This document shows, piece after piece, positions 1 to 64,000 of a DNA stretch of 64,000 nucleotides. Position numbers and translations under genes: made by a program. Within the stretch, counting starts at the first letter, position 1. Every line of letters begins with the position of its first letter. Source of the DNA: Chryseobacterium sp. Bi04 (GTDB taxonomy: Bacteria > Bacteroidota > Bacteroidia > Flavobacteriales > Weeksellaceae); contig NZ_CAKKLP010000001.1 in NCBI RefSeq assembly GCF_918698085.1, positions 186,001 to 250,000 on the forward strand. The letters are read 5' to 3'. The notes beneath the pieces were generated by a model. It worked only from the letters and a program-made list of their open reading frames with translations. It made no database searches and was not told the DNA's origin.

Positions 1-131
1 TTAAGATTTAAAACCAACGCGCATAGCTCCTGGAAAACCTCTTTCAGCTGTGGAACATCATTAAGCTTCCAAACTATGAATATGGTATTTGTGTTAGGGT
101 AATCCGTAACATTTTGCGATTCTAAACTCAT
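1..131 (-). CDS. N-terminus of a probable Dyp-type peroxidase (cut by window edge)
   Basis: An open frame runs from an ATG at 131 down to the left window edge, giving 43 residues that begin MSLESQNVTDYPNTNTIF and continue with VWKLNDVPQLKEVF. This resembles the start of flavobacterial Dyp-type haem peroxidases, in which a short Gln-Asn-Val-Thr segment precedes the first ferredoxin-like strand. The catalytic residues lie outside the window, so the call rests on remembered N-terminal similarity only. Some other ferredoxin-like fold protein is possible. Confidence 0.45.
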   Translation of the reverse strand, partial: MSLESQNVTDYPNTNTIFIVWKLNDVPQLKEVFQELCALVLNL

Positions 132-189
132 GTTATTTTTTTGAATTAAGGTACGTAACAGAATGCTGATCTACAAGTCTGTTAAAGTT

Positions 190-1839
190 TTAACCGATCA
201 ATTCTTTAGCCTGTGCCAAAGCTGCTTCTGTAATCTTACTTCCGGAAAGCAGCTGGGCAATTTCGGTTAGCTTTTGATCCTCTGTTAAAGGAATAATTGT
301 AGATTGGGTTCTTCCGGAAACATCCTGTTTTACCACCTTATAGTTATCATTTCCTTTTGCCGCTACCTGTGCCAGGTGAGAAATAACGATAAGCTGCATG
401 TCTTTAGACATTTCTCTCATAAGGTTTCCGATTTCTTCAGCTACTTTCCCTGAAACACCCGTATCTATTTCGTCCAGAATAAGAGTCGGAAGGTCATCAC
501 TTTCTGCAATAATTTTCTTTACAGCAAGCATAACCCTTGACCTTTCGCCACCAGAAATAGCAGTTTGAATAGGTCGTAACGGAAATCCTGAGTTCGCCTG
601 AAATAAAAGCTGGATATTTTCTTTTCCGAATGCATTAAATTCAGGAATATCCAGAAGCTCTATATCTACTTTTGCTTTTTCAAGACCTAATTTTTTAAGA
701 AGGGTTTCTGCTTTTTTTACAAAAACAGGCACATTCTTTTTTCTGTTTTTTGAAAGTTTCTCAGAAAGAGCCTGGAGTATTTTTTCTTTATCAGAAATAT
801 TTCCTTCTGTTTCAATAATTTGTGCTTCCAATTCTGAAGCGCCTTTCTGATCGCCCGCCAGTTCATTCCTCACTGCTATCAGCTCATTTACGTCTGATAC
901 ATTATGCTTTAAGAGTAAGGCATTGATTTTATTATTAAGCTCTGTAAGAAGTAATAAGTTCTCCGGATTAATTTCTACATTTTCGGCTTCGTTTTCAAGC
1001 TCGGAAATGATATCTTTTATTTCTACAAAAGAAGTTTCCAACCGTTGGTCCAGTTCAGCAAAGCTGGTTGAAATCTCAGAAATCCTAGACAGTTTATTCT
1101 TTGCTTCATTAAAGAAAGATAAAATCCCGATTTCTTCCTGGTGGAATCTCGATAAGATCTGACCTAGGTTTTCAGAAATCATTCCTGCATTTTCCTGAAT
1201 GGCAAGCTGATTCTGCATCTCTTCGTAATCTACTTCATCCAGCTTCAGCTCTTCCAGTTCATTAAGCAGAAAGTCTTTATAATCACTTTCTTTATTGGTT
1301 TCGGAAAGCTGTGTATGAAGCTTTTTAAGCTGCAGTTTCAAACTTTGGAAATCTGAAAATACCTGTTGATATTCTTCAATGATCTGCTTGTTTTCAGAAA
1401 GTCCGTCAATTATTTTAAACTGATATTCTGAAGTAAAAAGATTGGAAGTTTCAAATTGAGAATGAATATCAATCAGCTGTGATGAAAACTCTTTAAGCAC
1501 ATCCAGGGTGACCGGAACATCATTAATGAATGCCCGTGATTTTCCCGAAGGTAGAATTTCCCTTCTTATGATCGTCTGAAGTTCATAATCAAGGTCATTT
1601 TCTATAAAGAATTTTTTAAACTGATTATTCAGTGCAAATTCGGTTTCTACGACACTTTTTTCCTCTGTATTCGAAACTGACTTTACATCTGCCCTTTCAC
1701 CCAGAATAAGTCTGAGTGCACCCAGAATAATAGATTTACCAGCTCCCGTTTCACCGGTTATTACCTGCAAACCGTTTTTCAATGACACTTCAAGGGTATC
1801 AATCAGGGCAAAGTTTTTAATGTAAATTCTCGAAAGCAT
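190..1839 (-). CDS. recN: DNA repair protein RecN
   Basis: This 549-residue SMC-like ATPase acts in recombinational repair of double-strand breaks. The Walker A motif GETGAGKS lies at about residues 29-36. A long coiled coil fills the middle. The ABC signature SGGERSR starts near 429, Walker B LILDEIDTG near 453, and the H-loop VISHLAQ near 486. Length and order match RecN rather than SMC or SbcC. The start ATG at 1839 puts the conserved opening MLSRIYIKNF at the N-terminus. The gene is last in the flavobacterial run bamD-rpoZ-coaBC-porD-recN and is probably cotranscribed with porD, 80 bases upstream. Confidence 0.96.
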   Translation of the reverse strand: MLSRIYIKNFALIDTLEVSLKNGLQVITGETGAGKSIILGALRLILGERADVKSVSNTEEKSVVETEFALNNQFKKFFIENDLDYELQTIIRREILPSGKSRAFINDVPVTLDVLKEFSSQLIDIHSQFETSNLFTSEYQFKIIDGLSENKQIIEEYQQVFSDFQSLKLQLKKLHTQLSETNKESDYKDFLLNELEELKLDEVDYEEMQNQLAIQENAGMISENLGQILSRFHQEEIGILSFFNEAKNKLSRISEISTSFAELDQRLETSFVEIKDIISELENEAENVEINPENLLLLTELNNKINALLLKHNVSDVNELIAVRNELAGDQKGASELEAQIIETEGNISDKEKILQALSEKLSKNRKKNVPVFVKKAETLLKKLGLEKAKVDIELLDIPEFNAFGKENIQLLFQANSGFPLRPIQTAISGGERSRVMLAVKKIIAESDDLPTLILDEIDTGVSGKVAEEIGNLMREMSKDMQLIVISHLAQVAAKGNDNYKVVKQDVSGRTQSTIIPLTEDQKLTEIAQLLSGSKITEAALAQAKELIG

Positions 1840-1919
1840 GGATGAGGGCTGGTTACTTTAAGTAATGCAAATATAGAATTTTAGTGTTCAGTATTCAATA
1901 GCTGAATGTTTGAATTCTT

Positions 1920-2822
1920 TTATTTCCACTTATTCCACTTATTATCAATATTTTTTGGAGAAATAATAATCATGGTCTGCTTCAGATCATTAATATTGAC
2001 GGGACCATTATTTCCTGAATTAAAAATATTGAAGATCTCGTCACTTTTATTATCCATGAAAGTATTGAAGAAGTATGATTGCTGAAATGAGTTTTCGTAC
2101 ATTTTCAGCTGCATCAGGGCATCAAAAATCACTTTTTTGGCTCCTCCCTGATCCTGATTGAAGAGATTATCTAATCCCGCCCTGTGATAGGTATAAATTA
2201 CCGAGCGTAATTGACTCCAGTTAGGATTCAAAATTTCATTAACCAGTATCGTGCGGCTTCTTGGCTCATTGACGGTATTCCATCCTTCATAATTCCTGTT
2301 CTGCGAATTCTGGGCGATCTGCTGGGCTTTTGAAAACCATTGTGAACCACCCATAGACTGGAAGCTGTCGGCATCATATCCTAAGATCAGATAAATATAA
2401 AAACTGATTACATCGGTAAGGTTCTTCCCGGAAAACTGTCTTTCATTAAATATAAGATTTTCATTTTCAATATATTCGAATGCAAATCTTTGATCCTGAA
2501 GGTTTATTAAAGGAGATTCATAATTTGAGCTATAAACAGGACGTACAGCCTGTACTACTATAGCTCCTTTAAATCTGTTATCTGTTCTTTCAGAGATAAC
2601 AATAGAGAAACCACATTTTATTTTTTCAAAATTCTGCAGTTTTTTTCCTGTCCAGCTGGTATTATTGATAAAGTCTTTGAGGCTTTTTTCCAAAGCCTTA
2701 TAAGCTTGCTGGTTACTTCCCCCCAATTGTTGGGAGTTTACCTGTACGGTTGCCAGCAATTCTTGGGAAAAGCTGATGCTGTATATAAAAAGCAGAAAAA
2801 ATAAGCTTATAATTTTTTTCAT
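1920..2822 (-). CDS. porD: Type IX secretion protein PorD (DUF4835)
   Basis: A 300-residue secreted protein with a signal peptide (residues 1-19, ending SFSQ) followed by a DUF4835 body, with stretches such as QVNSQQLGGSNQQAYKALEK near the N-terminus and FYIYLILGYDADSF in the middle. This family is annotated as PorD, a periplasmic component linked to the Bacteroidota type IX secretion system. Its place directly after coaBC and before recN is the usual flavobacterial arrangement. Its biochemical activity is unknown; the link to secretion comes from family knowledge, not from this sequence. Confidence 0.88.
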   Translation of the reverse strand: MKKIISLFFLLFIYSISFSQELLATVQVNSQQLGGSNQQAYKALEKSLKDFINNTSWTGKKLQNFEKIKCGFSIVISERTDNRFKGAIVVQAVRPVYSSNYESPLINLQDQRFAFEYIENENLIFNERQFSGKNLTDVISFYIYLILGYDADSFQSMGGSQWFSKAQQIAQNSQNRNYEGWNTVNEPRSRTILVNEILNPNWSQLRSVIYTYHRAGLDNLFNQDQGGAKKVIFDALMQLKMYENSFQQSYFFNTFMDNKSDEIFNIFNSGNNGPVNINDLKQTMIIISPKNIDNKWNKWK

Positions 2823-2858
2823 TGTCTGTTAAAAATTGAGAACGGAAATTTATTAAAA

Positions 2859-4064
2859 TTATTTTAAAAGCTGAGCTTCCACAAAGTTGAGAATATCTTT
2901 GGCTACTTCATCTTTCGATTTAAGGTTAAATTCTGTCTTTTCCGTTTTGGTAAATATTTTAATTTTATTGGTATCGTTTTTAAAGCCTGCACCTTCATCG
3001 CGCAGAGAATTTAAAACAATCATATCAAGATTTTTCTTTTCAAGTTTTCCTTTGGCATTCTCTTCTTCATTCTGTGTTTCGAGGGCAAACCCTACCAAAA
3101 ACTGATGGGTTTTCTTTTCGCCCATTGTTTTTAAGATATCAGGATTTTTCACCAGCTCAATTGTCAGATTTTCATCATTCTTCTTGATTTTTTCTTTAGC
3201 CACTTCTTTAGGGGCATAGTCTGCTACGGCAGCACTGGCAATTCCGATGTCTATTGTATCATAAAACTCAAATACTTTAGCCAGCATTTCTTTAGCAGAA
3301 GTTACTTTGTGAAGTTCCACATTTTTATCATGAATCACCTGGGCACTAGGTCCTGAAATTAAAATTACTTTTGCTCCTCTCTTTGACGCTTCTTCAGCTA
3401 AAGCGAATCCCATTTTCCCTGAAGAATGGTTTCCTATAAATCTCACCGGGTCAATGGCCTCATATGTTGGACCTGCAGTAATCAATACCGTTTTTCCTTC
3501 AAGACTTTTTTCCTTAGCTTCAGTGTTAAAATAATTTTCAACTGCATTAAAAATGGTTTCAGGCTCTGCCATTCTTCCCTGTCCAATAAGTCCACTTGCC
3601 AATTCTCCGTTTTCTGCAGGAATTATTGTATGCCCAAAACTTTCTGCAAGTTCTATGTTTTTCTTTGTAGATGGGTGAACATACATATCCAAATCCATCG
3701 CAGGAGCAATAAATACAGGACATTTTGCAGACATATAGGTAGCAATAACCAGATTATCACACATCCCATGAACCATTTTAGACAGTGTGTTGGCTGTACA
3801 AGGTGTCACCAGCATTACATCTGCCCAAAGTGCTAACTCCACGTGGCTGTTCCAGCTTCCGTTATCTCCATAAAAGTCTGAATAAACAGGCTTTTTCGAT
3901 AATGTAGACAAGCTTAACTTCGTTACAAAATGTTCAGCATCGGGAGTCATAATAACCTGTACTTCGGCACCTTTCTTTACAAAATCCCTTATCAGAAAAT
4001 GAATTTTGTAGGCAGCAATCCCTCCGGAAACTGCGATAAGTATCTTTTTACCGGAAACACTCAT
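2859..4064 (-). CDS. coaBC: Bifunctional phosphopantothenoylcysteine decarboxylase / phosphopantothenate-cysteine ligase CoaBC
   Basis: A 401-residue fusion for two steps of coenzyme A synthesis. The N-terminal flavoprotein decarboxylase (about 1-185) opens with KKILIAVSGGIAAYK. The C-terminal ligase (about 190-400) has VLITAGPTYEAIDPVRFIGN and the KNPDIL stretch. In the decarboxylase domain the usual PAMN motif reads PAMDLDMY, and the usual ACGxxGxGRM reads ASGLIGQGRM, so the Asn and Cys known as catalytic in E. coli are Asp and Ser here. I recall the same substitutions in other Bacteroidota. The gene is separated from rpoZ by a strong hairpin and is followed closely by porD. Confidence 0.95.
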   Translation of the reverse strand: MSVSGKKILIAVSGGIAAYKIHFLIRDFVKKGAEVQVIMTPDAEHFVTKLSLSTLSKKPVYSDFYGDNGSWNSHVELALWADVMLVTPCTANTLSKMVHGMCDNLVIATYMSAKCPVFIAPAMDLDMYVHPSTKKNIELAESFGHTIIPAENGELASGLIGQGRMAEPETIFNAVENYFNTEAKEKSLEGKTVLITAGPTYEAIDPVRFIGNHSSGKMGFALAEEASKRGAKVILISGPSAQVIHDKNVELHKVTSAKEMLAKVFEFYDTIDIGIASAAVADYAPKEVAKEKIKKNDENLTIELVKNPDILKTMGEKKTHQFLVGFALETQNEEENAKGKLEKKNLDMIVLNSLRDEGAGFKNDTNKIKIFTKTEKTEFNLKSKDEVAKDILNFVEAQLLK

Positions 4065-4127
4065 TTAGTTCTAATTTTTTTGAAATACTAAAATACTTAT
4101 TTTTTCCCACAATCAGGGTTTAAAACA

Positions 4128-4168
4128 ACAAAGGTCATAAAAGAACTCAGTTCCTTTATGACCTTTGT
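4128..4168 (-). terminator. Hairpin between rpoZ and coaBC
   Basis: A stem of about 19 bp with one mismatch surrounds a short loop (ACAAAGGTCATAA paired with TTATGACCTTTGT), followed on the minus strand by TTGTTTT. It probably ends the bamD-rpoZ transcript and lets coaBC-porD-recN be transcribed separately. Confidence 0.7.
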
Positions 4169-4186
4169 CTATAAAAATACAGATGA

Positions 4187-4510
4187 TTATTTTCTTTCTT
4201 CTGTTTTTCTGAAATAAATATCTTCATTTAGCCATTCTTCAATAGCGATTGAAGTTGGCTTTGGAAGTTTTTCGTAATGTTTAGAGATTTCAATCTGCTC
4301 TCTGTTTTCGAAAACTTCTTCTAATGTAGAATTGTGAACGGCAAATTCGTCTAATTTATTGTGAAGTTCCGTACGGATCTCCGCATTGATTTGCTCTGCT
4401 CTCTTTCCCATGATAACAATAGCTTCGTAGATTGAACCTACTTTATCTTCAATCTTATCTTTGTCGTAAGTAATAGTATTTACTTCGGCTTTTGTATCTT
4501 TTACACTCAT
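4187..4510 (-). CDS. rpoZ: RNA polymerase omega subunit
   Basis: A 107-residue protein of the Bacteroidota omega type, with the conserved segment GSIYEAIVIMGKRAEQI at about residues 26-42. Omega stabilises beta-prime during RNA polymerase assembly. Position immediately downstream of bamD (42 bases) is the normal flavobacterial arrangement. Nothing unusual is visible. Confidence 0.93.
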   Translation of the reverse strand: MSVKDTKAEVNTITYDKDKIEDKVGSIYEAIVIMGKRAEQINAEIRTELHNKLDEFAVHNSTLEEVFENREQIEISKHYEKLPKPTSIAIEEWLNEDIYFRKTEERK

Positions 4511-4552
4511 TTTGAGAAAATTATTTTATTTATAAGACGGCAAATTTACGAA

Positions 4553-5548
4553 TTATCTTTTAATTTTGAAAGTCGCCGCTGGAGGAGGGGTATTAAGTGC
4601 CGCACTATCCCTCTGGATCTGCATTGCTTTCTTTTCATTACTGATTTGATCCTTGATTTGTTGATCAGTTTTATTTTTTTCAGTCAGTTTTGCTTCCTCT
4701 TTCTTTTGTTTTGCATTCAAAGTGGCAACTCTAGCTTCTACCTGTTTTTTAACAACAGCGAAATCTTTCTTTTCTTTTTCCAATTTAGCACGTAGATCTA
4801 TTGCCGTTTTAGAGTATTCCGTATTAGGCAATTCTTTTTCTACCACCTTTGTGTAGGTTAATGCACTTTCAATACGTTCATCTTTAAGCTCATAAACAGA
4901 TTTTGCGGCTAGCTCATAACGGGATTTCATGATATAATCATAAATCTTCGGACGGAGTTTTGTACTTGGAAAATCTTCCAACACGTTTTCAAGAGCTACG
5001 GTAGCGGCTTTATACTGCCCCATTTTGAAATACTGTCTTGCATTTTCATAGGCTTTGAACTCTAATTTATAAGTCAGCTCATCAATAAGCTGGCTGATAT
5101 TTTTAGATCTTTCAGAATTTGGATAGTTGGTAAGGAAATCCTGAAGTTCGTTAATTGCCAGTTCTGTACTGGACTGGTCAAGGTTATAATCCATTGATCC
5201 TTCATAATAGCATAATGCTGACATATAAGCCGCTTCTTCTGCTCTGGGATCTTTTGGAAAGTTGACCGCAAAGTTTTTAAATTGATGCCCCGCCAGTTTA
5301 TAACTTTTATCGTAATAGTTTGCATAGGCTGTATTGAAACCTACGTTGGGAAAATCATCTGTTCCTGCTACCAGATTGGTAAGTCTGTCATAAAGAGCCA
5401 GTGCATTTTTCCACTTTTTCTTAGCAAAGTTGTCATTCGCTGCTTTTAAGATAAAATCTTTGTCAGCACTCTTCATTGCTTTTTCCTGACGGCTTGCACA
5501 TGAAGCAACCACTGCTACAGCAAACAGCCCTAAAATATATTTTTTCAT
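4553..5548 (-). CDS. bamD: Outer-membrane assembly lipoprotein BamD
   Basis: A lipoprotein of about 331 residues that works with BamA in outer-membrane protein insertion. A lipobox (VVASC) sits about 17 residues from the ATG at 5548. An in-frame TTG lies 12 bases upstream but adds only four residues. The body is a series of TPR-like helical hairpins (for example ALALYDRL and HQFKNFAVNFPKDPRAEEAAY). The last 60 residues are a Lys/Glu/Gln-rich tail, likely a helix or disordered, ending in a Pro/Ala-rich stretch. The tail is a plausible lineage-specific extension. Confidence 0.92.
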   Translation of the reverse strand: MKKYILGLFAVAVVASCASRQEKAMKSADKDFILKAANDNFAKKKWKNALALYDRLTNLVAGTDDFPNVGFNTAYANYYDKSYKLAGHQFKNFAVNFPKDPRAEEAAYMSALCYYEGSMDYNLDQSSTELAINELQDFLTNYPNSERSKNISQLIDELTYKLEFKAYENARQYFKMGQYKAATVALENVLEDFPSTKLRPKIYDYIMKSRYELAAKSVYELKDERIESALTYTKVVEKELPNTEYSKTAIDLRAKLEKEKKDFAVVKKQVEARVATLNAKQKKEEAKLTEKNKTDQQIKDQISNEKKAMQIQRDSAALNTPPPAATFKIKR

Positions 5549-5650
5549 ATAAAAATTCAACAGTTTTCGGATTAGACAGCCGATTTACTAATTTGCAAAA
5601 ATATAACTTTTTTGTCAATAGATTTTTTTTTATGAATATTTAACGTAATT

Positions 5651-6280
5651 TTAGTCTGCAGCGTATCCCAAAATTGCAAAAACGCTCAATAAAAGATTCA
5701 TTCTTACTTTCTTTTCGGCTTCTTTTGCATAGGTTTCATCATTTTTACTTGGGACATACAGTTCGTAGAAGTTTTTATTTCGGATCACAAATAGAGTGGA
5801 TCCTATAATCATGGTAAGAATATCTTCGGGTTTTGGGGTAAAAGTAAAAACGCCTGATGCCACCCCTTTTTTTATGACTTCATCCAGTTTCCTTACAAAC
5901 AGCTGGTAGAAATCAAGCAGCTCATCTTTCAGGTTTTCGGTATGACGAAGTTCCTGGGTAACAAAACCATGAAAATAATTGTATTTGAAAAGCTGTGATA
6001 CAATGTATTTGATCATTTCTCTCATCTGCATTTCAGGTTTTCCTTCTTTGATCGTATCAGCAAATTCAGAAAAATTCTCTCTGGTCTTCAGCACTCTATA
6101 TTGGTAGAGATAAGACATCATCTTTTCTTTAGATCCAAAATAATAGGAGATCATTGCTACGTTGATATTTGCTTTTGAACAGATATCTCTTACAGAAGTT
6201 CCTTCGTATCCTTTTTTTGCTATTAATTCTTCAGCAATATCTAAAATGTGAATCTGTTTTTCTGTAAATTTTTTCTTCAT
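5651..6280 (-). CDS. TetR/AcrR family transcriptional regulator
   Basis: About 209 residues. The N-terminal helix-turn-helix spans about residues 5-50 (KGYEGTSVRDIC then ANINVAMISYYFGSKEKMMS), typical of TetR repressors. The C-terminal ligand domain is not diagnostic. The ATG at 6280 is preferred to an in-frame GTG nine bases upstream, which precedes the conserved Lys-rich start. The gene is divergent from tatD. A perfect 8-bp palindrome AAACGTTT at 6325-6332 in the shared upstream region could be an operator. No efflux gene lies alongside, so the target is unknown. Confidence 0.88.
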   Translation of the reverse strand: MKKKFTEKQIHILDIAEELIAKKGYEGTSVRDICSKANINVAMISYYFGSKEKMMSYLYQYRVLKTRENFSEFADTIKEGKPEMQMREMIKYIVSQLFKYNYFHGFVTQELRHTENLKDELLDFYQLFVRKLDEVIKKGVASGVFTFTPKPEDILTMIIGSTLFVIRNKNFYELYVPSKNDETYAKEAEKKVRMNLLLSVFAILGYAAD

Positions 6281-6365
6281 GAAGTGCACTTTGAGTAAAG
6301 TTAAGAAATTTTTAACACATTTGTAAACGTTTGTTTAATAATTTTATATTAATTCTAAATAGTCG

Positions 6366-6373
6366 TATTTTTG
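6366..6373 (+). promoter_or_regulatory. -7 promoter element of tatD, possible leaderless transcript
   Basis: TATTTTTG matches the Bacteroidota TAnnTTTG consensus exactly and ends only three bases before the tatD ATG at 6377. Transcription would start at or next to the start codon. No well-spaced -33 TTG was found. Confidence 0.5.
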
Positions 6374-6376
6374 AGG

Positions 6377-7003
6377 ATGGAATTTTTTGATTTTCATCAC
6401 CATAAAAAAAACATCAGATATGGAATTTACAATGTAAATATTGGAGAAATTCCGTCAGATTCCCTTTATTCAATAGGAATTCACCCTAAAGACATTGATG
6501 TTAACCATATTGAAGAACAGCTTAAGCTGGTTAGAAATACGGTATCACAAAATTGTTTTGCTATTGGGGAATGTGGTTTAGATTCTTTGGTGATGATTAA
6601 CCAGAAAATTCAGGAGGATGTTTTTTTGAAACAGATCCAAATAGCCAATGAGATAAAAAAGCCTATTATTATTCACTGTGTCAGAAAGTTTTATGAGGTA
6701 ATTTCTTTTACAAAAAAGGCTGAACAAGCTATGATTATTCATGGTTTTAACAAAAAACAAAAAATTGCGGAAGATCTGCTGGCTCATAATTTTTATCTGA
6801 GTTTTGGAAAAGCTGTTTTGTATAATTTATCTTTGCAACATGTTTTAAGGAACACACCATCAGATAAATTCTTTTTAGAAACTGACAATGAAGATTTTGA
6901 TATTGAAGAATTATATCAGAAAGTTTCAGAAATAAAGGGGATTTCTTTGGAACAAGTCAATGAACAAATTTTAGAAAATTTACACACTATAAAAAATGGA
7001 TAA
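6377..7003 (+). CDS. TatD family metal-dependent hydrolase
   Basis: About 208 residues, a small TIM-barrel metal hydrolase. Metal-ligand motifs are visible: FDFHHH at the N-terminus, AIGECGLDS near 70, IIHCVRKF near 97 and a late FLETDNED. It is shorter than classical TatD (about 260), a common flavobacterial size. The substrate is unknown; TatD relatives are DNases or D-Tyr-tRNA-type hydrolases. A TTG six bases upstream also gives an open frame, but the ATG at 6377 fits better with the -7 box at 6366. It overlaps tcdA by eight bases, indicating an operon. Confidence 0.85.
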   Translation: MEFFDFHHHKKNIRYGIYNVNIGEIPSDSLYSIGIHPKDIDVNHIEEQLKLVRNTVSQNCFAIGECGLDSLVMINQKIQEDVFLKQIQIANEIKKPIIIHCVRKFYEVISFTKKAEQAMIIHGFNKKQKIAEDLLAHNFYLSFGKAVLYNLSLQHVLRNTPSDKFFLETDNEDFDIEELYQKVSEIKGISLEQVNEQILENLHTIKNG

Positions 7004-7721
7004 ATACTGGCTCGAGAGAACTGAGCTTTTAGTTAAAGATGAAGGATTGGAAAAGCTGACTAAAGCAAATGTCCTGGTTGTAGGGCTGGGAGGAGTTGGC
7101 TCTTTTGCTGCAGAATTTCTTGCAAGAGCGGGAGTAGGAAGCATGACGATTGTAGACGGCGACACCGTAGACATCACAAACATCAACAGGCAGCTTCCGG
7201 CTTTGCATTCTACCATTGGAAAACATAAGGTAGAAGTAGTTGCAGAAAGACTTCTGGACATCAATCCCGAGATAAAATTAATTAAAATCAATGAGTTTCT
7301 GAATCCTGAAAGAATGGATGAAGTGCTTGATTCAGGTAAATTTAATTATATCCTGGACTGTATTGACAGTGTGACCCCTAAATTATGCCTGATCCGGGCC
7401 GCTAAAAGAAAAAAAATAAAACTTGTAAGCTCTATGGGAGCCGGTGGAAAGACCGATCCCAGCAAGGTTATGGTAAGAGATATCAGTAAAACACAAAACT
7501 GTTTCCTGGCCAGACAAATAAGAAAGAGGCTTAAAAAAGAAAAAATTAATAAAGGATTTAGATGTGTTTTTTCCAACGAACTTCAAAATGAGGAAAGCCT
7601 TAAGATGACCGATGGAGCTAATTACAAAAGATCTTTCTATGGCACTATAAGCTATATTCCGGCAATTTTCGGCCTGTATGCAGCCTCTGAGGTCATCAAT
7701 TATTTATTGAAACAAGATTAA
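6996..7721 (+). CDS. tcdA: tRNA threonylcarbamoyladenosine dehydratase TcdA
   Basis: A 241-residue member of the ThiF/E1 superfamily that uses ATP to cyclise t6A37 to ct6A in tRNA. The nucleotide-binding loop VVGLGGVGSF lies at about residues 28-37, followed by DGDTVDITNINRQ. The region CVFSNE and the end YIPAIFGLYAASEVINYLL match TcdA rather than MoeB/ThiF, which carry CxxC zinc sites not seen here. It overlaps tatD by eight bases and shares one base with rnpA, so the three form one transcription unit. Confidence 0.9.
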   Translation: MDKYWLERTELLVKDEGLEKLTKANVLVVGLGGVGSFAAEFLARAGVGSMTIVDGDTVDITNINRQLPALHSTIGKHKVEVVAERLLDINPEIKLIKINEFLNPERMDEVLDSGKFNYILDCIDSVTPKLCLIRAAKRKKIKLVSSMGAGGKTDPSKVMVRDISKTQNCFLARQIRKRLKKEKINKGFRCVFSNELQNEESLKMTDGANYKRSFYGTISYIPAIFGLYAASEVINYLLKQD

Positions 7722-8095
7722 TGCAAAATTTTACCTACCCCAGAGCTGAAAAACTCAAAAAGAATATAGAGATCGCTTTACTTTTCGAAAAAGGTAAATG
7801 GAGAACTTGTGGAAATCTAAGAATAATCATTTTAAAAGATAAGCCTAATCTTCCGGTAGAAAGCGTCAAGTTCGGGGTTTCTGTTTCTAAAAGATATTTT
7901 AAAAAAGCGGTCCACAGAAACCGTTTGAAAAGGCTTCTGAGAGAATGCTACCGTCTGAACAAGGGGTTATTCGAGACGGCATTCGGAGAAAAAACCCTTG
8001 CTATGCTGTTTTGGGTTTCTTCGGAAATGCCTCAAAAATACCAGGATGTAGAGGCCCAGTTTATCAAGCTCTGCGAAGCACAAAAAAAGCCATAA
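7721..8095 (+). CDS. rnpA: Ribonuclease P protein component
   Basis: A 124-residue basic protein that binds RNase P RNA and helps process pre-tRNA 5' ends. The diagnostic segment KKAVHRNRLKRLLRECYR (about residues 66-83) holds the RNR motif, and VKFGVSVSKRYF precedes it. The start overlaps the tcdA stop as TAATG, indicating translational coupling. It is not next to rpmH here, unlike in many other phyla. An alternative reading frame from 7945 to 8289 was dismissed as a shadow. Confidence 0.93.
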   Translation: MQNFTYPRAEKLKKNIEIALLFEKGKWRTCGNLRIIILKDKPNLPVESVKFGVSVSKRYFKKAVHRNRLKRLLRECYRLNKGLFETAFGEKTLAMLFWVSSEMPQKYQDVEAQFIKLCEAQKKP

Positions 8096-8315
8096 CGGCA
8101 ATATATACAATACAAATATCTGCTTATTCAATAAAATCTGTACATGCTATTTTTAGCTTTCAGGTGTATAGGGTAAGCAGATTTTTATTTTTTTATATTC
8201 TTCCTTTTTTGACACCATACTTCGGGCATCTTGACCTGTATACCTTTGAATTTAAGTTTTCATCACTGGGATACTTTTTGTACTTTTAAGGGAAACAATA
8301 AATCTGAAAATTAAT

Positions 8316-8924
8316 ATGTTAGACCATGTTCCCTATTTTTCTTACATTCTCAGCGCATTTATCGGCATTGGATTGGCTGCCGCCACAGGATTCCGGGTCT
8401 TCCTTCCCATGTTTTTTGTAAGCCTGGCTTCTTACTTCCATTGGATCCCTATGAGTGAAAATTTTGAATGGCTTTCCGGCCTGCCGGCACTCATTACCAC
8501 CGGTATTGCTACCATCGCGGAGATCCTGGCCTATTATATTCCTTTTATAGATCATTTACTGGATACGGTTTCTGTTCCAATGGCTGCGGTAGCCGGATCA
8601 GTATTATTTGCCAGCCAGTTTGCAGGCCTGGAAACCTTCCCTCAGTGGGCATTGGCTCTTATTGCAGGAGGGGGAACAGCCGCAACGATAAGTTCCGGTT
8701 TTGCGGGACTACGTGCAGCCTCTACAGCAACAACAGGAGGTCTGGGAAATCCCATAGTGGGAACTACTGAGACTGCAGGAGCAGGTGTAATGTCTATTCT
8801 TGCAATGGCTATGCCAGTTGTAGCAGCTATTTTAGCTGTCTTACTTATTATTCTGGTAGTTGTCTTCGGACGGAAAGCCTGGAGGAAGTTACGGGGCCGT
8901 AAAGAGACTCATGATACCTTATAA
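8316..8924 (+). CDS. DUF4126 integral membrane protein
   Basis: A 202-residue membrane protein with about four to five hydrophobic helices and small-residue-rich stretches (GIGLAAATGFRVFLPMFF near the N-terminus, GGGTAATISSGFAGLRAASTA in the middle). This is the DUF4126 pattern. Function is unknown; the Gly/Ala-rich centre suggests tightly packed helices. The 220 bases between rnpA and this gene hold no recognisable gene. Confidence 0.82.
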   Translation: MLDHVPYFSYILSAFIGIGLAAATGFRVFLPMFFVSLASYFHWIPMSENFEWLSGLPALITTGIATIAEILAYYIPFIDHLLDTVSVPMAAVAGSVLFASQFAGLETFPQWALALIAGGGTAATISSGFAGLRAASTATTGGLGNPIVGTTETAGAGVMSILAMAMPVVAAILAVLLIILVVVFGRKAWRKLRGRKETHDTL

Positions 8925-8957
8925 AAAATGTGCTGTCCGGGAGACAGCACATTTTTT
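8925..8957. terminator. Bidirectional terminator
   Basis: A 10-bp stem (ATGTGCTGTC with GACAGCACAT) is flanked by A and T runs, between a plus-strand gene ending at 8924 and a minus-strand gene ending at 8958. It can serve both strands. Confidence 0.85.
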
Positions 8958-11144
8958 TTAGTTTTTACTTCTAAAATCTTTTATTTCCTTGATTTTAGAT
9001 TCAAAATATTCTTTTTTATCAGGATTTTTCTTGATTAATATTTCGAATGCTTTTATTGCTTTAGTATATAGCTTCTGTTCAAAATAAAGGTTAGCCAATG
9101 TTTCTGTCATCAAATGGGAGATATCGTCATTTTTCTCTTTAACAACATAAGAACTTTCTTCTTTTAACTGACTGATCTTAGGGTTATTTTCAATAAAGTT
9201 ATCAATAACTTTTATCTTCTTTTCAGGCTTTTCTTTTTCAGCCTCTTCCGGTCTGTCGATTTTCAGCCAGCTCTGCCATGTATTGATAAAACCAGGAACA
9301 TTGCTGTCTACAACAGGCTGAACTGTTTTTTGTAACGGAACTTCCTGCATTGTTTCTTCTTTCATTGAATCTTCATTAGCTTCTTTCTTTCCTTCTGCAA
9401 CTCTCAGGCTCGAAATATCCGTTCCAAAGAATGATACATTCATCACCGGAGCTTCTTCTTTTGCCCCTTTTTGAGCATTTTCCTGAGTATGTTCAGATTC
9501 ATTTTCCGGCAGTTCAGGAACTTCTTCTACAATCTGTACTTCTTCTGCAGCAGACTCTTCTATTATATTTTCAGGCTCTTCAGCGGCTGTGATATTCTCC
9601 TTTTTCACTTCCATTTCTGTAGGAATTTCAGGAGTTTCACCCTGTAAGAACACTTCTATTTCAGGTTCAGAAACTTTTGCAGGTTTAGTGAGTAAGGAAT
9701 CCGGCATATTGGTTTCAAGACTCATTGGCTTCCATGCAGACCGGATTTCAGGAGTTTTCTTTTCTTCCTGTGTAACTTCTATATGAGGTTCTTCTACCGG
9801 TTCAGGAGTTTCTTGTTTTTCTTCTCCTGAAGCTGACAGTACTTCCTCATCTTTGGCAGGTTCTTCTTCTTTCTCCGTAGACCAGAAATGGAAATTTTGA
9901 GTTTCTGCAAAGCTTATTTCATGATCAGCAACTACTTCCGGCTCTTCTTTTTCCTCTTGTGAAGCAGATTTAGCTTCTTTCATTCTTTTCTCAACCTCTT
10001 CAATCAGACGTCTCATTTCGTCTTCATGCTTGTTTACATTAGGTTGGGAAATTGCTGTGTTTTCTTTTATTTCTTCTTCATTTATCTGAATTTTGACATC
10101 CGGCATAAATGAATCTGTTCCATGGAAACTAATTTCAGCCTCAGGTTCATCAGAAATCCCTTCATTATTAGAAACCGCATTATTATTTTCTTCTACATTT
10201 TCTTGTTCCTCTTCATGCTCCTGAATAATCTCTTCTTCAACGGTAACTCCCGGCAATATAGTTTCTACTTCATGGAAGCTTACTTCCTCTTCTTTCTGAA
10301 CTTCTTCCTCTTCAGGTTCTGAAGAAATTTCATCTTCAGTAATAATGGTTTCCGGTGTGAAATTTTCTCCTACATTTTCTTCACCCTCTTCATGCTCCTG
10401 AACAGTCTCTTCTTCAACGGTAATTTCCGGCAATATAGCTTCTACTTCATGGAAGCTTACTTCCTCTTCTTTCTGAACTTCTTCTTCGGGTTCTGAAGAA
10501 ATCTCATCTTCAGTAATAATGGTTTCCGGCGTGAAATTTTCTCCTACATTTTCTTCTTTTTCTTCCTCTTTTATATCTTCTGCCACAGTTTGAGATACGG
10601 GCTTCTGAGTAACCAGCGTACCTGACTCTAATGTAGATTCAAGATCAATCTTTTCAGTATATACTTCATCAAGAAAGTTTTCTTCTCCTTCAAAAAGAAT
10701 TCTGTTACGTTCACCGTTAACATAAATAGGCTCAACTCCTTGCGAGGTCTGCAACATACACGAAATGCCTTCTTCCTGCTCCACTTCTTTTTCAGAAGAC
10801 GGCTCTCTTTTGATAGGAAAGATTTTTTCCTTATTAAAAGAATACCGGGCTGGTTTCTGAGCGTTTTCAGAAGTCTGCTTTTCTTCTGTAATTCCAGGTT
10901 TAGGGCTTTGCTGAATCACTCCATTGATCAGCTGATAAAGAATTTTTTTATCTGTAGTATAAGCCGCCGTTATGGAAAGTTCCCTCTGATAACTTTCTTT
11001 ATCATAGAGATGTACCCCATATAAGTGGAGTGCCCTAATATTTTGAATATAGGGAAAAGCGTGAATCTCTTCTTTCAAAAGATGAAGATCTTCTGACTGA
11101 ATATTTTTCGGATTTTTTATTAATTCTAAAACTCTTGGATTCAT
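8958..11144 (-). CDS. Acidic, repeat-rich protein with C-terminal TPR hairpin
   Basis: A 728-residue protein with no signal peptide. Residues 1-80 form a conserved helical N-terminus (MNPRVLELIKNPKNIQSEDL). Residues about 115-610 are very rich in Glu and look disordered. Within this lie tandem repeats of 58-59 residues and five copies of a short motif: EVSFHEVE (229), EVSFHEVE (288), EISFHGTD (337), EISFAETQ (409), NVSFFGTD (569). Residues about 617-632 (PGFINTWQSWLKIDRP) look conserved, and 675-728 form a TPR-like hairpin. It starts one base after lptE ends, so they are cotranscribed. I do not recognise a function; a scaffold displaying the SF motif to a partner is an inference. Confidence 0.85.
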   Translation of the reverse strand: MNPRVLELIKNPKNIQSEDLHLLKEEIHAFPYIQNIRALHLYGVHLYDKESYQRELSITAAYTTDKKILYQLINGVIQQSPKPGITEEKQTSENAQKPARYSFNKEKIFPIKREPSSEKEVEQEEGISCMLQTSQGVEPIYVNGERNRILFEGEENFLDEVYTEKIDLESTLESGTLVTQKPVSQTVAEDIKEEEKEENVGENFTPETIITEDEISSEPEEEVQKEEEVSFHEVEAILPEITVEEETVQEHEEGEENVGENFTPETIITEDEISSEPEEEEVQKEEEVSFHEVETILPGVTVEEEIIQEHEEEQENVEENNNAVSNNEGISDEPEAEISFHGTDSFMPDVKIQINEEEIKENTAISQPNVNKHEDEMRRLIEEVEKRMKEAKSASQEEKEEPEVVADHEISFAETQNFHFWSTEKEEEPAKDEEVLSASGEEKQETPEPVEEPHIEVTQEEKKTPEIRSAWKPMSLETNMPDSLLTKPAKVSEPEIEVFLQGETPEIPTEMEVKKENITAAEEPENIIEESAAEEVQIVEEVPELPENESEHTQENAQKGAKEEAPVMNVSFFGTDISSLRVAEGKKEANEDSMKEETMQEVPLQKTVQPVVDSNVPGFINTWQSWLKIDRPEEAEKEKPEKKIKVIDNFIENNPKISQLKEESSYVVKEKNDDISHLMTETLANLYFEQKLYTKAIKAFEILIKKNPDKKEYFESKIKEIKDFRSKN
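10083..10556 (-). repeat. Tandem in-frame repeat, 174-177 bp period
   Basis: Two near-identical units (residues about 197-254 and 255-313) and a third diverged one (about 314-354) encode NVGENFTPETIITEDEISSE, an acidic spacer and SFHEVE. The first two units are nearly identical at DNA level too, pointing to a recent duplication. Confidence 0.85.
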
Positions 11145-11145
11145 C

Positions 11146-11697
11146 TTACCAATTCGCTACAATGTCGTTAAATATCTTATTAATTATTCTTTCTGTAACA
11201 ATTTTCACCTGAGAAGCTTCGATCTCACTCTGTGATAAATTGCTGTTAAAAGCAGCTTCATCCGTATAGGTTCTGTCAAAACTGGAATCAGGGTGTACTT
11301 TATTTTCATAATGTACTTTCACTGTTATTACAAGTCTGTTTTGAGCCTGCTGTATCACTCCACCAGAAGGATTTGTCTGGGTATTGGAACTGATGGTAGT
11401 AGGAGAAATGCTGTAATCTGAAATTTCTCCTTCTATCAGAATATCAGGATTTTCTTTAGTCCCTTTCAATGTTGTTCTCTGCAGAAATCTGTTTTGAATA
11501 TCAGTAGAAAACTGTTGGGATAATGTAGGATTTACAAGTGCCGCATTATTGGGAAACTCATTGATCTGAACTGTCTTTTCATCTGTCAGGGATGACCCTG
11601 TAAAGCTGTAACATGAGTTTAGAACTCCCAGCAAAACGAAAAGTACCCCAACTAATATTGGTCTCTTCAGACTAATATTTTTAATCTTAATATTCAT
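11146..11697 (-). CDS. lptE: LPS assembly lipoprotein LptE
   Basis: A 183-residue lipoprotein that plugs the LptD barrel during LPS insertion. After a 28-residue leader a lipobox (VLNSC) precedes the mature Cys. The stretch CYSFTGSSL, a Val/Gln/Ile/Asn early strand and the late VTERIINKIFNDIVANW match Bacteroidota LptE. Placement downstream of a sigma-54 activator and upstream of a TPR protein is the usual flavobacterial order. Confidence 0.88.
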   Translation of the reverse strand: MNIKIKNISLKRPILVGVLFVLLGVLNSCYSFTGSSLTDEKTVQINEFPNNAALVNPTLSQQFSTDIQNRFLQRTTLKGTKENPDILIEGEISDYSISPTTISSNTQTNPSGGVIQQAQNRLVITVKVHYENKVHPDSSFDRTYTDEAAFNSNLSQSEIEASQVKIVTERIINKIFNDIVANW

Positions 11698-11738
11698 TTT
11701 TTATTTTATTTCATAGAATCCAATTCCTTTATGCAGGA

Positions 11739-13028
11739 TTAGTCTTCCAGATTATACTGTTTTATTTTTCTATACAAAGTTCTCTGTGAAATCCCCAATT
11801 CATCTGCCGCTCTGTTTCTGCGTCCCTTATGCTTCTCCAAAGCCTTGACAATCAAATCCTTTTCATTGTTTTGAAGGGAAAGGGATTCCGGCTTATTTTC
11901 CTCCACCTCAATGTCTTCAATATCTTCATAGCTGTCATCCTGCGACGATATAATCGTTGGGTTCTGAACAGCCTGAGTATCGTTATTATTTTCAAAATAC
12001 AATAAAGACCCCTGAGTTACCTGTGACTGGCTTTCCGGAGTATAAATCCTGTTGATCAGATTTTTCTCCTGATTACTCAAGTCAGCCGTCCCTCTGTTCT
12101 TTATCAATTCCGAAGTTAGGGATTTTAAATCATTGATATCATTCCGCATATCAAAGAGAATTTTGTACATAATTTCCCTCTCACTTCCAAAGTCATTTTG
12201 CTTGGGTGTATTCTGATTATTGACCACCATTGGAAGATGGGTTTCCATTGGGATATATTCTGCAAGCTTCTCTGCAGTGATACTTCTATTTCTTTCCACC
12301 ACAGTCATCTGCTCAACCAGATTTCTTAACTGGCGGATATTTCCCGGGAAAGCATAGTTTTCAATATAATGAACAGCACTGGGTTCCAATTCAAGTTCAG
12401 GCATTCTGTACTTCTCTGCAAAATCTATTGCAAACTTCCTGAATAACAAATGAATATCTCCTTTCCGTTCTCTTAAAGGAGGCATATCTATCTGAACGGT
12501 ATTCAGACGGTAATATAAATCCTCACGAAATCTTCCGTCATGAATAGCCTTCATCATATTAACGTTAGTAGCCGCTACAATCCTTACGTTGGTCTTCTGA
12601 ACCTGTGAAGAACCTACTTTCATAAACTCACCGCTTTCCAGTACCCTTAAAAGGCGAACTTGGGTTTGCAGCGGAAGCTCTCCCACCTCATCCAAAAATA
12701 TTGTACCGCCGTCGGCTACTTCAAAATATCCTTTTCTGGTGGCTGTAGCCCCTGTAAAAGCACCTTTTTCGTGTCCGAATAATTCAGAGTCTATAGTTCC
12801 TTCAGGAATAGCTCCACAGTTAACTACAATATAAGGCTGATGTTTTCGCCTGGATTCTGAATGGATGATTTTTGGAATAAATTCTTTTCCTACCCCACTT
12901 TCTCCAATCACCAAAACGGAAATATCCGTAGGTGCTACCTGGATAGACTTTTCTAAAGCCCGGTTAAGTGCCGGAAAATTTCCGATAATTCCAAAGCGGT
13001 TTTTTATGTTTTGTAACTCGTTGCTCAT
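11739..13028 (-). CDS. Sigma-54-dependent transcriptional activator (no receiver domain)
   Basis: A 429-residue enhancer-binding protein with an AAA+ domain from about residue 15: Walker A GESGVGKE (42-49), GAFTGA sigma-54 contact loop (89-94) and Walker B GGTIFLDEVGEL (107-118). A linker rich in Asn/Gln/Glu follows, then a C-terminal Fis-type helix-turn-helix (RNRAADELGISQRTLYRKI). It lacks an N-terminal REC or GAF domain, so activity is probably set by expression or a partner. It lies just upstream of lptE and may form one envelope-linked operon with it. Confidence 0.93.
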   Translation of the reverse strand: MSNELQNIKNRFGIIGNFPALNRALEKSIQVAPTDISVLVIGESGVGKEFIPKIIHSESRRKHQPYIVVNCGAIPEGTIDSELFGHEKGAFTGATATRKGYFEVADGGTIFLDEVGELPLQTQVRLLRVLESGEFMKVGSSQVQKTNVRIVAATNVNMMKAIHDGRFREDLYYRLNTVQIDMPPLRERKGDIHLLFRKFAIDFAEKYRMPELELEPSAVHYIENYAFPGNIRQLRNLVEQMTVVERNRSITAEKLAEYIPMETHLPMVVNNQNTPKQNDFGSEREIMYKILFDMRNDINDLKSLTSELIKNRGTADLSNQEKNLINRIYTPESQSQVTQGSLLYFENNNDTQAVQNPTIISSQDDSYEDIEDIEVEENKPESLSLQNNEKDLIVKALEKHKGRRNRAADELGISQRTLYRKIKQYNLED

Positions 13029-13060
13029 AAGTAAATGTTTGATTATTGATTTAATGTTAT

Positions 13061-13858
13061 CTACAGCTCTTCAATCTGCTTTCTGTAGACTTTGTTAAAA
13101 TGATGGGTATAGACATCTTTCATAGTCTTTCCTTCATCATACGTTTGCAATGCCAACGTTTTTAAATCCAAATAATCTTTGTTTCTTATTTTCGAAACTT
13201 TACTTTTAAAGTATATATTCTCTGCAAAGTCGTATTCTTTGCTTTGTTTTTCAAAATTTTCCAGGGCTTTATCATGCTTCCCCAGTTCAAAATAGATTAC
13301 ACCCAGCTGGTAATGGTCAAACATTCCCTTTACATACCCTCTGGTGGCCAGCTGTCTTTCAATAATTCCGGCAGCCTTCTCTTTCTGTCCTAAAGCACTG
13401 TAAGACATAGCCTTTACTATGCTCAGATTATAATCTCCGTTTAGAGATCTTCCCAAATCTTCAGGATAATAATTTTTTAGTGTTTCTAAATCCAGAATAG
13501 CACCACTATAGTCTCTTAAAAACTGAAATTTGCACCAGCCTCTGTATCCTAAATGCATTTTAGGATCTAAAGCAACCGCCTTATCAATTAATACCTTCCA
13601 CGTTACAAAATCTCCATTTTTTAGATAAGGAACGGCCTTCTCCATATAGGCATTGGCAAAATCCGGACACAACTCAATCGCTTTATCAAAGCCTTCCTGA
13701 GATGCTCTGTACCCTTGAAAATCGGAAGCCAGATTGTATAACTCACAAGCTTTTTTACAGTCCTCTCCCTCTATTGCATTACAGTTAACCTGTGCAATAG
13801 TATTGGTATACACTATAAGTAATAAAAAGCTAAGGTAATACCTCTGAAACTTTTCCAT
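13061..13858 (-). CDS. Secreted TPR protein
   Basis: About 265 residues. A signal peptide ends near TIAQ, then a Cys-rich start (NCNAIEGEDCKKAC) and three to five TPR-like units such as AYMEKAVPYLKNGDF and LGVIYFELGKHDKALENFEKQ. The ATG at 13858 is preferred to a TTG six bases upstream. It overlaps the end of the upstream lipoprotein gene by 29 bases. TPR units suggest protein binding in the periplasm. It sits between miaB and the sigma-54 gene, which are usually adjacent in flavobacteria. Confidence 0.82.
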   Translation of the reverse strand: MEKFQRYYLSFLLLIVYTNTIAQVNCNAIEGEDCKKACELYNLASDFQGYRASQEGFDKAIELCPDFANAYMEKAVPYLKNGDFVTWKVLIDKAVALDPKMHLGYRGWCKFQFLRDYSGAILDLETLKNYYPEDLGRSLNGDYNLSIVKAMSYSALGQKEKAAGIIERQLATRGYVKGMFDHYQLGVIYFELGKHDKALENFEKQSKEYDFAENIYFKSKVSKIRNKDYLDLKTLALQTYDEGKTMKDVYTHHFNKVYRKQIEEL

Positions 13859-14348
13859 TTTCAATTTTATAGGTTAAATACTGATAATAGTCTACTTTAG
13901 AACCATTGATTTCCTTTGGAATCCATCCATCTAATGATTGGGTAAACTGTAACAGCTTATTTTCCAATTTTATATCCAGAACTGTATCTTTCAGATCCGG
14001 GCTCATATGCTGCAGCCTGAACAGCCCTGTGTTTCCTTCACAATTTACTAAAAATCTGACGGTAATAAAACCGTTACTCTTATTTTCAGAATAAATATTT
14101 TCTTTTTTCAGTTTTTCTACAATGGCCATCTTTTCTCCTTTGTAATCAAAGCCTTTTGCGCCGTGGTAATACTGAAAACTGAAAGGTTTATCTTTTCCTG
14201 TTCCGCATTTCTTAAGATCTGCGGCATCTAATTTCCTGTCATATTCAATATCTCCAACCGTATTGGGGTATTTACTCACCTTTTTCTCTGCCTGACACGA
14301 TATCAGAATACAGGAAAACAAGGCTAGAAAACAGATTGCTTTTACCAA
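13830..14348 (-). CDS. Lipoprotein with TonB C-terminal-like domain
   Basis: A 172-residue lipoprotein with lipobox LISC at about residues 15-18. The second half (GFITVRFLVNCEGNTGLFRL, then LLQFTQSLDGWIPKEINGSK) follows the strand-helix-strand pattern of TonB C-terminal domains. The start is apparently TTG at 14348. The miaB stop lies in the same frame nine bases upstream and no ATG precedes the signal sequence. Too short to span the envelope as a true TonB, it is more likely a sensor or adaptor. It overlaps the next gene by 29 bases. Confidence 0.78.
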   Translation of the reverse strand: MVKAICFLALFSCILISCQAEKKVSKYPNTVGDIEYDRKLDAADLKKCGTGKDKPFSFQYYHGAKGFDYKGEKMAIVEKLKKENIYSENKSNGFITVRFLVNCEGNTGLFRLQHMSPDLKDTVLDIKLENKLLQFTQSLDGWIPKEINGSKVDYYQYLTYKIENGKVSEVLP

Positions 14349-14357
14349 AACTTCAAA

Positions 14358-15794
14358 TTATTCAGCAATTCTCCCTAAAAGTGTGCCTTGCGTATTATCA
14401 TACACAAAAACGTCCACAATGTCTCCTATTTTCTGTCCTTCAAGCTTATCGAAGACACAAACGGCATTCTGAGAGTTTCTGCCCTTCCATTGGTTTTTAT
14501 TTTTCCTGGAAATTCCTTCAATTAAAATCTGATGTACTTTTCCAACATAAGAGATCATTCTTTTTCTGGAAAGCTCTCCCTGAAGTGCAATAACCTCAGC
14601 CAAACGTCTTTGTTTCACATCAGCCGGAATATTGTCTTCCATCTTCTTGTGAGCAGGGGTTCCCGGTCTTTCTGAATACGCAAACATATAGCCGTAGTCA
14701 TACTCTACTTCTTTCATCAGGCTTAAAGTATCCTGATGATCTTCTTCAGTCTCATCACAAAATCCAACGATCATATCCTGTGAAAATGAAACATCAGGAA
14801 CAATTTCTTTAGCCTTTCTGATCAGCTCCAAATACTCCTCACGGGTATGCTGTCTGTTCATGGCCTTAAGCATATTGTTACTTCCGCTCTGTACCGGAAG
14901 GTGTACATATCTACAGATATTATCATGTTTAGCCATCATGTGGAATACATCCAAACTCATATCCTGAGGATTTGAAGTAGAGAATCTGATTCTCATTTCA
15001 GGCACCGCTTTCGCCACCAAATCAAGTAACTGTCCAAAATTAATAGCTGTTGCTTTCTGCATCTCAGAAGCTTTAGCAAAATCTTTTTTAGGACCTCCTC
15101 CATACCATAGATAGGAGTCTACATTTTGACCCAGAAGGGTAATTTCTTTATAACCACTATTGCTAAGTTCTTTACATTCTTCAATAATAGAGTGTGGATC
15201 ACGGCTTCTTTCTCGTCCTCTTGTGAACGGAACTACACAGAATGTACACATATTATCACAACCTCTGGTAATTGTTACATAAGCGGTTACACCATTACCA
15301 CCCAAACGGACAGGATTAATATCAGCATAGGTTTCTTCCTTGGAAAGTATAACATTGATGGCATCTCTTCCATCATCTGTTTCTTTCAAAAGATTGGGAA
15401 GATCTCTGTAAGCATCAGGTCCCACAACAAGATCAACCAGTTGTTCTTCTTCCAAAAATTTGGTTTTTAACCTTTCAGCCATACATCCGAGAACTCCTAC
15501 CGTCATATTGGGTTTTTCCTTCTTAAGATTTTTGAACTGAGAGAGACGCATTCTTACAGTCTGTTCTGCTTTTTCACGGATAGAACATGTATTCAGAAGA
15601 ATAAGATCCGCTTCTTCCACCTTCATTGTTGTATTGTATCCCTGCTCATTAAGAATAGAAGCAACAATCTCAGAATCAGAAAAATTCATCTGACACCCGT
15701 AGCTTTCTAAAAATAATTTTTTAGAATTTTCAGGTTTTTCAGCCACTGCAAAAGCTTCCCCTTGCTTTGTTTCGTCTATATATTTTTCTTGCAC
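14358..15794 (-). CDS. miaB: tRNA-2-methylthio-N6-dimethylallyladenosine synthase MiaB
   Basis: A 478-residue radical SAM methylthiotransferase that converts i6A37 to ms2i6A37 in tRNA. The N-terminal UPF0004 domain supplies three cluster cysteines (SYGCQMNFSDSE, LLNTCSIREKA, VGVLGCMAER). The radical SAM motif RGCDNMCTFCVVPFTRGRE lies mid-protein, and a TRAM RNA-binding domain ends the protein. Its product is the substrate of MiaE, also in this window (38126). Confidence 0.97.
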   Translation of the reverse strand: MQEKYIDETKQGEAFAVAEKPENSKKLFLESYGCQMNFSDSEIVASILNEQGYNTTMKVEEADLILLNTCSIREKAEQTVRMRLSQFKNLKKEKPNMTVGVLGCMAERLKTKFLEEEQLVDLVVGPDAYRDLPNLLKETDDGRDAINVILSKEETYADINPVRLGGNGVTAYVTITRGCDNMCTFCVVPFTRGRERSRDPHSIIEECKELSNSGYKEITLLGQNVDSYLWYGGGPKKDFAKASEMQKATAINFGQLLDLVAKAVPEMRIRFSTSNPQDMSLDVFHMMAKHDNICRYVHLPVQSGSNNMLKAMNRQHTREEYLELIRKAKEIVPDVSFSQDMIVGFCDETEEDHQDTLSLMKEVEYDYGYMFAYSERPGTPAHKKMEDNIPADVKQRRLAEVIALQGELSRKRMISYVGKVHQILIEGISRKNKNQWKGRNSQNAVCVFDKLEGQKIGDIVDVFVYDNTQGTLLGRIAE

Positions 15795-16021
15795 AATAAT
15801 CAGTTTAAGGTTCGGAATTTAAATTTCAAGGCACACGTCCTGAAAACTTAAATCACAAACAGATAAGTTTGCAAAGATACAAAATATTGTGACAGAATGT
15901 CAGGAGATTCTACTGAAGTATTATAGCTTTTTAAAACTTAGATTTAAGAAATAAAATCACCATCAAATTATTAAATTTCAAGCATTTAATCCTTTTTTAA
16001 AATCTACCAAGAAATAATTTT

Positions 16022-16434
16022 CTAATCTCCATGGTCAAAATGATCTGAAGTAAAGTTGATTTTAATTATTTTTTTAGAAATCACCGGTATTCCATCTTTA
16101 ATGGCCGGCTTCCATTTCTTTTTTACTCTTTTGATGGCAAACTGCATATCGTCAATAAACATTTCGCTATTTTTTACTTTGGGCAAAACATCAAGATTTT
16201 CAACCTTCCCATTCGTATTCACATCAAAAACAAAAAACGAATTGTCCATTTACGGCACTTCTTTAAATCGATATAAGCATGAATCATTTTTAAAAACTCC
16301 TGAGTAAAAGCAGCATCTCCGCCGGGAAATTTAGCATTCTGCGAACTGGTTACCCTTTCATTCTGTGGTCTTGATTCTTGAGAATACCCCAAAAAGCTGA
16401 AAAGAAGGAACAGGATTATAATATATTTTTTCAT
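16022..16434 (-). pseudogene. TonB C-terminal-like secreted protein, broken by two frameshifts
   Basis: The first part, from the ATG at 16434, reads a signal peptide then AKFPGGDAAFTQEFLKMIH and YIDLK before leaving frame. The last part (DVNTNGKVENLDVLPKVKNS and onward) is in another frame. Between them the third frame reads SAVNGQFVF, which aligns without gaps to TLTGDFTF of the intact neighbour at 16437. Restoring one protein needs removal of one A near 16259-16265 and one T from the T6 run at 16232-16237 (minus-strand bases). It is either a decaying gene or a sequencing error in homopolymers. It lies two bases after its paralogue. Confidence 0.72.
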
Positions 16435-16436
16435 AT

Positions 16437-16916
16437 TTATAGGTCTACAGATAAAGAAGTCAAGCTCATTCTTAGTTTCATTTCAGATTTTACAGGCTGA
16501 CCATTGCAGGTGGCAGGTACCCAGTTTTTCTTTATCCTTCTCACCACATACTGCATATCATCAAAGAAAACTTCGCTATGAAGCACTTTAGGAGAACCCA
16601 CAATGTCAGTCACTTTTCCTTTTTCATCAATCGTTAATGTAAATGTAAAGTCTCCTGTCAGGGTATAGAAATCCGAATTCAGATAGGTATACATATATTT
16701 TCTCAGGATCTCTTTGTATGCAGCCGCTCCTCCTTCATAAGCAGCAGGTTTAAAATCATTGCATTTAACGGCAACCTGCATAAAAGGCTCTCTAATATCT
16801 ATTTTTAAAATATTTTTATTGTTCTCCGTGATAAAAGAATCGTCTCTGTCTTCAAGGTCCTGGGCAAATGAAAAATTTGCAGCACAAAGAGCCAGAAGTA
16901 AAAATATCGTTTTCAT
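16437..16916 (-). CDS. Secreted protein with TonB C-terminal-like domain
   Basis: A 159-residue protein with a signal peptide ending SFAQ. The C-terminal 90 residues show a TonB-CTD-like pattern: YEGGAAAYKEILRKYMYTYL, FTFTLTIDEKGKV, a Val/Phe/Asp core and VRRIKKNWVPATCNGQPVK. There is no proline-rich linker and no retained transmembrane anchor, so it is not a classical TonB. It is paralogous to the broken gene just downstream and related to the lipoprotein at 13830. Function unknown. Confidence 0.78.
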   Translation of the reverse strand: MKTIFLLLALCAANFSFAQDLEDRDDSFITENNKNILKIDIREPFMQVAVKCNDFKPAAYEGGAAAYKEILRKYMYTYLNSDFYTLTGDFTFTLTIDEKGKVTDIVGSPKVLHSEVFFDDMQYVVRRIKKNWVPATCNGQPVKSEMKLRMSLTSLSVDL

Positions 16917-16972
16917 AGTTTATATGTATAATAATAAACAAAGGTAAATATTTACCTTCCTTATAAAAAAGA

Positions 16973-17001
16973 AAAACTTCACACAATCAGTGTGAAGTTT
17001 T
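16973..17001 (-). terminator. Terminator of poxB
   Basis: A perfect 12-bp stem (AAAACTTCACAC with GTGTGAAGTTTT) around a 5-base loop is followed on the minus strand by a T-rich tract, 36 bases after the poxB stop. Confidence 0.85.
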
Positions 17002-17036
17002 ACGTTGAGTTTAAGGAATCACCATGCAATTTCAGC

Positions 17037-18770
17037 TTACAGCAATCCTTTGATATGCTTATAATTGGACTTTACCGTTTCAAAAGCTTCCTCCATTTTA
17101 CCGCCCAGCATCAGCTGAGCCATTGATTTTGTCATGCCTATAACCTGATCAAATTCAATTTTTGGGGGAAGGGCCAGAGCGTTAGGATTAGTGAATATAT
17201 TGAGAAGGTAAGGTCCGTTATAGTCTAAACACTCCTTAATCGCATTTTCAACCTCTTCGGGATCATGAACATTTTTCCCGGGATATCCCATCGCCTGAGC
17301 TACCATAGCAAAATCCGGATTAATCATATCAGTCTCATTATCCGGCATGCCTCCTACTTCCATTTCCAGCTTCACCATTCCTAATGTTCTGTTATTAAAA
17401 ACAATCAACTTTATGGGAAGTTTATACTGAAAAATGGTTGCCATATCTCCTAGAAGCATCGACAAGCCTCCATCTCCACACATTGCAATCACCTGTTTTT
17501 CAGGATGAGCTAAAGAAGCTCCAATAGCCATTGGCATTGCATTGGCCATTGATCCATGGTTAAAAGAACCGAGCATCTTCCGCTCTCCCGTTCCGGTAAT
17601 AAATCTTGCTCCCCAAACGCAGCACATTCCTGTATCTACCGTAAAAATAGCATCCTTTTTGGCAAGCTGATCCAGGGTATGTGCCACATACTCCGGCTGG
17701 ATAGCATCTTTTTTTCCAAAATCTTTGACATACGTGAGCTGGTTTTCTTTTACTTTTTCGTAGAATGCCAGCTGTTCATTGAGAAAATGATCATCTGTTT
17801 TTTCTTTCAACATTGGAAGTAAAGCTTTAATTGTTTCTTTCACATCTCCTGTCAGTCCAAGTTCCAGCTTAGCTCTCCTTCCAAGCCTTTCCGGGCTTTC
17901 ATCAATCTGTATGATTTTATTTTTGACCGGCATAAACTTTTGGTAAGGAAAATCTGTTCCCAAAAGGATAACGAGATCTGCTTCATGCATTGCATGGTAA
18001 GCTGACGGATATCCTAATAGTCCTGTAAGGCCCACTTCATTAGGATTATTGGGCTGAATAGCCATTTTCCCCCGGAATGAATATCCCACCGGAGCTTTTA
18101 ACAATTTTGACAATTCCACCACTTCAGCATTGGCTGCACCTGCTCCTATTCCACAGTAGAGAACAACTTTTTTATTATCATTCACAAGTTCCGCCAGGTG
18201 TTTCATCTCGTCATCCGATGGTCTGATAACAGGATTTGTTTTAAATATCTGGGCGGAAGTAGCTGCTTCCTCTGCATCCAGCTCAGAAACATCTCCAGGA
18301 AGACCGATCACTGCTACTCCTTTTTTAGAGATGGCATGTTGAATAGCAGTCTGCAGTGTTCTTTGCACCTGTTCGGGTCTTGTAATCATCTGATTGTAGT
18401 AGCTGCAGTCATCAAACAGCTTTATTGTATTCGTTTCCTGGAAATATTCCATCCCCATTTCCTCACTGGGGATAGTAGAAGCAATAACCAACATCGGAAC
18501 ATGAGAACGGTGTGCCTCATACACCCCATTGATCAGGTGAACATGTCCCGGACCACAACTTCCTGCACATACAGCAAGGCCATCCAGCTCAGCCTCAGCG
18601 GCGGCGGCATAGGCTCCCACTTCTTCATGTCTCACATGAATCCATTGAATACTGCTTTTTTTTACGGCCACATTCAGATGGTTGAGACTATCTCCGGTTA
18701 CTGCATAAATTCTTTTCACATTGGCATTTTCGAGCATTTCAACAATCTGCTCTGCTATATTTTTAGCCAT
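17037..18770 (-). CDS. poxB: Thiamine-dependent pyruvate dehydrogenase (quinone) / pyruvate oxidase family
   Basis: A 577-residue ThDP/FAD enzyme that oxidatively decarboxylates pyruvate to acetate, passing electrons to quinone in the PoxB type. The N-terminal Pyr domain has RHEEVGAYAAAAEAELDG with the catalytic Glu and GSCGPGHVHLINGVYEA. The PP domain has CGDGGLSMLLGD and, 26 or so residues later, FNNRTLGMVKLE (Mg-ThDP motif). Close similarity to E. coli PoxB in length and motifs favours the quinone enzyme over acetolactate synthase. The membrane-binding tail cannot be confirmed. It is a single-gene unit with its own terminator. Confidence 0.88.
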   Translation of the reverse strand: MAKNIAEQIVEMLENANVKRIYAVTGDSLNHLNVAVKKSSIQWIHVRHEEVGAYAAAAEAELDGLAVCAGSCGPGHVHLINGVYEAHRSHVPMLVIASTIPSEEMGMEYFQETNTIKLFDDCSYYNQMITRPEQVQRTLQTAIQHAISKKGVAVIGLPGDVSELDAEEAATSAQIFKTNPVIRPSDDEMKHLAELVNDNKKVVLYCGIGAGAANAEVVELSKLLKAPVGYSFRGKMAIQPNNPNEVGLTGLLGYPSAYHAMHEADLVILLGTDFPYQKFMPVKNKIIQIDESPERLGRRAKLELGLTGDVKETIKALLPMLKEKTDDHFLNEQLAFYEKVKENQLTYVKDFGKKDAIQPEYVAHTLDQLAKKDAIFTVDTGMCCVWGARFITGTGERKMLGSFNHGSMANAMPMAIGASLAHPEKQVIAMCGDGGLSMLLGDMATIFQYKLPIKLIVFNNRTLGMVKLEMEVGGMPDNETDMINPDFAMVAQAMGYPGKNVHDPEEVENAIKECLDYNGPYLLNIFTNPNALALPPKIEFDQVIGMTKSMAQLMLGGKMEEAFETVKSNYKHIKGLL

Positions 18771-18976
18771 AATTAATAGGTTTGGTGTTATTTTAAGATA
18801 AAATACAGCCTTGAAAAATCTGTATCCCTATCAAATTTAACTAATTAAAATGAAACCTTCCCGTGGTTTCAATGTTAAAAAATGGTAATTTAATAATAAA
18901 CCCGTCCCTACAAAATGCAACTTTGCGATTAACCAAAAGATTTTTAAACCTGAATGACTACAGTATTGAAAATAAA

Positions 18977-19003
18977 AAACGGCCATCCAAAGGACAGCCG
19001 TTT
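18977..19003 (-). terminator. Terminator of lysA
   Basis: AAACGGC pairs with GCCGTTT, with an inner TCC/GGA pairing, and on the minus strand is followed by TTTTTTATTTTC. It lies about 20 bases past the lysA stop. Confidence 0.8.
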
Positions 19004-19021
19004 ATACATTATATTTTTGAT

Positions 19022-20224
19022 TTAAATAACTACTTCAATCTGATTTCTCAATAAATCTTCGAATTCATCTCTTTTACGGATCAAATGCGCTTTTCCATCA
19101 AGGAATAAAACCTCAGCAGGTTTTAATCTTGAATTGAAGTTAGAACTCATTTCAAAACCGTAAGCTCCGGCATTATGGAAAGCAAGGATATCGCCTTCTC
19201 TCACCTCATTCAGTTTTCTGTCCCATGCGAATGTATCCGTTTCGCAGATATTTCCTACTACAGTATAAATTCTTTCTGCTCCTTTTGGATTAGACAGGTT
19301 TTCAATGAAGTGGTAAGAGTCGTAGAACATCGGGCGGATCAAATGGTTAAACCCAGAGTTCACCCCTACAAAAACAGTAGCTGTTGTCTGCTTGATTACA
19401 TTGGCTTTCACTAAAAGATAGCCACTTTTTCCTACTAAAAATTTCCCTGGTTCGAACCAAAGTTCAAACTTTCTTCCTGATGTTTTAGCAAATTCAGCTA
19501 AAACTCTTTCTACTTTTTTACCTAATGTTTTAACGTCCGTTTCTTCTTCGCTATCCTGGTAAGGAATTTTGAAACCACTTCCCATATCAAGATATTTCAG
19601 GTTAGGGAAATGCTCAGAAAGCTCAAGCATAATATCTAAAGCCTGAAGGAAAACTTCCGGATCTTTAATTTCACTTCCGGTATGCATGTGAAGCCCTTCC
19701 ACATTAACGTTTGTACTCTTCATTACTCTTTCGATGTGACGAAGCTGGTGAATTGAGATTCCGAACTTACTGTCGATATGTCCTGTAGAAATTTTATAGT
19801 TTCCGCCGGCAAAAATATGTGGATTAATTCTCACAAAAACAGGGTAAGAATTTCCATATTTATTACCAAACTGCTCTAGAATAGAGATGTTATCAATGTT
19901 AATATGAACTCCAAAAGTCATTGCTTCCTCTATTTCAGCTAAGTCAACACAATTTGGAGTAAACAGTATTTTATCTTTCGTAAATCCTGCCTTTAGTCCA
20001 AGTTTAACTTCATTAATAGATACACAATCCAAAGAAGCACCCAGCTTCTTGACATACTTAAGGATATTGATGTTTGTCAACGCCTTCGCTGCATAGAAGA
20101 ACTTAGTGTGTTTTAAAAAAGAAGATGTAAGTTTTTCGTATTGAACTTTGATGGATTCAGCATCGTAAACATACACGGGTGTGCCAAACTCATTGGCAAT
20201 CTTTAATAATTCTTTTGAATTCAT
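19022..20224 (-). CDS. lysA: Diaminopimelate decarboxylase
   Basis: A 400-residue PLP enzyme performing the last step of lysine synthesis, meso-DAP to L-lysine. The fold III barrel opens with TPVYVYDAESI; the PLP lysine is in FYAAKALTNINIL (about residue 47). Later come LHMHTGSEI, EPGKFLVG and the catalytic-Cys segment GNICETDTFAWDR, then AGAYGFEMSSNFN. These match DAP decarboxylase rather than ornithine decarboxylase. It is preceded by a leader with a short Lys-rich ORF and a terminator (20242-20378), suggesting control by premature termination. Confidence 0.94.
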   Translation of the reverse strand: MNSKELLKIANEFGTPVYVYDAESIKVQYEKLTSSFLKHTKFFYAAKALTNINILKYVKKLGASLDCVSINEVKLGLKAGFTKDKILFTPNCVDLAEIEEAMTFGVHINIDNISILEQFGNKYGNSYPVFVRINPHIFAGGNYKISTGHIDSKFGISIHQLRHIERVMKSTNVNVEGLHMHTGSEIKDPEVFLQALDIMLELSEHFPNLKYLDMGSGFKIPYQDSEEETDVKTLGKKVERVLAEFAKTSGRKFELWFEPGKFLVGKSGYLLVKANVIKQTTATVFVGVNSGFNHLIRPMFYDSYHFIENLSNPKGAERIYTVVGNICETDTFAWDRKLNEVREGDILAFHNAGAYGFEMSSNFNSRLKPAEVLFLDGKAHLIRKRDEFEDLLRNQIEVVI

Positions 20225-20241
20225 AATTTCATTTTTAACAT

Positions 20242-20275
20242 AAAAAAAGGCAGATTCTTCGAAAAAGAGCCTGCC
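20242..20275 (-). terminator. Attenuator-like terminator upstream of lysA
   Basis: On the minus strand GGCAG pairs with CTGCC, with an inner TCTT/AAGA stem, followed by seven T. It ends 17 bases before the lysA start codon, so it must be read through for lysA expression. An upstream segment (20337-20344) can pair over eight positions with 20264-20271, competing with this stem. Confidence 0.7.
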
Positions 20276-20306
20276 ACATTACTTATTTTTATGCAAGACA
20301 AGTCTT

Positions 20307-20378
20307 TTAAATATTCCAAACCTTAGAGAACTTTACGGCTCCCTTTTTTCCAGTTTTTATTTGTTTAAAATTTTGCAT
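20307..20378 (-). CDS. Putative Lys-rich leader peptide of lysA
   Basis: A 23-codon ORF begins 19 bases after a TAnnTTTG box and ends 31 bases before the terminator stem. It contains six Lys (residues 5, 8, 11, 12, 16, 19), for example IKTGKKGAVKFSKVW. This is the layout of ribosome-dependent attenuation leaders. Bacteria this AT-rich have many AAA codons, so lysine enrichment alone is not proof. A metabolite riboswitch is the main alternative. Confidence 0.5.
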   Translation of the reverse strand: MQNFKQIKTGKKGAVKFSKVWNI

Positions 20379-20397
20379 TGCTTATTTTTATTTTTTG

Positions 20398-20405
20398 CAA
20401 AAATA
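20398..20405 (-). promoter_or_regulatory. -7 promoter element for the lysA leader
   Basis: TATTTTTG on the minus strand is an exact TAnnTTTG match. Transcription would begin near 20391, giving a leader of about 165 bases before lysA. No clear -33 TTG is seen. Confidence 0.5.
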
Positions 20406-20484
20406 CTATTTATTTTTTATTTTATGAAAATTGATTTGAAAAGCTCTTTTTCTTGATAAAATCTGTAAAGTGCAAATTTTTCTA

Positions 20485-21708
20485 TTATTTCGGTAACGGC
20501 AATGTTTCAAAATCACCACGAAGCAGTGCCAGCTGTAATTCGTTATTCAAATCACCCGCAGGTAAAGGAAGATCAATTTTCAATTTAGCAAGCTTACTCA
20601 GGGTTTGTATCTGTGTAAAAAGTTCATAAAAACCGTATGATATCACCTTTCCGTTTTCAATAATTAAAAATAACTTTTCGCCCAGTTTCCTTCCTGATCC
20701 AAGCCAGAGCTCATTCCTTTTTCGGAAGTCTATTTTTTGTTTCAATACGGCAGCGTCTTTATATTCCGGTAATGCTCCGAGAAACTGAACGGCTTTTGTT
20801 CCCTGGGTGAAAGACCTGAATTTCAAAATTGGCTTTTCTGTTTTATTGAGGTTGTTTTTTTCAACAACATATTTATTATTTCTGAAATAAAGTCCGAAAG
20901 GCAGAACCTCCTTCTTCTTAACATTTTTAGAATTCAGAATGAGCTTTGCAATAACATCTGTGCCGGTAAGCTCAAAATTAATCTGGCTGACATTTTTCTG
21001 AACCTGTTCCCATTTTTTTGATTTTGAATTGAAAACTTTTTTTGAAAATTTATTGATATCCTGAACATAATCTGAAAAAATAATCTTTCCGGCTTCATTC
21101 TGAAAATAAACAAATCCTTTTTCATTCGGCAGATCCTGAGTCAGCTCTTTGATCTTATTGATATATGTTTGCGCATTAGATTCCTCATGCTGCTTCTGAA
21201 TAATTTCATTTTCAATATCTTTTGACACCAACAGCTTGAACAATTCCAGCGTTGCTCTGGCATCGCCCTCAGCTCTGTGATGATTCGTCAAAGGAATTCC
21301 TAATGATTTCACCAGTTTCCCTAACGAGTAACTTACCTCATCCGGAATGAGTTTTTTAGCGAGCGGTATAGTATCTAATGTATTGGTTTTAAAATCGTAC
21401 CCAAGTCTTTTGAAAGATTGGCGCAGCATCCGGTAATCGAAATCAATATTGTGACCTACCAAGGTGGTATTTTGGGTTATCTCAATGACTCTTTTGGCTA
21501 TTTCATGAAATTTCGGTGCCGTTTTAACCATCTTTGGGGTAATGCTGGTCAGCTTCTGCACAAAAGGAGTAATATCACTTTCGGGGTTTACAAGAGATAT
21601 AAACTGGTCCGTAATTTTCTGACCATCATACCTGTAGATGGCAATATCTATAATGCATTCATTTCTATAACCTGCACCATTACTTTCTATATCTATAATC
21701 GAATACAT
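20485..21708 (-). CDS. DEDDh exonuclease fused to a degenerate GIY-YIG-like domain
   Basis: A 407-residue protein. Residues 1-175 form a DnaQ-like 3'-5' exonuclease: YSIIDIESNG (D and E of ExoI), GHNIDFDYRML (ExoII) and HHRAEGDARAT (ExoIII with H and D). Residues about 195-290 resemble the GIY-YIG nuclease of UvrC/Cho in layout (KGFVYFQNEAGKIIFSDYV, later ELTGTDVIAKLIL) but the GIY and YIG tyrosines are lost. The rest is the family's usual tail. It is probably a repair or proofreading-type nuclease whose second domain binds rather than cuts DNA. Confidence 0.8.
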   Translation of the reverse strand: MYSIIDIESNGAGYRNECIIDIAIYRYDGQKITDQFISLVNPESDITPFVQKLTSITPKMVKTAPKFHEIAKRVIEITQNTTLVGHNIDFDYRMLRQSFKRLGYDFKTNTLDTIPLAKKLIPDEVSYSLGKLVKSLGIPLTNHHRAEGDARATLELFKLLVSKDIENEIIQKQHEESNAQTYINKIKELTQDLPNEKGFVYFQNEAGKIIFSDYVQDINKFSKKVFNSKSKKWEQVQKNVSQINFELTGTDVIAKLILNSKNVKKKEVLPFGLYFRNNKYVVEKNNLNKTEKPILKFRSFTQGTKAVQFLGALPEYKDAAVLKQKIDFRKRNELWLGSGRKLGEKLFLIIENGKVISYGFYELFTQIQTLSKLAKLKIDLPLPAGDLNNELQLALLRGDFETLPLPK

Positions 21709-21843
21709 TTAATTTCCCGTTAACTGATATTTTTAATTTAAATTAATAATCCCGTGGTCCTGATATTTTCTTCACCCATCAAGATAACCTGCTAAAGTAA
21801 CGAAAAATATATCAAAAATGTAGCAGGTCCTCTTTCTTTTCAT

Positions 21844-23370
21844 CTATCTTCTTCTGCCACCGAGGCCAAACATTCCCAGAATAGCTTTTGCCCCTTCTCT
21901 CATTAAGGTAGAGGTAAAAGTTCTTCCTGCTTTACTCTGTAATACCTGCTCAAACATACCCGGCTCTTCTTTTACAGGTTTTGTTCTTTGATTGGGTGTA
22001 GGATTCTGGGCAGCCTGTTCCATTCTGTTTGTCAGCATTTCGTAGGCTGATTCTCTATCTACAGCCTCTTCATACTTAGCTACTAAAGCAGATTTCGCAG
22101 TGAGCTCAGAAATTTCAGCATCGCTCAGAACGTCCATCCTTGATTCCGGAGAAATAAGGTAGGTATGCACTAATGGAGTAGGAATCCCTTTTTCGTCCAA
22201 AGCTGTTACAAATGCTTCCCCAATTCCTAAATTCTGAATCAGACTTGAAGCATTATAAAACTCCGTAGTGGGATAATTTTCAACAGCCTTAGTAATTTCT
22301 TTTTTATCTTTTGCGGTAAAGCCTCTAAGTGCATGCTGTATTTTCAGCCCCAGCTGTGACAATATATTTTCAGGGACATCTCCTGGAATCTGCGTAATAA
22401 AATAAATACCAACCCCTTTTGAACGGATCAGCTTCACCATTGTTTCAATCTGTGATAAAAGAGCTTTTGATGCTTCATCAAATATAAGGTGGGCTTCATC
22501 AATAAACAGCACTAATTTTGGTTTTCCACTGTCCCCTTCTTCAGGAAATGTCATATATATTTCTGCAAAAAGCGAAAGCATAAATGTGGAAAACAATTGC
22601 GGCTTACTCTGAATCTCAGCTACTCTTAAAATGTTTACCACTCCTTTTCCGTCTCTTGTTGCCAGTAAATCCTGAACATCAAAGCTTAATTCACCAAAAA
22701 AACCGGAAGCTCCCTGTTGTTCCAAAGCCACAATAGATCTGAGAATAGTACCTAAAGACGCCGATGCTATTGATCCGTAATTGGCTGCAAGCTCTGCTTT
22801 TCCCTGAGCATTATCCGTCACATATTGCAGTACTTTCTTTAAATCATTCAGGTCAATTAATGGAAGACCTTTATCATCACAATATTTAAAAACAATAGAC
22901 ATGATGCTCTGCTGAGTATCGTTCAATTGCAGTATTTTACTTAAGAGAACCGGTCCGAATTCTGTAACGGTGGCTCTTAGCTTTACTCCTTTGCCTCCGG
23001 AAATACTCATGAGCTCTACCGGAAATGCTTGTGGAGTATAAGGCAGTTTGGTTTTAGCATATCTCTCTTCAATAATAGCATTCATCTGGCCTGCTTCAGC
23101 AATTCCTGAAAAGTCTCCTTTAATATCTAAAACCAGTGAGGGTATTCCTGCATGAGAAAGCTGTTCTGCAAAAACCTGCAGTGTTTTTGTTTTACCGGTT
23201 CCTGTAGCTCCGGCAATAAGACCATGACGGTTGATCGTTTTTAAGGGAATTGTTACATTAACTTCAGGAACAACTTCTCCATCCAACATTCCCTTTCCCA
23301 GTATAATATGATCCCCTTTTGGAGTATATCTAGCATTTAATTCTTCTATAAATTGTGTTTTGTCTGCCAT
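21844..23370 (-). CDS. HerA-like / DUF853 P-loop ATPase
   Basis: About 508 residues of the HerA-FtsK superfamily (YjgR/DUF853). Walker A GATGTGKTKTL lies near residue 53 counted from the chosen ATG, Walker B LVLFIDEAHLIF in the middle, and a sensor-like FITQIPGDVPENILSQLGLK follows. The ATG at 23370 gives the family start MADKTQFIEELNARY; an open stretch continues 54 bases upstream but is hydrophobic and non-conserved. The C-terminal 50 residues are low-complexity with an Arg-rich end (GLGGRRR). The cellular role is not established. Confidence 0.86.
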   Translation of the reverse strand: MADKTQFIEELNARYTPKGDHIILGKGMLDGEVVPEVNVTIPLKTINRHGLIAGATGTGKTKTLQVFAEQLSHAGIPSLVLDIKGDFSGIAEAGQMNAIIEERYAKTKLPYTPQAFPVELMSISGGKGVKLRATVTEFGPVLLSKILQLNDTQQSIMSIVFKYCDDKGLPLIDLNDLKKVLQYVTDNAQGKAELAANYGSIASASLGTILRSIVALEQQGASGFFGELSFDVQDLLATRDGKGVVNILRVAEIQSKPQLFSTFMLSLFAEIYMTFPEEGDSGKPKLVLFIDEAHLIFDEASKALLSQIETMVKLIRSKGVGIYFITQIPGDVPENILSQLGLKIQHALRGFTAKDKKEITKAVENYPTTEFYNASSLIQNLGIGEAFVTALDEKGIPTPLVHTYLISPESRMDVLSDAEISELTAKSALVAKYEEAVDRESAYEMLTNRMEQAAQNPTPNQRTKPVKEEPGMFEQVLQSKAGRTFTSTLMREGAKAILGMFGLGGRRR

Positions 23371-23945
23371 CTGATCTTTTTTTAAACTTATAAATATAAA
23401 AGTTTTTATAAAATATTTAATCATTAAGAAAATATTATACCATTAATTTTTGTTTTTACTTTCTACAAATTAATACCCGTCTTACTCTTTTTAAAAAGAA
23501 TACCAGATGTATGTAAAGAAGATCCTTTGCAGGAAGACACCAATGGAATTTTATACAAGATATATTATAAGCTGGAATAGATAACAAGTCCGTTTAAACT
23601 TAACCATAAAAGTCATAAAAGATTTTTAAACACTTAAGCTATTTAAGTTATATACTTTGTGTATAAAAATTACACAAAAGTTTTGTGGTTTTTGACTAAG
23701 CCGAATCTTCGATTTGTAGTTTAGTAAAAAAGTTTAAACAGCTTATATCTTAAGTTTCATTATAAGAACATGATAAAAAACAGCATTTAAAAATTAACAT
23801 TCTCTAAGGCATTATTTTTGTTGAAAAGAAAGGGATCTACGTATTTATTGAGCTGTTGTATTGAAAGAAACTATGACTCAGATTTAACATTTCGTTTACA
23901 ATTCATCTAATACTTTGTATCTTTAACTCATTAAAAAAATACCCA
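23371..23945. other. 575-bp non-coding interval
   Basis: No gene is supported here. It holds the divergent upstream regions of the HerA-like gene and the persulfide dioxygenase gene, a hairpin with perfect 8-bp arms (TTTGTGTA and TACACAAA, 23656-23678), and a larger imperfect inverted repeat described separately. Confidence 0.6.
23602..23690. repeat. Imperfect palindromic element, about 89 bp
   Basis: The outer ends AACCATAAAAG and, inverted, AACCACAAAAC match at 9 of 11 positions. Inside lie two TTTAAG-type half-palindromes and the TTTGTGTA/TACACAAA hairpin. It resembles the REP-like intergenic palindromes that recur in flavobacterial genomes. No second copy was found in this window, so repetition is not shown. 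Confidence 0.35.
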
Positions 23946-25355
23946 ATGAAAATTGAACAAATATATACGGGCTGTCTGGCTCAGGGTGCCTATTATATTG
24001 TGTCAGAAAATGAAGCTGCCATTATAGATCCGCTAAGAGAGGTAAAACCTTATCTGGATCGACTGGAAAAAGACAATGTCACCTTAAAATATATCTTTGA
24101 AACCCACTTTCACGCTGATTTTGTTTCAGGTCATTTAGACTTAAGTGAAAAGACGGGCGCTCCAATCATTTATGGGCCAACTGCCGCTCCTGAATTTAAA
24201 GCTATCATTGCGGAAGACAACCAAATTTTTGAAATCGGAAAAATAAAAATAAAAGTACTGCATACCCCTGGGCACACCATGGAAAGCAGCACCTATCTTT
24301 TGATTGACGAAAATGGTACTGAAACTGCAATTTTCACTGGAGACACCTTATTTTTAGGTGATGTGGGAAGACCAGATCTTGCCCAAAAGGCAACCAACTT
24401 AACTCAGGAAGATCTTGCCGGTATTTTATACGACAGCCTTCAAAACAAAATCATGCCACTGGATGACAGCATCACTGTTTATCCTGCACACGGTGCCGGC
24501 TCTGCCTGTGGAAAAAACATGCAAAAGGAAACGGTAGATATTCTGGGGAATCAGAAAAAAACCAATTATGCACTGAACCAGCCTGACAAAGAATCTTTTA
24601 TCAGAGAAGTTCTGGACGGATTAACCACTCCTCCAAAATATTTCGGAATGAATGTAGCCATGAATAAAGGCGGATATGAAAGTCTGGACGTTGTGATGGA
24701 CAAAGGTTTAACGCCTGTTTCCGCAGAAGATTTCGAAGCTTTTGCAGAAGAAACCGGTGCTTTAATTTTAGATACCAGAAGTGCTGCAGAATTCCATAAA
24801 GGATTTATTCCAAACGCTATCAATATTGGAATAAAAGGTGATTTTGCCCCTTGGGTAGGAACTCTTATTGTGGATGTAAAACATCCTCTGTTATTGGTAA
24901 CAGATGCAGAAATGGAAGAAGAAGTGATTACCAGATTAAGCAGAGTAGGTTTTGACAATGTTGTAGGCTATTTAAAAGGAGGTTTTGAAGCCTGGAAAAA
25001 TGCAGGCAGGGAAACAGATGAGATCAAAAGAATTACCCCTGCTGAATTTGCTGATCAGTTTACAGAAGATGCCACCGTTATTGATGTCAGAAAACTGAGT
25101 GAATACTCGGCTGAACATATTGACAATGCTTATAACAAACCATTAGACAGCATCAGTGAGTGGGCTAGCGGTATTGATGATTCAAAACATTTTTTCCTTC
25201 ACTGTGCAGGTGGATACAGAAGCATGATTGCAGCCAGCATTCTTAATTCTCACGGGATTAGAAATTTCACAGAAATTGAAGGAGGCTTTAACGGAATCAA
25301 AAAGACAGAAAAATTTCCTACAACGGATTTTGTATGTCAATCCAAAACATTATAA
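23946..25355 (+). CDS. Persulfide dioxygenase-sulfurtransferase (MBL-rhodanese-rhodanese)
   Basis: A 469-residue protein with three domains in the order of CstB-type enzymes. The metallo-beta-lactamase fold (1-230) has THFHADFVSGH (53-63), LHTPGHTMES and FTGDTLFLGDVGRPDL. The first rhodanese domain (about 255-355) has DTRSAAEFHKGFIPNA but no catalytic Cys. The second (about 365-460) has DVRKLSEYSAEHIDNA and the active loop HCAGGYRS with Cys420. It probably oxidises low-molecular-weight persulfide to sulfite and transfers sulfane sulfur. It leads an operon with a rhodanese lipoprotein (4 bases) and a thioredoxin. Confidence 0.88.
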   Translation: MKIEQIYTGCLAQGAYYIVSENEAAIIDPLREVKPYLDRLEKDNVTLKYIFETHFHADFVSGHLDLSEKTGAPIIYGPTAAPEFKAIIAEDNQIFEIGKIKIKVLHTPGHTMESSTYLLIDENGTETAIFTGDTLFLGDVGRPDLAQKATNLTQEDLAGILYDSLQNKIMPLDDSITVYPAHGAGSACGKNMQKETVDILGNQKKTNYALNQPDKESFIREVLDGLTTPPKYFGMNVAMNKGGYESLDVVMDKGLTPVSAEDFEAFAEETGALILDTRSAAEFHKGFIPNAINIGIKGDFAPWVGTLIVDVKHPLLLVTDAEMEEEVITRLSRVGFDNVVGYLKGGFEAWKNAGRETDEIKRITPAEFADQFTEDATVIDVRKLSEYSAEHIDNAYNKPLDSISEWASGIDDSKHFFLHCAGGYRSMIAASILNSHGIRNFTEIEGGFNGIKKTEKFPTTDFVCQSKTL

Positions 25356-25359
25356 ATTC

Positions 25360-25731
25360 ATGAAGATTAAATTCTGGGGGCTTATTTTCGCTTCTGCTTT
25401 TCTATTAAGCTCATGCAAAACAGCCAGTATAGCAGAAGCTCCAAAGGCTAATATTAAAGAAGTGGTAAACAGTTCGGACGTAACATTGGTAGATGTAAGG
25501 ATTCCGGAACAATATACTGCAGGAACCGCTAAAAATGCCATCAATATTCCTCTGGCTGATATTCAGAATAATATTGAAGCCTTAAAAGGCAAAAAAGTAG
25601 TGGTATTCTGTAACAAAGGAATTCAGGCAGACCAGGCCATGGAAATTTTAAAGAAAAATGGCGTAGAAGCTTACGATGGAACATCCTGGAAAAATGTAAA
25701 AGCAATCCAGAACGAAACTGACAACAAATAA
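25360..25731 (+). CDS. Rhodanese-like lipoprotein
   Basis: A 123-residue lipoprotein. Lipobox LLSSC places the mature Cys at residue 19. One rhodanese domain has LVDVRIPEQYTAGTAKNAIN and the active loop VVFCNKGIQA with Cys84. The ATG at 25360, four bases after the upstream stop, is chosen because it starts the signal sequence; an open frame extends into the previous gene but is a shadow. It likely handles sulfane sulfur at the periplasmic face, paired with the cytosolic enzyme upstream. Confidence 0.87.
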   Translation: MKIKFWGLIFASAFLLSSCKTASIAEAPKANIKEVVNSSDVTLVDVRIPEQYTAGTAKNAINIPLADIQNNIEALKGKKVVVFCNKGIQADQAMEILKKNGVEAYDGTSWKNVKAIQNETDNK

Positions 25732-25750
25732 TTTGAATAAGCTAAAAACT

Positions 25751-26050
25751 ATGTCACAAAAATTTCAGGAAATTATAAACTCCGAAAGACCGGTACTTAT
25801 TGATTTTTTCGCAACCTGGTGCCAGCCTTGTAAGGTACAGTCTTCGGTGCTGAACAGTGTAAAAGAAAACATTGGTGAAGGGGCCAGAATTATAAAAATA
25901 GATGTAGATCAATATCCGGCTATTGCGTCTCAGTACGGAGTTCGGGGTGTACCTACATTAGCCATCTTCAAAAATGGAGAGCTTTTATGGAAAGAAAGTG
26001 GGGTACATGATGTCAATACATTGACTACCCTTCTCCAGCAATATATTTAA
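25751..26050 (+). CDS. Thioredoxin family protein
   Basis: A 99-residue thioredoxin with active site FATWCQPCK (CxxC at residues 24-27), Gln-Pro instead of the usual Gly-Pro, and the cis-Pro segment RGVPTLAIFKNGE. No signal peptide, so it is cytosolic. The ATG at 25751 is preferred to a TTG 18 bases upstream. As third gene of the sulfur operon it may reduce persulfides or recharge the rhodaneses; that role is inferred from context. Confidence 0.88.
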   Translation: MSQKFQEIINSERPVLIDFFATWCQPCKVQSSVLNSVKENIGEGARIIKIDVDQYPAIASQYGVRGVPTLAIFKNGELLWKESGVHDVNTLTTLLQQYI

Positions 26051-26055
26051 CTAAG

Positions 26056-26107
26056 GCTGAGATTGAGGCTGGGCCTTATTGCTTAAAAACTCAGCTTCAA
26101 TCTCAGC
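26056..26107. terminator. Bidirectional terminator
   Basis: A 15-bp stem with one G-T pair (GCTGAGATTGAGGCT with AGCTTCAATCTCAGC) around a 22-base loop lies between the convergent thioredoxin and nitrilase genes. Confidence 0.75.
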
Positions 26108-26113
26108 AATTTC

Positions 26114-26866
26114 TTATAATTGAATGGAAAAATCATCCCGGTCATTTAAAAACTGGAAATGCTTTCTAAAATCTTCCAATTCATTCATATCCAGTTCCGC
26201 AGATACCCTATTCCCGTTTTTATGGGAAATTTCTTTTCCATCGGCAAAAAAACAATGAGAACTTTCCTGATAAAAGAGATTATTGCCATCCGTTCCTATC
26301 CTGTTTAACCCAAAAACAAAAGACAGGTTTTCAATAGCTCTTGCTTTTAAAAGATGCTCCCAGGCTCCTACCCTTTTTTCCGGCCAATTAGCTACATATA
26401 AGATCGCATCATAATCGTTATTGTTTCTTGCAAAAACAGGAAAACGCAGATCATAACACACCTGAAGCAGAAACCTGACTCCTTTATAACTGACAATAAC
26501 CCGCTCTTTTCCTGGAGTATACACTTTATCTTCTCCTGAAAAGGAAAATAAATGTCTTTTATTATAAAAGACAGTCTCTCCATCCGGCTGTACAAAGTAC
26601 ATCCTGTTATAAAAGTGCCCATCCTGCTCTACCGGAGCACTTCCACTGAAAGCCGTATTCTTTTCTTTTGAGATTTTTTTTAAAAATTCCAGAGATTCTT
26701 CATTCCTGTCTGAAACTTCAGAAGCATCCATACAAAAACCTGTTGAAAACATTTCGGGCAAAAGAAAGAGATCAGCTTCCTGATTTTGAAGTTCTTTTTC
26801 TATTGCTTTAAAATTTCCGCTTTTATCTTTCCAGATGATATCTGAATTAAGCCCTGTCACTTTCAT
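26114..26866 (-). CDS. Nitrilase-family amidohydrolase (omega-amidase-like)
   Basis: A 250-residue carbon-nitrogen hydrolase. The Glu-Lys-Cys triad is visible: LLPEMFSTGF (E38), FYNKRHLFSF (K103) and LQVCYDLRFPVFAR (C137). Length and the sequence after the Lys match YafV/omega-amidase-type enzymes that hydrolyse alpha-ketoglutaramate or ketosuccinamate, so metabolite repair is likely. The exact substrate cannot be read from sequence. Single gene, convergent with the sulfur operon. Confidence 0.85.
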   Translation of the reverse strand: MKVTGLNSDIIWKDKSGNFKAIEKELQNQEADLFLLPEMFSTGFCMDASEVSDRNEESLEFLKKISKEKNTAFSGSAPVEQDGHFYNRMYFVQPDGETVFYNKRHLFSFSGEDKVYTPGKERVIVSYKGVRFLLQVCYDLRFPVFARNNNDYDAILYVANWPEKRVGAWEHLLKARAIENLSFVFGLNRIGTDGNNLFYQESSHCFFADGKEISHKNGNRVSAELDMNELEDFRKHFQFLNDRDDFSIQL

Positions 26867-27111
26867 CTTTAATTACTTTTAAATTATTTTCAATCCGATT
26901 TATAAAAATACAGCTTTTATATTTACAAACAGATAAAGAAGAGTTATATCCTCTATTCTTTACCCTGAATAGTTACTCTTTTAAAACTTTCTATCAAAAT
27001 ATTGAATTTCTTAATAATTCATAAAGTCTTGTGTTTTTACAAGATTAATGGTTTTCGGTTTCATTTTTGATGGTGATAATTTTTATTAAAATCATTAAAA
27101 ATTAGAAATTT

Positions 27112-27552
27112 ATGAAGAAATTGGTTTTTATGGTGATGGTACTCTTTTTTGGAGTGGCTGCCAATGCACAGGCATGGACAGGAAAAGGAGACCAGAAAAT
27201 TCAGTTGGGTTTAAGTGCCTGGGGATACGGAACAGGTATTACCGGAACCTATGATTATGGACTTAACAAAATGATATCATTGGGAGCCGGTATCAATGGT
27301 TACTTTGACAATTACAAAGATAACGATAAGGACAACCGTGTTTTTGTTTTCGGAAGACTGAATTTCCACTTACAGGAAGCATTGAACCTTCCTTCCAAAT
27401 GGGATATCTACCCGGGAGTTGACCTTGGAGTGCTTGGAAAAGACTTTGGAATAGGAGCTCATATTGGAGCACGTTACTTTTTCACAGAAAAAATCGGCGT
27501 TTTTGCAGAGGTCGGTAATAATGGAAGTCTTGGAGTTTCGTTCAATTTATAA
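27112..27552 (+). CDS. DUF6646-type small outer-membrane beta-barrel protein
   Basis: A 146-residue protein with a signal peptide (ending ANAQ, about residue 20), followed by alternating hydrophobic strands with aromatic and Gly residues (IQLGLSAWGYGTGITGTYDY, VFVFGRLNFHL, GIGAHIGARYFF) and a C-terminal Phe-Asn-Leu. This fits a small barrel of the DUF6646 family. Function unknown. The 245 bases upstream hold no gene. Confidence 0.75.
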   Translation: MKKLVFMVMVLFFGVAANAQAWTGKGDQKIQLGLSAWGYGTGITGTYDYGLNKMISLGAGINGYFDNYKDNDKDNRVFVFGRLNFHLQEALNLPSKWDIYPGVDLGVLGKDFGIGAHIGARYFFTEKIGVFAEVGNNGSLGVSFNL

Positions 27553-27573
27553 CCAATCGTCTTTAAATATGAC

Positions 27574-27601
27574 AAAGCTTCTCGTTTCGGGAGGCTTTTT
27601 T
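27574..27601 (+). terminator. Rho-independent terminator
   Basis: AGCTTCTC pairs with GGGAGGCT (two G-T pairs) around GTTTC and is followed by TTTTTTA, 22 bases past the DUF6646 stop. Confidence 0.8.
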
Positions 27602-27602
27602 A

Positions 27603-27633
27603 TTTGGCATAGTTTTGATAATTGTTACCTTTG
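27603..27633 (+). promoter_or_regulatory. Promoter of rseP
   Basis: A -33 TTTG (27603-27606) and a -7 TACCTTTG (27626-27633) are 19 bases apart, an exact Bacteroidota-type promoter. The rseP ATG follows 24 bases later. Confidence 0.7.
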
Positions 27634-27657
27634 CAAATTAAAATCTAAAATTTATTA

Positions 27658-29139
27658 ATGGAAATAGCAATCAAACTCTTTCAGTTCATTCTGAGTATCT
27701 CTATACTGGTAGTTCTTCATGAGCTTGGGCACTTCTTACCGGCCATATGGTTTAAAACAAGAGCCGAAAAATTCTTCCTGTTTTTTGATCCTTACTTTTC
27801 AATTTTCTCAATGAAGAAAATCAATGGTCAATGGAAGTATAAATTCTTCTCAAAAAACCTGCCGGATACTGAAGTAACAGAGGTGAATGGAAAGAAGGAA
27901 GAAGTTCCTATCGATATATCAAAACTTCCGGACAGCGACTGGAGAAAACATCCTGAGCAAACTAAATACGGAATCGGATGGCTTCCATTCGGAGGGTATG
28001 TGAAAATTGCCGGAATGGTAGATGAAAGCATGGATACCGCACAGCTAAAAAAGGATCCGGAATCCTGGGAATTCAGAGCTAAACCGGCTTGGCAGAGACT
28101 GATCATCATGCTTGGTGGGGTTACTGTCAACTTTTTCCTTGCATGGATCATATTTTCAGCATTGGTTGGAAAAAATGGAGAAAACATCTTTGAAGCTGAT
28201 AAAATCACAACTCCTCTTCATTATACGGAAGCTGCAAAAAAAATGGGCTTTCAGGATGGAGATAAGATCTTAAAAGTAGACGGAAATGTTCAGAAAGATT
28301 TCAAAAAATTAGCACTTGATGTTTTATTAAGTGATGAGATCACTGTTTTAAGAGATGGAAAAGAGGTTACTTTCCCAACAAATGACGACGGAAAGGCTTT
28401 TGCATTTCAAGATCCTGAACCTAAAGCATTCTTAACACCAAGAATGTCTCCTGTTGTAGATACCATTGTAACAAAATCTACTCTGGATGCAGGATTAAGA
28501 ATTGGAGATAAAATACTTTCTGTAAATGGAAAACCTCTTAATTATTACGATGAAGTAAAACCTTTGGTAGTTCCTAATGCAGGAAAAGTGACAGACTTTA
28601 AAGTATTGAGAAATAATCAGGTTGAAGATTTAAAAATCCCGGTATCTAAAGAAGGAACAATTGGAATTTTAGCGTTTAAAGAAATTCAAAAATATTCCGT
28701 TCATAACGACTATAACTTCTTTGGATCAATCAAAAGGGGATTCACACTTACTATTGAGAGTTTAACGTATCAGATCAAGCAGTTCAAATTAATCTTCAAT
28801 AAAAAGATTAAAGGTTATAAAAAAGTGGGCGGACCTATCGCTATTGTAAAAAACATGCCTGTAAATAAAGATGCTGCAGGACATGTTTCCATTGACTGGT
28901 CAGCGTTCTGGGGCTTTACAGCAATGTTCTCTGTATGGTTGGCGTTCCTTAACCTTATTCCAATTCCAGGACTTGACGGAGGTCACGTTTTATTTACCTT
29001 ATATGAGATCATTGTAGGAAAACCTGTACCACAAAAAGTATTGGAAAATGCTCAAATGGTGGGAGTTATCTTCCTGTTGGGATTAATGGTACTGATATTC
29101 GGAAGTGATATTTTTAAAATGCTTACCGGAGGTTTATAA
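27658..29139 (+). CDS. rseP: RIP metalloprotease RseP (site-2 protease)
   Basis: A 493-residue intramembrane zinc protease that cleaves transmembrane anti-sigma factors and signal-peptide remnants. HELGH lies at 21-25 in the first membrane helix and LNLIPIPGLDGGH (second zinc-ligand region) near 430-445. Two PDZ-like stretches are visible (about 190-230 and 275-340, the latter with AGLRIGDKILSVNGKPL). The final helix ends before a short tail. Confidence 0.94.
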   Translation: MEIAIKLFQFILSISILVVLHELGHFLPAIWFKTRAEKFFLFFDPYFSIFSMKKINGQWKYKFFSKNLPDTEVTEVNGKKEEVPIDISKLPDSDWRKHPEQTKYGIGWLPFGGYVKIAGMVDESMDTAQLKKDPESWEFRAKPAWQRLIIMLGGVTVNFFLAWIIFSALVGKNGENIFEADKITTPLHYTEAAKKMGFQDGDKILKVDGNVQKDFKKLALDVLLSDEITVLRDGKEVTFPTNDDGKAFAFQDPEPKAFLTPRMSPVVDTIVTKSTLDAGLRIGDKILSVNGKPLNYYDEVKPLVVPNAGKVTDFKVLRNNQVEDLKIPVSKEGTIGILAFKEIQKYSVHNDYNFFGSIKRGFTLTIESLTYQIKQFKLIFNKKIKGYKKVGGPIAIVKNMPVNKDAAGHVSIDWSAFWGFTAMFSVWLAFLNLIPIPGLDGGHVLFTLYEIIVGKPVPQKVLENAQMVGVIFLLGLMVLIFGSDIFKMLTGGL

Positions 29140-29165
29140 TTTTTTCGAGAAAATCATTAAAAATA

Positions 29166-29197
29166 TTTGCAGGGTATAAATATTCGTCCTATATTTG
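29166..29197 (+). promoter_or_regulatory. Promoter of first tRNA-Asn
   Basis: TTTG at 29166-29169 and TATATTTG at 29190-29197, 20 bases apart. The second tRNA gene has the same -7 box and spacing. Confidence 0.7.
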
Positions 29198-29219
29198 CAC
29201 CACTTAAAAACAAGGACAT

Positions 29220-29293
29220 TCCTCCTTAGCTCAGTTGGTTAGAGCATCTGACTGTTAATCAGAGGGTCGCTGGTTCGAGCCCAGCAGGAGGAG
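29220..29293 (+). tRNA. tRNA-Asn (GTT)
   Basis: 74 bases fold as a cloverleaf. Acceptor TCCTCCT pairs with AGGAGGA, the D arm carries AGCTCAGTTGGTTAGAGC, the anticodon stem CTGACT/AATCAG encloses GTT, and the T arm has GGTTCGAGCCC. A genomic CCA follows at 29294-29296. It is identical in sequence to the gene at 30975. Confidence 0.96.
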
Positions 29294-29300
29294 CCAAAAA

Positions 29301-29328
29301 AGACTTACAGAAATGTAGGTCTTTTTTT
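29301..29328 (+). terminator. Terminator of first tRNA-Asn
   Basis: AGACTTACA pairs with TGTAGGTCT around GAAA and is followed by seven T. The same hairpin follows the second tRNA copy. Confidence 0.85.
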
Positions 29329-29348
29329 ATTTACATATATTTTGCTTA
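29311..29348 (+). repeat. 38-bp direct repeat, copy 1
   Basis: AAATGTAGGTCTTTTTTTAT and the following 18 bases recur at 30049-30086 with two mismatches. The first copy overlaps the tRNA terminator. The pair brackets the frameshifted secreted orphan. Confidence 0.75.
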
Positions 29349-29400
29349 ATCCTTACACCTGATCACACAAATGTCCATAATAAATTTAAAAGTTCTTAAT

Positions 29401-29894
29401 ATGAAATCTATATTTTTAAAAAGCTTGTTTATAATAAGCATATTTTTTATACATAACTATAAGTCTCAATCCGTAAATGATTATATCTCATTTTATAATG
29501 GGGTTGTCCCTAAATTGAATGCAATTGCCTCTAATAAAACGCAATTCTACGGACATAATTTTTCAAACTTCTATAATGAATTATCACAAAAAGGAATAGA
29601 CGTTGTAAATTTATCATATGACAGCAAAACAGATACTGGTATAAAATATTACATGCTAGCATTGTATTTTTGTGATAGTAGTATGGATAAACCAGCATTA
29701 GATAATAAATTTCAAATCCTGTGGTTTGGATAACTTTTGAAAGCGAAATCCCTTCTCAAATAAAAAATATGGTACAGGAATATAATGGAGTATGGACTAG
29801 CATTTTTACACAGTTTTTTGCGAATATGAAAATAGAAAAGATTGAATTTGGGGGAATAAATGGATATAACAGTAATGATTGGTCTGGTAAATAA
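29401..29894 (+). pseudogene. Secreted orphan protein broken by a frameshift
   Basis: From the ATG at 29401 a signal peptide (KSIFLKSLFIISIFFIHNYK) leads to about 100 residues that stop at 29733. The coding pattern continues in the -1 frame from about 29710 as ISNPVVWITFESEIPSQIKN to a stop at 29894. One extra A in the AAA run at 29707-29709 would restore a single protein of about 164 residues. I recognise no family. An ATG 30 bases upstream is also in frame but precedes the signal sequence. It could be a real mutation or a homopolymer sequencing error. Confidence 0.6.
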
Positions 29895-29952
29895 TCGATC
29901 GAACAAAAACAAAAGTTATAAATTTACTAAACAATAATATAAACTATTTATA

Positions 29953-30027
29953 ATGATTGGTTCTACCGCAGCCAGCTAAAGCCAATCATCAATTAATCTT
30001 TATCAACTTTGGTAAAGATTTTTATTT
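29953..30027 (+). terminator. Two hairpins after the orphan gene
   Basis: ATGATTGG (29953-29960) pairs with CCAATCAT (29982-29989). AATCTTTA (29995-30002) pairs with TAAAGATT (30013-30020) and is followed by TTTTA. The second looks like a Rho-independent terminator. Confidence 0.55.
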
Positions 30028-30048
30028 ACATTTACATAAAATCCCAAA

Positions 30049-30086
30049 AAATGTAAGTCTTTTTTTATTTGCATATATTTTGCTTA
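30049..30086 (+). repeat. 38-bp direct repeat, copy 2
   Basis: Matches 29311-29348 at 36 of 38 positions. Here it is not attached to a tRNA, which suggests that it was duplicated when the segment between the copies arose or inserted. Confidence 0.75.
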
Positions 30087-30118
30087 CCAGACATTAATAT
30101 TATGTAACTATATAAACA

Positions 30119-30838
30119 ATGCCCTACTTATCCCGTATCTATTTAAAAGATAACCACCCGAAAGATTTCCCCTTCAACCTTCCTTTTTTGAGTAAAGGTT
30201 TGGATCTAAGGCTTAAAAGCAATGTTACTTTTTTCGTTGGGGAAAACGGAATCGGTAAATCGACCCTACTGGAGGCTATTGCGGAAAACTGTGATTTCAA
30301 TGTGGCCGGAGGAAACCGAAACCATCATTATAACTTCCATAAAACAGAATCGGGATTATCTGAACACCTTGTTCTCTCCTGGAGTACTAAAACATCACAG
30401 GGGTTCTTCATGAGAGCTGAAAGCTTCTTCAACTTTGCCACCTATATTGATGAAGTAGCTAAAGAAGACAGCAGGGTTCTGGACGCTTATGGAGGCAAAT
30501 CCCTGCACCAGCAATCACATGGCGAGGCCTTCCTATCATTATTTCATAATCATTTCCAAAAAGGAATTTATATCCTTGACGAACCTGAGTCTGCCCTGTC
30601 GCCCCAAAGGCAGCTTTCTTTGTTATCCATCATCCACAAATTGGAGAAAGCGGGAAAAGCCCAGTTTATTATTTCAAGCCACTCTCCCATTCTGATGAGC
30701 TACCCGAATGCTGAAATCTATTTAATAGATAACAAAATTCAGCGTATCCCGTACAAAGAAACAGAACACTATCAGTTGACAAGGAATTTTTTGGAGCATC
30801 CTGAGAGATATTTCAGGCATTTATTCGAAGATATCTAA
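30119..30838 (+). CDS. Stand-alone ABC-type AAA ATPase
   Basis: A 239-residue P-loop ATPase with Walker A VGENGIGKSTL (40-50), signature-like QQSHGEAFLSLF (131-142), Walker B YILDEPESALSP (151-162) and H-loop ISSHSPILMSYP. It has no transmembrane or permease partner. The ABC signature is SHGE rather than SGGQ, as in the AAA_23/RecF-like lone ATPases of unknown function found in many bacteria. Such proteins occur in defence pairs, but no partner nuclease lies next to it, only the tRNA and the orphan. Confidence 0.8.
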   Translation: MPYLSRIYLKDNHPKDFPFNLPFLSKGLDLRLKSNVTFFVGENGIGKSTLLEAIAENCDFNVAGGNRNHHYNFHKTESGLSEHLVLSWSTKTSQGFFMRAESFFNFATYIDEVAKEDSRVLDAYGGKSLHQQSHGEAFLSLFHNHFQKGIYILDEPESALSPQRQLSLLSIIHKLEKAGKAQFIISSHSPILMSYPNAEIYLIDNKIQRIPYKETEHYQLTRNFLEHPERYFRHLFEDI

Positions 30839-30920
30839 GATGATATTAAAAATAAGTGAAATATTTCTTACTGAAATTCAACATATTTAGTGTAAAACCA
30901 TCGATAATTGGGGATAAAAC

Positions 30921-30951
30921 TTGACTGATATTAATATTCCTCTTATATTTG
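30921..30951 (+). promoter_or_regulatory. Promoter of second tRNA-Asn
   Basis: TTG at 30921-30923 and TATATTTG at 30944-30951, 20 bases apart, repeat the layout before the first tRNA. Confidence 0.65.
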
Positions 30952-30974
30952 CATCACTTAAAAATAAGGAAAAT

Positions 30975-31048
30975 TCCTCCTTAGCTCAGTTGGTTAGAGC
31001 ATCTGACTGTTAATCAGAGGGTCGCTGGTTCGAGCCCAGCAGGAGGAG
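30975..31048 (+). tRNA. tRNA-Asn (GTT), second copy
   Basis: Identical over 74 bases to the gene at 29220. Here the bases after the discriminator G are CAA rather than CCA, so CCA must be added enzymatically. About 10 upstream bases and the terminator downstream are also conserved between copies. Confidence 0.96.
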
Positions 31049-31053
31049 CAAAA

Positions 31054-31081
31054 AGACTTACAGAAATGTAGGTCTTTTTTT
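31054..31081 (+). terminator. Terminator of second tRNA-Asn
   Basis: Same AGACTTACA/TGTAGGTCT hairpin and T run as after the first copy. Confidence 0.85.
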
Positions 31082-31274
31082 ATTTTAAGCAAAGAAAACT
31101 TAGCTTTAGGGTGGCTATTTTAACAATTACAGAGGGCTCCAATACACCATTTTCACCTTAGTATAAGTCGTAAAAACTGTGACTTTTCATCTTATATTTA
31201 ATCTCCTGATTCATCACATTTTAAGCACTTAAAATTCGTATCTGATTTTTAATAATTTGTAGTATTATTTTCGT

Positions 31275-31282
31275 TACATTTG
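31275..31282 (+). promoter_or_regulatory. -7 element upstream of the DUF5686 gene
   Basis: TACATTTG matches TAnnTTTG exactly; a TTTG lies about 15 bases upstream. The interval 31082-31376 otherwise shows no gene. Confidence 0.5.
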
Positions 31283-31376
31283 CGAACTTATAGGGAATAA
31301 TAATTTTTTCTATTTTTTTTCTATTTTTTGAATAAACTGCATACTTTTTGTTTGTGATAATTGCTTGAAGAAACGA

Positions 31377-33908
31377 ATGATGTTAAACAATAACCCTAAA
31401 CACAATTTTTTATTTTTTTTCCTGCTTTTTACCAGCTTTTCGTTGGCTCAAAATAGAGTAAGCGGAAGAATTGTTGATGAAAAAAATAACAAAGAGCTTA
31501 ATCAAGTTGATATCTTTATCAATGACAATAAAACTCCGGCGCTTACCACGACTTCCGGAAGCTTCGTTATTCAGTCTGATAGTATTATCATCATTACATT
31601 AAAATTTTCCAGAAAAAATTATACTTCCCAAACCCTGGAGGTGACTCCTGCCACCGCTGAAAATATTTTTGTACAGCTATCACAGGCAAAGGTGAGCAGT
31701 ATTCAGGAAATTGTTATCAATACCGGGAAAACCAAATACAAAAGCAAAAAAGAAAATCCTGCGTATGCTATTATGCAGAAAGTCTGGGCACGTAAAAGAA
31801 ATAATGGGCTAGAAAAGTTTGATACGTATTCATATAAGGAATATGAGAAGACCCAATTCGACCTTAATAATCTGGACAGTACATTTATGAAGAAAAAAAT
31901 CTTCAATAAGCTGGATTTTATCTTTGATTATGCTGATTCTACAGCAAGTGGCAGATTAGGACTTCCCATCTTTCTAAATGAAGCTGTTTATGAAAACTAT
32001 GGTAAGAATAAACCCGAAAAAGACTCTAAAAGAACACTCGTTGCTCAAAAGACTTCAGGGTTTCAGGATAATCAGGTCATCACCGTTTCAGCAAAGAACC
32101 TTTACCGTGAAATCAATATCTACGATAATACACTTAATTATTTCGATATAGGATTTCAAAGCCCTGTAGGATCAGACGGTTTCAGTACCTATGATTACAG
32201 CCTTGTAGATACTATTGCTATCCGCGGGGAGAAAGCTTTCCATATAAGGTACCAGCCTAAAAGAAAGGACATCCTGGCTTTCCAGGGGAATCTTTATATA
32301 GACACAGATACCTATGCTGTTATAGGAGCTACTTTAAAATCAACACAAAAAATAAACGTCAATTTTGTCAATAGTGTTTCCACCCAGCTGGAATATGACA
32401 ATCCTGATGAAAACACATTCCTACCTAAAAAGCTGGTTACAGAATTCGAAATAAGTCCTTTTTCAAAAAAGAAAGGATCTAAAAGTATTATTGCTAAAAG
32501 ATCTGTAGATTATTCAAATTACGAATTCAATAAACCTCTGGACCCAGCTGTATTCAAGAGAAAAGAAGAAGAATACGAAGACGAGTTTGTCAAAAAAGAT
32601 GATGCCTATTGGACGAAAGCCAGGCCTGACACATTATCCAAATCTGAACAAGGGGTTTACAACATGCTTGATCAACTTCAGCAGACTCCAAAATTCAACC
32701 GAATGGTTAAATTATTTGAAACCCTGGGCTCCCGTCATTACAATGCCTTTAAAGGGGTAGATATCGGTCCTATTTTTTCGATATACGGAAGAAATAAAGT
32801 AGAAGGAGACAGAATAAGACTGGGTGCAAGATCTTATTTCGGATTAAACGATACGTGGAGAGTACAGTTTTATACAGCATATGGATTTAAAGATCAACAA
32901 GTAAAATATGGTGTTGACGCCAGGTATATGTTCAATAAACTTAACCGGTTTATGATAGGAGCAGGAACCAGCAGGGATATTGCTCAGCTGGGAGGACAGC
33001 TGACCAGTGGAGACGGCCTGACAACCGGTCCGCAATCCACCTCTACATTCTTTGCAAGAGGTGAAAATAATTCTTTAAGCTCTGTAAATCAAACCAGAGT
33101 ATTTGCAGCCATTGAACCCTGGAAAAACATACAATTCAGAGTTGATGGGGTAATGCAAAGTATTAAATCTGCTAACCTGGAGCTCTTTAATCTAATGTAT
33201 TACAAAGACGGAAACTTAAGAAAAACAGTCAATGACTCTCATGTTACCTTCAGTATAATAGCAAAACCGGGAGCTAAATTTTCCCAGACAGGAATAGACC
33301 GATACCAGGCAAGAAACCTTGCCCCAACCATCGTTTTACGCTACACAAGGGGAATCGAGGGCCTTTTCAATGCTGATTTTAATTACGATAAGCTTCAGTT
33401 TATGCTTTCCAAGCCATTCCTTATCGGAACTATAGGTAAAACGATTGTCAATCTTGAGGCCGGAAAAAACTTTAATACCGTTCCGCTGGCATTGCAGAAT
33501 ATAATCCCGGCTAACCTTTCCTATGGATTGGTTCCCAACACTTTTTCACAGCTTAATTACTATGAATTCGTAGCCGACGCTTATGTTACCCTTAACCTTG
33601 AGCATCATTTTAACGGAAAAATACTTTCTTACATCCCATTGATCAAGAAATTAAAATTTAGAGAAGTTGCTTTTATCAGAGGAGCGTACGGATCATTAAG
33701 TGATGAATCTAAAGCGATCAACGTAGAAGGATTCAAATATTCTGCTCCCAATGAACATATCTATTATGAGTATGGATTTGGAATTGAAAATATTGGAATT
33801 GGAAACCTTAGAATTTTTAGAGTTGATTTCAACTGGCGAGGAAATTATCTGGACAGACCGGATATCTCAAAATTTGATATTAAAGCAGGATTTCAATTTG
33901 GATTTTAA
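31377..33908 (+). CDS. DUF5686 outer-membrane protein with carboxypeptidase-like domain
   Basis: About 843 residues. After a signal peptide (ending SLAQ) comes a carboxypeptidase-regulatory-like beta-sandwich (NRVSGRIVDEKNNKELNQVD, to about 110), then a DUF5686 domain and a C-terminal beta-barrel ending FDIKAGFQFGF, which has a terminal Phe typical of outer-membrane proteins. The ATG at 31377 is used; the frame is also open from a TTG 12 bases upstream. The family is common in Bacteroidota and of unknown function; it is not a TonB receptor because no plug domain is seen. Confidence 0.86.
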   Translation: MMLNNNPKHNFLFFFLLFTSFSLAQNRVSGRIVDEKNNKELNQVDIFINDNKTPALTTTSGSFVIQSDSIIIITLKFSRKNYTSQTLEVTPATAENIFVQLSQAKVSSIQEIVINTGKTKYKSKKENPAYAIMQKVWARKRNNGLEKFDTYSYKEYEKTQFDLNNLDSTFMKKKIFNKLDFIFDYADSTASGRLGLPIFLNEAVYENYGKNKPEKDSKRTLVAQKTSGFQDNQVITVSAKNLYREINIYDNTLNYFDIGFQSPVGSDGFSTYDYSLVDTIAIRGEKAFHIRYQPKRKDILAFQGNLYIDTDTYAVIGATLKSTQKINVNFVNSVSTQLEYDNPDENTFLPKKLVTEFEISPFSKKKGSKSIIAKRSVDYSNYEFNKPLDPAVFKRKEEEYEDEFVKKDDAYWTKARPDTLSKSEQGVYNMLDQLQQTPKFNRMVKLFETLGSRHYNAFKGVDIGPIFSIYGRNKVEGDRIRLGARSYFGLNDTWRVQFYTAYGFKDQQVKYGVDARYMFNKLNRFMIGAGTSRDIAQLGGQLTSGDGLTTGPQSTSTFFARGENNSLSSVNQTRVFAAIEPWKNIQFRVDGVMQSIKSANLELFNLMYYKDGNLRKTVNDSHVTFSIIAKPGAKFSQTGIDRYQARNLAPTIVLRYTRGIEGLFNADFNYDKLQFMLSKPFLIGTIGKTIVNLEAGKNFNTVPLALQNIIPANLSYGLVPNTFSQLNYYEFVADAYVTLNLEHHFNGKILSYIPLIKKLKFREVAFIRGAYGSLSDESKAINVEGFKYSAPNEHIYYEYGFGIENIGIGNLRIFRVDFNWRGNYLDRPDISKFDIKAGFQFGF

Positions 33909-33920
33909 TACGATACAAAT

Positions 33921-33956
33921 AATCCGCAGCTTCTCCGAAGCTGCGGATTATTTTTT
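33921..33956. terminator. Strong bidirectional terminator
   Basis: AATCCGCAGCTTC pairs with GAAGCTGCGGATT (13 bp) around TCC. T or A runs lie on both sides, so it can end the DUF5686 gene and the minus-strand peptide cluster. Confidence 0.9.
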
Positions 33957-34026
33957 CAATTTTATCTAACATTCATCGTGCATAGAAGACTTTGTATAAA
34001 ACATCTAATGCATCTATTCATATTAA

Positions 34027-34200
34027 CTAGTCAAAACATTCCGACAAGGTGCATGGCTCAGAAAGCATACAGTTTGACTGCTGCCATGAGTTCCATCTGC
34101 ACCACTCAAAACATGATTGAAACATAGAAGGGCACGTTGCCGCGACTTCTCCACTTATTTCCTTTAAACTCTTTTTAGTTAATTTTTTCAGATTCTTCAT
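34027..34200 (-). CDS. Six-Cys peptide with double-glycine-type leader, copy 3
   Basis: 57 codons. The leader MKNLKKLTKKSLKEISGE resembles those of its two neighbours but ends Gly-Glu instead of Gly-Gly. The core has Cys at 23, 30, 34, 44, 50 and 55, with the shared spacing C-P-x5-C-x2-W-C-x9-C. The shared leader, spacing and tandem placement make it a real gene despite its size. Similar Chryseobacterium ORFs are labelled bacteriocin-like. The changed cleavage site may mean slower or no processing. Confidence 0.78.
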   Translation of the reverse strand: MKNLKKLTKKSLKEISGEVAATCPSMFQSCFEWCRWNSWQQSNCMLSEPCTLSECFD

Positions 34201-34241
34201 TTCAATGCATTAATGGTTAAATCATTTATATGGTCAGCCAG

Positions 34242-34406
34242 CTAGCACACACAAGGCTCTTCATAAGTATTGGTGAGACAGTGTATTTTCTGCCATGCAC
34301 TCCATCCGCACCATACACTGCAAGAACTTGTGATAGGCGGGCATTTTTCTGTACCTCCCTGAATTACTTTCAAATTCTTCTTTGTCAGTTTTCTTAGATT
34401 TTTCAT
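34242..34406 (-). CDS. Six-Cys peptide with double-glycine leader, copy 2
   Basis: 54 codons. The leader MKNLRKLTKKNLKVIQGG carries a proper Gly-Gly site at 17-18. The core of 36 residues has Cys at 22, 29, 33, 43, 52 and 54, with KCPPITSSCSVWCGWSAWQ at its start. Six spaced cysteines suggest three disulfides in an exported peptide. Family knowledge says Gly-Gly leaders are cut by C39 peptidase ABC exporters; none is in the window. 26 bases separate it from copy 1. Confidence 0.8.
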   Translation of the reverse strand: MKNLRKLTKKNLKVIQGGTEKCPPITSSCSVWCGWSAWQKIHCLTNTYEEPCVC

Positions 34407-34432
34407 TTGAATGTATACTGATGGTTATGGTA

Positions 34433-34600
34433 TTAATTACATGAACAAGACTGTTCTACATAGAATATACAACGAAATTTCTCCAGTGGAGATAACCCAC
34501 ACCATACGTCGCAAGATCTGATAGGTGCCTGAGGGCATGACCCGGCTCCACCATTAATTGCTTTAAGACTCTTTTTTGTTAATTTTCTTAGATTTTTCAT
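34433..34600 (-). CDS. Six-Cys peptide with double-glycine leader, copy 1
   Basis: 55 codons, first of the trio from the promoter side. Leader MKNLRKLTKKSLKAINGG; core with Cys at 22, 30, 34, 44, 52 and 54. The motif SCDVWCG matches SCSVWCG of copy 2. The first four spacings are almost the same as in copies 2 and 3, while intervening residues differ strongly, as expected of a scaffold with varied loops. Antimicrobial, signalling or anchoring roles are all possible. Confidence 0.8.
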   Translation of the reverse strand: MKNLRKLTKKSLKAINGGAGSCPQAPIRSCDVWCGLSPLEKFRCIFYVEQSCSCN

Positions 34601-34674
34601 GTTAATTAGTTTTATTTTTTGCCTACTCTATATGCTTTTCGGCTTCCGCAATTAACTTATTGTATGACATTTAA

Positions 34675-34682
34675 CAAATATA
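34675..34682 (-). promoter_or_regulatory. -7 promoter element of the six-Cys peptide cluster
   Basis: TATATTTG on the minus strand, an exact TAnnTTTG, lies 74 bases before the ATG of copy 1 (34600). A TTG occurs about 15 bases further upstream. One transcript probably covers all three peptides to the terminator at 33921. Confidence 0.55.
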
Positions 34683-34784
34683 TAAATATTTCACAAGCAA
34701 TAGAATATTAATCAAAATATTTTTACTCCCCCAGAAAAAATATTGCCCTGGCCCTATTTCCCAGGATGCAACAAAACAAAAAAA

Positions 34785-34806
34785 CCTCAGCAAATGAATG
34801 CTGAGG
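34785..34806 (-). terminator. Terminator of rplU-rpmA
   Basis: CCTCAGCA pairs with TGCTGAGG around a 6-base loop. On the minus strand it is followed by seven T. Confidence 0.85.
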
Positions 34807-34834
34807 CTTAATTTTTTATAAAACGCTTAAGTTA

Positions 34835-35092
34835 TTATGCGTTTGCTTCTACAGATACAAAAGATCTGTTGTTTGCTTTCTTTCTGAAAACTACTTTACC
34901 ATCTATTAGTGCAAACAAAGTGTGATCTTTACCGATTCCCACGTTATCACCTGGGTGGTGCTGAGTACCTCTTTGTCTAACAATAATATTTCCGGCAATA
35001 GCTGCTTGTCCTCCGAAAATCTTCACACCTAATCTTTTAGAGTGAGACTCTCTACCGTTCTTGGAACTACCGACTCCTTTCTTGTGTGCCAT
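34835..35092 (-). CDS. rpmA: 50S ribosomal protein L27
   Basis: An 85-residue protein with [24 protein letters not shown] at its start (shown in part: [14 protein letters not shown]), followed by [16 protein letters not shown] and the VVFRKK end. No N-terminal cleavable extension of the Firmicutes type is seen. It lies 12 bases downstream of rplU in the usual operon. Confidence 0.98.
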
Positions 35093-35104
35093 TTTATTAT
35101 TGGA

Positions 35105-35680
35105 TTATTTATTAAGTGCTTTAAATTGATCGATATTCTTAATGATAGCAGCATCTACTTCTTCATGAGTAAGAATATTCTTTTCTAATTCAACTTTAAC
35201 TGCTTTTCCTAAAGTAATTAAAGTTTCTCTGTTCTCTTTAGACTGAGACAAGTTGTTTTTCTTCAAGTGATAGTTCAGCTCGTGATCTTCACCAAAGTTA
35301 ACAGTTGCGTTGTCAGAAAGAACTTCTCCTTTCACAGTTTCTTTTTTAGCAGCTTTTTTTGCTCCTGCTTCAAAACCAGTAATACCAGTGATTACGATTT
35401 GAGTTAAAGATTGTCTGTGACCGTTTTTCACTTTGTAACCTTTTCTTCTTTTCTTTTTGAAAACGATTACTTTATCAGCTTTTACGTGGTCTAGGATCTC
35501 TGCTTCTACAGTGATTCCGTTTACAGCTGGGGCGCCTACAGTGATTGCTCCGTTTACAGTAAGAAGAACTTTATCGAAAGATACTTTTCCTCCTTTATCT
35601 CCTTTTAAACGGTTTACAAACAACTTCTGGTCTTGCTCAACTTTATATTGAAGCCCTGCTATTTCTACAATTGCAAACAT
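35105..35680 (-). CDS. rplU: 50S ribosomal protein L21 with C-terminal extension
   Basis: 191 residues. Residues 1-103 are standard L21 (MFAIVEIAGLQYKVEQDQKL; KKKRRKGYKVKNGHRQ). A further 85 residues follow, beginning with a Lys/Ala linker (AGAKKAAKKETVKGEV) and then a helical segment ending IIKNIDQFKALNK. Canonical L21 is about 103 residues, so the tail nearly doubles the protein. Flavobacterial L21 proteins commonly carry such a tail, whose role is not known to me. Confidence 0.96.
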   Translation of the reverse strand: MFAIVEIAGLQYKVEQDQKLFVNRLKGDKGGKVSFDKVLLTVNGAITVGAPAVNGITVEAEILDHVKADKVIVFKKKRRKGYKVKNGHRQSLTQIVITGITGFEAGAKKAAKKETVKGEVLSDNATVNFGEDHELNYHLKKNNLSQSKENRETLITLGKAVKVELEKNILTHEEVDAAIIKNIDQFKALNK

Positions 35681-35864
35681 TGTTTATAAAATTTTTAGTT
35701 ATTTCGAGGTGCAAATATACAAATAAAATTCTAAACCCCTTACAATCAAAACAATGTTTTTTTTACAAATAGCCTATTCACTATGTTTTGAATAATTTTT
35801 TACAATAAAGTATTCATATGTAAAAGATAATTTTATATCTTCGTTTTACCAAACTAATATTTTT

Positions 35865-36749
35865 ATGAAAAAAAACCTTAATTTCTGCTTATTAGCAGGA
35901 TTTATTGCTGCATTTTCATTGACATCATGCAGCGATGACAAAATGGAAGAAACGGTAGTACCGGAACAGGCTTCAAGTGCAAAAATTGATCAGCCGGGTG
36001 ATCTTGAAAAGATTTGTTATTATGTAGACAACAACTGGAACTCCACTGCAGTATTGAAAACATCATTACAAAACTCTACCGACACCAACTTCATGAATGC
36101 CCAGATGACTAAAATTGCCAGTCTTTGGGGAAGAAGCAATCCTACTCTAAGGTTTGTGGACGATCCATCCAATTACAATTCAACGTACAATGCCATTTCT
36201 TATTCTACAGGGAAAATTTATTATGGCTATGCAATCTATTATGATGCAAAATCAAAAGGCGGAGATATTGTTAATGCCATGATTCTTGCACATGAGTACG
36301 GCCACCAGCTTCAGTACATCTTTGGACTTCCTTCTGTCAGTGAAAACACCGCAAGACCAAACGAATTGGAAGCAGACGGTTTTGCCGGCTATTATTTAAG
36401 AAGACCCAATGGCTACAACAAAACCAATTTTACAGAAATTGCATCAGCCTATGAGTTCGCACAAAGCATAGGTGACTATCAGACCAATAGTCCGGGGCAT
36501 CACGGAACACCAGCCCAAAGAAGATCTGCTGTACGTTTAGGATTCCTTTTAGGACAATACGATCTTAATGCCGCTAATTTTGACTATAACTTCTTCTATT
36601 ATTATCAAGGCGTTTTAAATGGCACGTACAAAATGGCTAAAAACACAGTTAATCCTGAAATTGACGCATACATGAGTCAATATATTGATGAACTGAAAAA
36701 AATTCAGACCGGAGAAATTTCTGCTGAAGAGTTTAAAAATCTCAAATAA
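35865..36749 (+). CDS. Zinc metallopeptidase-like lipoprotein
   Basis: A 294-residue lipoprotein with lipobox SLTSC (Cys22). HEYGHQ at 143-148 and NELEADGFAGYY at 166-177 give the HExxH plus distal Glu/Asp pattern of neutral zinc metallopeptidases (YpfJ-like), and HGTPAQRRSAVRLGF mimics the HGSxxQR segment of that family. It is likely anchored at the outer membrane or exported. Substrate unknown. Its own terminator suggests a monocistron. Confidence 0.82.
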   Translation: MKKNLNFCLLAGFIAAFSLTSCSDDKMEETVVPEQASSAKIDQPGDLEKICYYVDNNWNSTAVLKTSLQNSTDTNFMNAQMTKIASLWGRSNPTLRFVDDPSNYNSTYNAISYSTGKIYYGYAIYYDAKSKGGDIVNAMILAHEYGHQLQYIFGLPSVSENTARPNELEADGFAGYYLRRPNGYNKTNFTEIASAYEFAQSIGDYQTNSPGHHGTPAQRRSAVRLGFLLGQYDLNAANFDYNFFYYYQGVLNGTYKMAKNTVNPEIDAYMSQYIDELKKIQTGEISAEEFKNLK

Positions 36750-36782
36750 CACAAACATTCACTTTTAGTATATTAAGAAAGG

Positions 36783-36816
36783 AGGCCGTCTCACAACTCG
36801 TGAAAACGGCCTTTTT
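36783..36816 (+). terminator. Rho-independent terminator
   Basis: AGGCCGT pairs with ACGGCCT and is followed by TTTTT, 33 bases past the metallopeptidase stop. Confidence 0.8.
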
Positions 36817-36912
36817 CATGAAATTTCCTGTACTCCTATATGAGAAGGGTTTTCGTTTAAACGATTCTCAACCCACATCCTCTAGCTGTGCTACGTCTTC
36901 TTTTTTATTCAC

Positions 36913-36943
36913 TTGAAAAATAGCGTAAGTTTATTTACTTTTG
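36913..36943 (+). promoter_or_regulatory. Promoter of the acyltransferase gene
   Basis: TTG at 36913-36915 and TACTTTTG at 36936-36943, 20 bases apart. Because the -7 box covers the in-frame TTG at 36941, the ATG at 36962 is the better start. Confidence 0.65.
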
Positions 36944-36961
36944 ATTCCACATCCTACAACA

Positions 36962-38050
36962 ATGAACAGAGACCTCTATATTGATTTTGCCAAAGGACTG
37001 GCTACCCTCTCTATTATATTTATCCATACCGCTTTCTGGTCCGGGCAATTTTACATTCCGGCAGAGGTGCGGGTATTTTCTCTTGTCTTTGATGTAGCCC
37101 TTTTTTACGCTCTGAGTGGTGTTACTTCAGGAGCCAACATTGAAAAAACTCTTTACAGGCTATTGAAACTGCAGATCACGTATATGATTTTTGTAACATT
37201 CCTTTTCTTTATAGATTATTTCTTTAAAGTCTTCGGACTCATTTTCTTTTCCTTGGAATGGCTTCAAAATTTTTATTCCACATTCGGTTCGAAATATGCC
37301 ACTACCAATATTTCCACAACACCGCAGTGGCAAAATCTTGGAAACTGGTACCTCCACCAATATACGAATGCTGATACTTTCCCCGTAGTAATAGGGAGCT
37401 TCTGGTATCTGAAGGTTTATTTTATCCTGACTGTTTTTGGCGTCTTAATTTTGAGATTTTTTCCAAAGCATATCAATTGGTTGATAGGAATTTGTATTTC
37501 CTTAACCTTATTATTCAATATTTTTCCTGAATATTATCCTACGGGCCAGGTTGGCTATGTAGCATTTTATCTCTCTGTATTTTTAATAGGTAACAGAATG
37601 CGTGGAAAAAAAATTCCGGGAAAACTTATTCCTGTATTGTATATTCTTGTTGCAGGAAGCTTATTATGGATGTTCTGGTATTATGGAGGTGAGATTTTTT
37701 ACAAAATAAATAAAAACAAATTCCCCCCAAAAATACCCTATATCATCTGGACATTATTTTCTCTTGTCACCTTATTTGTTCTTTATAACAGATTAAAAAT
37801 TACAAAAGAAAATTTCGTTACCTACATTGGTAAAAATGCAATCTTCTTCTATTTTGCACAGGGTATCAGCTCATCCCTGGTCTATTTTCTCGTGGTTCCT
37901 TTACAGGAAAACATGCCTTGGTGGTCACTGATGCTGCTTATTTACGTTACGAATATCATATTGGCATTCATTATTTCTGCAGGTTTAAAAAAAGTAGATA
38001 CTACAGGGTGGAATATTTTGGAATTCTTAAGGAGAAAGACCGCATCTTAG
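36962..38050 (+). CDS. Acyltransferase family 3 membrane protein
   Basis: About 362 residues with roughly ten transmembrane helices. The N-terminal RDLYIDFAKGLATLSIIFIH with a conserved His in helix 1 is the OafA/Acyltransferase-3 signature; these enzymes O-acetylate sugars or peptidoglycan on the cell surface. It has no C-terminal SGNH domain. No glycan biosynthesis gene is adjacent, so the substrate is unknown. Confidence 0.82.
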   Translation: MNRDLYIDFAKGLATLSIIFIHTAFWSGQFYIPAEVRVFSLVFDVALFYALSGVTSGANIEKTLYRLLKLQITYMIFVTFLFFIDYFFKVFGLIFFSLEWLQNFYSTFGSKYATTNISTTPQWQNLGNWYLHQYTNADTFPVVIGSFWYLKVYFILTVFGVLILRFFPKHINWLIGICISLTLLFNIFPEYYPTGQVGYVAFYLSVFLIGNRMRGKKIPGKLIPVLYILVAGSLLWMFWYYGGEIFYKINKNKFPPKIPYIIWTLFSLVTLFVLYNRLKITKENFVTYIGKNAIFFYFAQGISSSLVYFLVVPLQENMPWWSLMLLIYVTNIILAFIISAGLKKVDTTGWNILEFLRRKTAS

Positions 38051-38125
38051 CATTTTAGAGGTAAATTTGAAATAAAAATAATCATTCTTCCCTCAATTTG
38101 TTTTAATTTTACAAAAATTTATAAC

Positions 38126-38704
38126 ATGTTTAAGTTGAAACTTCCTACCGATCCAAGGTGGGCAAATATTGCGGAAGGAAACATTGAAGAAATTTTGACA
38201 GATCATGCGTGGTGTGAGCAAAAAGCAGCTACCAACGCCATTACGCTGATTACAATGCTTCCGGAATATCCCGAAATGGTTACAGAACTTCTGGCTATTG
38301 CCCAGGAAGAGCTGGATCATTTTAACCAGGTTCATGAAATCATCAAAAAAAGAGGCTATACTTTTGGGAGAGCCAGAAAGGATGATTATGTCAACCAATT
38401 AGCAAAATTTATCGTTCAGGGATCCAGAGACGAACTCATTATAGATAAACTGCTTTTTGCAGCAATGATTGAGGCCAGAAGTTGTGAAAGATTTAAAGTA
38501 CTCACAGAAAATATTAAAGATGAAGAACTTAAAGTTTTCTATAGAGAACTTATGATATCCGAAGCCAACCATTATACTTCATTTATTGGTTTTGCAAGAC
38601 AGCTTGGAGATCCGGAAACCGTAAACAGACGCTGGGAAGAATGGCTGGAATATGAAGCTGATATCATTAAATCCTATGGAAATAAAGAAACCATCCATGG
38701 GTAA
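38126..38704 (+). CDS. miaE: tRNA 2-methylthio-N6-isopentenyl adenosine-37 hydroxylase MiaE
   Basis: A 192-residue di-iron, ferritin-fold oxygenase that hydroxylates ms2i6A37 to ms2io6A37. Metal ligands appear in HAWCEQKAATNA, AQEELDHFNQVHEI and EARSCERFK, then EANHYTSFIGFA, giving the expected pairs of Glu and ExxH. Its substrate is made by MiaB encoded at 14358. Found in only some bacteria. Confidence 0.94.
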   Translation: MFKLKLPTDPRWANIAEGNIEEILTDHAWCEQKAATNAITLITMLPEYPEMVTELLAIAQEELDHFNQVHEIIKKRGYTFGRARKDDYVNQLAKFIVQGSRDELIIDKLLFAAMIEARSCERFKVLTENIKDEELKVFYRELMISEANHYTSFIGFARQLGDPETVNRRWEEWLEYEADIIKSYGNKETIHG

Positions 38705-38735
38705 AATTAAAAAATAACAGAGTAAAGACGATACA

Positions 38736-39353
38736 TTGAAGAAACCTAGCTTTGAAAATATTGCTAACCTTTTTCTGAAGAACTTTTTTCAGGGGTTAGT
38801 TATTATAGGTCCTATCGGGCTTACTATTTTTGTGATCTGGTATATTGTCAGTGCTATTGACAATCTCATTCCGTCTCTTGCAAAACAGATCCCCGGGCTT
38901 GTTTTCGTTTCAATTATATTATTTACCGCTATTCTGGGCTATTTAGGAAATAAATTCGTGGTAGGAAGATTCTTTTTTGATACCATGGATAGTTTACTGG
39001 AGAAAACTCCGGGAGTAAAACACATTTATACCCCTACAAAAGATGTCATGTCTTCATTTGTAGGTGACAAGAAAAAATTCAACGATCCTGTATGGGTGAA
39101 AACCAATGAAAATCCTGAAATATGGAGGATTGGCTTTTTAACCCAAAAAGAAATGTCGGACGTTGATAAGCATAACTATGTTGCAGTATATCTTCCCCAC
39201 TCGTATGCTATTTCGGGCTGGGTAATTGTTACTGAAGAAAAAAACATCAAACCTGTAGTAGGAATGAATGCAGCTTCTGCCATGAAGTTTGCAGTAAGTG
39301 GCGGTGTAGCCGGTTTCCACTCCGATGAAAATATATTTAAAGCCCCTGAGTAA
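38736..39353 (+). CDS. DUF502 membrane protein
   Basis: About 205 residues with two N-terminal transmembrane helices (FFQGLVIIGPIGLTIFVIWY; LVFVSIILFTAILGYLGN), then a soluble domain with PGVKHIYTPTKDVMSSF. This is the DUF502 pattern. No ATG is available before the first helix, so TTG at 38736 is the likely start. Function unknown. It follows miaE by 31 bases. Confidence 0.82.
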   Translation: MKKPSFENIANLFLKNFFQGLVIIGPIGLTIFVIWYIVSAIDNLIPSLAKQIPGLVFVSIILFTAILGYLGNKFVVGRFFFDTMDSLLEKTPGVKHIYTPTKDVMSSFVGDKKKFNDPVWVKTNENPEIWRIGFLTQKEMSDVDKHNYVAVYLPHSYAISGWVIVTEEKNIKPVVGMNAASAMKFAVSGGVAGFHSDENIFKAPE

Positions 39354-39445
39354 TTCCCCGCTCTCTCTTTACATATATATTGATGATTTGAAATTATTTT
39401 CAAAGCAATTTTCTTTACAAACAATTTAAAAACATACTTTAACAC

Positions 39446-40822
39446 ATGAATTTACCTTACGCGGAACCTTTCCGCATTAAAATGGTGGAGGAAATCCGCC
39501 AATCCACCAGAGAAGAAAGAGAACAATGGCTTAAAGAAGCAAATTATAATCTTTTTAACTTAAAATCTTCGCAGGTTTTTATTGATCTTTTGACAGATTC
39601 CGGAACCGGAGCGATGTCAGACAGACAATGGGGAGCCCTGATGACCGGAGATGAAAGCTATGCCGGATCCCGCTCTTTTGAACAACTGCAGCATACAGTT
39701 GAAAAAATTACTGGTTTTAAATATTTACTTCCAACACATCAGGGAAGAGCTGCTGAAAATGTTCTCTTTTCAGTGTTGGTAAAAGAAGGAGATGTAGTTC
39801 CGGGAAACTCTCATTTTGACACTACGAAAGGGCATATAGAAATCAGAAAAGCACATGCTGTCGACTGTACCATTGACGAAGCTTTTGACATCAATGACCT
39901 TCATCCTTTTAAAGGGAATATCAATCTTGAAAAACTGGAAGAAGTCTATAAAAGCCACCCTAAAGAAAATATCCCTTTCTGTCTGATTACTATTACCTGT
40001 AATTCTTCCGGTGGCCAGCCTGTTTCTTTAGAGAATATGAAGGCGGTAAAAAAACTTTCTGACCAATATGGAATCCCTGTATTCTTTGATTCAGCGAGGT
40101 TTGCAGAGAATGCATATTTTATAAAAAAAAGAGAAAAAGGCCAGGAAAACAGAAGTATTAAAGAGATCTGCAAAGAAATTTATTCTTACGGTGACGGAAT
40201 GACCATGAGCTCCAAAAAAGACGGACTGGTAAACATCGGAGGATTCATCGCCTTGAATAATGAAGAACTTTTCAGAAAGGCTTCAAGCTTCACCATTATC
40301 TTTGAAGGCTTTATTACTTATGGAGGAATGGCAGGAAGAGACATGGCTGCATTGGCTGTAGGGCTGGATGAAGCCACTGAATTCGCTTATCTTGAAAGCA
40401 GAATTTCTCAGGTCGAATATCTTGGTAATAAGCTGATAGAATATGGAATACCGGTTCAGAAACCTATTGGTGGGCACGCTGTATTCATTGATTCGTTAAA
40501 TTTCCTTCCTAATGTTTCCCGTGCTGAATATCCGGCTCAGACGCTAGGACTTGAAATTTATAAAGAAGCAGGAATCAGAACTGTAGAAATCGGTACTTTA
40601 TTGGCAGACAGAGATCCTGAGACACGGGAAAACCGCTATCCTAAACTGGAGTTGGTGCGCTTAGCCATCCCCAGAAGGACGTACACCAACAATCATATGG
40701 ATTATATTGCTGCAGCAGTCAAAAATGTATATGAGAGGCGCGAAGAAATAGCAAAAGGATATAAGATCACCTGGGAACCGGAAATTTTAAGACATTTTAC
40801 AGTTCACCTTGAAAAAGCATAA
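39446..40822 (+). CDS. tnaA: Tryptophanase
   Basis: A 458-residue PLP beta-eliminating lyase that cleaves tryptophan to indole, pyruvate and ammonia. The PLP lysine is in TMSSKKDGLVNIGG. Three positions separate it from tyrosine phenol-lyase: FDTTKGH (Asp, where TPL has Thr), RTVEIGTLL (where TPL has Arg) and LRHFTVHL (His, where TPL has Phe). All favour tryptophanase. No TnaC-like Trp leader peptide is visible in the 92 bases upstream. Confidence 0.9.
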   Translation: MNLPYAEPFRIKMVEEIRQSTREEREQWLKEANYNLFNLKSSQVFIDLLTDSGTGAMSDRQWGALMTGDESYAGSRSFEQLQHTVEKITGFKYLLPTHQGRAAENVLFSVLVKEGDVVPGNSHFDTTKGHIEIRKAHAVDCTIDEAFDINDLHPFKGNINLEKLEEVYKSHPKENIPFCLITITCNSSGGQPVSLENMKAVKKLSDQYGIPVFFDSARFAENAYFIKKREKGQENRSIKEICKEIYSYGDGMTMSSKKDGLVNIGGFIALNNEELFRKASSFTIIFEGFITYGGMAGRDMAALAVGLDEATEFAYLESRISQVEYLGNKLIEYGIPVQKPIGGHAVFIDSLNFLPNVSRAEYPAQTLGLEIYKEAGIRTVEIGTLLADRDPETRENRYPKLELVRLAIPRRTYTNNHMDYIAAAVKNVYERREEIAKGYKITWEPEILRHFTVHLEKA

Positions 40823-40826
40823 AAAT

Positions 40827-40852
40827 AAAACCGGAATTTATTCCGGTTTTTT
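40827..40852 (+). terminator. Terminator of tnaA
   Basis: A perfect 10-bp stem (AAAACCGGAA with TTCCGGTTTT) around TTTA, followed by more T, five bases past the stop. Confidence 0.9.
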
Positions 40853-40999
40853 CTGTTGTATGGATAATTTTTCATTTTTCATATAAACGGATGAAAATGT
40901 TCAACTTAAAACATAAAAAATGCTATGCTTTTCATTTAATTTTTCTGAAATTCAAAATTAAATTACTTTATTTTTTTCAAATCATGAATGTTTTTGATT

Positions 41000-41029
41000 T
41001 ACATTTGCACCAATCTAAAAAATAGATTG
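41000..41029 (+). promoter_or_regulatory. Promoter with dyad at the transcription start
   Basis: TACATTTG at 41000-41007 is an exact -7 box. A perfect 7-5-7 inverted repeat (CAATCTA, AAAAA, TAGATTG) at 41011-41029 covers the expected start. It could be an operator or the first hairpin of the mRNA. Confidence 0.55.
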
Positions 41030-41072
41030 CAAAAAGTAATTAAACACCAACTGAAAAATCCGTTATTCCGAA

Positions 41073-42146
41073 ATGAAGAAAATTGCTGTCGTGGGCGCTG
41101 GTATTTCCGGCTTAAGCATGGCGAATTACTTAGAAAAGCACAATATTGATTACCATATTTATGAAAGAAGGAAAAAAGAAGATTTAGCAGGTCACGGGTT
41201 CCTTATCCCACAAGAGGGAATTGAACATCTTTCCCAGATTATTGACCCCCAGCTACTTTTTAACCATGGAAATTTTCTAAAAAAATACATACAATATTCT
41301 CACAAAGGAAAGATCCTTGCCGAAAGAGATCTTAATGATGTTTTTGTTATTTCAAGGCAGGCATTAATCAATATTTTAACTCAAAATATTTCTCCCGACA
41401 AAATAACATACGAAAAAACGTTAACTTATAATGAAAAGGGAAAACTAAAACTTCCTGACGAAACCTTTATTGATTCTGATATTGCTGTTATTAGTGATGG
41501 CTCCAGAAGCCGAATCAGAAAAAATATTTTTAAGGATGAGAAATTGAGACCTGTAAGGGAAAATGAGATTGTCAATATCATTCAAAATGAAAAAATAGCA
41601 GCCTGTATTGAAAATAACTTTATGAAATTCCATCTCGAAGAGGGCGGGCTGACATTCGGAATTCTAAAGCTTTCCAAAGACTCCGTTCTTTGGTATTCGC
41701 AATTTGACAGTGAAAAGTACAAGATCAGTGAAGAGTGTTCCACAGGCAGTCTTAAAAAATATATGACTGAACTTTTTAAAGACTGGAGCCCTTTAGTTTT
41801 GTCCATTATCAAAGAATCCAGCTATAAAAATGTTCATTTGTGGCAGGTATACGAACTGGAGGAACTTACCCCTTTTTATAAGGACAATATAGTCTTTATC
41901 GGAGATGCAGCACATCCGCTGATCCCTTTTACAAGCCAGGGAGTTACCTCAGCACTAAAGGATGCATTCACCCTGACTAAATACTTAGCCGAAGAAAAGG
42001 ATATGAGTGAAGCTTTCCGAAAATATGAAGCAGAACGAAAGCCGGAAATTGAAGTCCATATTGCCAACGGCAGGGCTTTACTTAATCAGTTTTTGCTTCC
42101 GCTGGACCAACATTCAAAAAATATTTTACCAATCTCTTATAAATAA
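41073..42146 (+). CDS. FAD-dependent monooxygenase (UbiH/PHBH-like)
   Basis: A 357-residue flavoprotein hydroxylase. The FAD dinucleotide fold KKIAVVGAGISGLSMANYL opens the protein. The second motif, IAVISDGSRSRIRKNI, is the DG stretch, and NIVFIGDAAHPLIPFTSQGV is the GD motif. These mark class A aromatic hydroxylases. The substrate is not evident. An aminotransferase gene starts five bases downstream, so both likely act on one pathway. The nearby tryptophanase makes an indole-related substrate possible but unproven. Confidence 0.83.
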   Translation: MKKIAVVGAGISGLSMANYLEKHNIDYHIYERRKKEDLAGHGFLIPQEGIEHLSQIIDPQLLFNHGNFLKKYIQYSHKGKILAERDLNDVFVISRQALINILTQNISPDKITYEKTLTYNEKGKLKLPDETFIDSDIAVISDGSRSRIRKNIFKDEKLRPVRENEIVNIIQNEKIAACIENNFMKFHLEEGGLTFGILKLSKDSVLWYSQFDSEKYKISEECSTGSLKKYMTELFKDWSPLVLSIIKESSYKNVHLWQVYELEELTPFYKDNIVFIGDAAHPLIPFTSQGVTSALKDAFTLTKYLAEEKDMSEAFRKYEAERKPEIEVHIANGRALLNQFLLPLDQHSKNILPISYK

Positions 42147-42150
42147 AAAT

Positions 42151-43308
42151 ATGTTCACCAATAACGATATCAATTTTGAAGCTCTGAAAAGAAAAGCCTA
42201 CAACGGAAGGTGGGCAACCCTGGAAGATGGAATTATCCCTTTGACAGCAGCGGATCCTGACTTTAGAACAGCTCCTGAAATTGAACAAGGCATCATTGAA
42301 TATATCAAAGATGGCTATCTGAGCTATGGTCCTTTTTCCGGCCTTCCCGAGTTTAAAAAGAATGTAGCTGAACATTTCAATACAGAGAAATTTGGAAATT
42401 TCATCCCTGAAAATGTACTTGCTGTGAACAGTGCAGCACAGGGAATGTTTTTGATAGCCTCCTATGTTCTGAAGCCGGGAGAAGAAGCTATTATTTTGGA
42501 TCCTGTAGATTTTCTATTTAAAAAATCCGTGGAAACAGCTGGAGGAAAGGTTGTATTATGCCCTGTAGATACCGTAACCGGAGCTATTGATTTTGAAAAA
42601 ATGGTTTCACTGATTAATCCAAAGACGAAACTTATCAGCATATGTAATCCGCACAATCCATTAGGAAAGGTATATTCTAAAGAAACGCTTAAAAAGATTT
42701 CTGAGATTGCTTCTTCTCATAACTTATGGGTGATGAGTGATGAGATATGGAGTGATATCGTCTATGATAATAAGGATTTTCACACCTATTCATCTGTTTC
42801 AGAGGAAGCAAAGAAAAAAAGTTTTACGGTATATGGATTTTCGAAGTCGTTTGGTATTGCAGGGCTTAGAATTGGTGCTGTTTTATGCAATGATCAGGAA
42901 ATTTTTGAAGATTTTGTAGAAAAATCGAATTTCAACTCAACGATAGAGGGGGTTTCCACATTATCACAGATTGCAGCAAGTGTAGCCCTGGAAAGAGCAA
43001 AACCATGGTACAGAGAATTTTTAACGCATCTACAGCATAACAGGGATCTTGCTTTTAACCTGTTAAGCCAGTCTGAAGTCCTGAATCCTAATCTTCCGGA
43101 AGCTACCTTTGTATTATTTCCCAGGATTAAAAACGGAATGTCTAGCGATGATTTTACCCAACATGTTCTTGATCATGGTAAAGTAGCCATCGTACCGGGA
43201 TCAGAAAGATGGTTCGGAAAAGGAGCAGAAGGACACATTAGAATTTGTTTCTCTACTTCACAGGAAATCCTGGAAGAAGGTTTGAATAGAATAATAAAAT
43301 GCTTTTAA
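42151..43308 (+). CDS. PLP-dependent aminotransferase (class I/II)
   Basis: A 385-residue fold-type I aminotransferase. NPHNPLGKVYSKE and MSDEIWSDIVYD are the usual Asn and Asp regions. The Schiff-base Lys is in YGFSKSFGIAGLRIG, and the carboxylate-binding Arg is in EGHIRICFSTS. The ATG at 42151 is chosen; an open frame extends upstream but overlaps the FAD gene. It resembles PatB/aspartate aminotransferase-like enzymes; substrate unknown. Operonic with the monooxygenase. Confidence 0.86.
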   Translation: MFTNNDINFEALKRKAYNGRWATLEDGIIPLTAADPDFRTAPEIEQGIIEYIKDGYLSYGPFSGLPEFKKNVAEHFNTEKFGNFIPENVLAVNSAAQGMFLIASYVLKPGEEAIILDPVDFLFKKSVETAGGKVVLCPVDTVTGAIDFEKMVSLINPKTKLISICNPHNPLGKVYSKETLKKISEIASSHNLWVMSDEIWSDIVYDNKDFHTYSSVSEEAKKKSFTVYGFSKSFGIAGLRIGAVLCNDQEIFEDFVEKSNFNSTIEGVSTLSQIAASVALERAKPWYREFLTHLQHNRDLAFNLLSQSEVLNPNLPEATFVLFPRIKNGMSSDDFTQHVLDHGKVAIVPGSERWFGKGAEGHIRICFSTSQEILEEGLNRIIKCF

Positions 43309-43435
43309 TATTAAAAATATTCATTAAAAATACATAAAAAGTTATTTTTTTTCTAAAAGCAATACAGAATGTAATAAATTTAAAATATCCATAACAAATA
43401 ATTAATTTTAATACTGATTTAAAAATAAAAATTAA

Positions 43436-43443
43436 TAATTTTG
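43436..43443 (+). promoter_or_regulatory. -7 element of the TonB-dependent receptor gene
   Basis: TAATTTTG matches TAnnTTTG and lies 27 bases before the ATG at 43471. It overlaps an in-frame TTG at 43441, arguing against that as the start. Confidence 0.5.
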
Positions 43444-43470
43444 AGACAATCATCAACCAAAGTCTCAAAT

Positions 43471-45903
43471 ATGAAAATAAAATACATCAGCGTCATTTTT
43501 CTTAGTGCTTCTTCATTATCCTATGCTCAGCAAATACAAGATACTATTGCCAAGGAGTCAAAAATAGAGGAAGTTGCCATTACGGGAAGCCGGAATAAAA
43601 AAAGAACGGTCATTAATACACCTGTTCCTATAGACGTCATTGACATTAAGCAGGTAAGCCAGGCAACAGGGCAGGTAGAAGTCAACCAGCTGCTGCAGTT
43701 TGCGGCACCTTCTTTTAATTCCAATAAACAATCCGGATCAGATGGCGCTGATGCGGTAGATCCGGCCACATTGAGAGGCTTAGGCCCTGATCAAACCTTG
43801 CTATTACTCAATGGAAAAAGATACCATCAATCGTCGTTAATCAACCTTTTCGGAACCAAAGGAAGGGGAAATACAGGATCTGATATGAATACCATCCCCA
43901 TTGGTGCCATCAAAAGAATTGAAGTCCTTCGTGACGGCGCTTCGGCACAATATGGTTCAGATGCCATTGCCGGGGTGATCAATGTCATCCTTAATGACCG
44001 TGATAAAGGTTTTGAAGGGAACGCTTTTTATGGGATGAATCTTTTTAAAAGTCCCGGAAGTAATGATGTAGTATCCGATGATAAAATTGATGGTACAACC
44101 CTTGATTTTAGCGGAAATCTGGGAACAAAAATTGGGAACAAAGGAGGTTTTGGAAACTTTACTGCTGAATTTATTAATAAAGATCGCACCATACGAAATG
44201 CAAATCCGGAGAGATATTCATCTCCAAGAGAAAAATTTGGAGACGCAAAATCTCAAAATATTTATTTCTTCGGAAATATAGAGTTACCACTATCTGACGG
44301 ACTAAACTTCTATTCCCGTCAGGGATTTTCTTACCGAAAGACCAACGCATACGCGTGGACAAGATCTGCAAAGGCTGATGGAAACATCCCCGATGTGTAT
44401 CCAAACGGCTTTAATCCTATAGAAAACACCTCTATTACAGATTTCACGTTTGACAATGGATTAAAATTCAAAGTTGCAGATTGGGATATAGATTTTTACA
44501 ACGCATTTGGAAGCAATAGATTTACCTATCAGATCGATAACACAATCAATGCTACGTTAGGAATAAAATCACCAACAAGTTTTAACGCAGGGGGGCATTC
44601 TCTTCTACAAAATACGACAGGGTTTAATGCTTCTAAACAATTTAAAGTATTACAGGGATTAAATATTGCTTTTGGATCCGAGTTCAGATATGAAAAATTT
44701 GAAATCATTAAAGGCGAAGAAGCATCTTATACTATGTATGATATCAATGGAAATATTGTTAACTCAAGTACACCTGATAACTTATTAGTAAAGAACCCCA
44801 TTACAAATAATATTAGACCCGGAGGCTCACAAGGATTTCCAGGCTATTCACAAGAGGTCAATAAAAACAGAAATAATTTTGCCGCTTATATAGACACTGA
44901 ATTGGATATTACCAAAAACTGGATGATAAGTGTTGCCGGAAGATTTGAAAATTACAATGATTTTGGAAGTACCCTGAATGGTAAATTCGCTACACGATAC
45001 GCTATTACTCCTCAACTTGCACTTAGAGGATCTGTTTCCACGGGATTTAGAGCACCGTCTTTAGCACAAAAATATTATAGCCTACAGTTTACAAATTTCC
45101 AAGGGGGGAATTTGGTCACAATCCAGCTGGCATCTAATGACAGTGATCTTGCAAAAACCGTGGGAATTCCACAATTGAAACAGGAAACTTCATTAAATGG
45201 AAGTGCCGGGTTTACTTTTAATACCGGAAAATTTACAGCAACAGTAGATGGTTATTATATTAAGGTAAAAGATAGGATTGTCCTGACTGGAAACTTTAAT
45301 CAGGATGATGATGCTATAGGTGGAATTCTAATTGATAATCATATTGACCAGGCACAGTTTTTCACCAATGCGATAGACACAAGAACAAAAGGTATTGATA
45401 TTATCTTAAATTATACTGAAAATATTGGTTCAGGAAAACTTTCTGTAACATTAGCTGGAAATTATAATGAAATGGAAATTACCAAAGTAAATACTTCGGA
45501 AAAACTGAAGGGAAAAGAAGAAACCTATTTAAGCCCTAGAGAAAGAGCTTTTATTTTGGCTTCTGCTCCTAAAACGAAAATAAATCTGAATTTAAATTAT
45601 AAGATCAGTAAGTTCAATGCTAATGTCCAACTTGTAAGATTTGACAAAGTAAAACTGATTGGTTATAACGGCGCAGATGACAATCAGTCTTATGGTGCAA
45701 AAGTGACAACCGACATTTCTTTTGGCTATGAACTCTCTAAAAATTTCAACATTACAATCGGAAGCAAAAATTTATTTAACCGCTATCCAACTTTGCAGAC
45801 AGCACATGTAGATGGAAATACAGAATCCGGAGGTATTTTTGATCCTGTACAAATGGGGTTTGGAGGAAGACAGGTTTTTGCCCGACTAAACTTTAAGTTT
45901 TAA
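43471..45903 (+). CDS. TonB-dependent outer-membrane receptor
   Basis: About 810 residues. A signal peptide (ending SYAQ) is followed by a plug domain: TPVPIDVIDIKQVSQ, RGLGPDQTLLLLNGKRYH, then IKRIEVLRDGASAQYGSDAIAGVINVIL. The C-terminal 22-strand barrel ends in ARLNFKF. There is no carboxypeptidase-like N-terminal extension and no SusD partner, so it is of the siderophore/cobalamin/metal-uptake type rather than SusC. The TonB-box region is not clear. Ligand unknown. Confidence 0.93.
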   Translation: MKIKYISVIFLSASSLSYAQQIQDTIAKESKIEEVAITGSRNKKRTVINTPVPIDVIDIKQVSQATGQVEVNQLLQFAAPSFNSNKQSGSDGADAVDPATLRGLGPDQTLLLLNGKRYHQSSLINLFGTKGRGNTGSDMNTIPIGAIKRIEVLRDGASAQYGSDAIAGVINVILNDRDKGFEGNAFYGMNLFKSPGSNDVVSDDKIDGTTLDFSGNLGTKIGNKGGFGNFTAEFINKDRTIRNANPERYSSPREKFGDAKSQNIYFFGNIELPLSDGLNFYSRQGFSYRKTNAYAWTRSAKADGNIPDVYPNGFNPIENTSITDFTFDNGLKFKVADWDIDFYNAFGSNRFTYQIDNTINATLGIKSPTSFNAGGHSLLQNTTGFNASKQFKVLQGLNIAFGSEFRYEKFEIIKGEEASYTMYDINGNIVNSSTPDNLLVKNPITNNIRPGGSQGFPGYSQEVNKNRNNFAAYIDTELDITKNWMISVAGRFENYNDFGSTLNGKFATRYAITPQLALRGSVSTGFRAPSLAQKYYSLQFTNFQGGNLVTIQLASNDSDLAKTVGIPQLKQETSLNGSAGFTFNTGKFTATVDGYYIKVKDRIVLTGNFNQDDDAIGGILIDNHIDQAQFFTNAIDTRTKGIDIILNYTENIGSGKLSVTLAGNYNEMEITKVNTSEKLKGKEETYLSPRERAFILASAPKTKINLNLNYKISKFNANVQLVRFDKVKLIGYNGADDNQSYGAKVTTDISFGYELSKNFNITIGSKNLFNRYPTLQTAHVDGNTESGGIFDPVQMGFGGRQVFARLNFKF

Positions 45904-45959
45904 TGAAACTTAAATGGAATAAGCCCTCATAATTTTCCTCTTTTGATTCTTACAACCAA

Positions 45960-45986
45960 CAACTCCTGAAATGAGTTCAGGAGTTG
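45960..45986 (+). terminator. Terminator after the TonB-dependent receptor
   Basis: An 11-bp perfect stem (CAACTCCTGAA with TTCAGGAGTTG) and 5-base loop, followed by TTTATTTTTTT on the plus strand. The minus-strand side lacks a T run. Confidence 0.8.
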
Positions 45987-45990
45987 TGGT

Positions 45991-47208
45991 TTATTTTTTT
46001 GAAATTTTATAGAGCTTTCCACTGTCTGTCACTGCGTACAGATTACCATCCATTCCGTTTAAAACATCCCTGAACCGTTCTTTTTGATCTGCCAGAAGGC
46101 GTTCTTCACCTACCACTTTATTATCTTTCATTACAATTCTGTTGATGTGTTCTCCACTCAGACATCCTATAAATAAGTTTCCTTTCCATTCGTCAACATT
46201 TCCTGTATAAAAGGTGATTCCACTGGGAGAGATCACAGGATCCCAATAATAAACAGGCTGCTCTGTATCTTCTCTTTGTGTAATTCCTTCACCTACTTTT
46301 TGCCCGGAATACTCAATTCCATAGGTTACATCTCCCCATCCGTAGTTCTTGCCGGGCTGTATAAGATTAATTTCATCTCCACCGCGTGGGCCCATTTCCA
46401 CATCCCAAAGTGTTCCGTTCGGATCAATAGCCATTCCCTGCGGATTTCGGATACCATAGGCATAAATTTCAGGTTTATATCCCTGTTTGCCGATAAAAGG
46501 GTTGCCGGGAGCAGGCTTTCCGTCTTTTGTGATTTTTAGTATTTTACCTAAATAATTATCTGTTTTTTGAGCGAAGACCCTTGTTACCTTATCTGATCTT
46601 TCTCCTGTACTTACAAATAAAAATCCATCTTTATCAAATGCCAGCCTGCTTCCATAATGCTTGTCACCATCATAGGATGGTTCTGCTCTGAAAATCACCT
46701 TAACATCTGAAATAGTCTTAAAATCCCCAGACAGCCTGCCTTTTGCTACAGAAGTAAGATTTCCCTTTCCGAAAGGTTCCGAAAAACTGAAGTAAATGAT
46801 AGTATTGGTTTTAAAATCCGGGTCAAGTGCAACATCCAGCATGCCTCCCTGCCCTTTTGAATCTACATTCGGAAACCCTTCTATCTTAGAAACCTGCTTT
46901 CCATCCTGGGATACAAGATTCATATGTCCTCTTTTATCCGTAATAAGAAATCTCCCGTCCGGCAGATTAATAATACCCCATGGTTTTCCGAGATCTTTGT
47001 TGATAACCTCTGCTTGATAGGGAGTTACTGTCTTTACAGCTTTAATTCTTGTCTGTCCTTTAAATGCAGGCTTATAGTCAGAATTGGGGGATTCTGTTTC
47101 TACACTGCCATCTGCTCCCACCTGCTGAGCATTCACATGAGCTTTCTTACACGAAGACAAAACAAAGAAAACACTCAATAATGGGATGTAAAATTGATTG
47201 ATATTCAT
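45991..47208 (-). CDS. PQQ-dependent sugar dehydrogenase (soluble GDH/YliI family lipoprotein)
   Basis: 405 residues. A lipobox FVLSSC near residue 20 suggests a lipoprotein. The six-bladed propeller has GKPWGIINLPDGRFLITD, a catalytic-region GGMLDVALDPDF, DGDKHYGSRLAF and YAYGIRNPQGMAIDP, then EMGPRGGDEINLI, which match soluble aldose dehydrogenases (GSDH family). It probably oxidises sugars in the periplasm and passes electrons to quinone. No PQQ synthesis genes are in the window, so PQQ may be acquired. Confidence 0.88.
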   Translation of the reverse strand: MNINQFYIPLLSVFFVLSSCKKAHVNAQQVGADGSVETESPNSDYKPAFKGQTRIKAVKTVTPYQAEVINKDLGKPWGIINLPDGRFLITDKRGHMNLVSQDGKQVSKIEGFPNVDSKGQGGMLDVALDPDFKTNTIIYFSFSEPFGKGNLTSVAKGRLSGDFKTISDVKVIFRAEPSYDGDKHYGSRLAFDKDGFLFVSTGERSDKVTRVFAQKTDNYLGKILKITKDGKPAPGNPFIGKQGYKPEIYAYGIRNPQGMAIDPNGTLWDVEMGPRGGDEINLIQPGKNYGWGDVTYGIEYSGQKVGEGITQREDTEQPVYYWDPVISPSGITFYTGNVDEWKGNLFIGCLSGEHINRIVMKDNKVVGEERLLADQKERFRDVLNGMDGNLYAVTDSGKLYKISKK

Positions 47209-47257
47209 AGCATTATGGATTAGGTATTAAAATGAATGGAAAAATAATGCCATAAAA

Positions 47258-47293
47258 TTTGCATAGTAAAACTTTTATTCTACATTTGTAGAA
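47258..47293 (+). promoter_or_regulatory. Promoter and BlaI-type operator
   Basis: TTTG (47258-47261) and TACATTTG (47281-47288) are 19 bases apart, a textbook Bacteroidota promoter. The -7 box lies inside a perfect 16-base dyad TTCTACATTTGTAGAA (47278-47293), with TACA/TGTA halves as in BlaI/MecI operators. Binding there would block polymerase, so the pair is probably autorepressed. A further half-site, TTGTAGAA, lies at 47306-47313. Confidence 0.75.
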
Positions 47294-47312
47294 CTAATTG
47301 CGATATTGTAGA

Positions 47313-47684
47313 ATGAAAGAAATAAAACTAACTGATTCAGAAAAAGCTCTTATGGAAATTCTTTGGGAAAAAAAGAAAATTTTCATGAAAGAAATTTTAG
47401 ATTCTTATCCTGAGCCAAAACCGGCCGCAACTACGGTCGCCACACTGCTGAAAAGAATGCAGAATAAAGATCTGGTAGGATATACATTGTATGGAAATTC
47501 CCGCGAATACTATCCAAAGGTAGAGAAAGGGGAATATTTCAAGGAAGAAATGACTTCCATGATTGACCGTTTTTTCAACAGCTCGGTGACACAGTTTGCC
47601 TCTTTTTTTACTTCTAATGCCAAACTGAGTCAAAAACAGCTGAAAGAACTTCGTGAAATAATAGATCAACAGATAAAAGACTAA
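47313..47684 (+). CDS. BlaI/MecI/CopY family repressor
   Basis: A 123-residue winged-helix repressor. The N-terminal domain (KLTDSEKALMEILWEKKKIFMKEI and TTVATLLKRMQNKDLVGY) is typical, and the C-terminal part is the dimerisation and cleavage region. The ATG at 47313 follows the operator; a TTG 15 bases upstream lies next to it. It is transcribed with the M56 sensor gene, four bases downstream. Confidence 0.93.
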   Translation: MKEIKLTDSEKALMEILWEKKKIFMKEILDSYPEPKPAATTVATLLKRMQNKDLVGYTLYGNSREYYPKVEKGEYFKEEMTSMIDRFFNSSVTQFASFFTSNAKLSQKQLKELREIIDQQIKD

Positions 47685-47688
47685 AAAA

Positions 47689-49089
47689 ATGGTTGCTATT
47701 GTTCTAAAAATAATGATCTGCTCTTCACTATTGATCGCGATATACCACTTGTTTTTGGAAAAAGAGAAAATGTATGGATTTAACAGGTTCTATTTACTGT
47801 TCTCCCTTGTATTTTCTTATACGGTACCTTTTGTTTCAATTACAACCTCCTTTCAAAAACCAGAAAAAACTGCTCAGCTGACTATTGAAGAAACGGCACA
47901 GCAGATGATCATGACACCTTCCGGACAAAGCTCTTTTGACTGGATGAATATGATGTGGATTCTTTATGCAGCTATCAGTATTTTTCTACTGGTCAAAAGC
48001 ATTCTGGCTATCCGGACGATAAAGAAAATAGAAGGTGAAAGAATCATCTATCTGAATTACCATATTATATCAACAGAAAAAAGAATTTCTCCATTTAGCT
48101 TCTGGAATACGATTTATTTGGGAAAAAATTATATTACCAACAATGTCATTGATTCAAGGATCTTTTTGCACGAAAAGAGTCATATTGACCAGAAACACAG
48201 TATTGATATTGCATTCATAGAAGTATTAAAAATCTTCACATGGTTTAATCCTGTTCTTTTTCTATACAAAAAAGCCATGGTTACCAATCATGAATTTCTC
48301 GCGGACGAGGCCGTTTTAAAGAATAATTTTAATGTTAAAAGTTATCAGTCTTTAATTTTAGACGAAATTATCAACAGCCAAAATCCAACACTGACCCACT
48401 CATTTAATTTTAACAACACCAAAAAACGTTTTATTATGATGACCACCAAAAAATCAAAATTTATTGTCTTAAAAAAGGCTGCAAGTGTACCTGTTTTTAT
48501 CGCTGCCTTTATGGTATTTGCTTCGAAAACCTATGCCAATAATCCCATCCAGGCAAATACAGAAACACAACCGCTACAGCCATCAAAAAAAGTGCAGCCA
48601 CAACAGATAACTAAAGTAATATATTCTTCTGAGAAAAGTATTAAAAATGAGGAACAGATTCCGGTAACATTACGTCTGAAGGAAAATTTCAAAACCACAA
48701 CAGACACACTATCTCCTAAAAAGAAAACAATAACAGAAGCCAATGAGGGTAAAAACACACTAACCGAGAAAACTTTAAATTCCAATGATCATACTATTGA
48801 GCCACAATATCCTGGTGGAAGTCAGGCCCTTCGCTCAAAAATTGCCAACACCATGGATGTAAGCAAAATGAAAGCTTTCAAAGGAGTCATTAAGTCAGTT
48901 GCCTATATTTACATTGATGAAAATGGAAAAACAACCAAAGTAACCACGTCAGGTGACAATGAAATATTTAACAGTGAGCTTCTTAAAACCCTCACGGCCT
49001 TAGGTAATGAAGTAACATGGACGCCCGGCACTCAAAATGGAAAGGCTATAGCAGCAGTAGTGAAACTCCCCGCCGCACTCTCTTTTTAA
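47689..49089 (+). CDS. BlaR1-like M56 metallopeptidase with TonB-C-like sensor end
   Basis: 466 residues. Membrane helices lie at about 3-20, 33-52, 88-105 and 260-280. The M56 zinc protease motif HEKSH at 161-165 with HEFLADEAVL near 195 lies between them. After the last helix comes a disordered 70-residue linker, then a TonB C-terminal-like domain (PQYPGGSQALRSKIA, AYIYIDENGKTTKV). BlaR1/MecR1 carry a penicillin-binding domain in this place; here it is replaced. It likely senses an envelope signal and inactivates the BlaI-like repressor. Confidence 0.87.
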   Translation: MVAIVLKIMICSSLLIAIYHLFLEKEKMYGFNRFYLLFSLVFSYTVPFVSITTSFQKPEKTAQLTIEETAQQMIMTPSGQSSFDWMNMMWILYAAISIFLLVKSILAIRTIKKIEGERIIYLNYHIISTEKRISPFSFWNTIYLGKNYITNNVIDSRIFLHEKSHIDQKHSIDIAFIEVLKIFTWFNPVLFLYKKAMVTNHEFLADEAVLKNNFNVKSYQSLILDEIINSQNPTLTHSFNFNNTKKRFIMMTTKKSKFIVLKKAASVPVFIAAFMVFASKTYANNPIQANTETQPLQPSKKVQPQQITKVIYSSEKSIKNEEQIPVTLRLKENFKTTTDTLSPKKKTITEANEGKNTLTEKTLNSNDHTIEPQYPGGSQALRSKIANTMDVSKMKAFKGVIKSVAYIYIDENGKTTKVTTSGDNEIFNSELLKTLTALGNEVTWTPGTQNGKAIAAVVKLPAALSF

Positions 49090-49103
49090 AAACCATAACA
49101 TAC

Positions 49104-49130
49104 AAGCGCTAAATATATAGCGCTTTTTTT
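49104..49130 (+). terminator. Terminator of the BlaI/M56 operon
   Basis: AAGCGCTA pairs with TAGCGCTT around AATATA and runs into TTTTTT. Confidence 0.88.
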
Positions 49131-49278
49131 TCGGAAATCATAAGGCACACAAATGATCAGAAAACTCAAAAGCAGCAGCTCCACAAATAAGAAAGAAACG
49201 AAAGATCATCAATAAGTTAAAATTTCACAATCAGGATATTCGTCTTCAAAACTTTATACTGTCTAATAATTTCTTTCG

Positions 49279-49286
49279 TATTTTTG
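49279..49286 (+). promoter_or_regulatory. -7 element of uvrB
   Basis: TATTTTTG, an exact TAnnTTTG, 18 bases before the ATG at 49305. It supports that start over an in-frame TTG at 49284. Confidence 0.55.
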
Positions 49287-49304
49287 TTGTATACATTCTT
49301 TTCT

Positions 49305-51296
49305 ATGGATTTTAAGCTTCAATCAGAATATAAACCTACCGGAGACCAGCCACAGGCTATTGAAAAACTTACTGAGGGAATCAATATCGGCGAGAAATAC
49401 CAAACTCTTCTCGGGGTAACAGGTTCAGGAAAGACCTTTACAGTAGCCAATCTGGTACAAAACGTACAAAGACCCACTTTAGTACTAGCTCATAACAAAA
49501 CGTTGGCAGCTCAGCTTTTCATGGAATTTAAAGAATTCTTTCCCGAAAATGCTGTTGAATATTTTGTCAGCTACTACGACTACTATCAGCCGGAAGCCTA
49601 TATTGCGACCACCGGAACATATATTGAAAAAGACCTGAGTATTAATGAGGAAGTTGAAAAATTACGTCTTTCTGCCACGGCCAGTCTGCTTTCGGGAAGA
49701 AGGGATGTTTTAATTGTAGCATCGGTTTCCTGTATTTACGGTATTGGAAACCCCACGGAATTCCACAAGTCATTAATTTCCATTGCAATTGGTGAAAAAG
49801 TAACCCGAACGGCCCTTTTACATTCTTTGGTGAGCGCGCTATATGCCAGAACCTTAAATGAATTTCAAAGGGGAACATTCCGGGTAAAGGGTGATGTTAT
49901 AGATGTTTTTCCTGCTTATGCCGACAATGCACTCAGGATACAGTTTTTTGGAGATGAAATTGAAAAAATCCAAAGTTTTGATCCTGTAACCGGAAATGTA
50001 GATTCCAACTTTGAGCAGATTCAGATCTATCCTGCCAATCTTTTTGTTACTTCTAAAGAAACACTGAATGGAGCCATCAAGGATATTCAGGATGATATGG
50101 TAAAGCAGGTAGACTTTTTCAGTTCCATTGGAAAACCTTTAGAAGCTAAGAGACTTCAGGAAAGAACAGAGCTGGATCTTGAAATGATTAAAGAACTTGG
50201 CTATTGTTCGGGAATCGAAAATTACTCAAGATATCTGGATGGCAGGCTTCCGGGCACGAGACCTTTCTGCCTGATTGATTATTTTCCGAAAGACTTTTTA
50301 ATGGTTATTGATGAAAGCCACGTTACCGTACCACAAGTTCATGCTATGTACGGGGGTGACCGTAGCAGAAAAGAAGCATTAGTAGAATATGGCTTCAGGT
50401 TACCTGCAGCAATGGATAACAGGCCGTTGAAATTTGAGGAATTTGAAGCGATACAGAATCAGGTAATTTATGTTTCTGCAACTCCTGCAGACTATGAATT
50501 AGAAAAAACAGGAGGAGCCTATATTGAACAGATCATCCGTCCTACCGGGCTTCTTGATCCTATTATCGAAGTAAGACCCAGCCTCAACCAAATCGACGAC
50601 TTAATGGAGGAAATCCGGAAAAGAGCTGACGCTGATGAAAGGGTACTGGTGACTACTCTCACCAAAAAAATGGCTGAGGAACTTACCAAATACTTTGTAA
50701 AATTCGGAATCAGAACACGATATATCCACTCTGATGTTGAAACCCTGGAGCGTATTCAGATCATGCAGGATCTGCGTTTAGGTCTTTTTGATGTTTTGAT
50801 TGGTGTTAATTTATTAAGAGAAGGTTTAGATTTACCCGAAGTTTCATTGGTAGCTATTCTTGATGCCGATAAAGAAGGAATGCTGAGAAGCCGAAGATCA
50901 ATGATACAAACCGTTGGGCGTGCTGCAAGAAATATTAATGGAAAGGCCATTATGTACGCTGATAAAATCACCAAATCTATGCAGGCCACTTTAGATGAAA
51001 CCGAATACCGCCGTGCAAAACAAATGCAGTACAATGATGAACACGGTCTTAAACCAACAGCCTTAAACAAAAAAATATCTGAAAACCTTGTAGGAAGGAG
51101 CAAAGACTTCCCGGACGAAAAATATACCCAGAAAGAAATCCTGCAGAAAGTAGCTGAAGTAAAAGCCAGCTATGCCGGGGAAGATATAGAGAAAATGATC
51201 ACGCAAAAACAAAAAGAAATGGAAGCAGCAGCTAAGAATCTTGACTTTATAAAAGCAGCCAAATTAAGGGATGAAATTGCAGCTTTGAAAAGTTAA
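49305..51296 (+). CDS. uvrB: Excinuclease ABC subunit UvrB
   Basis: 663 residues. It is the helicase-like damage-verification subunit of nucleotide excision repair. Walker A GVTGSGKTFT lies near 37-46, the beta-hairpin region is YYDYYQPEAYI, Walker B region is FLMVIDESHVTVPQ, and the helicase motif VI is TVGRAARN. The C-terminal UVR motif (MITQKQKEMEAAAKNLDFIK) binds UvrC. Start ATG at 49305 gives MDFKLQSEYKPTGDQ. Confidence 0.97.
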   Translation: MDFKLQSEYKPTGDQPQAIEKLTEGINIGEKYQTLLGVTGSGKTFTVANLVQNVQRPTLVLAHNKTLAAQLFMEFKEFFPENAVEYFVSYYDYYQPEAYIATTGTYIEKDLSINEEVEKLRLSATASLLSGRRDVLIVASVSCIYGIGNPTEFHKSLISIAIGEKVTRTALLHSLVSALYARTLNEFQRGTFRVKGDVIDVFPAYADNALRIQFFGDEIEKIQSFDPVTGNVDSNFEQIQIYPANLFVTSKETLNGAIKDIQDDMVKQVDFFSSIGKPLEAKRLQERTELDLEMIKELGYCSGIENYSRYLDGRLPGTRPFCLIDYFPKDFLMVIDESHVTVPQVHAMYGGDRSRKEALVEYGFRLPAAMDNRPLKFEEFEAIQNQVIYVSATPADYELEKTGGAYIEQIIRPTGLLDPIIEVRPSLNQIDDLMEEIRKRADADERVLVTTLTKKMAEELTKYFVKFGIRTRYIHSDVETLERIQIMQDLRLGLFDVLIGVNLLREGLDLPEVSLVAILDADKEGMLRSRRSMIQTVGRAARNINGKAIMYADKITKSMQATLDETEYRRAKQMQYNDEHGLKPTALNKKISENLVGRSKDFPDEKYTQKEILQKVAEVKASYAGEDIEKMITQKQKEMEAAAKNLDFIKAAKLRDEIAALKS

Positions 51297-51325
51297 CAAT
51301 CTGAGTTAATAGAGAATAAATATAA

Positions 51326-51362
51326 AAACTTAAGGCGGCATCTTCGATGCCGCCTTAAGTTT
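51326..51362. terminator. Strong terminator after uvrB
   Basis: AACTTAAGGCGGCATC pairs with GATGCCGCCTTAAGTT (16 bp) around TTC, with A and T runs outside. It lies between convergent uvrB and the DUF3820 gene and can act on both strands. Confidence 0.92.
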
Positions 51363-51381
51363 ATCTTACAATTTACGAGTA

Positions 51382-51618
51382 TTATTTTCCATTTCTCACC
51401 GCGGCTCTGATCGGAATCAAAAGATCCGTCAATCCATTCAGCTTGATCTCATAAACGGTTGAAAGCTGCATCCCTAGTTTTCCTTTAGGCATCCCTGTCC
51501 GGTTAAACCATTCAAGATAGCTTATAGGAAGATCGGCTAAAGTGGTCCCCTCGTATTTACCGAAAGGCATTTTAACCACACAGATTTCTTTTAGTATTTC
51601 TGAATTTACTCCTTCCAA
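51382..51618 (-). CDS. DUF3820 family protein
   Basis: A 78-residue protein with the family core VVKMPFGKYEGTTLADLPISYLEWF (as MPFGKYEG and LPISYLEWF) and a C-terminal YEIKLNGLTDLL. DUF3820 is a small conserved family of unknown function. The start appears to be TTG at 51618, since no ATG precedes the core in frame. It lies 10 bases downstream of the AI-2E-type transporter gene. Confidence 0.8.
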   Translation of the reverse strand: MEGVNSEILKEICVVKMPFGKYEGTTLADLPISYLEWFNRTGMPKGKLGMQLSTVYEIKLNGLTDLLIPIRAAVRNGK

Positions 51619-51628
51619 TTTTAACTTA

Positions 51629-52708
51629 TTAAATTAATTTATTCTCTCCTATTTCCTGATCAGGTATTTCCAGATCCGGAGGGGCATCTTCATCCGAAAA
51701 TTCATTTCTGTACACCTGAACCAAAAGTAAGGTAAGCGAAATCAGAATCGGCCCAAAAATAAGCCCCATAAAGCCGAAGAGATTCATTCCCATAATAATT
51801 CCAAATACTGTATTTAAAGGATGAATATTTTCCAGTTTTTTCAGCAATGTAAACCGCAGTAAATTATCCGTTAAACCAACGACAACGATACAGTAAACTG
51901 CCAATCCAACCCCTTGTCCGGTATCTCCTACGGCGATCATATAAATACAAACAGGAATATACACTATGGCTGCTCCTACTACAGGAATCATCGACCCGGC
52001 GGCAGTGAGTGCAAAAAGCAAAACAGGGCTTGGCGCACCAAAAATAAAATAACCAATTAAGGCTACAACTCCTTGTCCGATGGCTACAACAGGAATTCCT
52101 ATTGCATTGGCAATAATAAGCTTTCTCATCTTGTCGCCAATCAAAGAAACGTTCGCTCTCTTTAAAGGTGCTGATGAGGTAAGTATTTTCTCAAATAACC
52201 TCGGCTTCTCAAGCATAAAATAAAGAATAAAGTACATGGACATAATCACCGTAAGGGTATTAAAAGTTCCACTTACAGCAACCGTAGAGATTTTCCCTAC
52301 TGATCCTTTTACTTTGTCCATATTTTCTTTGCTAAGGATATCAAACCCAAATTTAGTATCGATATAAGTATGTATTTTTTCCAGAAATACATTGAACTTA
52401 GCCATATATGCCTGTGCATTCCCTATTTTATCTATCAGAAGGTCGGCTATAAAATAAATTGGCAAAATTAAAATCACCAAACTGGCCAACATTAAAACAA
52501 ATGATGCCAACCAGGGCTTCCATTTTTTAACTTCCTGTAAATAAAAATTATACTTGCGGCATACTACATAAATTGTGATAGCACCCAATACCGAAGGTAT
52601 AAAAAGTGCCAGGTTAAAACAAATCAGCCCTGCCAATACCAATATAATAACAAGCAGAAAAACCTGCTTTATAGCAACACCGCTTATTTGTTTGTCTTTA
52701 TTCATCAT
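51629..52708 (-). CDS. AI-2E family transporter
   Basis: A 359-residue membrane protein with about seven to eight helices, including paired N-terminal helices (VFLLVIILVLAGLICFNLALF), the YFILYFMLEKPRLFEKI region, and GSMIPVVGAAIVYIPV. This is the AI-2E/PerM family, whose members export various solutes; the AI-2 link holds only for some. The last 20 residues are acidic. Confidence 0.88.
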   Translation of the reverse strand: MMNKDKQISGVAIKQVFLLVIILVLAGLICFNLALFIPSVLGAITIYVVCRKYNFYLQEVKKWKPWLASFVLMLASLVILILPIYFIADLLIDKIGNAQAYMAKFNVFLEKIHTYIDTKFGFDILSKENMDKVKGSVGKISTVAVSGTFNTLTVIMSMYFILYFMLEKPRLFEKILTSSAPLKRANVSLIGDKMRKLIIANAIGIPVVAIGQGVVALIGYFIFGAPSPVLLFALTAAGSMIPVVGAAIVYIPVCIYMIAVGDTGQGVGLAVYCIVVVGLTDNLLRFTLLKKLENIHPLNTVFGIIMGMNLFGFMGLIFGPILISLTLLLVQVYRNEFSDEDAPPDLEIPDQEIGENKLI

Positions 52709-52723
52709 TTATTACTGCTGTTT

Positions 52724-53452
52724 TTATTGCTTATACATGATTTGTCTCGGCTTTCCCAGGAATGCACAGTAGGTAGAGTACATGACAATCATCATAAATG
52801 GAGCAGTCAAAATAATTCCAATTCCACAAAGAATAATTCCCGCAATAGAAATAATACCTCCTAAAAGTGTTACCAATAAGAAAACAGCATAGTTTTCTTT
52901 TGCGATATTAAAAGACTTTCCTAAAGCCTCAGTGGCTGAAGCATTTTCAAATAATAGAATTGGATATCCTAATAAAAGAAACGGATACACAAAAATAAGT
53001 GGGAAAAAGCATAATGCTGCTGCAATAGAAGAAATAATCCCTGAAAGGATACTGTAGATCAATATATTTACAAAATTCTGACGATATCCTATAAACAGAT
53101 CCGAAAACTCAATCTGACTTTTCGTATTGAATTTATTAACAATGTAGATTAATCCTACATATAAAGGAGCTAATAAAATACCAAAAAGACCGGAGAATGT
53201 CATATACATCGGAAATCCGGGAGCATTCCAGTAATTAAAGTCACCTCCTGAATCTCTTATTTCCTCCATCATGGAAGCAGAATTAAATCCTGTAAGTGTT
53301 TGTATAATGTATCCTCCGATAAGATAAATTATCATGGCAACAATTCCATAACCGAAAACACCCTTATACATGTCAAATGCATGTGAAATTATTGATCCTG
53401 TATCTTTGTTAGGTACAGAACCCTGTTGATCAAATTCGTTAAATTCAGACAT
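52724..53452 (-). CDS. Hypothetical multi-helix membrane protein A
   Basis: 242 residues with five to six hydrophobic helices separated by a repeated plan: cytosolic start, long helix, FNTKSQIEFSDLFIGYRQNF loop, then more helices (ILSGIISSIAAALCFFPLIF) and an end TAPFMMIVMYSTYCAFLG. The layout and LKDLLVGY/FSDLFIGY-like loop are shared with the next gene, so the two are diverged paralogues. No function is known. Confidence 0.75.
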   Translation of the reverse strand: MSEFNEFDQQGSVPNKDTGSIISHAFDMYKGVFGYGIVAMIIYLIGGYIIQTLTGFNSASMMEEIRDSGGDFNYWNAPGFPMYMTFSGLFGILLAPLYVGLIYIVNKFNTKSQIEFSDLFIGYRQNFVNILIYSILSGIISSIAAALCFFPLIFVYPFLLLGYPILLFENASATEALGKSFNIAKENYAVFLLVTLLGGIISIAGIILCGIGIILTAPFMMIVMYSTYCAFLGKPRQIMYKQ

Positions 53453-53523
53453 AGTTTAATATTTTAATGGTTTTACCAAATTTAACTTATTTTGGTAAAA
53501 AACACACTAAACCCTATTGAAAT

Positions 53524-54249
53524 TTATTTTTGTTCGGAAAAAGCTGTTTTATAAAGAGAATAAATCATTGCATTCCAAAAAGGAAAAGTAAAAAGACCTC
53601 CTACAAAAAACAACGCAAAACCGATGTATTTGAAAAAGACAGCCACTATAGCACAAACAAATATTTCAAGAAAATATATTCTCAGTGCTTTAAAGTTTAA
53701 AGAAATCGCTTCAAAAATTCTTTTATCAGTAAAGAACATTATCGGGGCCACAAACAGAGTAACCAGCACCCAGACGATACCCAAAATAATGGTCTGAAAT
53801 GTATAGGCAAATACAAAAACCCAGAATATATAATATCCTATATATTTGAAAAAATTAATCCCGTTATATCCAACAAGCAAATCCTTTAACTCCGGTTTTT
53901 CATTAAGATCCAGCTTTCTGTATATCTGATAAAATCCAAGGTTCAGGGGGTAGAGAAAAATGGTAGTTCCTATAATAGCCCAGGAAAATTTTTGAAATCC
54001 ATCATTGAACATCATTTTCGCTAACTGTGCGGAATACACCTCCATTCCGTCTTTTGCATATTGTGCAGCCTCTGCATATTGGCTTAGAATAGCATATCTT
54101 GAATCAAAGAAAAAAAGTACCGAAAGGAAAATTCCAAAATAAAAGATCGAAAACATCAGCTGGAATAAAAGCGTTTTATTCCAATAAAAAAAAGCCTGCT
54201 TCAATATAAAATCTAGTCCCGGTTTCTGAGGATATTTATTCTGCATCAT
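53524..54249 (-). CDS. Hypothetical multi-helix membrane protein B (paralogue of A)
   Basis: 241 residues; ATG at 54249. Similar helix order to the gene at 52724, with loop ELKDLLVGYNGINFFKYIGY and the end FPFWNAMIYSLYKTAF. It probably forms an operon with A and the AI-2E-type gene. The pair resembles small membrane proteins annotated as DUF975-like or glycerophosphodiester phosphodiesterase membrane domains, without clear assignment. Confidence 0.75.
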   Translation of the reverse strand: MMQNKYPQKPGLDFILKQAFFYWNKTLLFQLMFSIFYFGIFLSVLFFFDSRYAILSQYAEAAQYAKDGMEVYSAQLAKMMFNDGFQKFSWAIIGTTIFLYPLNLGFYQIYRKLDLNEKPELKDLLVGYNGINFFKYIGYYIFWVFVFAYTFQTIILGIVWVLVTLFVAPIMFFTDKRIFEAISLNFKALRIYFLEIFVCAIVAVFFKYIGFALFFVGGLFTFPFWNAMIYSLYKTAFSEQK

Positions 54250-54281
54250 AAAAATTTTATGCAAAAGTAAACATCAATAAG

Positions 54282-54289
54282 TATTTTTG
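54282..54289 (+). promoter_or_regulatory. -7 element of pabB, possible leaderless transcript
   Basis: TATTTTTG ends four bases before the ATG at 54294. Transcription would start at or within the first codons, so the true start could be this ATG (leaderless) or the ATG at 54327. Confidence 0.5.
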
Positions 54290-54293
54290 CCGA

Positions 54294-55271
54294 ATGTTTT
54301 CAGTGAATCATCAAAAATTTCTAGAAATGGATGAGCTTTCTCTTCAGAAGGTTCCTTACTTTTTCGTTATCGACTTCCTATCCGAGAATGTCGAAATATA
54401 CAAAGAAGACGAAATAGAAAAATCAGGCTTACTTATTGATTTTCAAAGTTTTTCAACCATAAAAAGTAACCAGGAATTACTTGAAAAAATTGAATGGAAA
54501 TCATTTCCGGAAACGCTGGAAAGCTTTAAATTAGGTTTTGAAAAAGTTCAGAAAAATATTCATCTGGGAAATTCTTATTTGGTAAATTATACCAGAAAAA
54601 CTAAAATTCAGACCAATTTAAGCCTAAAAGAAATTTTTTATCATTCAAATGCAAAGTATAAAGTTTTTTATAAAGATTTTTTTGTATTTTTTTCTCCAGA
54701 AACTTTTGTCAGGATCATCGATGGTAAAATTTTGACTTATCCCATGAAAGGCACTATTGATGCCTCAGTGGAAAATGCAGCAGAAATTCTGAAGAATGAC
54801 AAAAAGGAAAAAGCAGAGCACTATACCGTTGTAGATCTTCTCCGGAATGATCTGAGCATGGTAGCAGATGATGTAAAAGTAGATCAGTTTCAGCAAATTG
54901 ATTTTATTAAAACTCAGCAAAAAGATCTGTACGCCATGAGTTCTGAAATTTCAGGTATATTAAAACCTGAATTTAACGGGAAGCTGGGAAGTGTAATGCA
55001 AAAATTACTTCCTGCAGGATCAATTCTGGGAGCTCCAAAGCCCAAAACCCTGGAAATCATACTGGAAGCAGAAGGATATGACAGAGGGTATTATACAGGA
55101 GTCTGCGGTTGGTTTGACGGCAAAAATGTCGACAGCTGTGTGATGATACGTTTTATTGAAAAAGAAGGCGAGCAACTTTATTTCAAGAGCGGAGGAGGCA
55201 TCACACACATGAGTAAATTAGAAGACGAATATCAGGAAATGAAAAATAAAATTTATGTCCCAATTCATTGA
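54294..55271 (+). CDS. pabB: Aminodeoxychorismate synthase component I (PabB-type chorismate-binding enzyme)
   Basis: A 325-residue chorismate-binding enzyme, short for PabB (usually 420-460) but normal for Bacteroidota. The C-terminal catalytic domain carries IHLGNSYLVNYTRK, TYPMKGTIDA, VVDLLRNDLS, SGGGITHMSKLEDEYQEMKNK. It makes 4-amino-4-deoxychorismate for folate. The next gene (a class IV aminotransferase) overlaps by 17 bases and probably supplies the lyase, so the pair makes p-aminobenzoate. Confidence 0.9.
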   Translation: MFSVNHQKFLEMDELSLQKVPYFFVIDFLSENVEIYKEDEIEKSGLLIDFQSFSTIKSNQELLEKIEWKSFPETLESFKLGFEKVQKNIHLGNSYLVNYTRKTKIQTNLSLKEIFYHSNAKYKVFYKDFFVFFSPETFVRIIDGKILTYPMKGTIDASVENAAEILKNDKKEKAEHYTVVDLLRNDLSMVADDVKVDQFQQIDFIKTQQKDLYAMSSEISGILKPEFNGKLGSVMQKLLPAGSILGAPKPKTLEIILEAEGYDRGYYTGVCGWFDGKNVDSCVMIRFIEKEGEQLYFKSGGGITHMSKLEDEYQEMKNKIYVPIH

Positions 55272-55881
55272 AAGCATTAAAATAGAAGATCAGGAAATTT
55301 TCCTGCCGGATTTACATCAAAAACGTGTCAATCAGACTTTTTCTCACTTTGGGAAAGAAGATCCTATTGATTTGGTTAAAATTTACAAAAATCTGCATCA
55401 TGATGAAGACGGCCTGTTTAAGCTAAGAGTTTCCTATGATCTGGATAAAAAGGTCCGGACTCAAATGATTCCCTATGCAATTCCTGAAATACATGATTTT
55501 CAGCTGGTAGAAAATAACAGCTTTGATTATTCTTTTAAGTTTGAGGACCGGAAAGAGCTGGATAAAATGAAGATGAAGTCTAAAGCTGAGGAAATCATTA
55601 TCGTTAAAAACAACCATATCACCGATACTTCTTTTTCCAATCTTTTATTTTTAAAAGGTAAGGAATGGTTTACCCCAAATACCTATCTTTTAAATGGTGT
55701 ACAGAGACAACATCTTTTAAAGCACAAAAAAATCAAAGAAGCGGAAATTACCCTACAAAACATAAAGCAATTCACACATTTTCAAATCATTAATGCTTTA
55801 AATGATTTCGATGATATGTTTATTTATCCTATCGACAGAATTATGAATCTGCCGGGAAATGAAGAATACTTGGATCTTTAA
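55255..55881 (+). CDS. Class IV aminotransferase, probable aminodeoxychorismate lyase
   Basis: A 208-residue, short class IV PLP enzyme. The cofactor Lys is probably in FDYSFKFEDRKEL, and the Glu region KAEEIIIVKNNHITDTSFSNLLF fits PabC/branched-chain-type enzymes. It starts inside the pabB end (17-base overlap), which argues for translational coupling and p-aminobenzoate synthesis. Sequence alone does not exclude another amino acid transaminase. Confidence 0.82.
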   Translation: MSQFIESIKIEDQEIFLPDLHQKRVNQTFSHFGKEDPIDLVKIYKNLHHDEDGLFKLRVSYDLDKKVRTQMIPYAIPEIHDFQLVENNSFDYSFKFEDRKELDKMKMKSKAEEIIIVKNNHITDTSFSNLLFLKGKEWFTPNTYLLNGVQRQHLLKHKKIKEAEITLQNIKQFTHFQIINALNDFDDMFIYPIDRIMNLPGNEEYLDL

Positions 55882-55883
55882 TT

Positions 55884-57554
55884 TTATTTAAGAAAACTAA
55901 AATAGTCCTTTAATACATCTGCACTGTTTTTCCCGTGGGTATTTACTTCCAGGATTTTTGGCTGTGCATCCGGTTTGAAGAAATTCTCCAATACACGGTC
56001 TAAGGTCAGTTCATCTTCCACTCTGATATACGAGAAACCAAAGTGTTTCGCTAAATGTTCCGCATTTTTACGGTGCTTTGTAGCAATAAACTCATCCAAA
56101 GTATTGGGATTGGCATTTCCCGGACCTGGAATAATTTTAAAGATATTCCCTTCCCCGTTATTAAAGATCATAATTCTTACAAACGGTGGAATATATTGAT
56201 TCCACAGGCCATTGATATCATAGAAGAATCCTAAATCTCCGGTAATCAACAATGTAGGATTCTCATTTTTGATTGCAAAACCCATTGCTGTAGAGGTAGA
56301 TCCGTCAATTCCGCTGGTTCCCCTGTTGCAAAACATTTTCCTTTTGCCAAAATCAAACAGCTGAGCATATCTTATGGCTGAAGAGTTACTGAAATGAATA
56401 TTATAGTTCTCAGGAATCGACTGTGAAGCTTTATTGAAAAAGTAAAAGTCAGAAAATCCGACAGTATTTAAAAACTGCTGATGTTTTGCATCTTTTTTAT
56501 CTCTCAGCACATCCCATAGGTTGAAGTAAGGTCTGGGCTCCAGATTAATGAAATTTAAAAGTTTAGAGAAGAAAACCTCAGGCTTAACCTCAATTTTTTC
56601 TGTCAGAGAGAAATAGGTATCCGGCTGCCACACTTCATCCAGGTGCCAATGCTGTTTTGGACGTGCGCTTCTCAAAAATTGTTTTACTTTTTTAGAAACT
56701 ACATTTTGCCCCACAGTAATCAACAGGTCCGGAGCATAGGTCTTATAGTCTTCTTCTGTAAAATTAAAGATCAGCCGGTCAATATGTCTGAAGAATTTTT
56801 CATGATGCAAATTCGAATTGGCTTCACTTAAAACAACTACCGAATGGTTTTTCACCAACTGAGACAGTTGGTTTTCCAATTCAGGACTGTAATCTCGTGT
56901 CCCAACCAACAACATAATTCTTTGCGAGGTATGCCATCCGGCAATCAGATGGGAGGGAATTTCATACTCTTTATGTCTGATTGTTTTTTCAACAGAAGGA
57001 AAAGCCGGAAGTTCTGAAACCAGTTCATACAAAGGCTCTTCTAAAGGTATATTGATATGCACCGGGCCCTGCTTTTCAAAGCAAAGCTCGATAGCTTTTT
57101 TAATAATATCGAAATTAATATCTTCTGCATTTTCCTTACTGTCTTCCAAAAGCTGGAAATCACCGTAGGAATGCTGATGAAAAACATCTTTCTGCCTGAT
57201 CGTCTGCCCATCGAAAATATCAATAAAATCCGTTGGCCGGTCAGCAGTTAATACCAAAAGTGGAATATTCTGATAAAAAGCTTCTGTAACTGCCGGGTAA
57301 TAATTGACTACTGCAGAGCCGCTGGTACAGGTAATTGCTACCGGTTTCCTCTCACTTTTAGCCATCCCCATTGCTACAAATGCTGCACTCCTTTCATCTA
57401 CAATACTGAAACAGTTGAAGCCATCCACTTCTGAAAAGTGAATCGCTAAGGGAGCATTTCGTGATCCCGGCGAGATGACAATATCTGAAATTCCATACTG
57501 CTGAAGAAGATGTGCAAGTATCTGAATACTTCTCTTAGAAGAATATTTTTTCAT
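55884..57554 (-). CDS. menD: SEPHCHC synthase MenD
   Basis: 556 residues. A ThDP enzyme adding succinic semialdehyde-TPP to isochorismate in menaquinone synthesis, the main respiratory quinone of flavobacteria. ISPGSRNAPLAIHF and VDERSAAFVAMGMAK (catalytic Glu) are in the N-terminal domain; ITGDLGFFYDINGLWNQYIP and NNGEGNIFKIIPGP in the PP domain. It ends two bases after the aminotransferase stop (convergent). Both PabB and MenD routes draw on chorismate. Confidence 0.95.
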   Translation of the reverse strand: MKKYSSKRSIQILAHLLQQYGISDIVISPGSRNAPLAIHFSEVDGFNCFSIVDERSAAFVAMGMAKSERKPVAITCTSGSAVVNYYPAVTEAFYQNIPLLVLTADRPTDFIDIFDGQTIRQKDVFHQHSYGDFQLLEDSKENAEDINFDIIKKAIELCFEKQGPVHINIPLEEPLYELVSELPAFPSVEKTIRHKEYEIPSHLIAGWHTSQRIMLLVGTRDYSPELENQLSQLVKNHSVVVLSEANSNLHHEKFFRHIDRLIFNFTEEDYKTYAPDLLITVGQNVVSKKVKQFLRSARPKQHWHLDEVWQPDTYFSLTEKIEVKPEVFFSKLLNFINLEPRPYFNLWDVLRDKKDAKHQQFLNTVGFSDFYFFNKASQSIPENYNIHFSNSSAIRYAQLFDFGKRKMFCNRGTSGIDGSTSTAMGFAIKNENPTLLITGDLGFFYDINGLWNQYIPPFVRIMIFNNGEGNIFKIIPGPGNANPNTLDEFIATKHRKNAEHLAKHFGFSYIRVEDELTLDRVLENFFKPDAQPKILEVNTHGKNSADVLKDYFSFLK

Positions 57555-57558
57555 ACCG

Positions 57559-57566
57559 CAAATTTA
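57559..57566 (-). promoter_or_regulatory. -7 element of menD, possible leaderless transcript
   Basis: TAAATTTG on the minus strand ends four bases before the menD ATG at 57554. This is the third such case in the window (also tatD and pabB). Confidence 0.45.
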
Positions 57567-57610
57567 ACTTATAAAAAATGATTTTAAAATCATTTAATTT
57601 AAAAAAAATG

Positions 57611-57618
57611 TAATTTTG
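57611..57618 (+). promoter_or_regulatory. -7 element of the oxygenase gene
   Basis: TAATTTTG, exact TAnnTTTG, 20 bases before the ATG at 57639. Confidence 0.5.
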
Positions 57619-57638
57619 CTGTTCGTAAATTTCTAAAA

Positions 57639-58589
57639 ATGGATAAAATACCTAGTGTAGACCTGCGTGATTTCCTTTCGGACAACCCGGAACGCAAACA
57701 GAAATTTGTAAATGAAATCGGAAAAGCTTATGAAGAAATTGGTTTTGTTGCCTTAAAAGGCCACTTTCTTGATGACAACCTGGTAGATGAATTGTATGGA
57801 GAGGTAAAAAACTTTTTTGAACAGCCAGTGGAAACGAAACACAAGTACGAGATTCCTGGAATTGGTGGCCAAAGAGGCTATGTTGGATTCGGTAAAGAAA
57901 CGGCTAAAGGTTTCAAAAGAGGAGACTTAAAAGAGTTTTGGCATTTCGGACAATACCTGTCTGATGATTCAAAATACAAAAAAGAGTATCCTGACAATGT
58001 GATCGTTGAAGAACTTCCAAAATTCAATGAAGTAGGTAAAGAAGCATTCCAGATGCTTGAAAAAACAGGCCAGTATGTGCTAAGAGCTTTAGCTATTCAC
58101 CTGGGTCTGGATGAATTTTATTTTGATGATAAAATTGCAGAAGGAAATTCTATCTTAAGACCTATCCATTATCCGCCGATCACTGAAGAGCCGGATGATG
58201 CAGTAAGAGCAGCAGCACACGGAGATATCAACCTTATTACTCTTTTAATGGGAGCACAGGGTAAAGGTCTTCAGGTTCAGAACCACAACGGGGAATGGAT
58301 TGATGCTATTGCAGAGCCGGATGAATTGATGATCAATGTTGGAGATATGCTTTCAAGACATACCAACAACAAATTGAAGTCTACTATTCACAGAGTGGTA
58401 AACCCCCCAAGAGAATTATGGAGTACTTCAAGGTATTCAATTCCTTTCTTTATGCACCCTATAAGTGCCATGTCTTTAAATGCACTTGAAAACTGCGTAG
58501 ATGAAAACAATCCAAAATTGTATGAAGATACAACAGCAGGGGAATTTTTACATGAAAGACTGATCGAGCTGGGCTTGATTAAAAAATAA
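57639..58589 (+). CDS. Isopenicillin-N-synthase-family 2OG-Fe(II) oxygenase
   Basis: A 316-residue jelly-roll oxygenase. The Fe(II) ligands are in RAAAHGDINLITLL (HxD) and STIHRVVNPP (distal His), and the 2OG-binding Arg is in TSRYSIPFFMHP. The N-terminal DIOX_N domain has KAYEEIGFVALKGHFL. This family includes isopenicillin N synthase, plant hormone oxidases and bacterial relatives of unknown substrate. No beta-lactam genes are nearby, so a penicillin role is not implied. Confidence 0.88.
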   Translation: MDKIPSVDLRDFLSDNPERKQKFVNEIGKAYEEIGFVALKGHFLDDNLVDELYGEVKNFFEQPVETKHKYEIPGIGGQRGYVGFGKETAKGFKRGDLKEFWHFGQYLSDDSKYKKEYPDNVIVEELPKFNEVGKEAFQMLEKTGQYVLRALAIHLGLDEFYFDDKIAEGNSILRPIHYPPITEEPDDAVRAAAHGDINLITLLMGAQGKGLQVQNHNGEWIDAIAEPDELMINVGDMLSRHTNNKLKSTIHRVVNPPRELWSTSRYSIPFFMHPISAMSLNALENCVDENNPKLYEDTTAGEFLHERLIELGLIKK

Positions 58590-58595
58590 TACTAT

Positions 58596-58670
58596 AATAG
58601 TCAATAATTGATTTGTTTTGAATGTTATCTTTTTGTATAACAGCAGGTTAATTATTGACTATTTTTTTTC
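58596..58670 (+). terminator. Long-loop terminator after the oxygenase
   Basis: AATAGTCAATAATT (58596-58609) pairs perfectly with AATTATTGACTATT (58650-58663), with a 40-base loop and eight following T. The interval to the next gene (58671-58842) holds no other feature. Confidence 0.75.
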
Positions 58671-58842
58671 TATACTATAGATCTCCAACTATTTTCCCTT
58701 CCTGGTTGCCTGCTTTTCACGAAAACAGAATGCCATGCTTAAGCCCTTCAACTATTTTTTATTTTTTTACATACCACATCGATATTAGTTAAAAATATTT
58801 TGTATAAATTTACATTACTATCAAATTTTTAATTAAAACAGT

Positions 58843-59001
58843 ATGAAAAATTTAAAAAAACTAAGAAAAGACCAGCTGAAAAGTATTTCCGGAGCAGGAA
58901 TCAAACTTCCGGAGCCTGAATTTTGTATGTATTACTGTAATGGTACTGTCATCTGTGCAGGCTGCAGTGATGATTTCAAATGTCCGGACGACTCAATGTA
59001 A
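58843..59001 (+). CDS. Small Cys-containing peptide with double-glycine-type leader, A
   Basis: 52 codons. The leader MKNLKKLRKDQLKSISGAG shares the consensus of the trio at 34 kb but has Gly-Ala at the cleavage site. The core has Cys at 28, 32, 38, 41 and 47 (FCMYYCNGTVICAGC then KCPDDSM). It has its own terminator at 59031. It was too short for standard ORF calling but is supported by the leader, spacing and its neighbour. No exporter is adjacent. Confidence 0.75.
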   Translation: MKNLKKLRKDQLKSISGAGIKLPEPEFCMYYCNGTVICAGCSDDFKCPDDSM

Positions 59002-59030
59002 AATTGAAGTTCAAACATAATTAGAAACTG

Positions 59031-59056
59031 AAACCACTCTTTCCCGAGTGGTTTTT
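59031..59056 (+). terminator. Terminator of peptide A
   Basis: AAACCACTC pairs with GAGTGGTTT around TTTCCC and is followed by TT. Confidence 0.85.
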
Positions 59057-59189
59057 AATTTCCACACCTTTCTTATAATACTATGAATCAAATCCTTAAC
59101 AAAATTTTTGCAATAAAAAAAAATAATTCCATCATGGCTGATTTATAAGTATTTTGATTATCTTTAGGCTAACATCAAACTAAAATAAT

Positions 59190-59360
59190 ATGAAAAATTT
59201 AAAAAAACTGAGTAAAGAGAAACTGAAAAGTATTTCTGGAGGAATAAGCTATCCTTTTCCCGGAGACTGCTTCTATGTATGTAGCGACGGAATAACGTAT
59301 AAGGAATTGTGCAGGGCAGAGTTTATCTGTCCGGATGGTGAACAACCTGTTATCTATTAG
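59190..59360 (+). CDS. Small Cys-containing peptide with double-glycine leader, B
   Basis: 56 codons. Leader MKNLKKLSKEKLKSISGG with a proper Gly-Gly site; core with four Cys at 27, 31, 41 and 47 (DCFYVCSDG, then LCRAEFICPDG). The C-x3-C and later CPD match peptide A, so A and B are a second, related family. Separate promoter and terminator suggest independent expression. Confidence 0.78.
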   Translation: MKNLKKLSKEKLKSISGGISYPFPGDCFYVCSDGITYKELCRAEFICPDGEQPVIY

Positions 59361-59380
59361 CAACAACCTGTACCTTACAA

Positions 59381-59408
59381 AAACCGTTCTTAATTTGGGC
59401 GGTTTTTT
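59381..59408 (+). terminator. Terminator of peptide B
   Basis: AAACCGTTC pairs with GGGCGGTTT (two G-T pairs) around TTAATTT, followed by TTT. Confidence 0.78.
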
Positions 59409-59432
59409 ATTTCCATTAAAATCAATTTAAAA

Positions 59433-60482
59433 TTAATCAAACAGCCGTAATTGCTGATCTCTGCTTCCGGTAAAGTTTGCTGTAGAGAGTTTTGGAAACT
59501 CCTTTTTTCCATCAAAAAACTTTTTCCGGCCAATTTTAAAGGTATTATGAATCATTTCAGCAATATTTCCTTCTCCCCGCTGCCTTTCAAAATATCTTTT
59601 ATCTCCCAGCTTCCCCCCACGCATAGAACGGATCAAATTCAAAACCTTTTGAGCTCTGTCCGGAAAATGTGCTTCAATCCAGTTGACAAAAACCGGTTCT
59701 ACCGTATCATTTAAACGTACCAAAGTATATCCGAATCCCAATGCCCCGGCATCAGAAATCGATTTCAATATAGATAAAGGTTCGTCACTGTTTAATCCGG
59801 GAATAATAGGTGCTACCATTATATGTACCGGAATTTTATGTTCAGAAAGAACTTCTATCGCTTTCAGTTTATTAGGGGCAGAGCTCGTTCTGGGCTCCAT
59901 TTTTCGCCTAAGATCTTCATTGATAGTCGGAATACTTAATGACACAGATACCAGATTCTGTTCTGCCATGGGCTCTAAAATATCCAGATCCCTCAATACC
60001 AATGCATTTTTTGTAAGGATATTGACAGGATGTCTGTAGTCAAGACAAATTTGCAGCAGTTTCCGGGTAATTTCAAATTGCCTTTCAGCAGGCTGGTAAC
60101 AATCTGTATTTCCGGAAAGCAGAATCGGAGCAGCTTTGTATCCTCTTTTTTGGAAAAATTTCTCCAGCAGGTCCGGAGCATTCTTTTTTACCATGATTTT
60201 TCTTTCAAAATCAATCCCGGCACTGTATCCCCAATACTCGTGGGTAGGTCTTGCAAAACAGTAAGAACAGCCATGCTCACAACCCTGATAAGGATTCATG
60301 GAATATTCCATCGGAAGATCCTCGCTTTTAACCTGATTCACAATAGTTTTGGGAAAAACTTCAGTAAAAGAAGTCTTCACTGCCTCGAAATCTTCATCTT
60401 CAGGCTCATAGGTATACCTGTCGAAACGGTTGATAACGTTTCGCTGCGCGCCCTGACCTTTTTTGAAATTTTCGTTTTGCAT
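59433..60482 (-). CDS. PA0069-type radical SAM protein (spore-photolyase-like)
   Basis: A 349-residue radical SAM protein with the cluster motif NPYQGCEHGCSYCFARPTHE at about 62-81, and a SAM-binding barrel. The family resembles the spore photoproduct lyase fold (SplB-like) and the PA0069 group of unknown function. It lacks a C-terminal SPASM domain, so it is not a typical peptide maturase. A Phe-rich C-terminus with Gln-Gln-Leu-Arg-Leu-Phe-Asp ends it. It converges on peptide B. Confidence 0.83.
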   Translation of the reverse strand: MQNENFKKGQGAQRNVINRFDRYTYEPEDEDFEAVKTSFTEVFPKTIVNQVKSEDLPMEYSMNPYQGCEHGCSYCFARPTHEYWGYSAGIDFERKIMVKKNAPDLLEKFFQKRGYKAAPILLSGNTDCYQPAERQFEITRKLLQICLDYRHPVNILTKNALVLRDLDILEPMAEQNLVSVSLSIPTINEDLRRKMEPRTSSAPNKLKAIEVLSEHKIPVHIMVAPIIPGLNSDEPLSILKSISDAGALGFGYTLVRLNDTVEPVFVNWIEAHFPDRAQKVLNLIRSMRGGKLGDKRYFERQRGEGNIAEMIHNTFKIGRKKFFDGKKEFPKLSTANFTGSRDQQLRLFD

Positions 60483-60551
60483 TCTGATGTAAAATTAAAA
60501 TGGAATTGACATAAAATAATGAGTTTTAACACTAAAGTTTTCCACAAAGAA

Positions 60552-60579
60552 AATCCAACACTTTCAAAAGCGTTGGATT
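60552..60579 (-). terminator. Terminator of the 64-residue membrane protein gene
   Basis: AATCCAACGCTTT pairs with AAAGTGTTGGATT (one G-T pair) on the minus strand, then TTTC. Confidence 0.8.
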
Positions 60580-60605
60580 TAAACATAATTAAATATATTA
60601 TTTTA

Positions 60606-60800
60606 CTACTTCAGCGCGAATAATTCTACTCCATGATTTTCATCATCCTGGTTTTTTTCATCAAAGTGTCTGTGATAATCTGAATAACTATCACTATATT
60701 TTTTATCTTTCTTCGTTAATATTTTTTTAATGCTTATAAAGCTTAATACTGCCAAAAGACCAACTCCCCCTGCCAGTAAAACTCCAACTTCTTTTTTCAT
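60606..60800 (-). CDS. Small single-span membrane protein
   Basis: 64 residues. One hydrophobic helix (VLLAGGVGLLAVLSFISI) followed by a Lys-rich stretch (KKILTKKDKK) and an acidic tail with several Tyr and His (YSDSYSDYHRHFDEKNQ). It has a start codon, a terminator and typical composition, so it is probably real. No family is recognised. Confidence 0.65.
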   Translation of the reverse strand: MKKEVGVLLAGGVGLLAVLSFISIKKILTKKDKKYSDSYSDYHRHFDEKNQDDENHGVELFALK

Positions 60801-60974
60801 ATTTTCTTTGATTTATTGCTTTTACCATTGCAAAAAGTATACCTATTTGAATTTTCTGAATTATAAATTTTGTTAACATTAAACTTTATTTTTAAGGAAA
60901 TTATAATTCGTTATTTTTCTTATATTTAGAAATGTAATGGTTTAATTATTGTATTAATTAAGGAAAATATTATT

Positions 60975-61325
60975 ATGGAAAATCCGGAAAACATCGACAG
61001 AATGACCACTTTAAGCCAAGTCATGAAAACACTCTCTGAAAGAGGAATACATAGGGAATTCAGAATGAATGAAAATTGCGAAATGAAGTTTGAAAATTCT
61101 GATAAAATCTATCAGCCATCTGAATTAACCATCTTAAAAACATACCGTTTCGAAGGAGACAGCAATCCTGATGACAGCGCCGTTCTTTACGTCCTGAAAG
61201 ACAGTAACGGAAACCGTGGAATGATCATTGATTCCTATGGTGCAGACAGCAATTATCCCGGGGAAGAATTTGATAAATTTTTGAGAGATATTCCTGTGCT
61301 GGAAAGTGACGAATTTAATTTTTAA
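60975..61325 (+). CDS. Conserved small protein, often misnamed PRPP synthetase
   Basis: 116 residues, no signal or membrane segment. The core (MTTLSQVMKTLSERGIHREFRM, quoted in part: SERGIHREFRMNENCE) and DSAVLYVLKDSNGN are conserved in Bacteroidota. The family has been labelled phosphoribosylpyrophosphate synthetase in databases, but it lacks the PRPP-binding motif and is far too short, so that name should not be trusted. Function unknown. Confidence 0.75.
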   Translation: MENPENIDRMTTLSQVMKTLSERGIHREFRMNENCEMKFENSDKIYQPSELTILKTYRFEGDSNPDDSAVLYVLKDSNGNRGMIIDSYGADSNYPGEEFDKFLRDIPVLESDEFNF

Positions 61326-61444
61326 AACATATTGAGCTAAATATTATTTTTTAAACCATTACAGCCATTTTGATGAAAAAAATTTTCTTTCATTAATGGG
61401 AAAATTCTATTTTAATCCTGATGATATCGTAATGGTTTAAAAAA

Positions 61445-64000
61445 TTATTCCGTTCCAGAACTATCCTTCTTTTTAAAGACATTATGTAAAAAGCCTTTCT
61501 TTTTCTCACGTTGCGGTTTAGGATCCGGCTGTTTGTCTTTTGAATCTTTGATTTTATTTTTTATTTCTTTAACAGACTGCTTCACGTCTTTCACAGAAGA
61601 AACGGCATCCTTCACTGTTTTTTCCGTTTTTTCAACATTCTTACCAATCAATGTTTTTTTCAAACCCAGCTCAATTCCTTTCCAAAAAAGATTAAAAAAC
61701 GACTTCGTAGGATCTCTTTCTACATTTTCTACCGTCACCGCCTCTGGGAAGCTTCCGGAATTGGATTTTAAGAAAACATTTGCTACAGCCGTGAGGAAAC
61801 CTTTCTTCTCATGATTATCTTTGGTAAGAACAGCAATCTTCAGGTCTTTATGTTTTAAATTAAATGTTCCGTGTAATCCAGCCGGATTTCCCTTAAAACT
61901 GAAGAGCATTTCCTGAATTGTTCCAGCAGTAGCCGTTACATGAAGATAAGGCCTGATAAACGGATTGATTCCACTTGCAGGAAGATTCGCCGTCCTGCCC
62001 GAAATCACAAATCCATCATTCTGATCAGCAACATCAAAGTTCCAGTTCACAGCAAGCGGTGCCAGATTCATAAATGAACAATTGATTTTAATATCAACTT
62101 TGGTAGGTTTTCCTTTTGCTTTGGCAGAGTTCAGGTTTTTGACGTTCATATTGAAATTACTGAATATCAGTTTCCCCGGCCCCATACTTTCGGGAGTATC
62201 TTCTTCATACACCAAAACAGAGTTCTTCAGGTCCAGATTGGCAATATTCATCGGAATTTTAACGGACCGCAACATCCTGGAATATAAAGCTTTCACTTTA
62301 GGGTCATCTTTTGGAATCTTACTTCTGAAAATATTAGCATCAGCAGAATGAATGGTTACATGGGATGCATTGATAAATTTTTGGTGAGAGAAAAGATCCC
62401 AGCTGCCTTCTGCAATAATCTGCCCTGCTTTCAAATCATAAAGGTCTCTTTCTACAGGAATCATTTTGATAAACTGGGCTCTCGAAATGAGAGGCTTCAT
62501 AGCAAAATTATTAACCTGGATTTTATTTTTATTTAATTTCAAAAGTCCGAGACTGATATGGTAGAACTGAGTTTTATAAGCCAAATTACGGGTCGTCAGA
62601 AAATAATCTTTTACATTCAAAGAAAGTCCCTGATTATTGGGCTTAGGAGTAATTTCGATACCATTTACCGTAGCGTTCAGGTCATGAAATGCCAGCGGCT
62701 GTTTTCCTTTATCATAAATAATCTCGGAGTTTTTTAAAGAAACTTTTCTTACAATTACAGAATGGATAATCCCTGGCCTGGGATTTCCAGGTTTTGTATG
62801 ACTTCCTGCCTTAATTGTTCCGTTTACATTTTCTATAAGGACATCTTTAAGATCCAGCATCAGCTTTCTATCAATAAAATTAAATTTATTAATATTAAAT
62901 GCAATATGCTTGGTTGTTACGTCCATTGTTATCCGCTCATTTACAGGAGCTGCCGGTGTTAAAACAACATTTCTGATTTCTCCGCTTGTTGGCTTTAAGG
63001 CTACGCTTCCTATCTTAATATTCTGATGATTAGAATAGACAATATTTTTTCCGGAAAATGTGAAATCTTTATATCCGAGAGGAATAACCTTTTCAGAAGT
63101 TTCTTTGGTGAATACCAGCTGATTAATGCTTAAATTAAGATTTCCGGCAGACAGAAGATTTTTTCCGTCCGGTTTATTAATCTTAACCACAGCATTATTA
63201 AGTTTTATATTTTCTAAGTCAACTTCAAAGTTTGATTTCTTTTCAGTCTTATGAGTCTTTATTCCTGTATTATAAACTGTTAAAACAGGATTTTGGAAAT
63301 CAGCATTGGCAAGAGAAACCTTATTTTTATTTAAAACGACATCTTTAAAATCCATCCTGGGAATGGTAAATTCAAACAACCGCGTTTTCCTGGGGTAGAA
63401 CTTTTTAAACTGATCAAAAGACAGAAGCGGAATCAGTTTAAAGTCTTCTACCGACATCTGGCCGTCTGCTGTATTAATAGAATCAATGGTAATAGCATAT
63501 ACTTCATCTGGCCGGAAAAAGAATTTTTGCCCTTTAATACTGTAGCGGTCAAAAACCACGGGTAGCTTGCTCTCTACGGATTCTTCTGTCAGCTGTAAGT
63601 TTTCTACAAAAAGATCCAGATGCTGTACCGATAAAAATTTTTGCTTGGTAGGTCTGAAAATAGCTATTGTTCCATCATTAATTCTGATGTTTTCAAATAA
63701 AAACGGATTTCTCTTTTTCCCTGTGTTTTGTTCAACAGGTTTTGCAAGAACCACATTCAAATTAGGTTTTGCCAACAGCAGATCTGAGGAACTTATCTTT
63801 TTATTGAAAATAGCATCATAAATACCAAAACGGCTTATTTTTAAAGTATCAATAGTTCCCTGTAGCCCTATAACATCAGTGTTTTGTGGATTCTTACTGT
63901 TTACGGAAAGAGCTGTCGCTAAAATATTTCCTGTACTGAGATCTACATCCAGCGTCTTGTAGGATACCTTATAGTCCGTATTCTTTTTAATATAATCGGG
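61445..64000 (-). CDS. AsmA-like / DUF748-type protein (N-terminus beyond window)
   Basis: At least 851 residues; the frame is open to the right edge, so the start codon is outside. Repeated beta-strand modules with Leu/Val/Asn-rich strands (VDLENIKLNNAVVKI, VVLNKNKVSLANADF, IANLDLKNSVLVYEE) resemble AsmA family proteins, which form bridge-like grooves between the inner and outer membrane. The C-terminal 100 residues are Lys-rich (KEIKNKIKDSKDKQ). An apparent in-frame start at 63775 is TTG and was rejected. Confidence 0.72.
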   Translation of the reverse strand, partial: PDYIKKNTDYKVSYKTLDVDLSTGNILATALSVNSKNPQNTDVIGLQGTIDTLKISRFGIYDAIFNKKISSSDLLLAKPNLNVVLAKPVEQNTGKKRNPFLFENIRINDGTIAIFRPTKQKFLSVQHLDLFVENLQLTEESVESKLPVVFDRYSIKGQKFFFRPDEVYAITIDSINTADGQMSVEDFKLIPLLSFDQFKKFYPRKTRLFEFTIPRMDFKDVVLNKNKVSLANADFQNPVLTVYNTGIKTHKTEKKSNFEVDLENIKLNNAVVKINKPDGKNLLSAGNLNLSINQLVFTKETSEKVIPLGYKDFTFSGKNIVYSNHQNIKIGSVALKPTSGEIRNVVLTPAAPVNERITMDVTTKHIAFNINKFNFIDRKLMLDLKDVLIENVNGTIKAGSHTKPGNPRPGIIHSVIVRKVSLKNSEIIYDKGKQPLAFHDLNATVNGIEITPKPNNQGLSLNVKDYFLTTRNLAYKTQFYHISLGLLKLNKNKIQVNNFAMKPLISRAQFIKMIPVERDLYDLKAGQIIAEGSWDLFSHQKFINASHVTIHSADANIFRSKIPKDDPKVKALYSRMLRSVKIPMNIANLDLKNSVLVYEEDTPESMGPGKLIFSNFNMNVKNLNSAKAKGKPTKVDIKINCSFMNLAPLAVNWNFDVADQNDGFVISGRTANLPASGINPFIRPYLHVTATAGTIQEMLFSFKGNPAGLHGTFNLKHKDLKIAVLTKDNHEKKGFLTAVANVFLKSNSGSFPEAVTVENVERDPTKSFFNLFWKGIELGLKKTLIGKNVEKTEKTVKDAVSSVKDVKQSVKEIKNKIKDSKDKQPDPKPQREKKKGFLHNVFKKKDSSGTE

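Follow-up and report, generated by a model that had tools for sequence, protein, structure and literature searches.

A tandem array of six-cysteine peptides with double-glycine leaders in Chryseobacterium sp. Bi04, its DUF805b RNA and its likely partner locus elsewhere in the genome

The array and its transcription unit

In the window (the whole stretch of 64,000 nucleotides of Chryseobacterium sp. Bi04 that was analysed), a preliminary description made from the sequence alone had reported three tandem minus-strand ORFs with a common leader and a six-cysteine core. This is confirmed here by the features summarized in Table 1. The ORFs are separated by 26 and 41 bp, and their products share a leader of 18 residues that starts MKNL[RK]KLTKK and is followed by a core of 36-39 aa with the arrangement C-P-x(5,6)-C-x2-W-C-x9-C and two late cysteines. 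When the three copies were aligned, the six cysteines matched and the W-C pair was invariant. The calculated charges of the three cores were about -0.3, -1.6 and -3.3, and the calculated masses of the oxidised, unmodified peptides were about 4092.7 Da (copy 1) and 4085.6 Da (copy 2). The structure predicted for the core (AlphaFold2, 81 cores) had a pLDDT of 79 and two short helices, and its comparison with the folds in the PDB yielded no match. Sequence matches of the core to transferrin and secretory component, at E values of 0.08 and above, were discarded as chance.

Table 1. Features of the array and its flanks (positions in the window)
Feature	Position	Strand	Remarks
DUF5686 / CarboxypepD_reg-like protein	31365..33908	+	conserved downstream boundary of the array
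Terminator hairpin	33917..33953	.	17 pairs, T-runs on both sides; separates the array from the DUF5686 gene, which is convergent to it
Copy 3 ORF	34027..34200	-	six-Cys core in a precursor of 57 aa; cleavage site Gly-Glu
Copy 2 ORF	34242..34406	-	54-aa precursor; Gly-Gly leader and six-Cys core
Copy 1 ORF	34433..34600	-	55-aa precursor; 18-aa Gly-Gly leader and six-Cys core AGSCPQAPIRSCDVWCGLSPLEKFRCIFYVEQSCSCN
DUF805b cis-regulatory RNA (RF02914, clan CL00115)	34620..34652	-	array 5' UTR; 44.5 bits, gathering score 35.6
Proposed DUF805b pseudoknot, 3 pairs	34641-34643 with 34621-34623	-	covariation
Proposed DUF805b hairpin, 4 pairs	34648-34651 with 34632-34635	-	covariation
-7-like box TATATTTG	34675..34682	-	begins 82 nt before the first ATG
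rpmA terminator	34782..34809	-	separates the array transcription unit from rpmA
rpmA (ribosomal protein L27)	34835..35092	-	tBLASTn in relatives, name from sequence; conserved upstream boundary

The cleavage site is Gly-Gly in copies 1 and 2 and Gly-Glu in copy 3, the latter being doubtful as a site for a C39 peptidase. The Gly-Glu of copy 3 had been pointed out before, correctly, and it is unusual: no other was found among 135 distinct peptides of the family, 125 of which carry Gly-Gly. Since the orthologue of copy 3 in C. rhizosphaerae also has Gly-Gly, copy 3 may be processed poorly.

With the rpmA terminator upstream and a strong hairpin before the DUF5686 gene, the trio probably forms its own transcription unit. 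The single -7 box and the single downstream terminator already described were both recovered, and each of the 73 distinct array starts examined was preceded by the box (versus 18% of shuffles), which lay between -76 and -86 in almost every case. Only 2 of these 73 upstream regions had a textbook -33/-7 promoter; most of them had no TTG at the usual -33 spacing, and thus the array promoter is not of the textbook Bacteroidetes type. The 5' UTR block as a whole was conserved across array loci. The microRNA matches returned by the Rfam search corresponded to the terminator hairpin, fell far below their gathering scores and were rejected. Two tRNA genes with the same Rfam score lie on the plus strand upstream of the DUF5686 gene, at 29220-29293 and 30975-31048, some 1.7 kb from each other.

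Conservation of the array and of its leader family

The three leaders scored 28.4, 26.8 and 24.5 bits (copies 1 to 3) against NCBIfam NF047798 (leader_Chryseo, "bacteriocin-like protein"), all above the cut-off of 23.5, so that the kind of leader is already known; no Pfam or NCBIfam model in the libraries searched covers the six-cysteine core. The whole genome contained 25 leader matches above the same cut-off and, when weaker matches were included, about 31 short ORFs with such a Gly-Gly leader, nearly all of them with Cys-rich cores of unrelated sequence. Two more leader_Chryseo peptides with other Cys-rich cores are encoded in the window itself (58843-59001 and 59190-59360, plus strand). 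Across the genus, the leader family was present in 160 of 173 genomes. The literature searched gave no account of an exporter or of a control for peptides with this leader.

Relatives of the array were detected by a BLAST-type search in 132 of the 173 genus genomes, although some weak matches may represent the leader only, and a profile search of the Weeksellaceae gave matches in 145 of 320 genomes and 2 of 33 genera, the named ones being Chryseobacterium and one Weeksellaceae MAG. The nearest relative of copy 1 was in C. rhizosphaerae KCTC 22548 (95% identity). In nearly all Chryseobacterium loci read, the array, usually of 1-4 copies, was located at one and the same place, flanked by rpmA and the DUF5686 gene. 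Exactly six cysteines were found in 129 of the 135 distinct peptides, with the W-C pair nearly invariant. The pattern that collected this set itself demands several of the six cysteines, and independent support therefore comes from the BLAST and array lists, which were gathered without it. As the leader is above a curated cut-off and members of the family turn up throughout the genus, the array is more than a chance arrangement, and both the leader and the cysteine spacing proved to be conserved in related species.

Eight paralogue types recurred across species, and their core pN/pS ratios of 0.12-0.26 show that they behave as translated genes under purifying selection. Between copies 1 and 2 and their C. 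rhizosphaerae counterparts, the core differences amounted to a pN of 0.019 and 0.037, respectively, with a pS of about 0.5. The loops of the cores had been described as varied. They do differ from one paralogue type to the next, but the individual types are conserved across species and, therefore, the array is not a hypervariable set. A mobile origin of the array was set aside, since searches of plasmids and phages for the array family found no match. In four loci (L120, L140, L141 and L164), 1.3-2 kb of extra DNA separated the copies from each other or rpmA from the first copy.

The DUF805b RNA in the array leader and elsewhere

The region first described included the 5' UTR, but its main regulatory feature, a DUF805b RNA, had gone unrecognised. 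This RNA, presumably named after DUF805 genes, reached its gathering score at 34 of the 40 loci that were scanned, among them one (L135) other than the rpmA site. It was present in 172 of the 173 genus genomes, usually in several copies, and in 36 of the 90 genera sampled in the order Flavobacteriales. Among the best 30 matches in the genus, 18 stood shortly before the start codon of a Gly-Gly-leader-type peptide, with 42-50 nt from the CCGAAAA block to that codon, and the others preceded 197-aa, caspase-like, tail-collar and secreted proteins. In the host genome, three of the six over-threshold copies preceded leader peptides, for which the probability by chance is about 6e-6 if a genome of 4,600 genes is assumed, about 31 of them of this kind. 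In genomes devoid of the leader family, the RNA stays before DUF6520 and other genes. The literature searched, which did not cover the original description of the RNA, made no mention of a DUF805 RNA.

Two further contexts of the RNA were observed. A conserved 197-aa protein of no known family regularly followed it in the genus (L245, L247, L250, L252, L259, L260, L262, L265 and L266). At L293 (contig C15:78882), it preceded a 61-aa ORF (MSKKLTKKLTLKKEKLSQLNSDEMKSVKAGK...) that had no Pfam match and resembles Bacteroidota lanthipeptide precursors.

Concerning the structure, the Rfam printed alignment displays the hairpin alone, and covariation in our comparison of 35 distinct elements supports an H-type pseudoknot in addition. 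The hairpin plus the pseudoknot (N-C-C with G-G-N') formed in 95.1% of the cells, with 62 double changes observed versus 19.7 in shuffles, and the pairing collapsed when slid by one column (slid controls, 15-49% paired). The pattern with which the elements were gathered fixes CCGAAAA and GAGTAGG, so that two of the pseudoknot pairs could not vary; the third takes the forms G-C, U-A, C-G and A-U and was Watson-Crick in 100 of the 107 elements of a larger set, against an expected 44%. Thermodynamic folding of the UTR was unremarkable (z -0.49) with a tool that cannot model pseudoknots and, thus, the structural case rests on covariation.

We tentatively put forward that the DUF805b RNA, as a small pseudoknot riboswitch or a protein-binding site, might coordinate a regulon that is dispersed in the genomes of Flavobacteriales and comprises exported peptides as well as secreted proteins. 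The disulfide peptides of Chryseobacterium, served by one VKOR-C39-HlyD machine in trans, would belong to it. If this were true, the peptides led by the RNA would be released together on one cue. The array could offer a handle on decoding the DUF805b RNA, and the RNA would be the most consequential part of the work if its control of these genes were confirmed.

Candidate export machinery, possible functions and comparison with known systems

The preliminary description had placed the partners of the array elsewhere, and the whole-genome search bears this out. Neither a C39 transporter nor a thiol oxidoreductase was found near the array, and the genome contained three full C39 ABC transporters plus one weak match. 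One of the full transporters (730 aa) lies on another contig (C19), in a locus with the order VKOR-thioredoxin fusion (502 aa), short ORF, C39 ABC transporter and HlyD adaptor. It is known that VKOR proteins form disulfides in other bacteria. The fusion was detected in 162 of the 173 genus genomes (E 1e-20), and this locus tracks the leader family: 159 genomes had both leader and fusion, ten neither, one the leader only and three the fusion only. The Fisher p value of 6e-13 carries no correction for relatedness and, the 173 genomes being related, overstates their independence, so that the co-occurrence may partly reflect clade history. The leader-only genome (G069), with four leader matches and neither C39 nor the VKOR fusion, is the single clear exception. 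The fusion-only genomes were G030 (weak), G089 and G138, and an array peptide that scores under the leader cut-off was present in G089. A fair proportion of the relatives read encoded a Gly-Gly-leader peptide between VKOR and C39, which ties the leader to the machine. These sequence comparisons indicate that the VKOR-thioredoxin/C39 ABC/HlyD locus is the likely partner of the array. A further proposal, that the N-terminus of the VKOR fusion is a dead leader-binding C39 domain, was not supported by profile comparison, in which the alignments were shallow.

The host ORF in the slot between VKOR and C39 (L080, 7759-7938, contig C19) encodes 59 aa and is a decayed relative that has lost the Gly-Gly. 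Together with the singular Gly-Glu of copy 3 and with the in-frame stops found in array copies of some relatives, this would fit an array in decay, made of leftover genes that are no longer processed. We regard this as very improbable: copies 1 and 2 are intact, their core changes with respect to C. rhizosphaerae are mostly synonymous, and the promoter box and the RNA element are conserved.

The two other full C39 transporters could share the export work. That of contig C24 belongs to a cluster (L082, 3816-11607) with an outer-membrane-efflux-like protein, an HlyD-like adaptor and a Gly-rich protein of 254 aa whose C39-like similarity is weak. That of contig C22 lies directly beside a radical SAM/SPASM maturase (both within L081, 14623-19671), and three Gly-Gly-leader peptides are encoded on the same contig, roughly 12-15 kb from the pair. 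This proximity (about 13 kb), together with the fact that Chryseobacterium makes graspetides and that RiPP precursors often contain GG motifs (PMC8939145), raises the alternative that the cores are enzyme-modified RiPPs, for instance by this maturase. We consider it unlikely, as no RiPP modifying enzyme was recognised by eye in the ORF list of the window, the genus-wide partner locus has an oxidase and not a modifying enzyme, and the maturase scored below every listed equivalog cut-off.

We believe, with a confidence a little above even, that the best explanation as a whole is an antagonistic peptide array that is exported in trans, disulfide-bonded and controlled by an RNA. The small exported peptides would form a family that spans the genus and of which the trio is one local array. 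This array would have a promoter of its own, and the DUF805b pseudoknot in the mRNA leader would probably switch its expression in answer to a signal. The C39-peptidase ABC transporter of the VKOR locus would recognise and cut the Gly-Gly leaders, the VKOR-thioredoxin fusion would make three disulfides in the cores of roughly 36-39 residues, and the HlyD adaptor would complete the export path. The same machine would also serve many other Gly-Gly-leader, Cys-rich peptides of the genome. Once outside, the peptides would most likely act on neighbouring bacteria as bacteroidetocins do, with no linked immunity gene. Extracellular antagonism is the leading reading by virtue of the peptide anatomy and of the bacteroidetocin precedent, and on this analogy we hold it as the most likely function, with moderate confidence.

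Two features argue against antagonism: the cores are neutral to acidic, unlike those of most membrane-active bacteriocins, and such strong conservation within each type is not what an arms race usually leaves behind. Signalling or self-directed roles are therefore possible, in which the same machine would export and bond peptides that serve the producer or its kin as signals, envelope-associated peptides or protease inhibitors, and we grant this reading a definite but minor share of the probability. The low core pN/pS, the near-fixation of the array at one chromosomal site in the genus, the lack of plasmid or phage matches and the presence of the DUF805b RNA before secreted proteins that are not toxin-like, such as DUF6520, are consistent with it. 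However, no receptor or sensor gene is linked to the array, roughly 31 different cores per genome exceed the known sets of signalling peptides, and the cores have no fold or sequence relative among inhibitors.

The preliminary interpretation is thus upheld in the main, and three results are added to it here: a likely partner locus, selection acting on the cores, and the DUF805b RNA. Peptides annotated as "bacteriocin-like" are now tied to a candidate locus for export and disulfide formation, and one array is tied to an orphan cis-regulatory RNA. In this way, the role of the Cys-rich peptides, their route out of the cell and the cue of the DUF805b RNA become testable in a single genus.

Among the existing models, NF047798 spans the 18-residue leader alone and is silent on core, array, exporter and RNA. 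The leader of NF047792 (CCPGW putative bacteriocin) is similar to those of copies 1-3, but only the leader region aligned and the scores (16.9-20.1 bits) were far from the cut-off of 80. Similarly, two copies scored 12.7 and 13 bits against Bacteriocin class II (PF10439; gathering score, 27.1), and copy 3 had no match. Chryseoviridin and other graspetides of Chryseobacterium have multiple tandem precursors (PMC8939145) and thus share with the array both the genus and the tandem arrangement; however, their loci carry an ATP-grasp ligase beside the precursors, and none was recognised near the array. A likeness also exists with the bacteroidetocins of Bacteroidetes, which have a Gly-Gly leader, a C39-type ABC transporter, a thiol oxidoreductase and no immunity protein (PMC6671954), and whose target is BamA (PMC8546649). 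Bacteroidetocins kill Bacteroidota, with resistance that maps to BamA. Bd-A and Bd-B have four cysteines and a leader of 15 aa, with about 42 aa in the mature peptide. The array resembles them in the Gly-Gly leader, the candidate C39-type ABC transporter and thiol oxidoreductase, the Cys-bearing mature peptide of about 40 aa and the lack of an immunity gene, and it is from this likeness that antagonism is proposed here. In contrast to the leaders of 15-16 residues and the four cysteines of bacteroidetocins, the array has a leader of 18 residues and six cysteines; its candidate exporter and oxidase are in trans, the oxidase being a VKOR-thioredoxin fusion, and there are many peptides per genome. 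Finally, the DUF805b RNA, for which covariation supports an H-type pseudoknot, here precedes arrays of putatively exported peptides.
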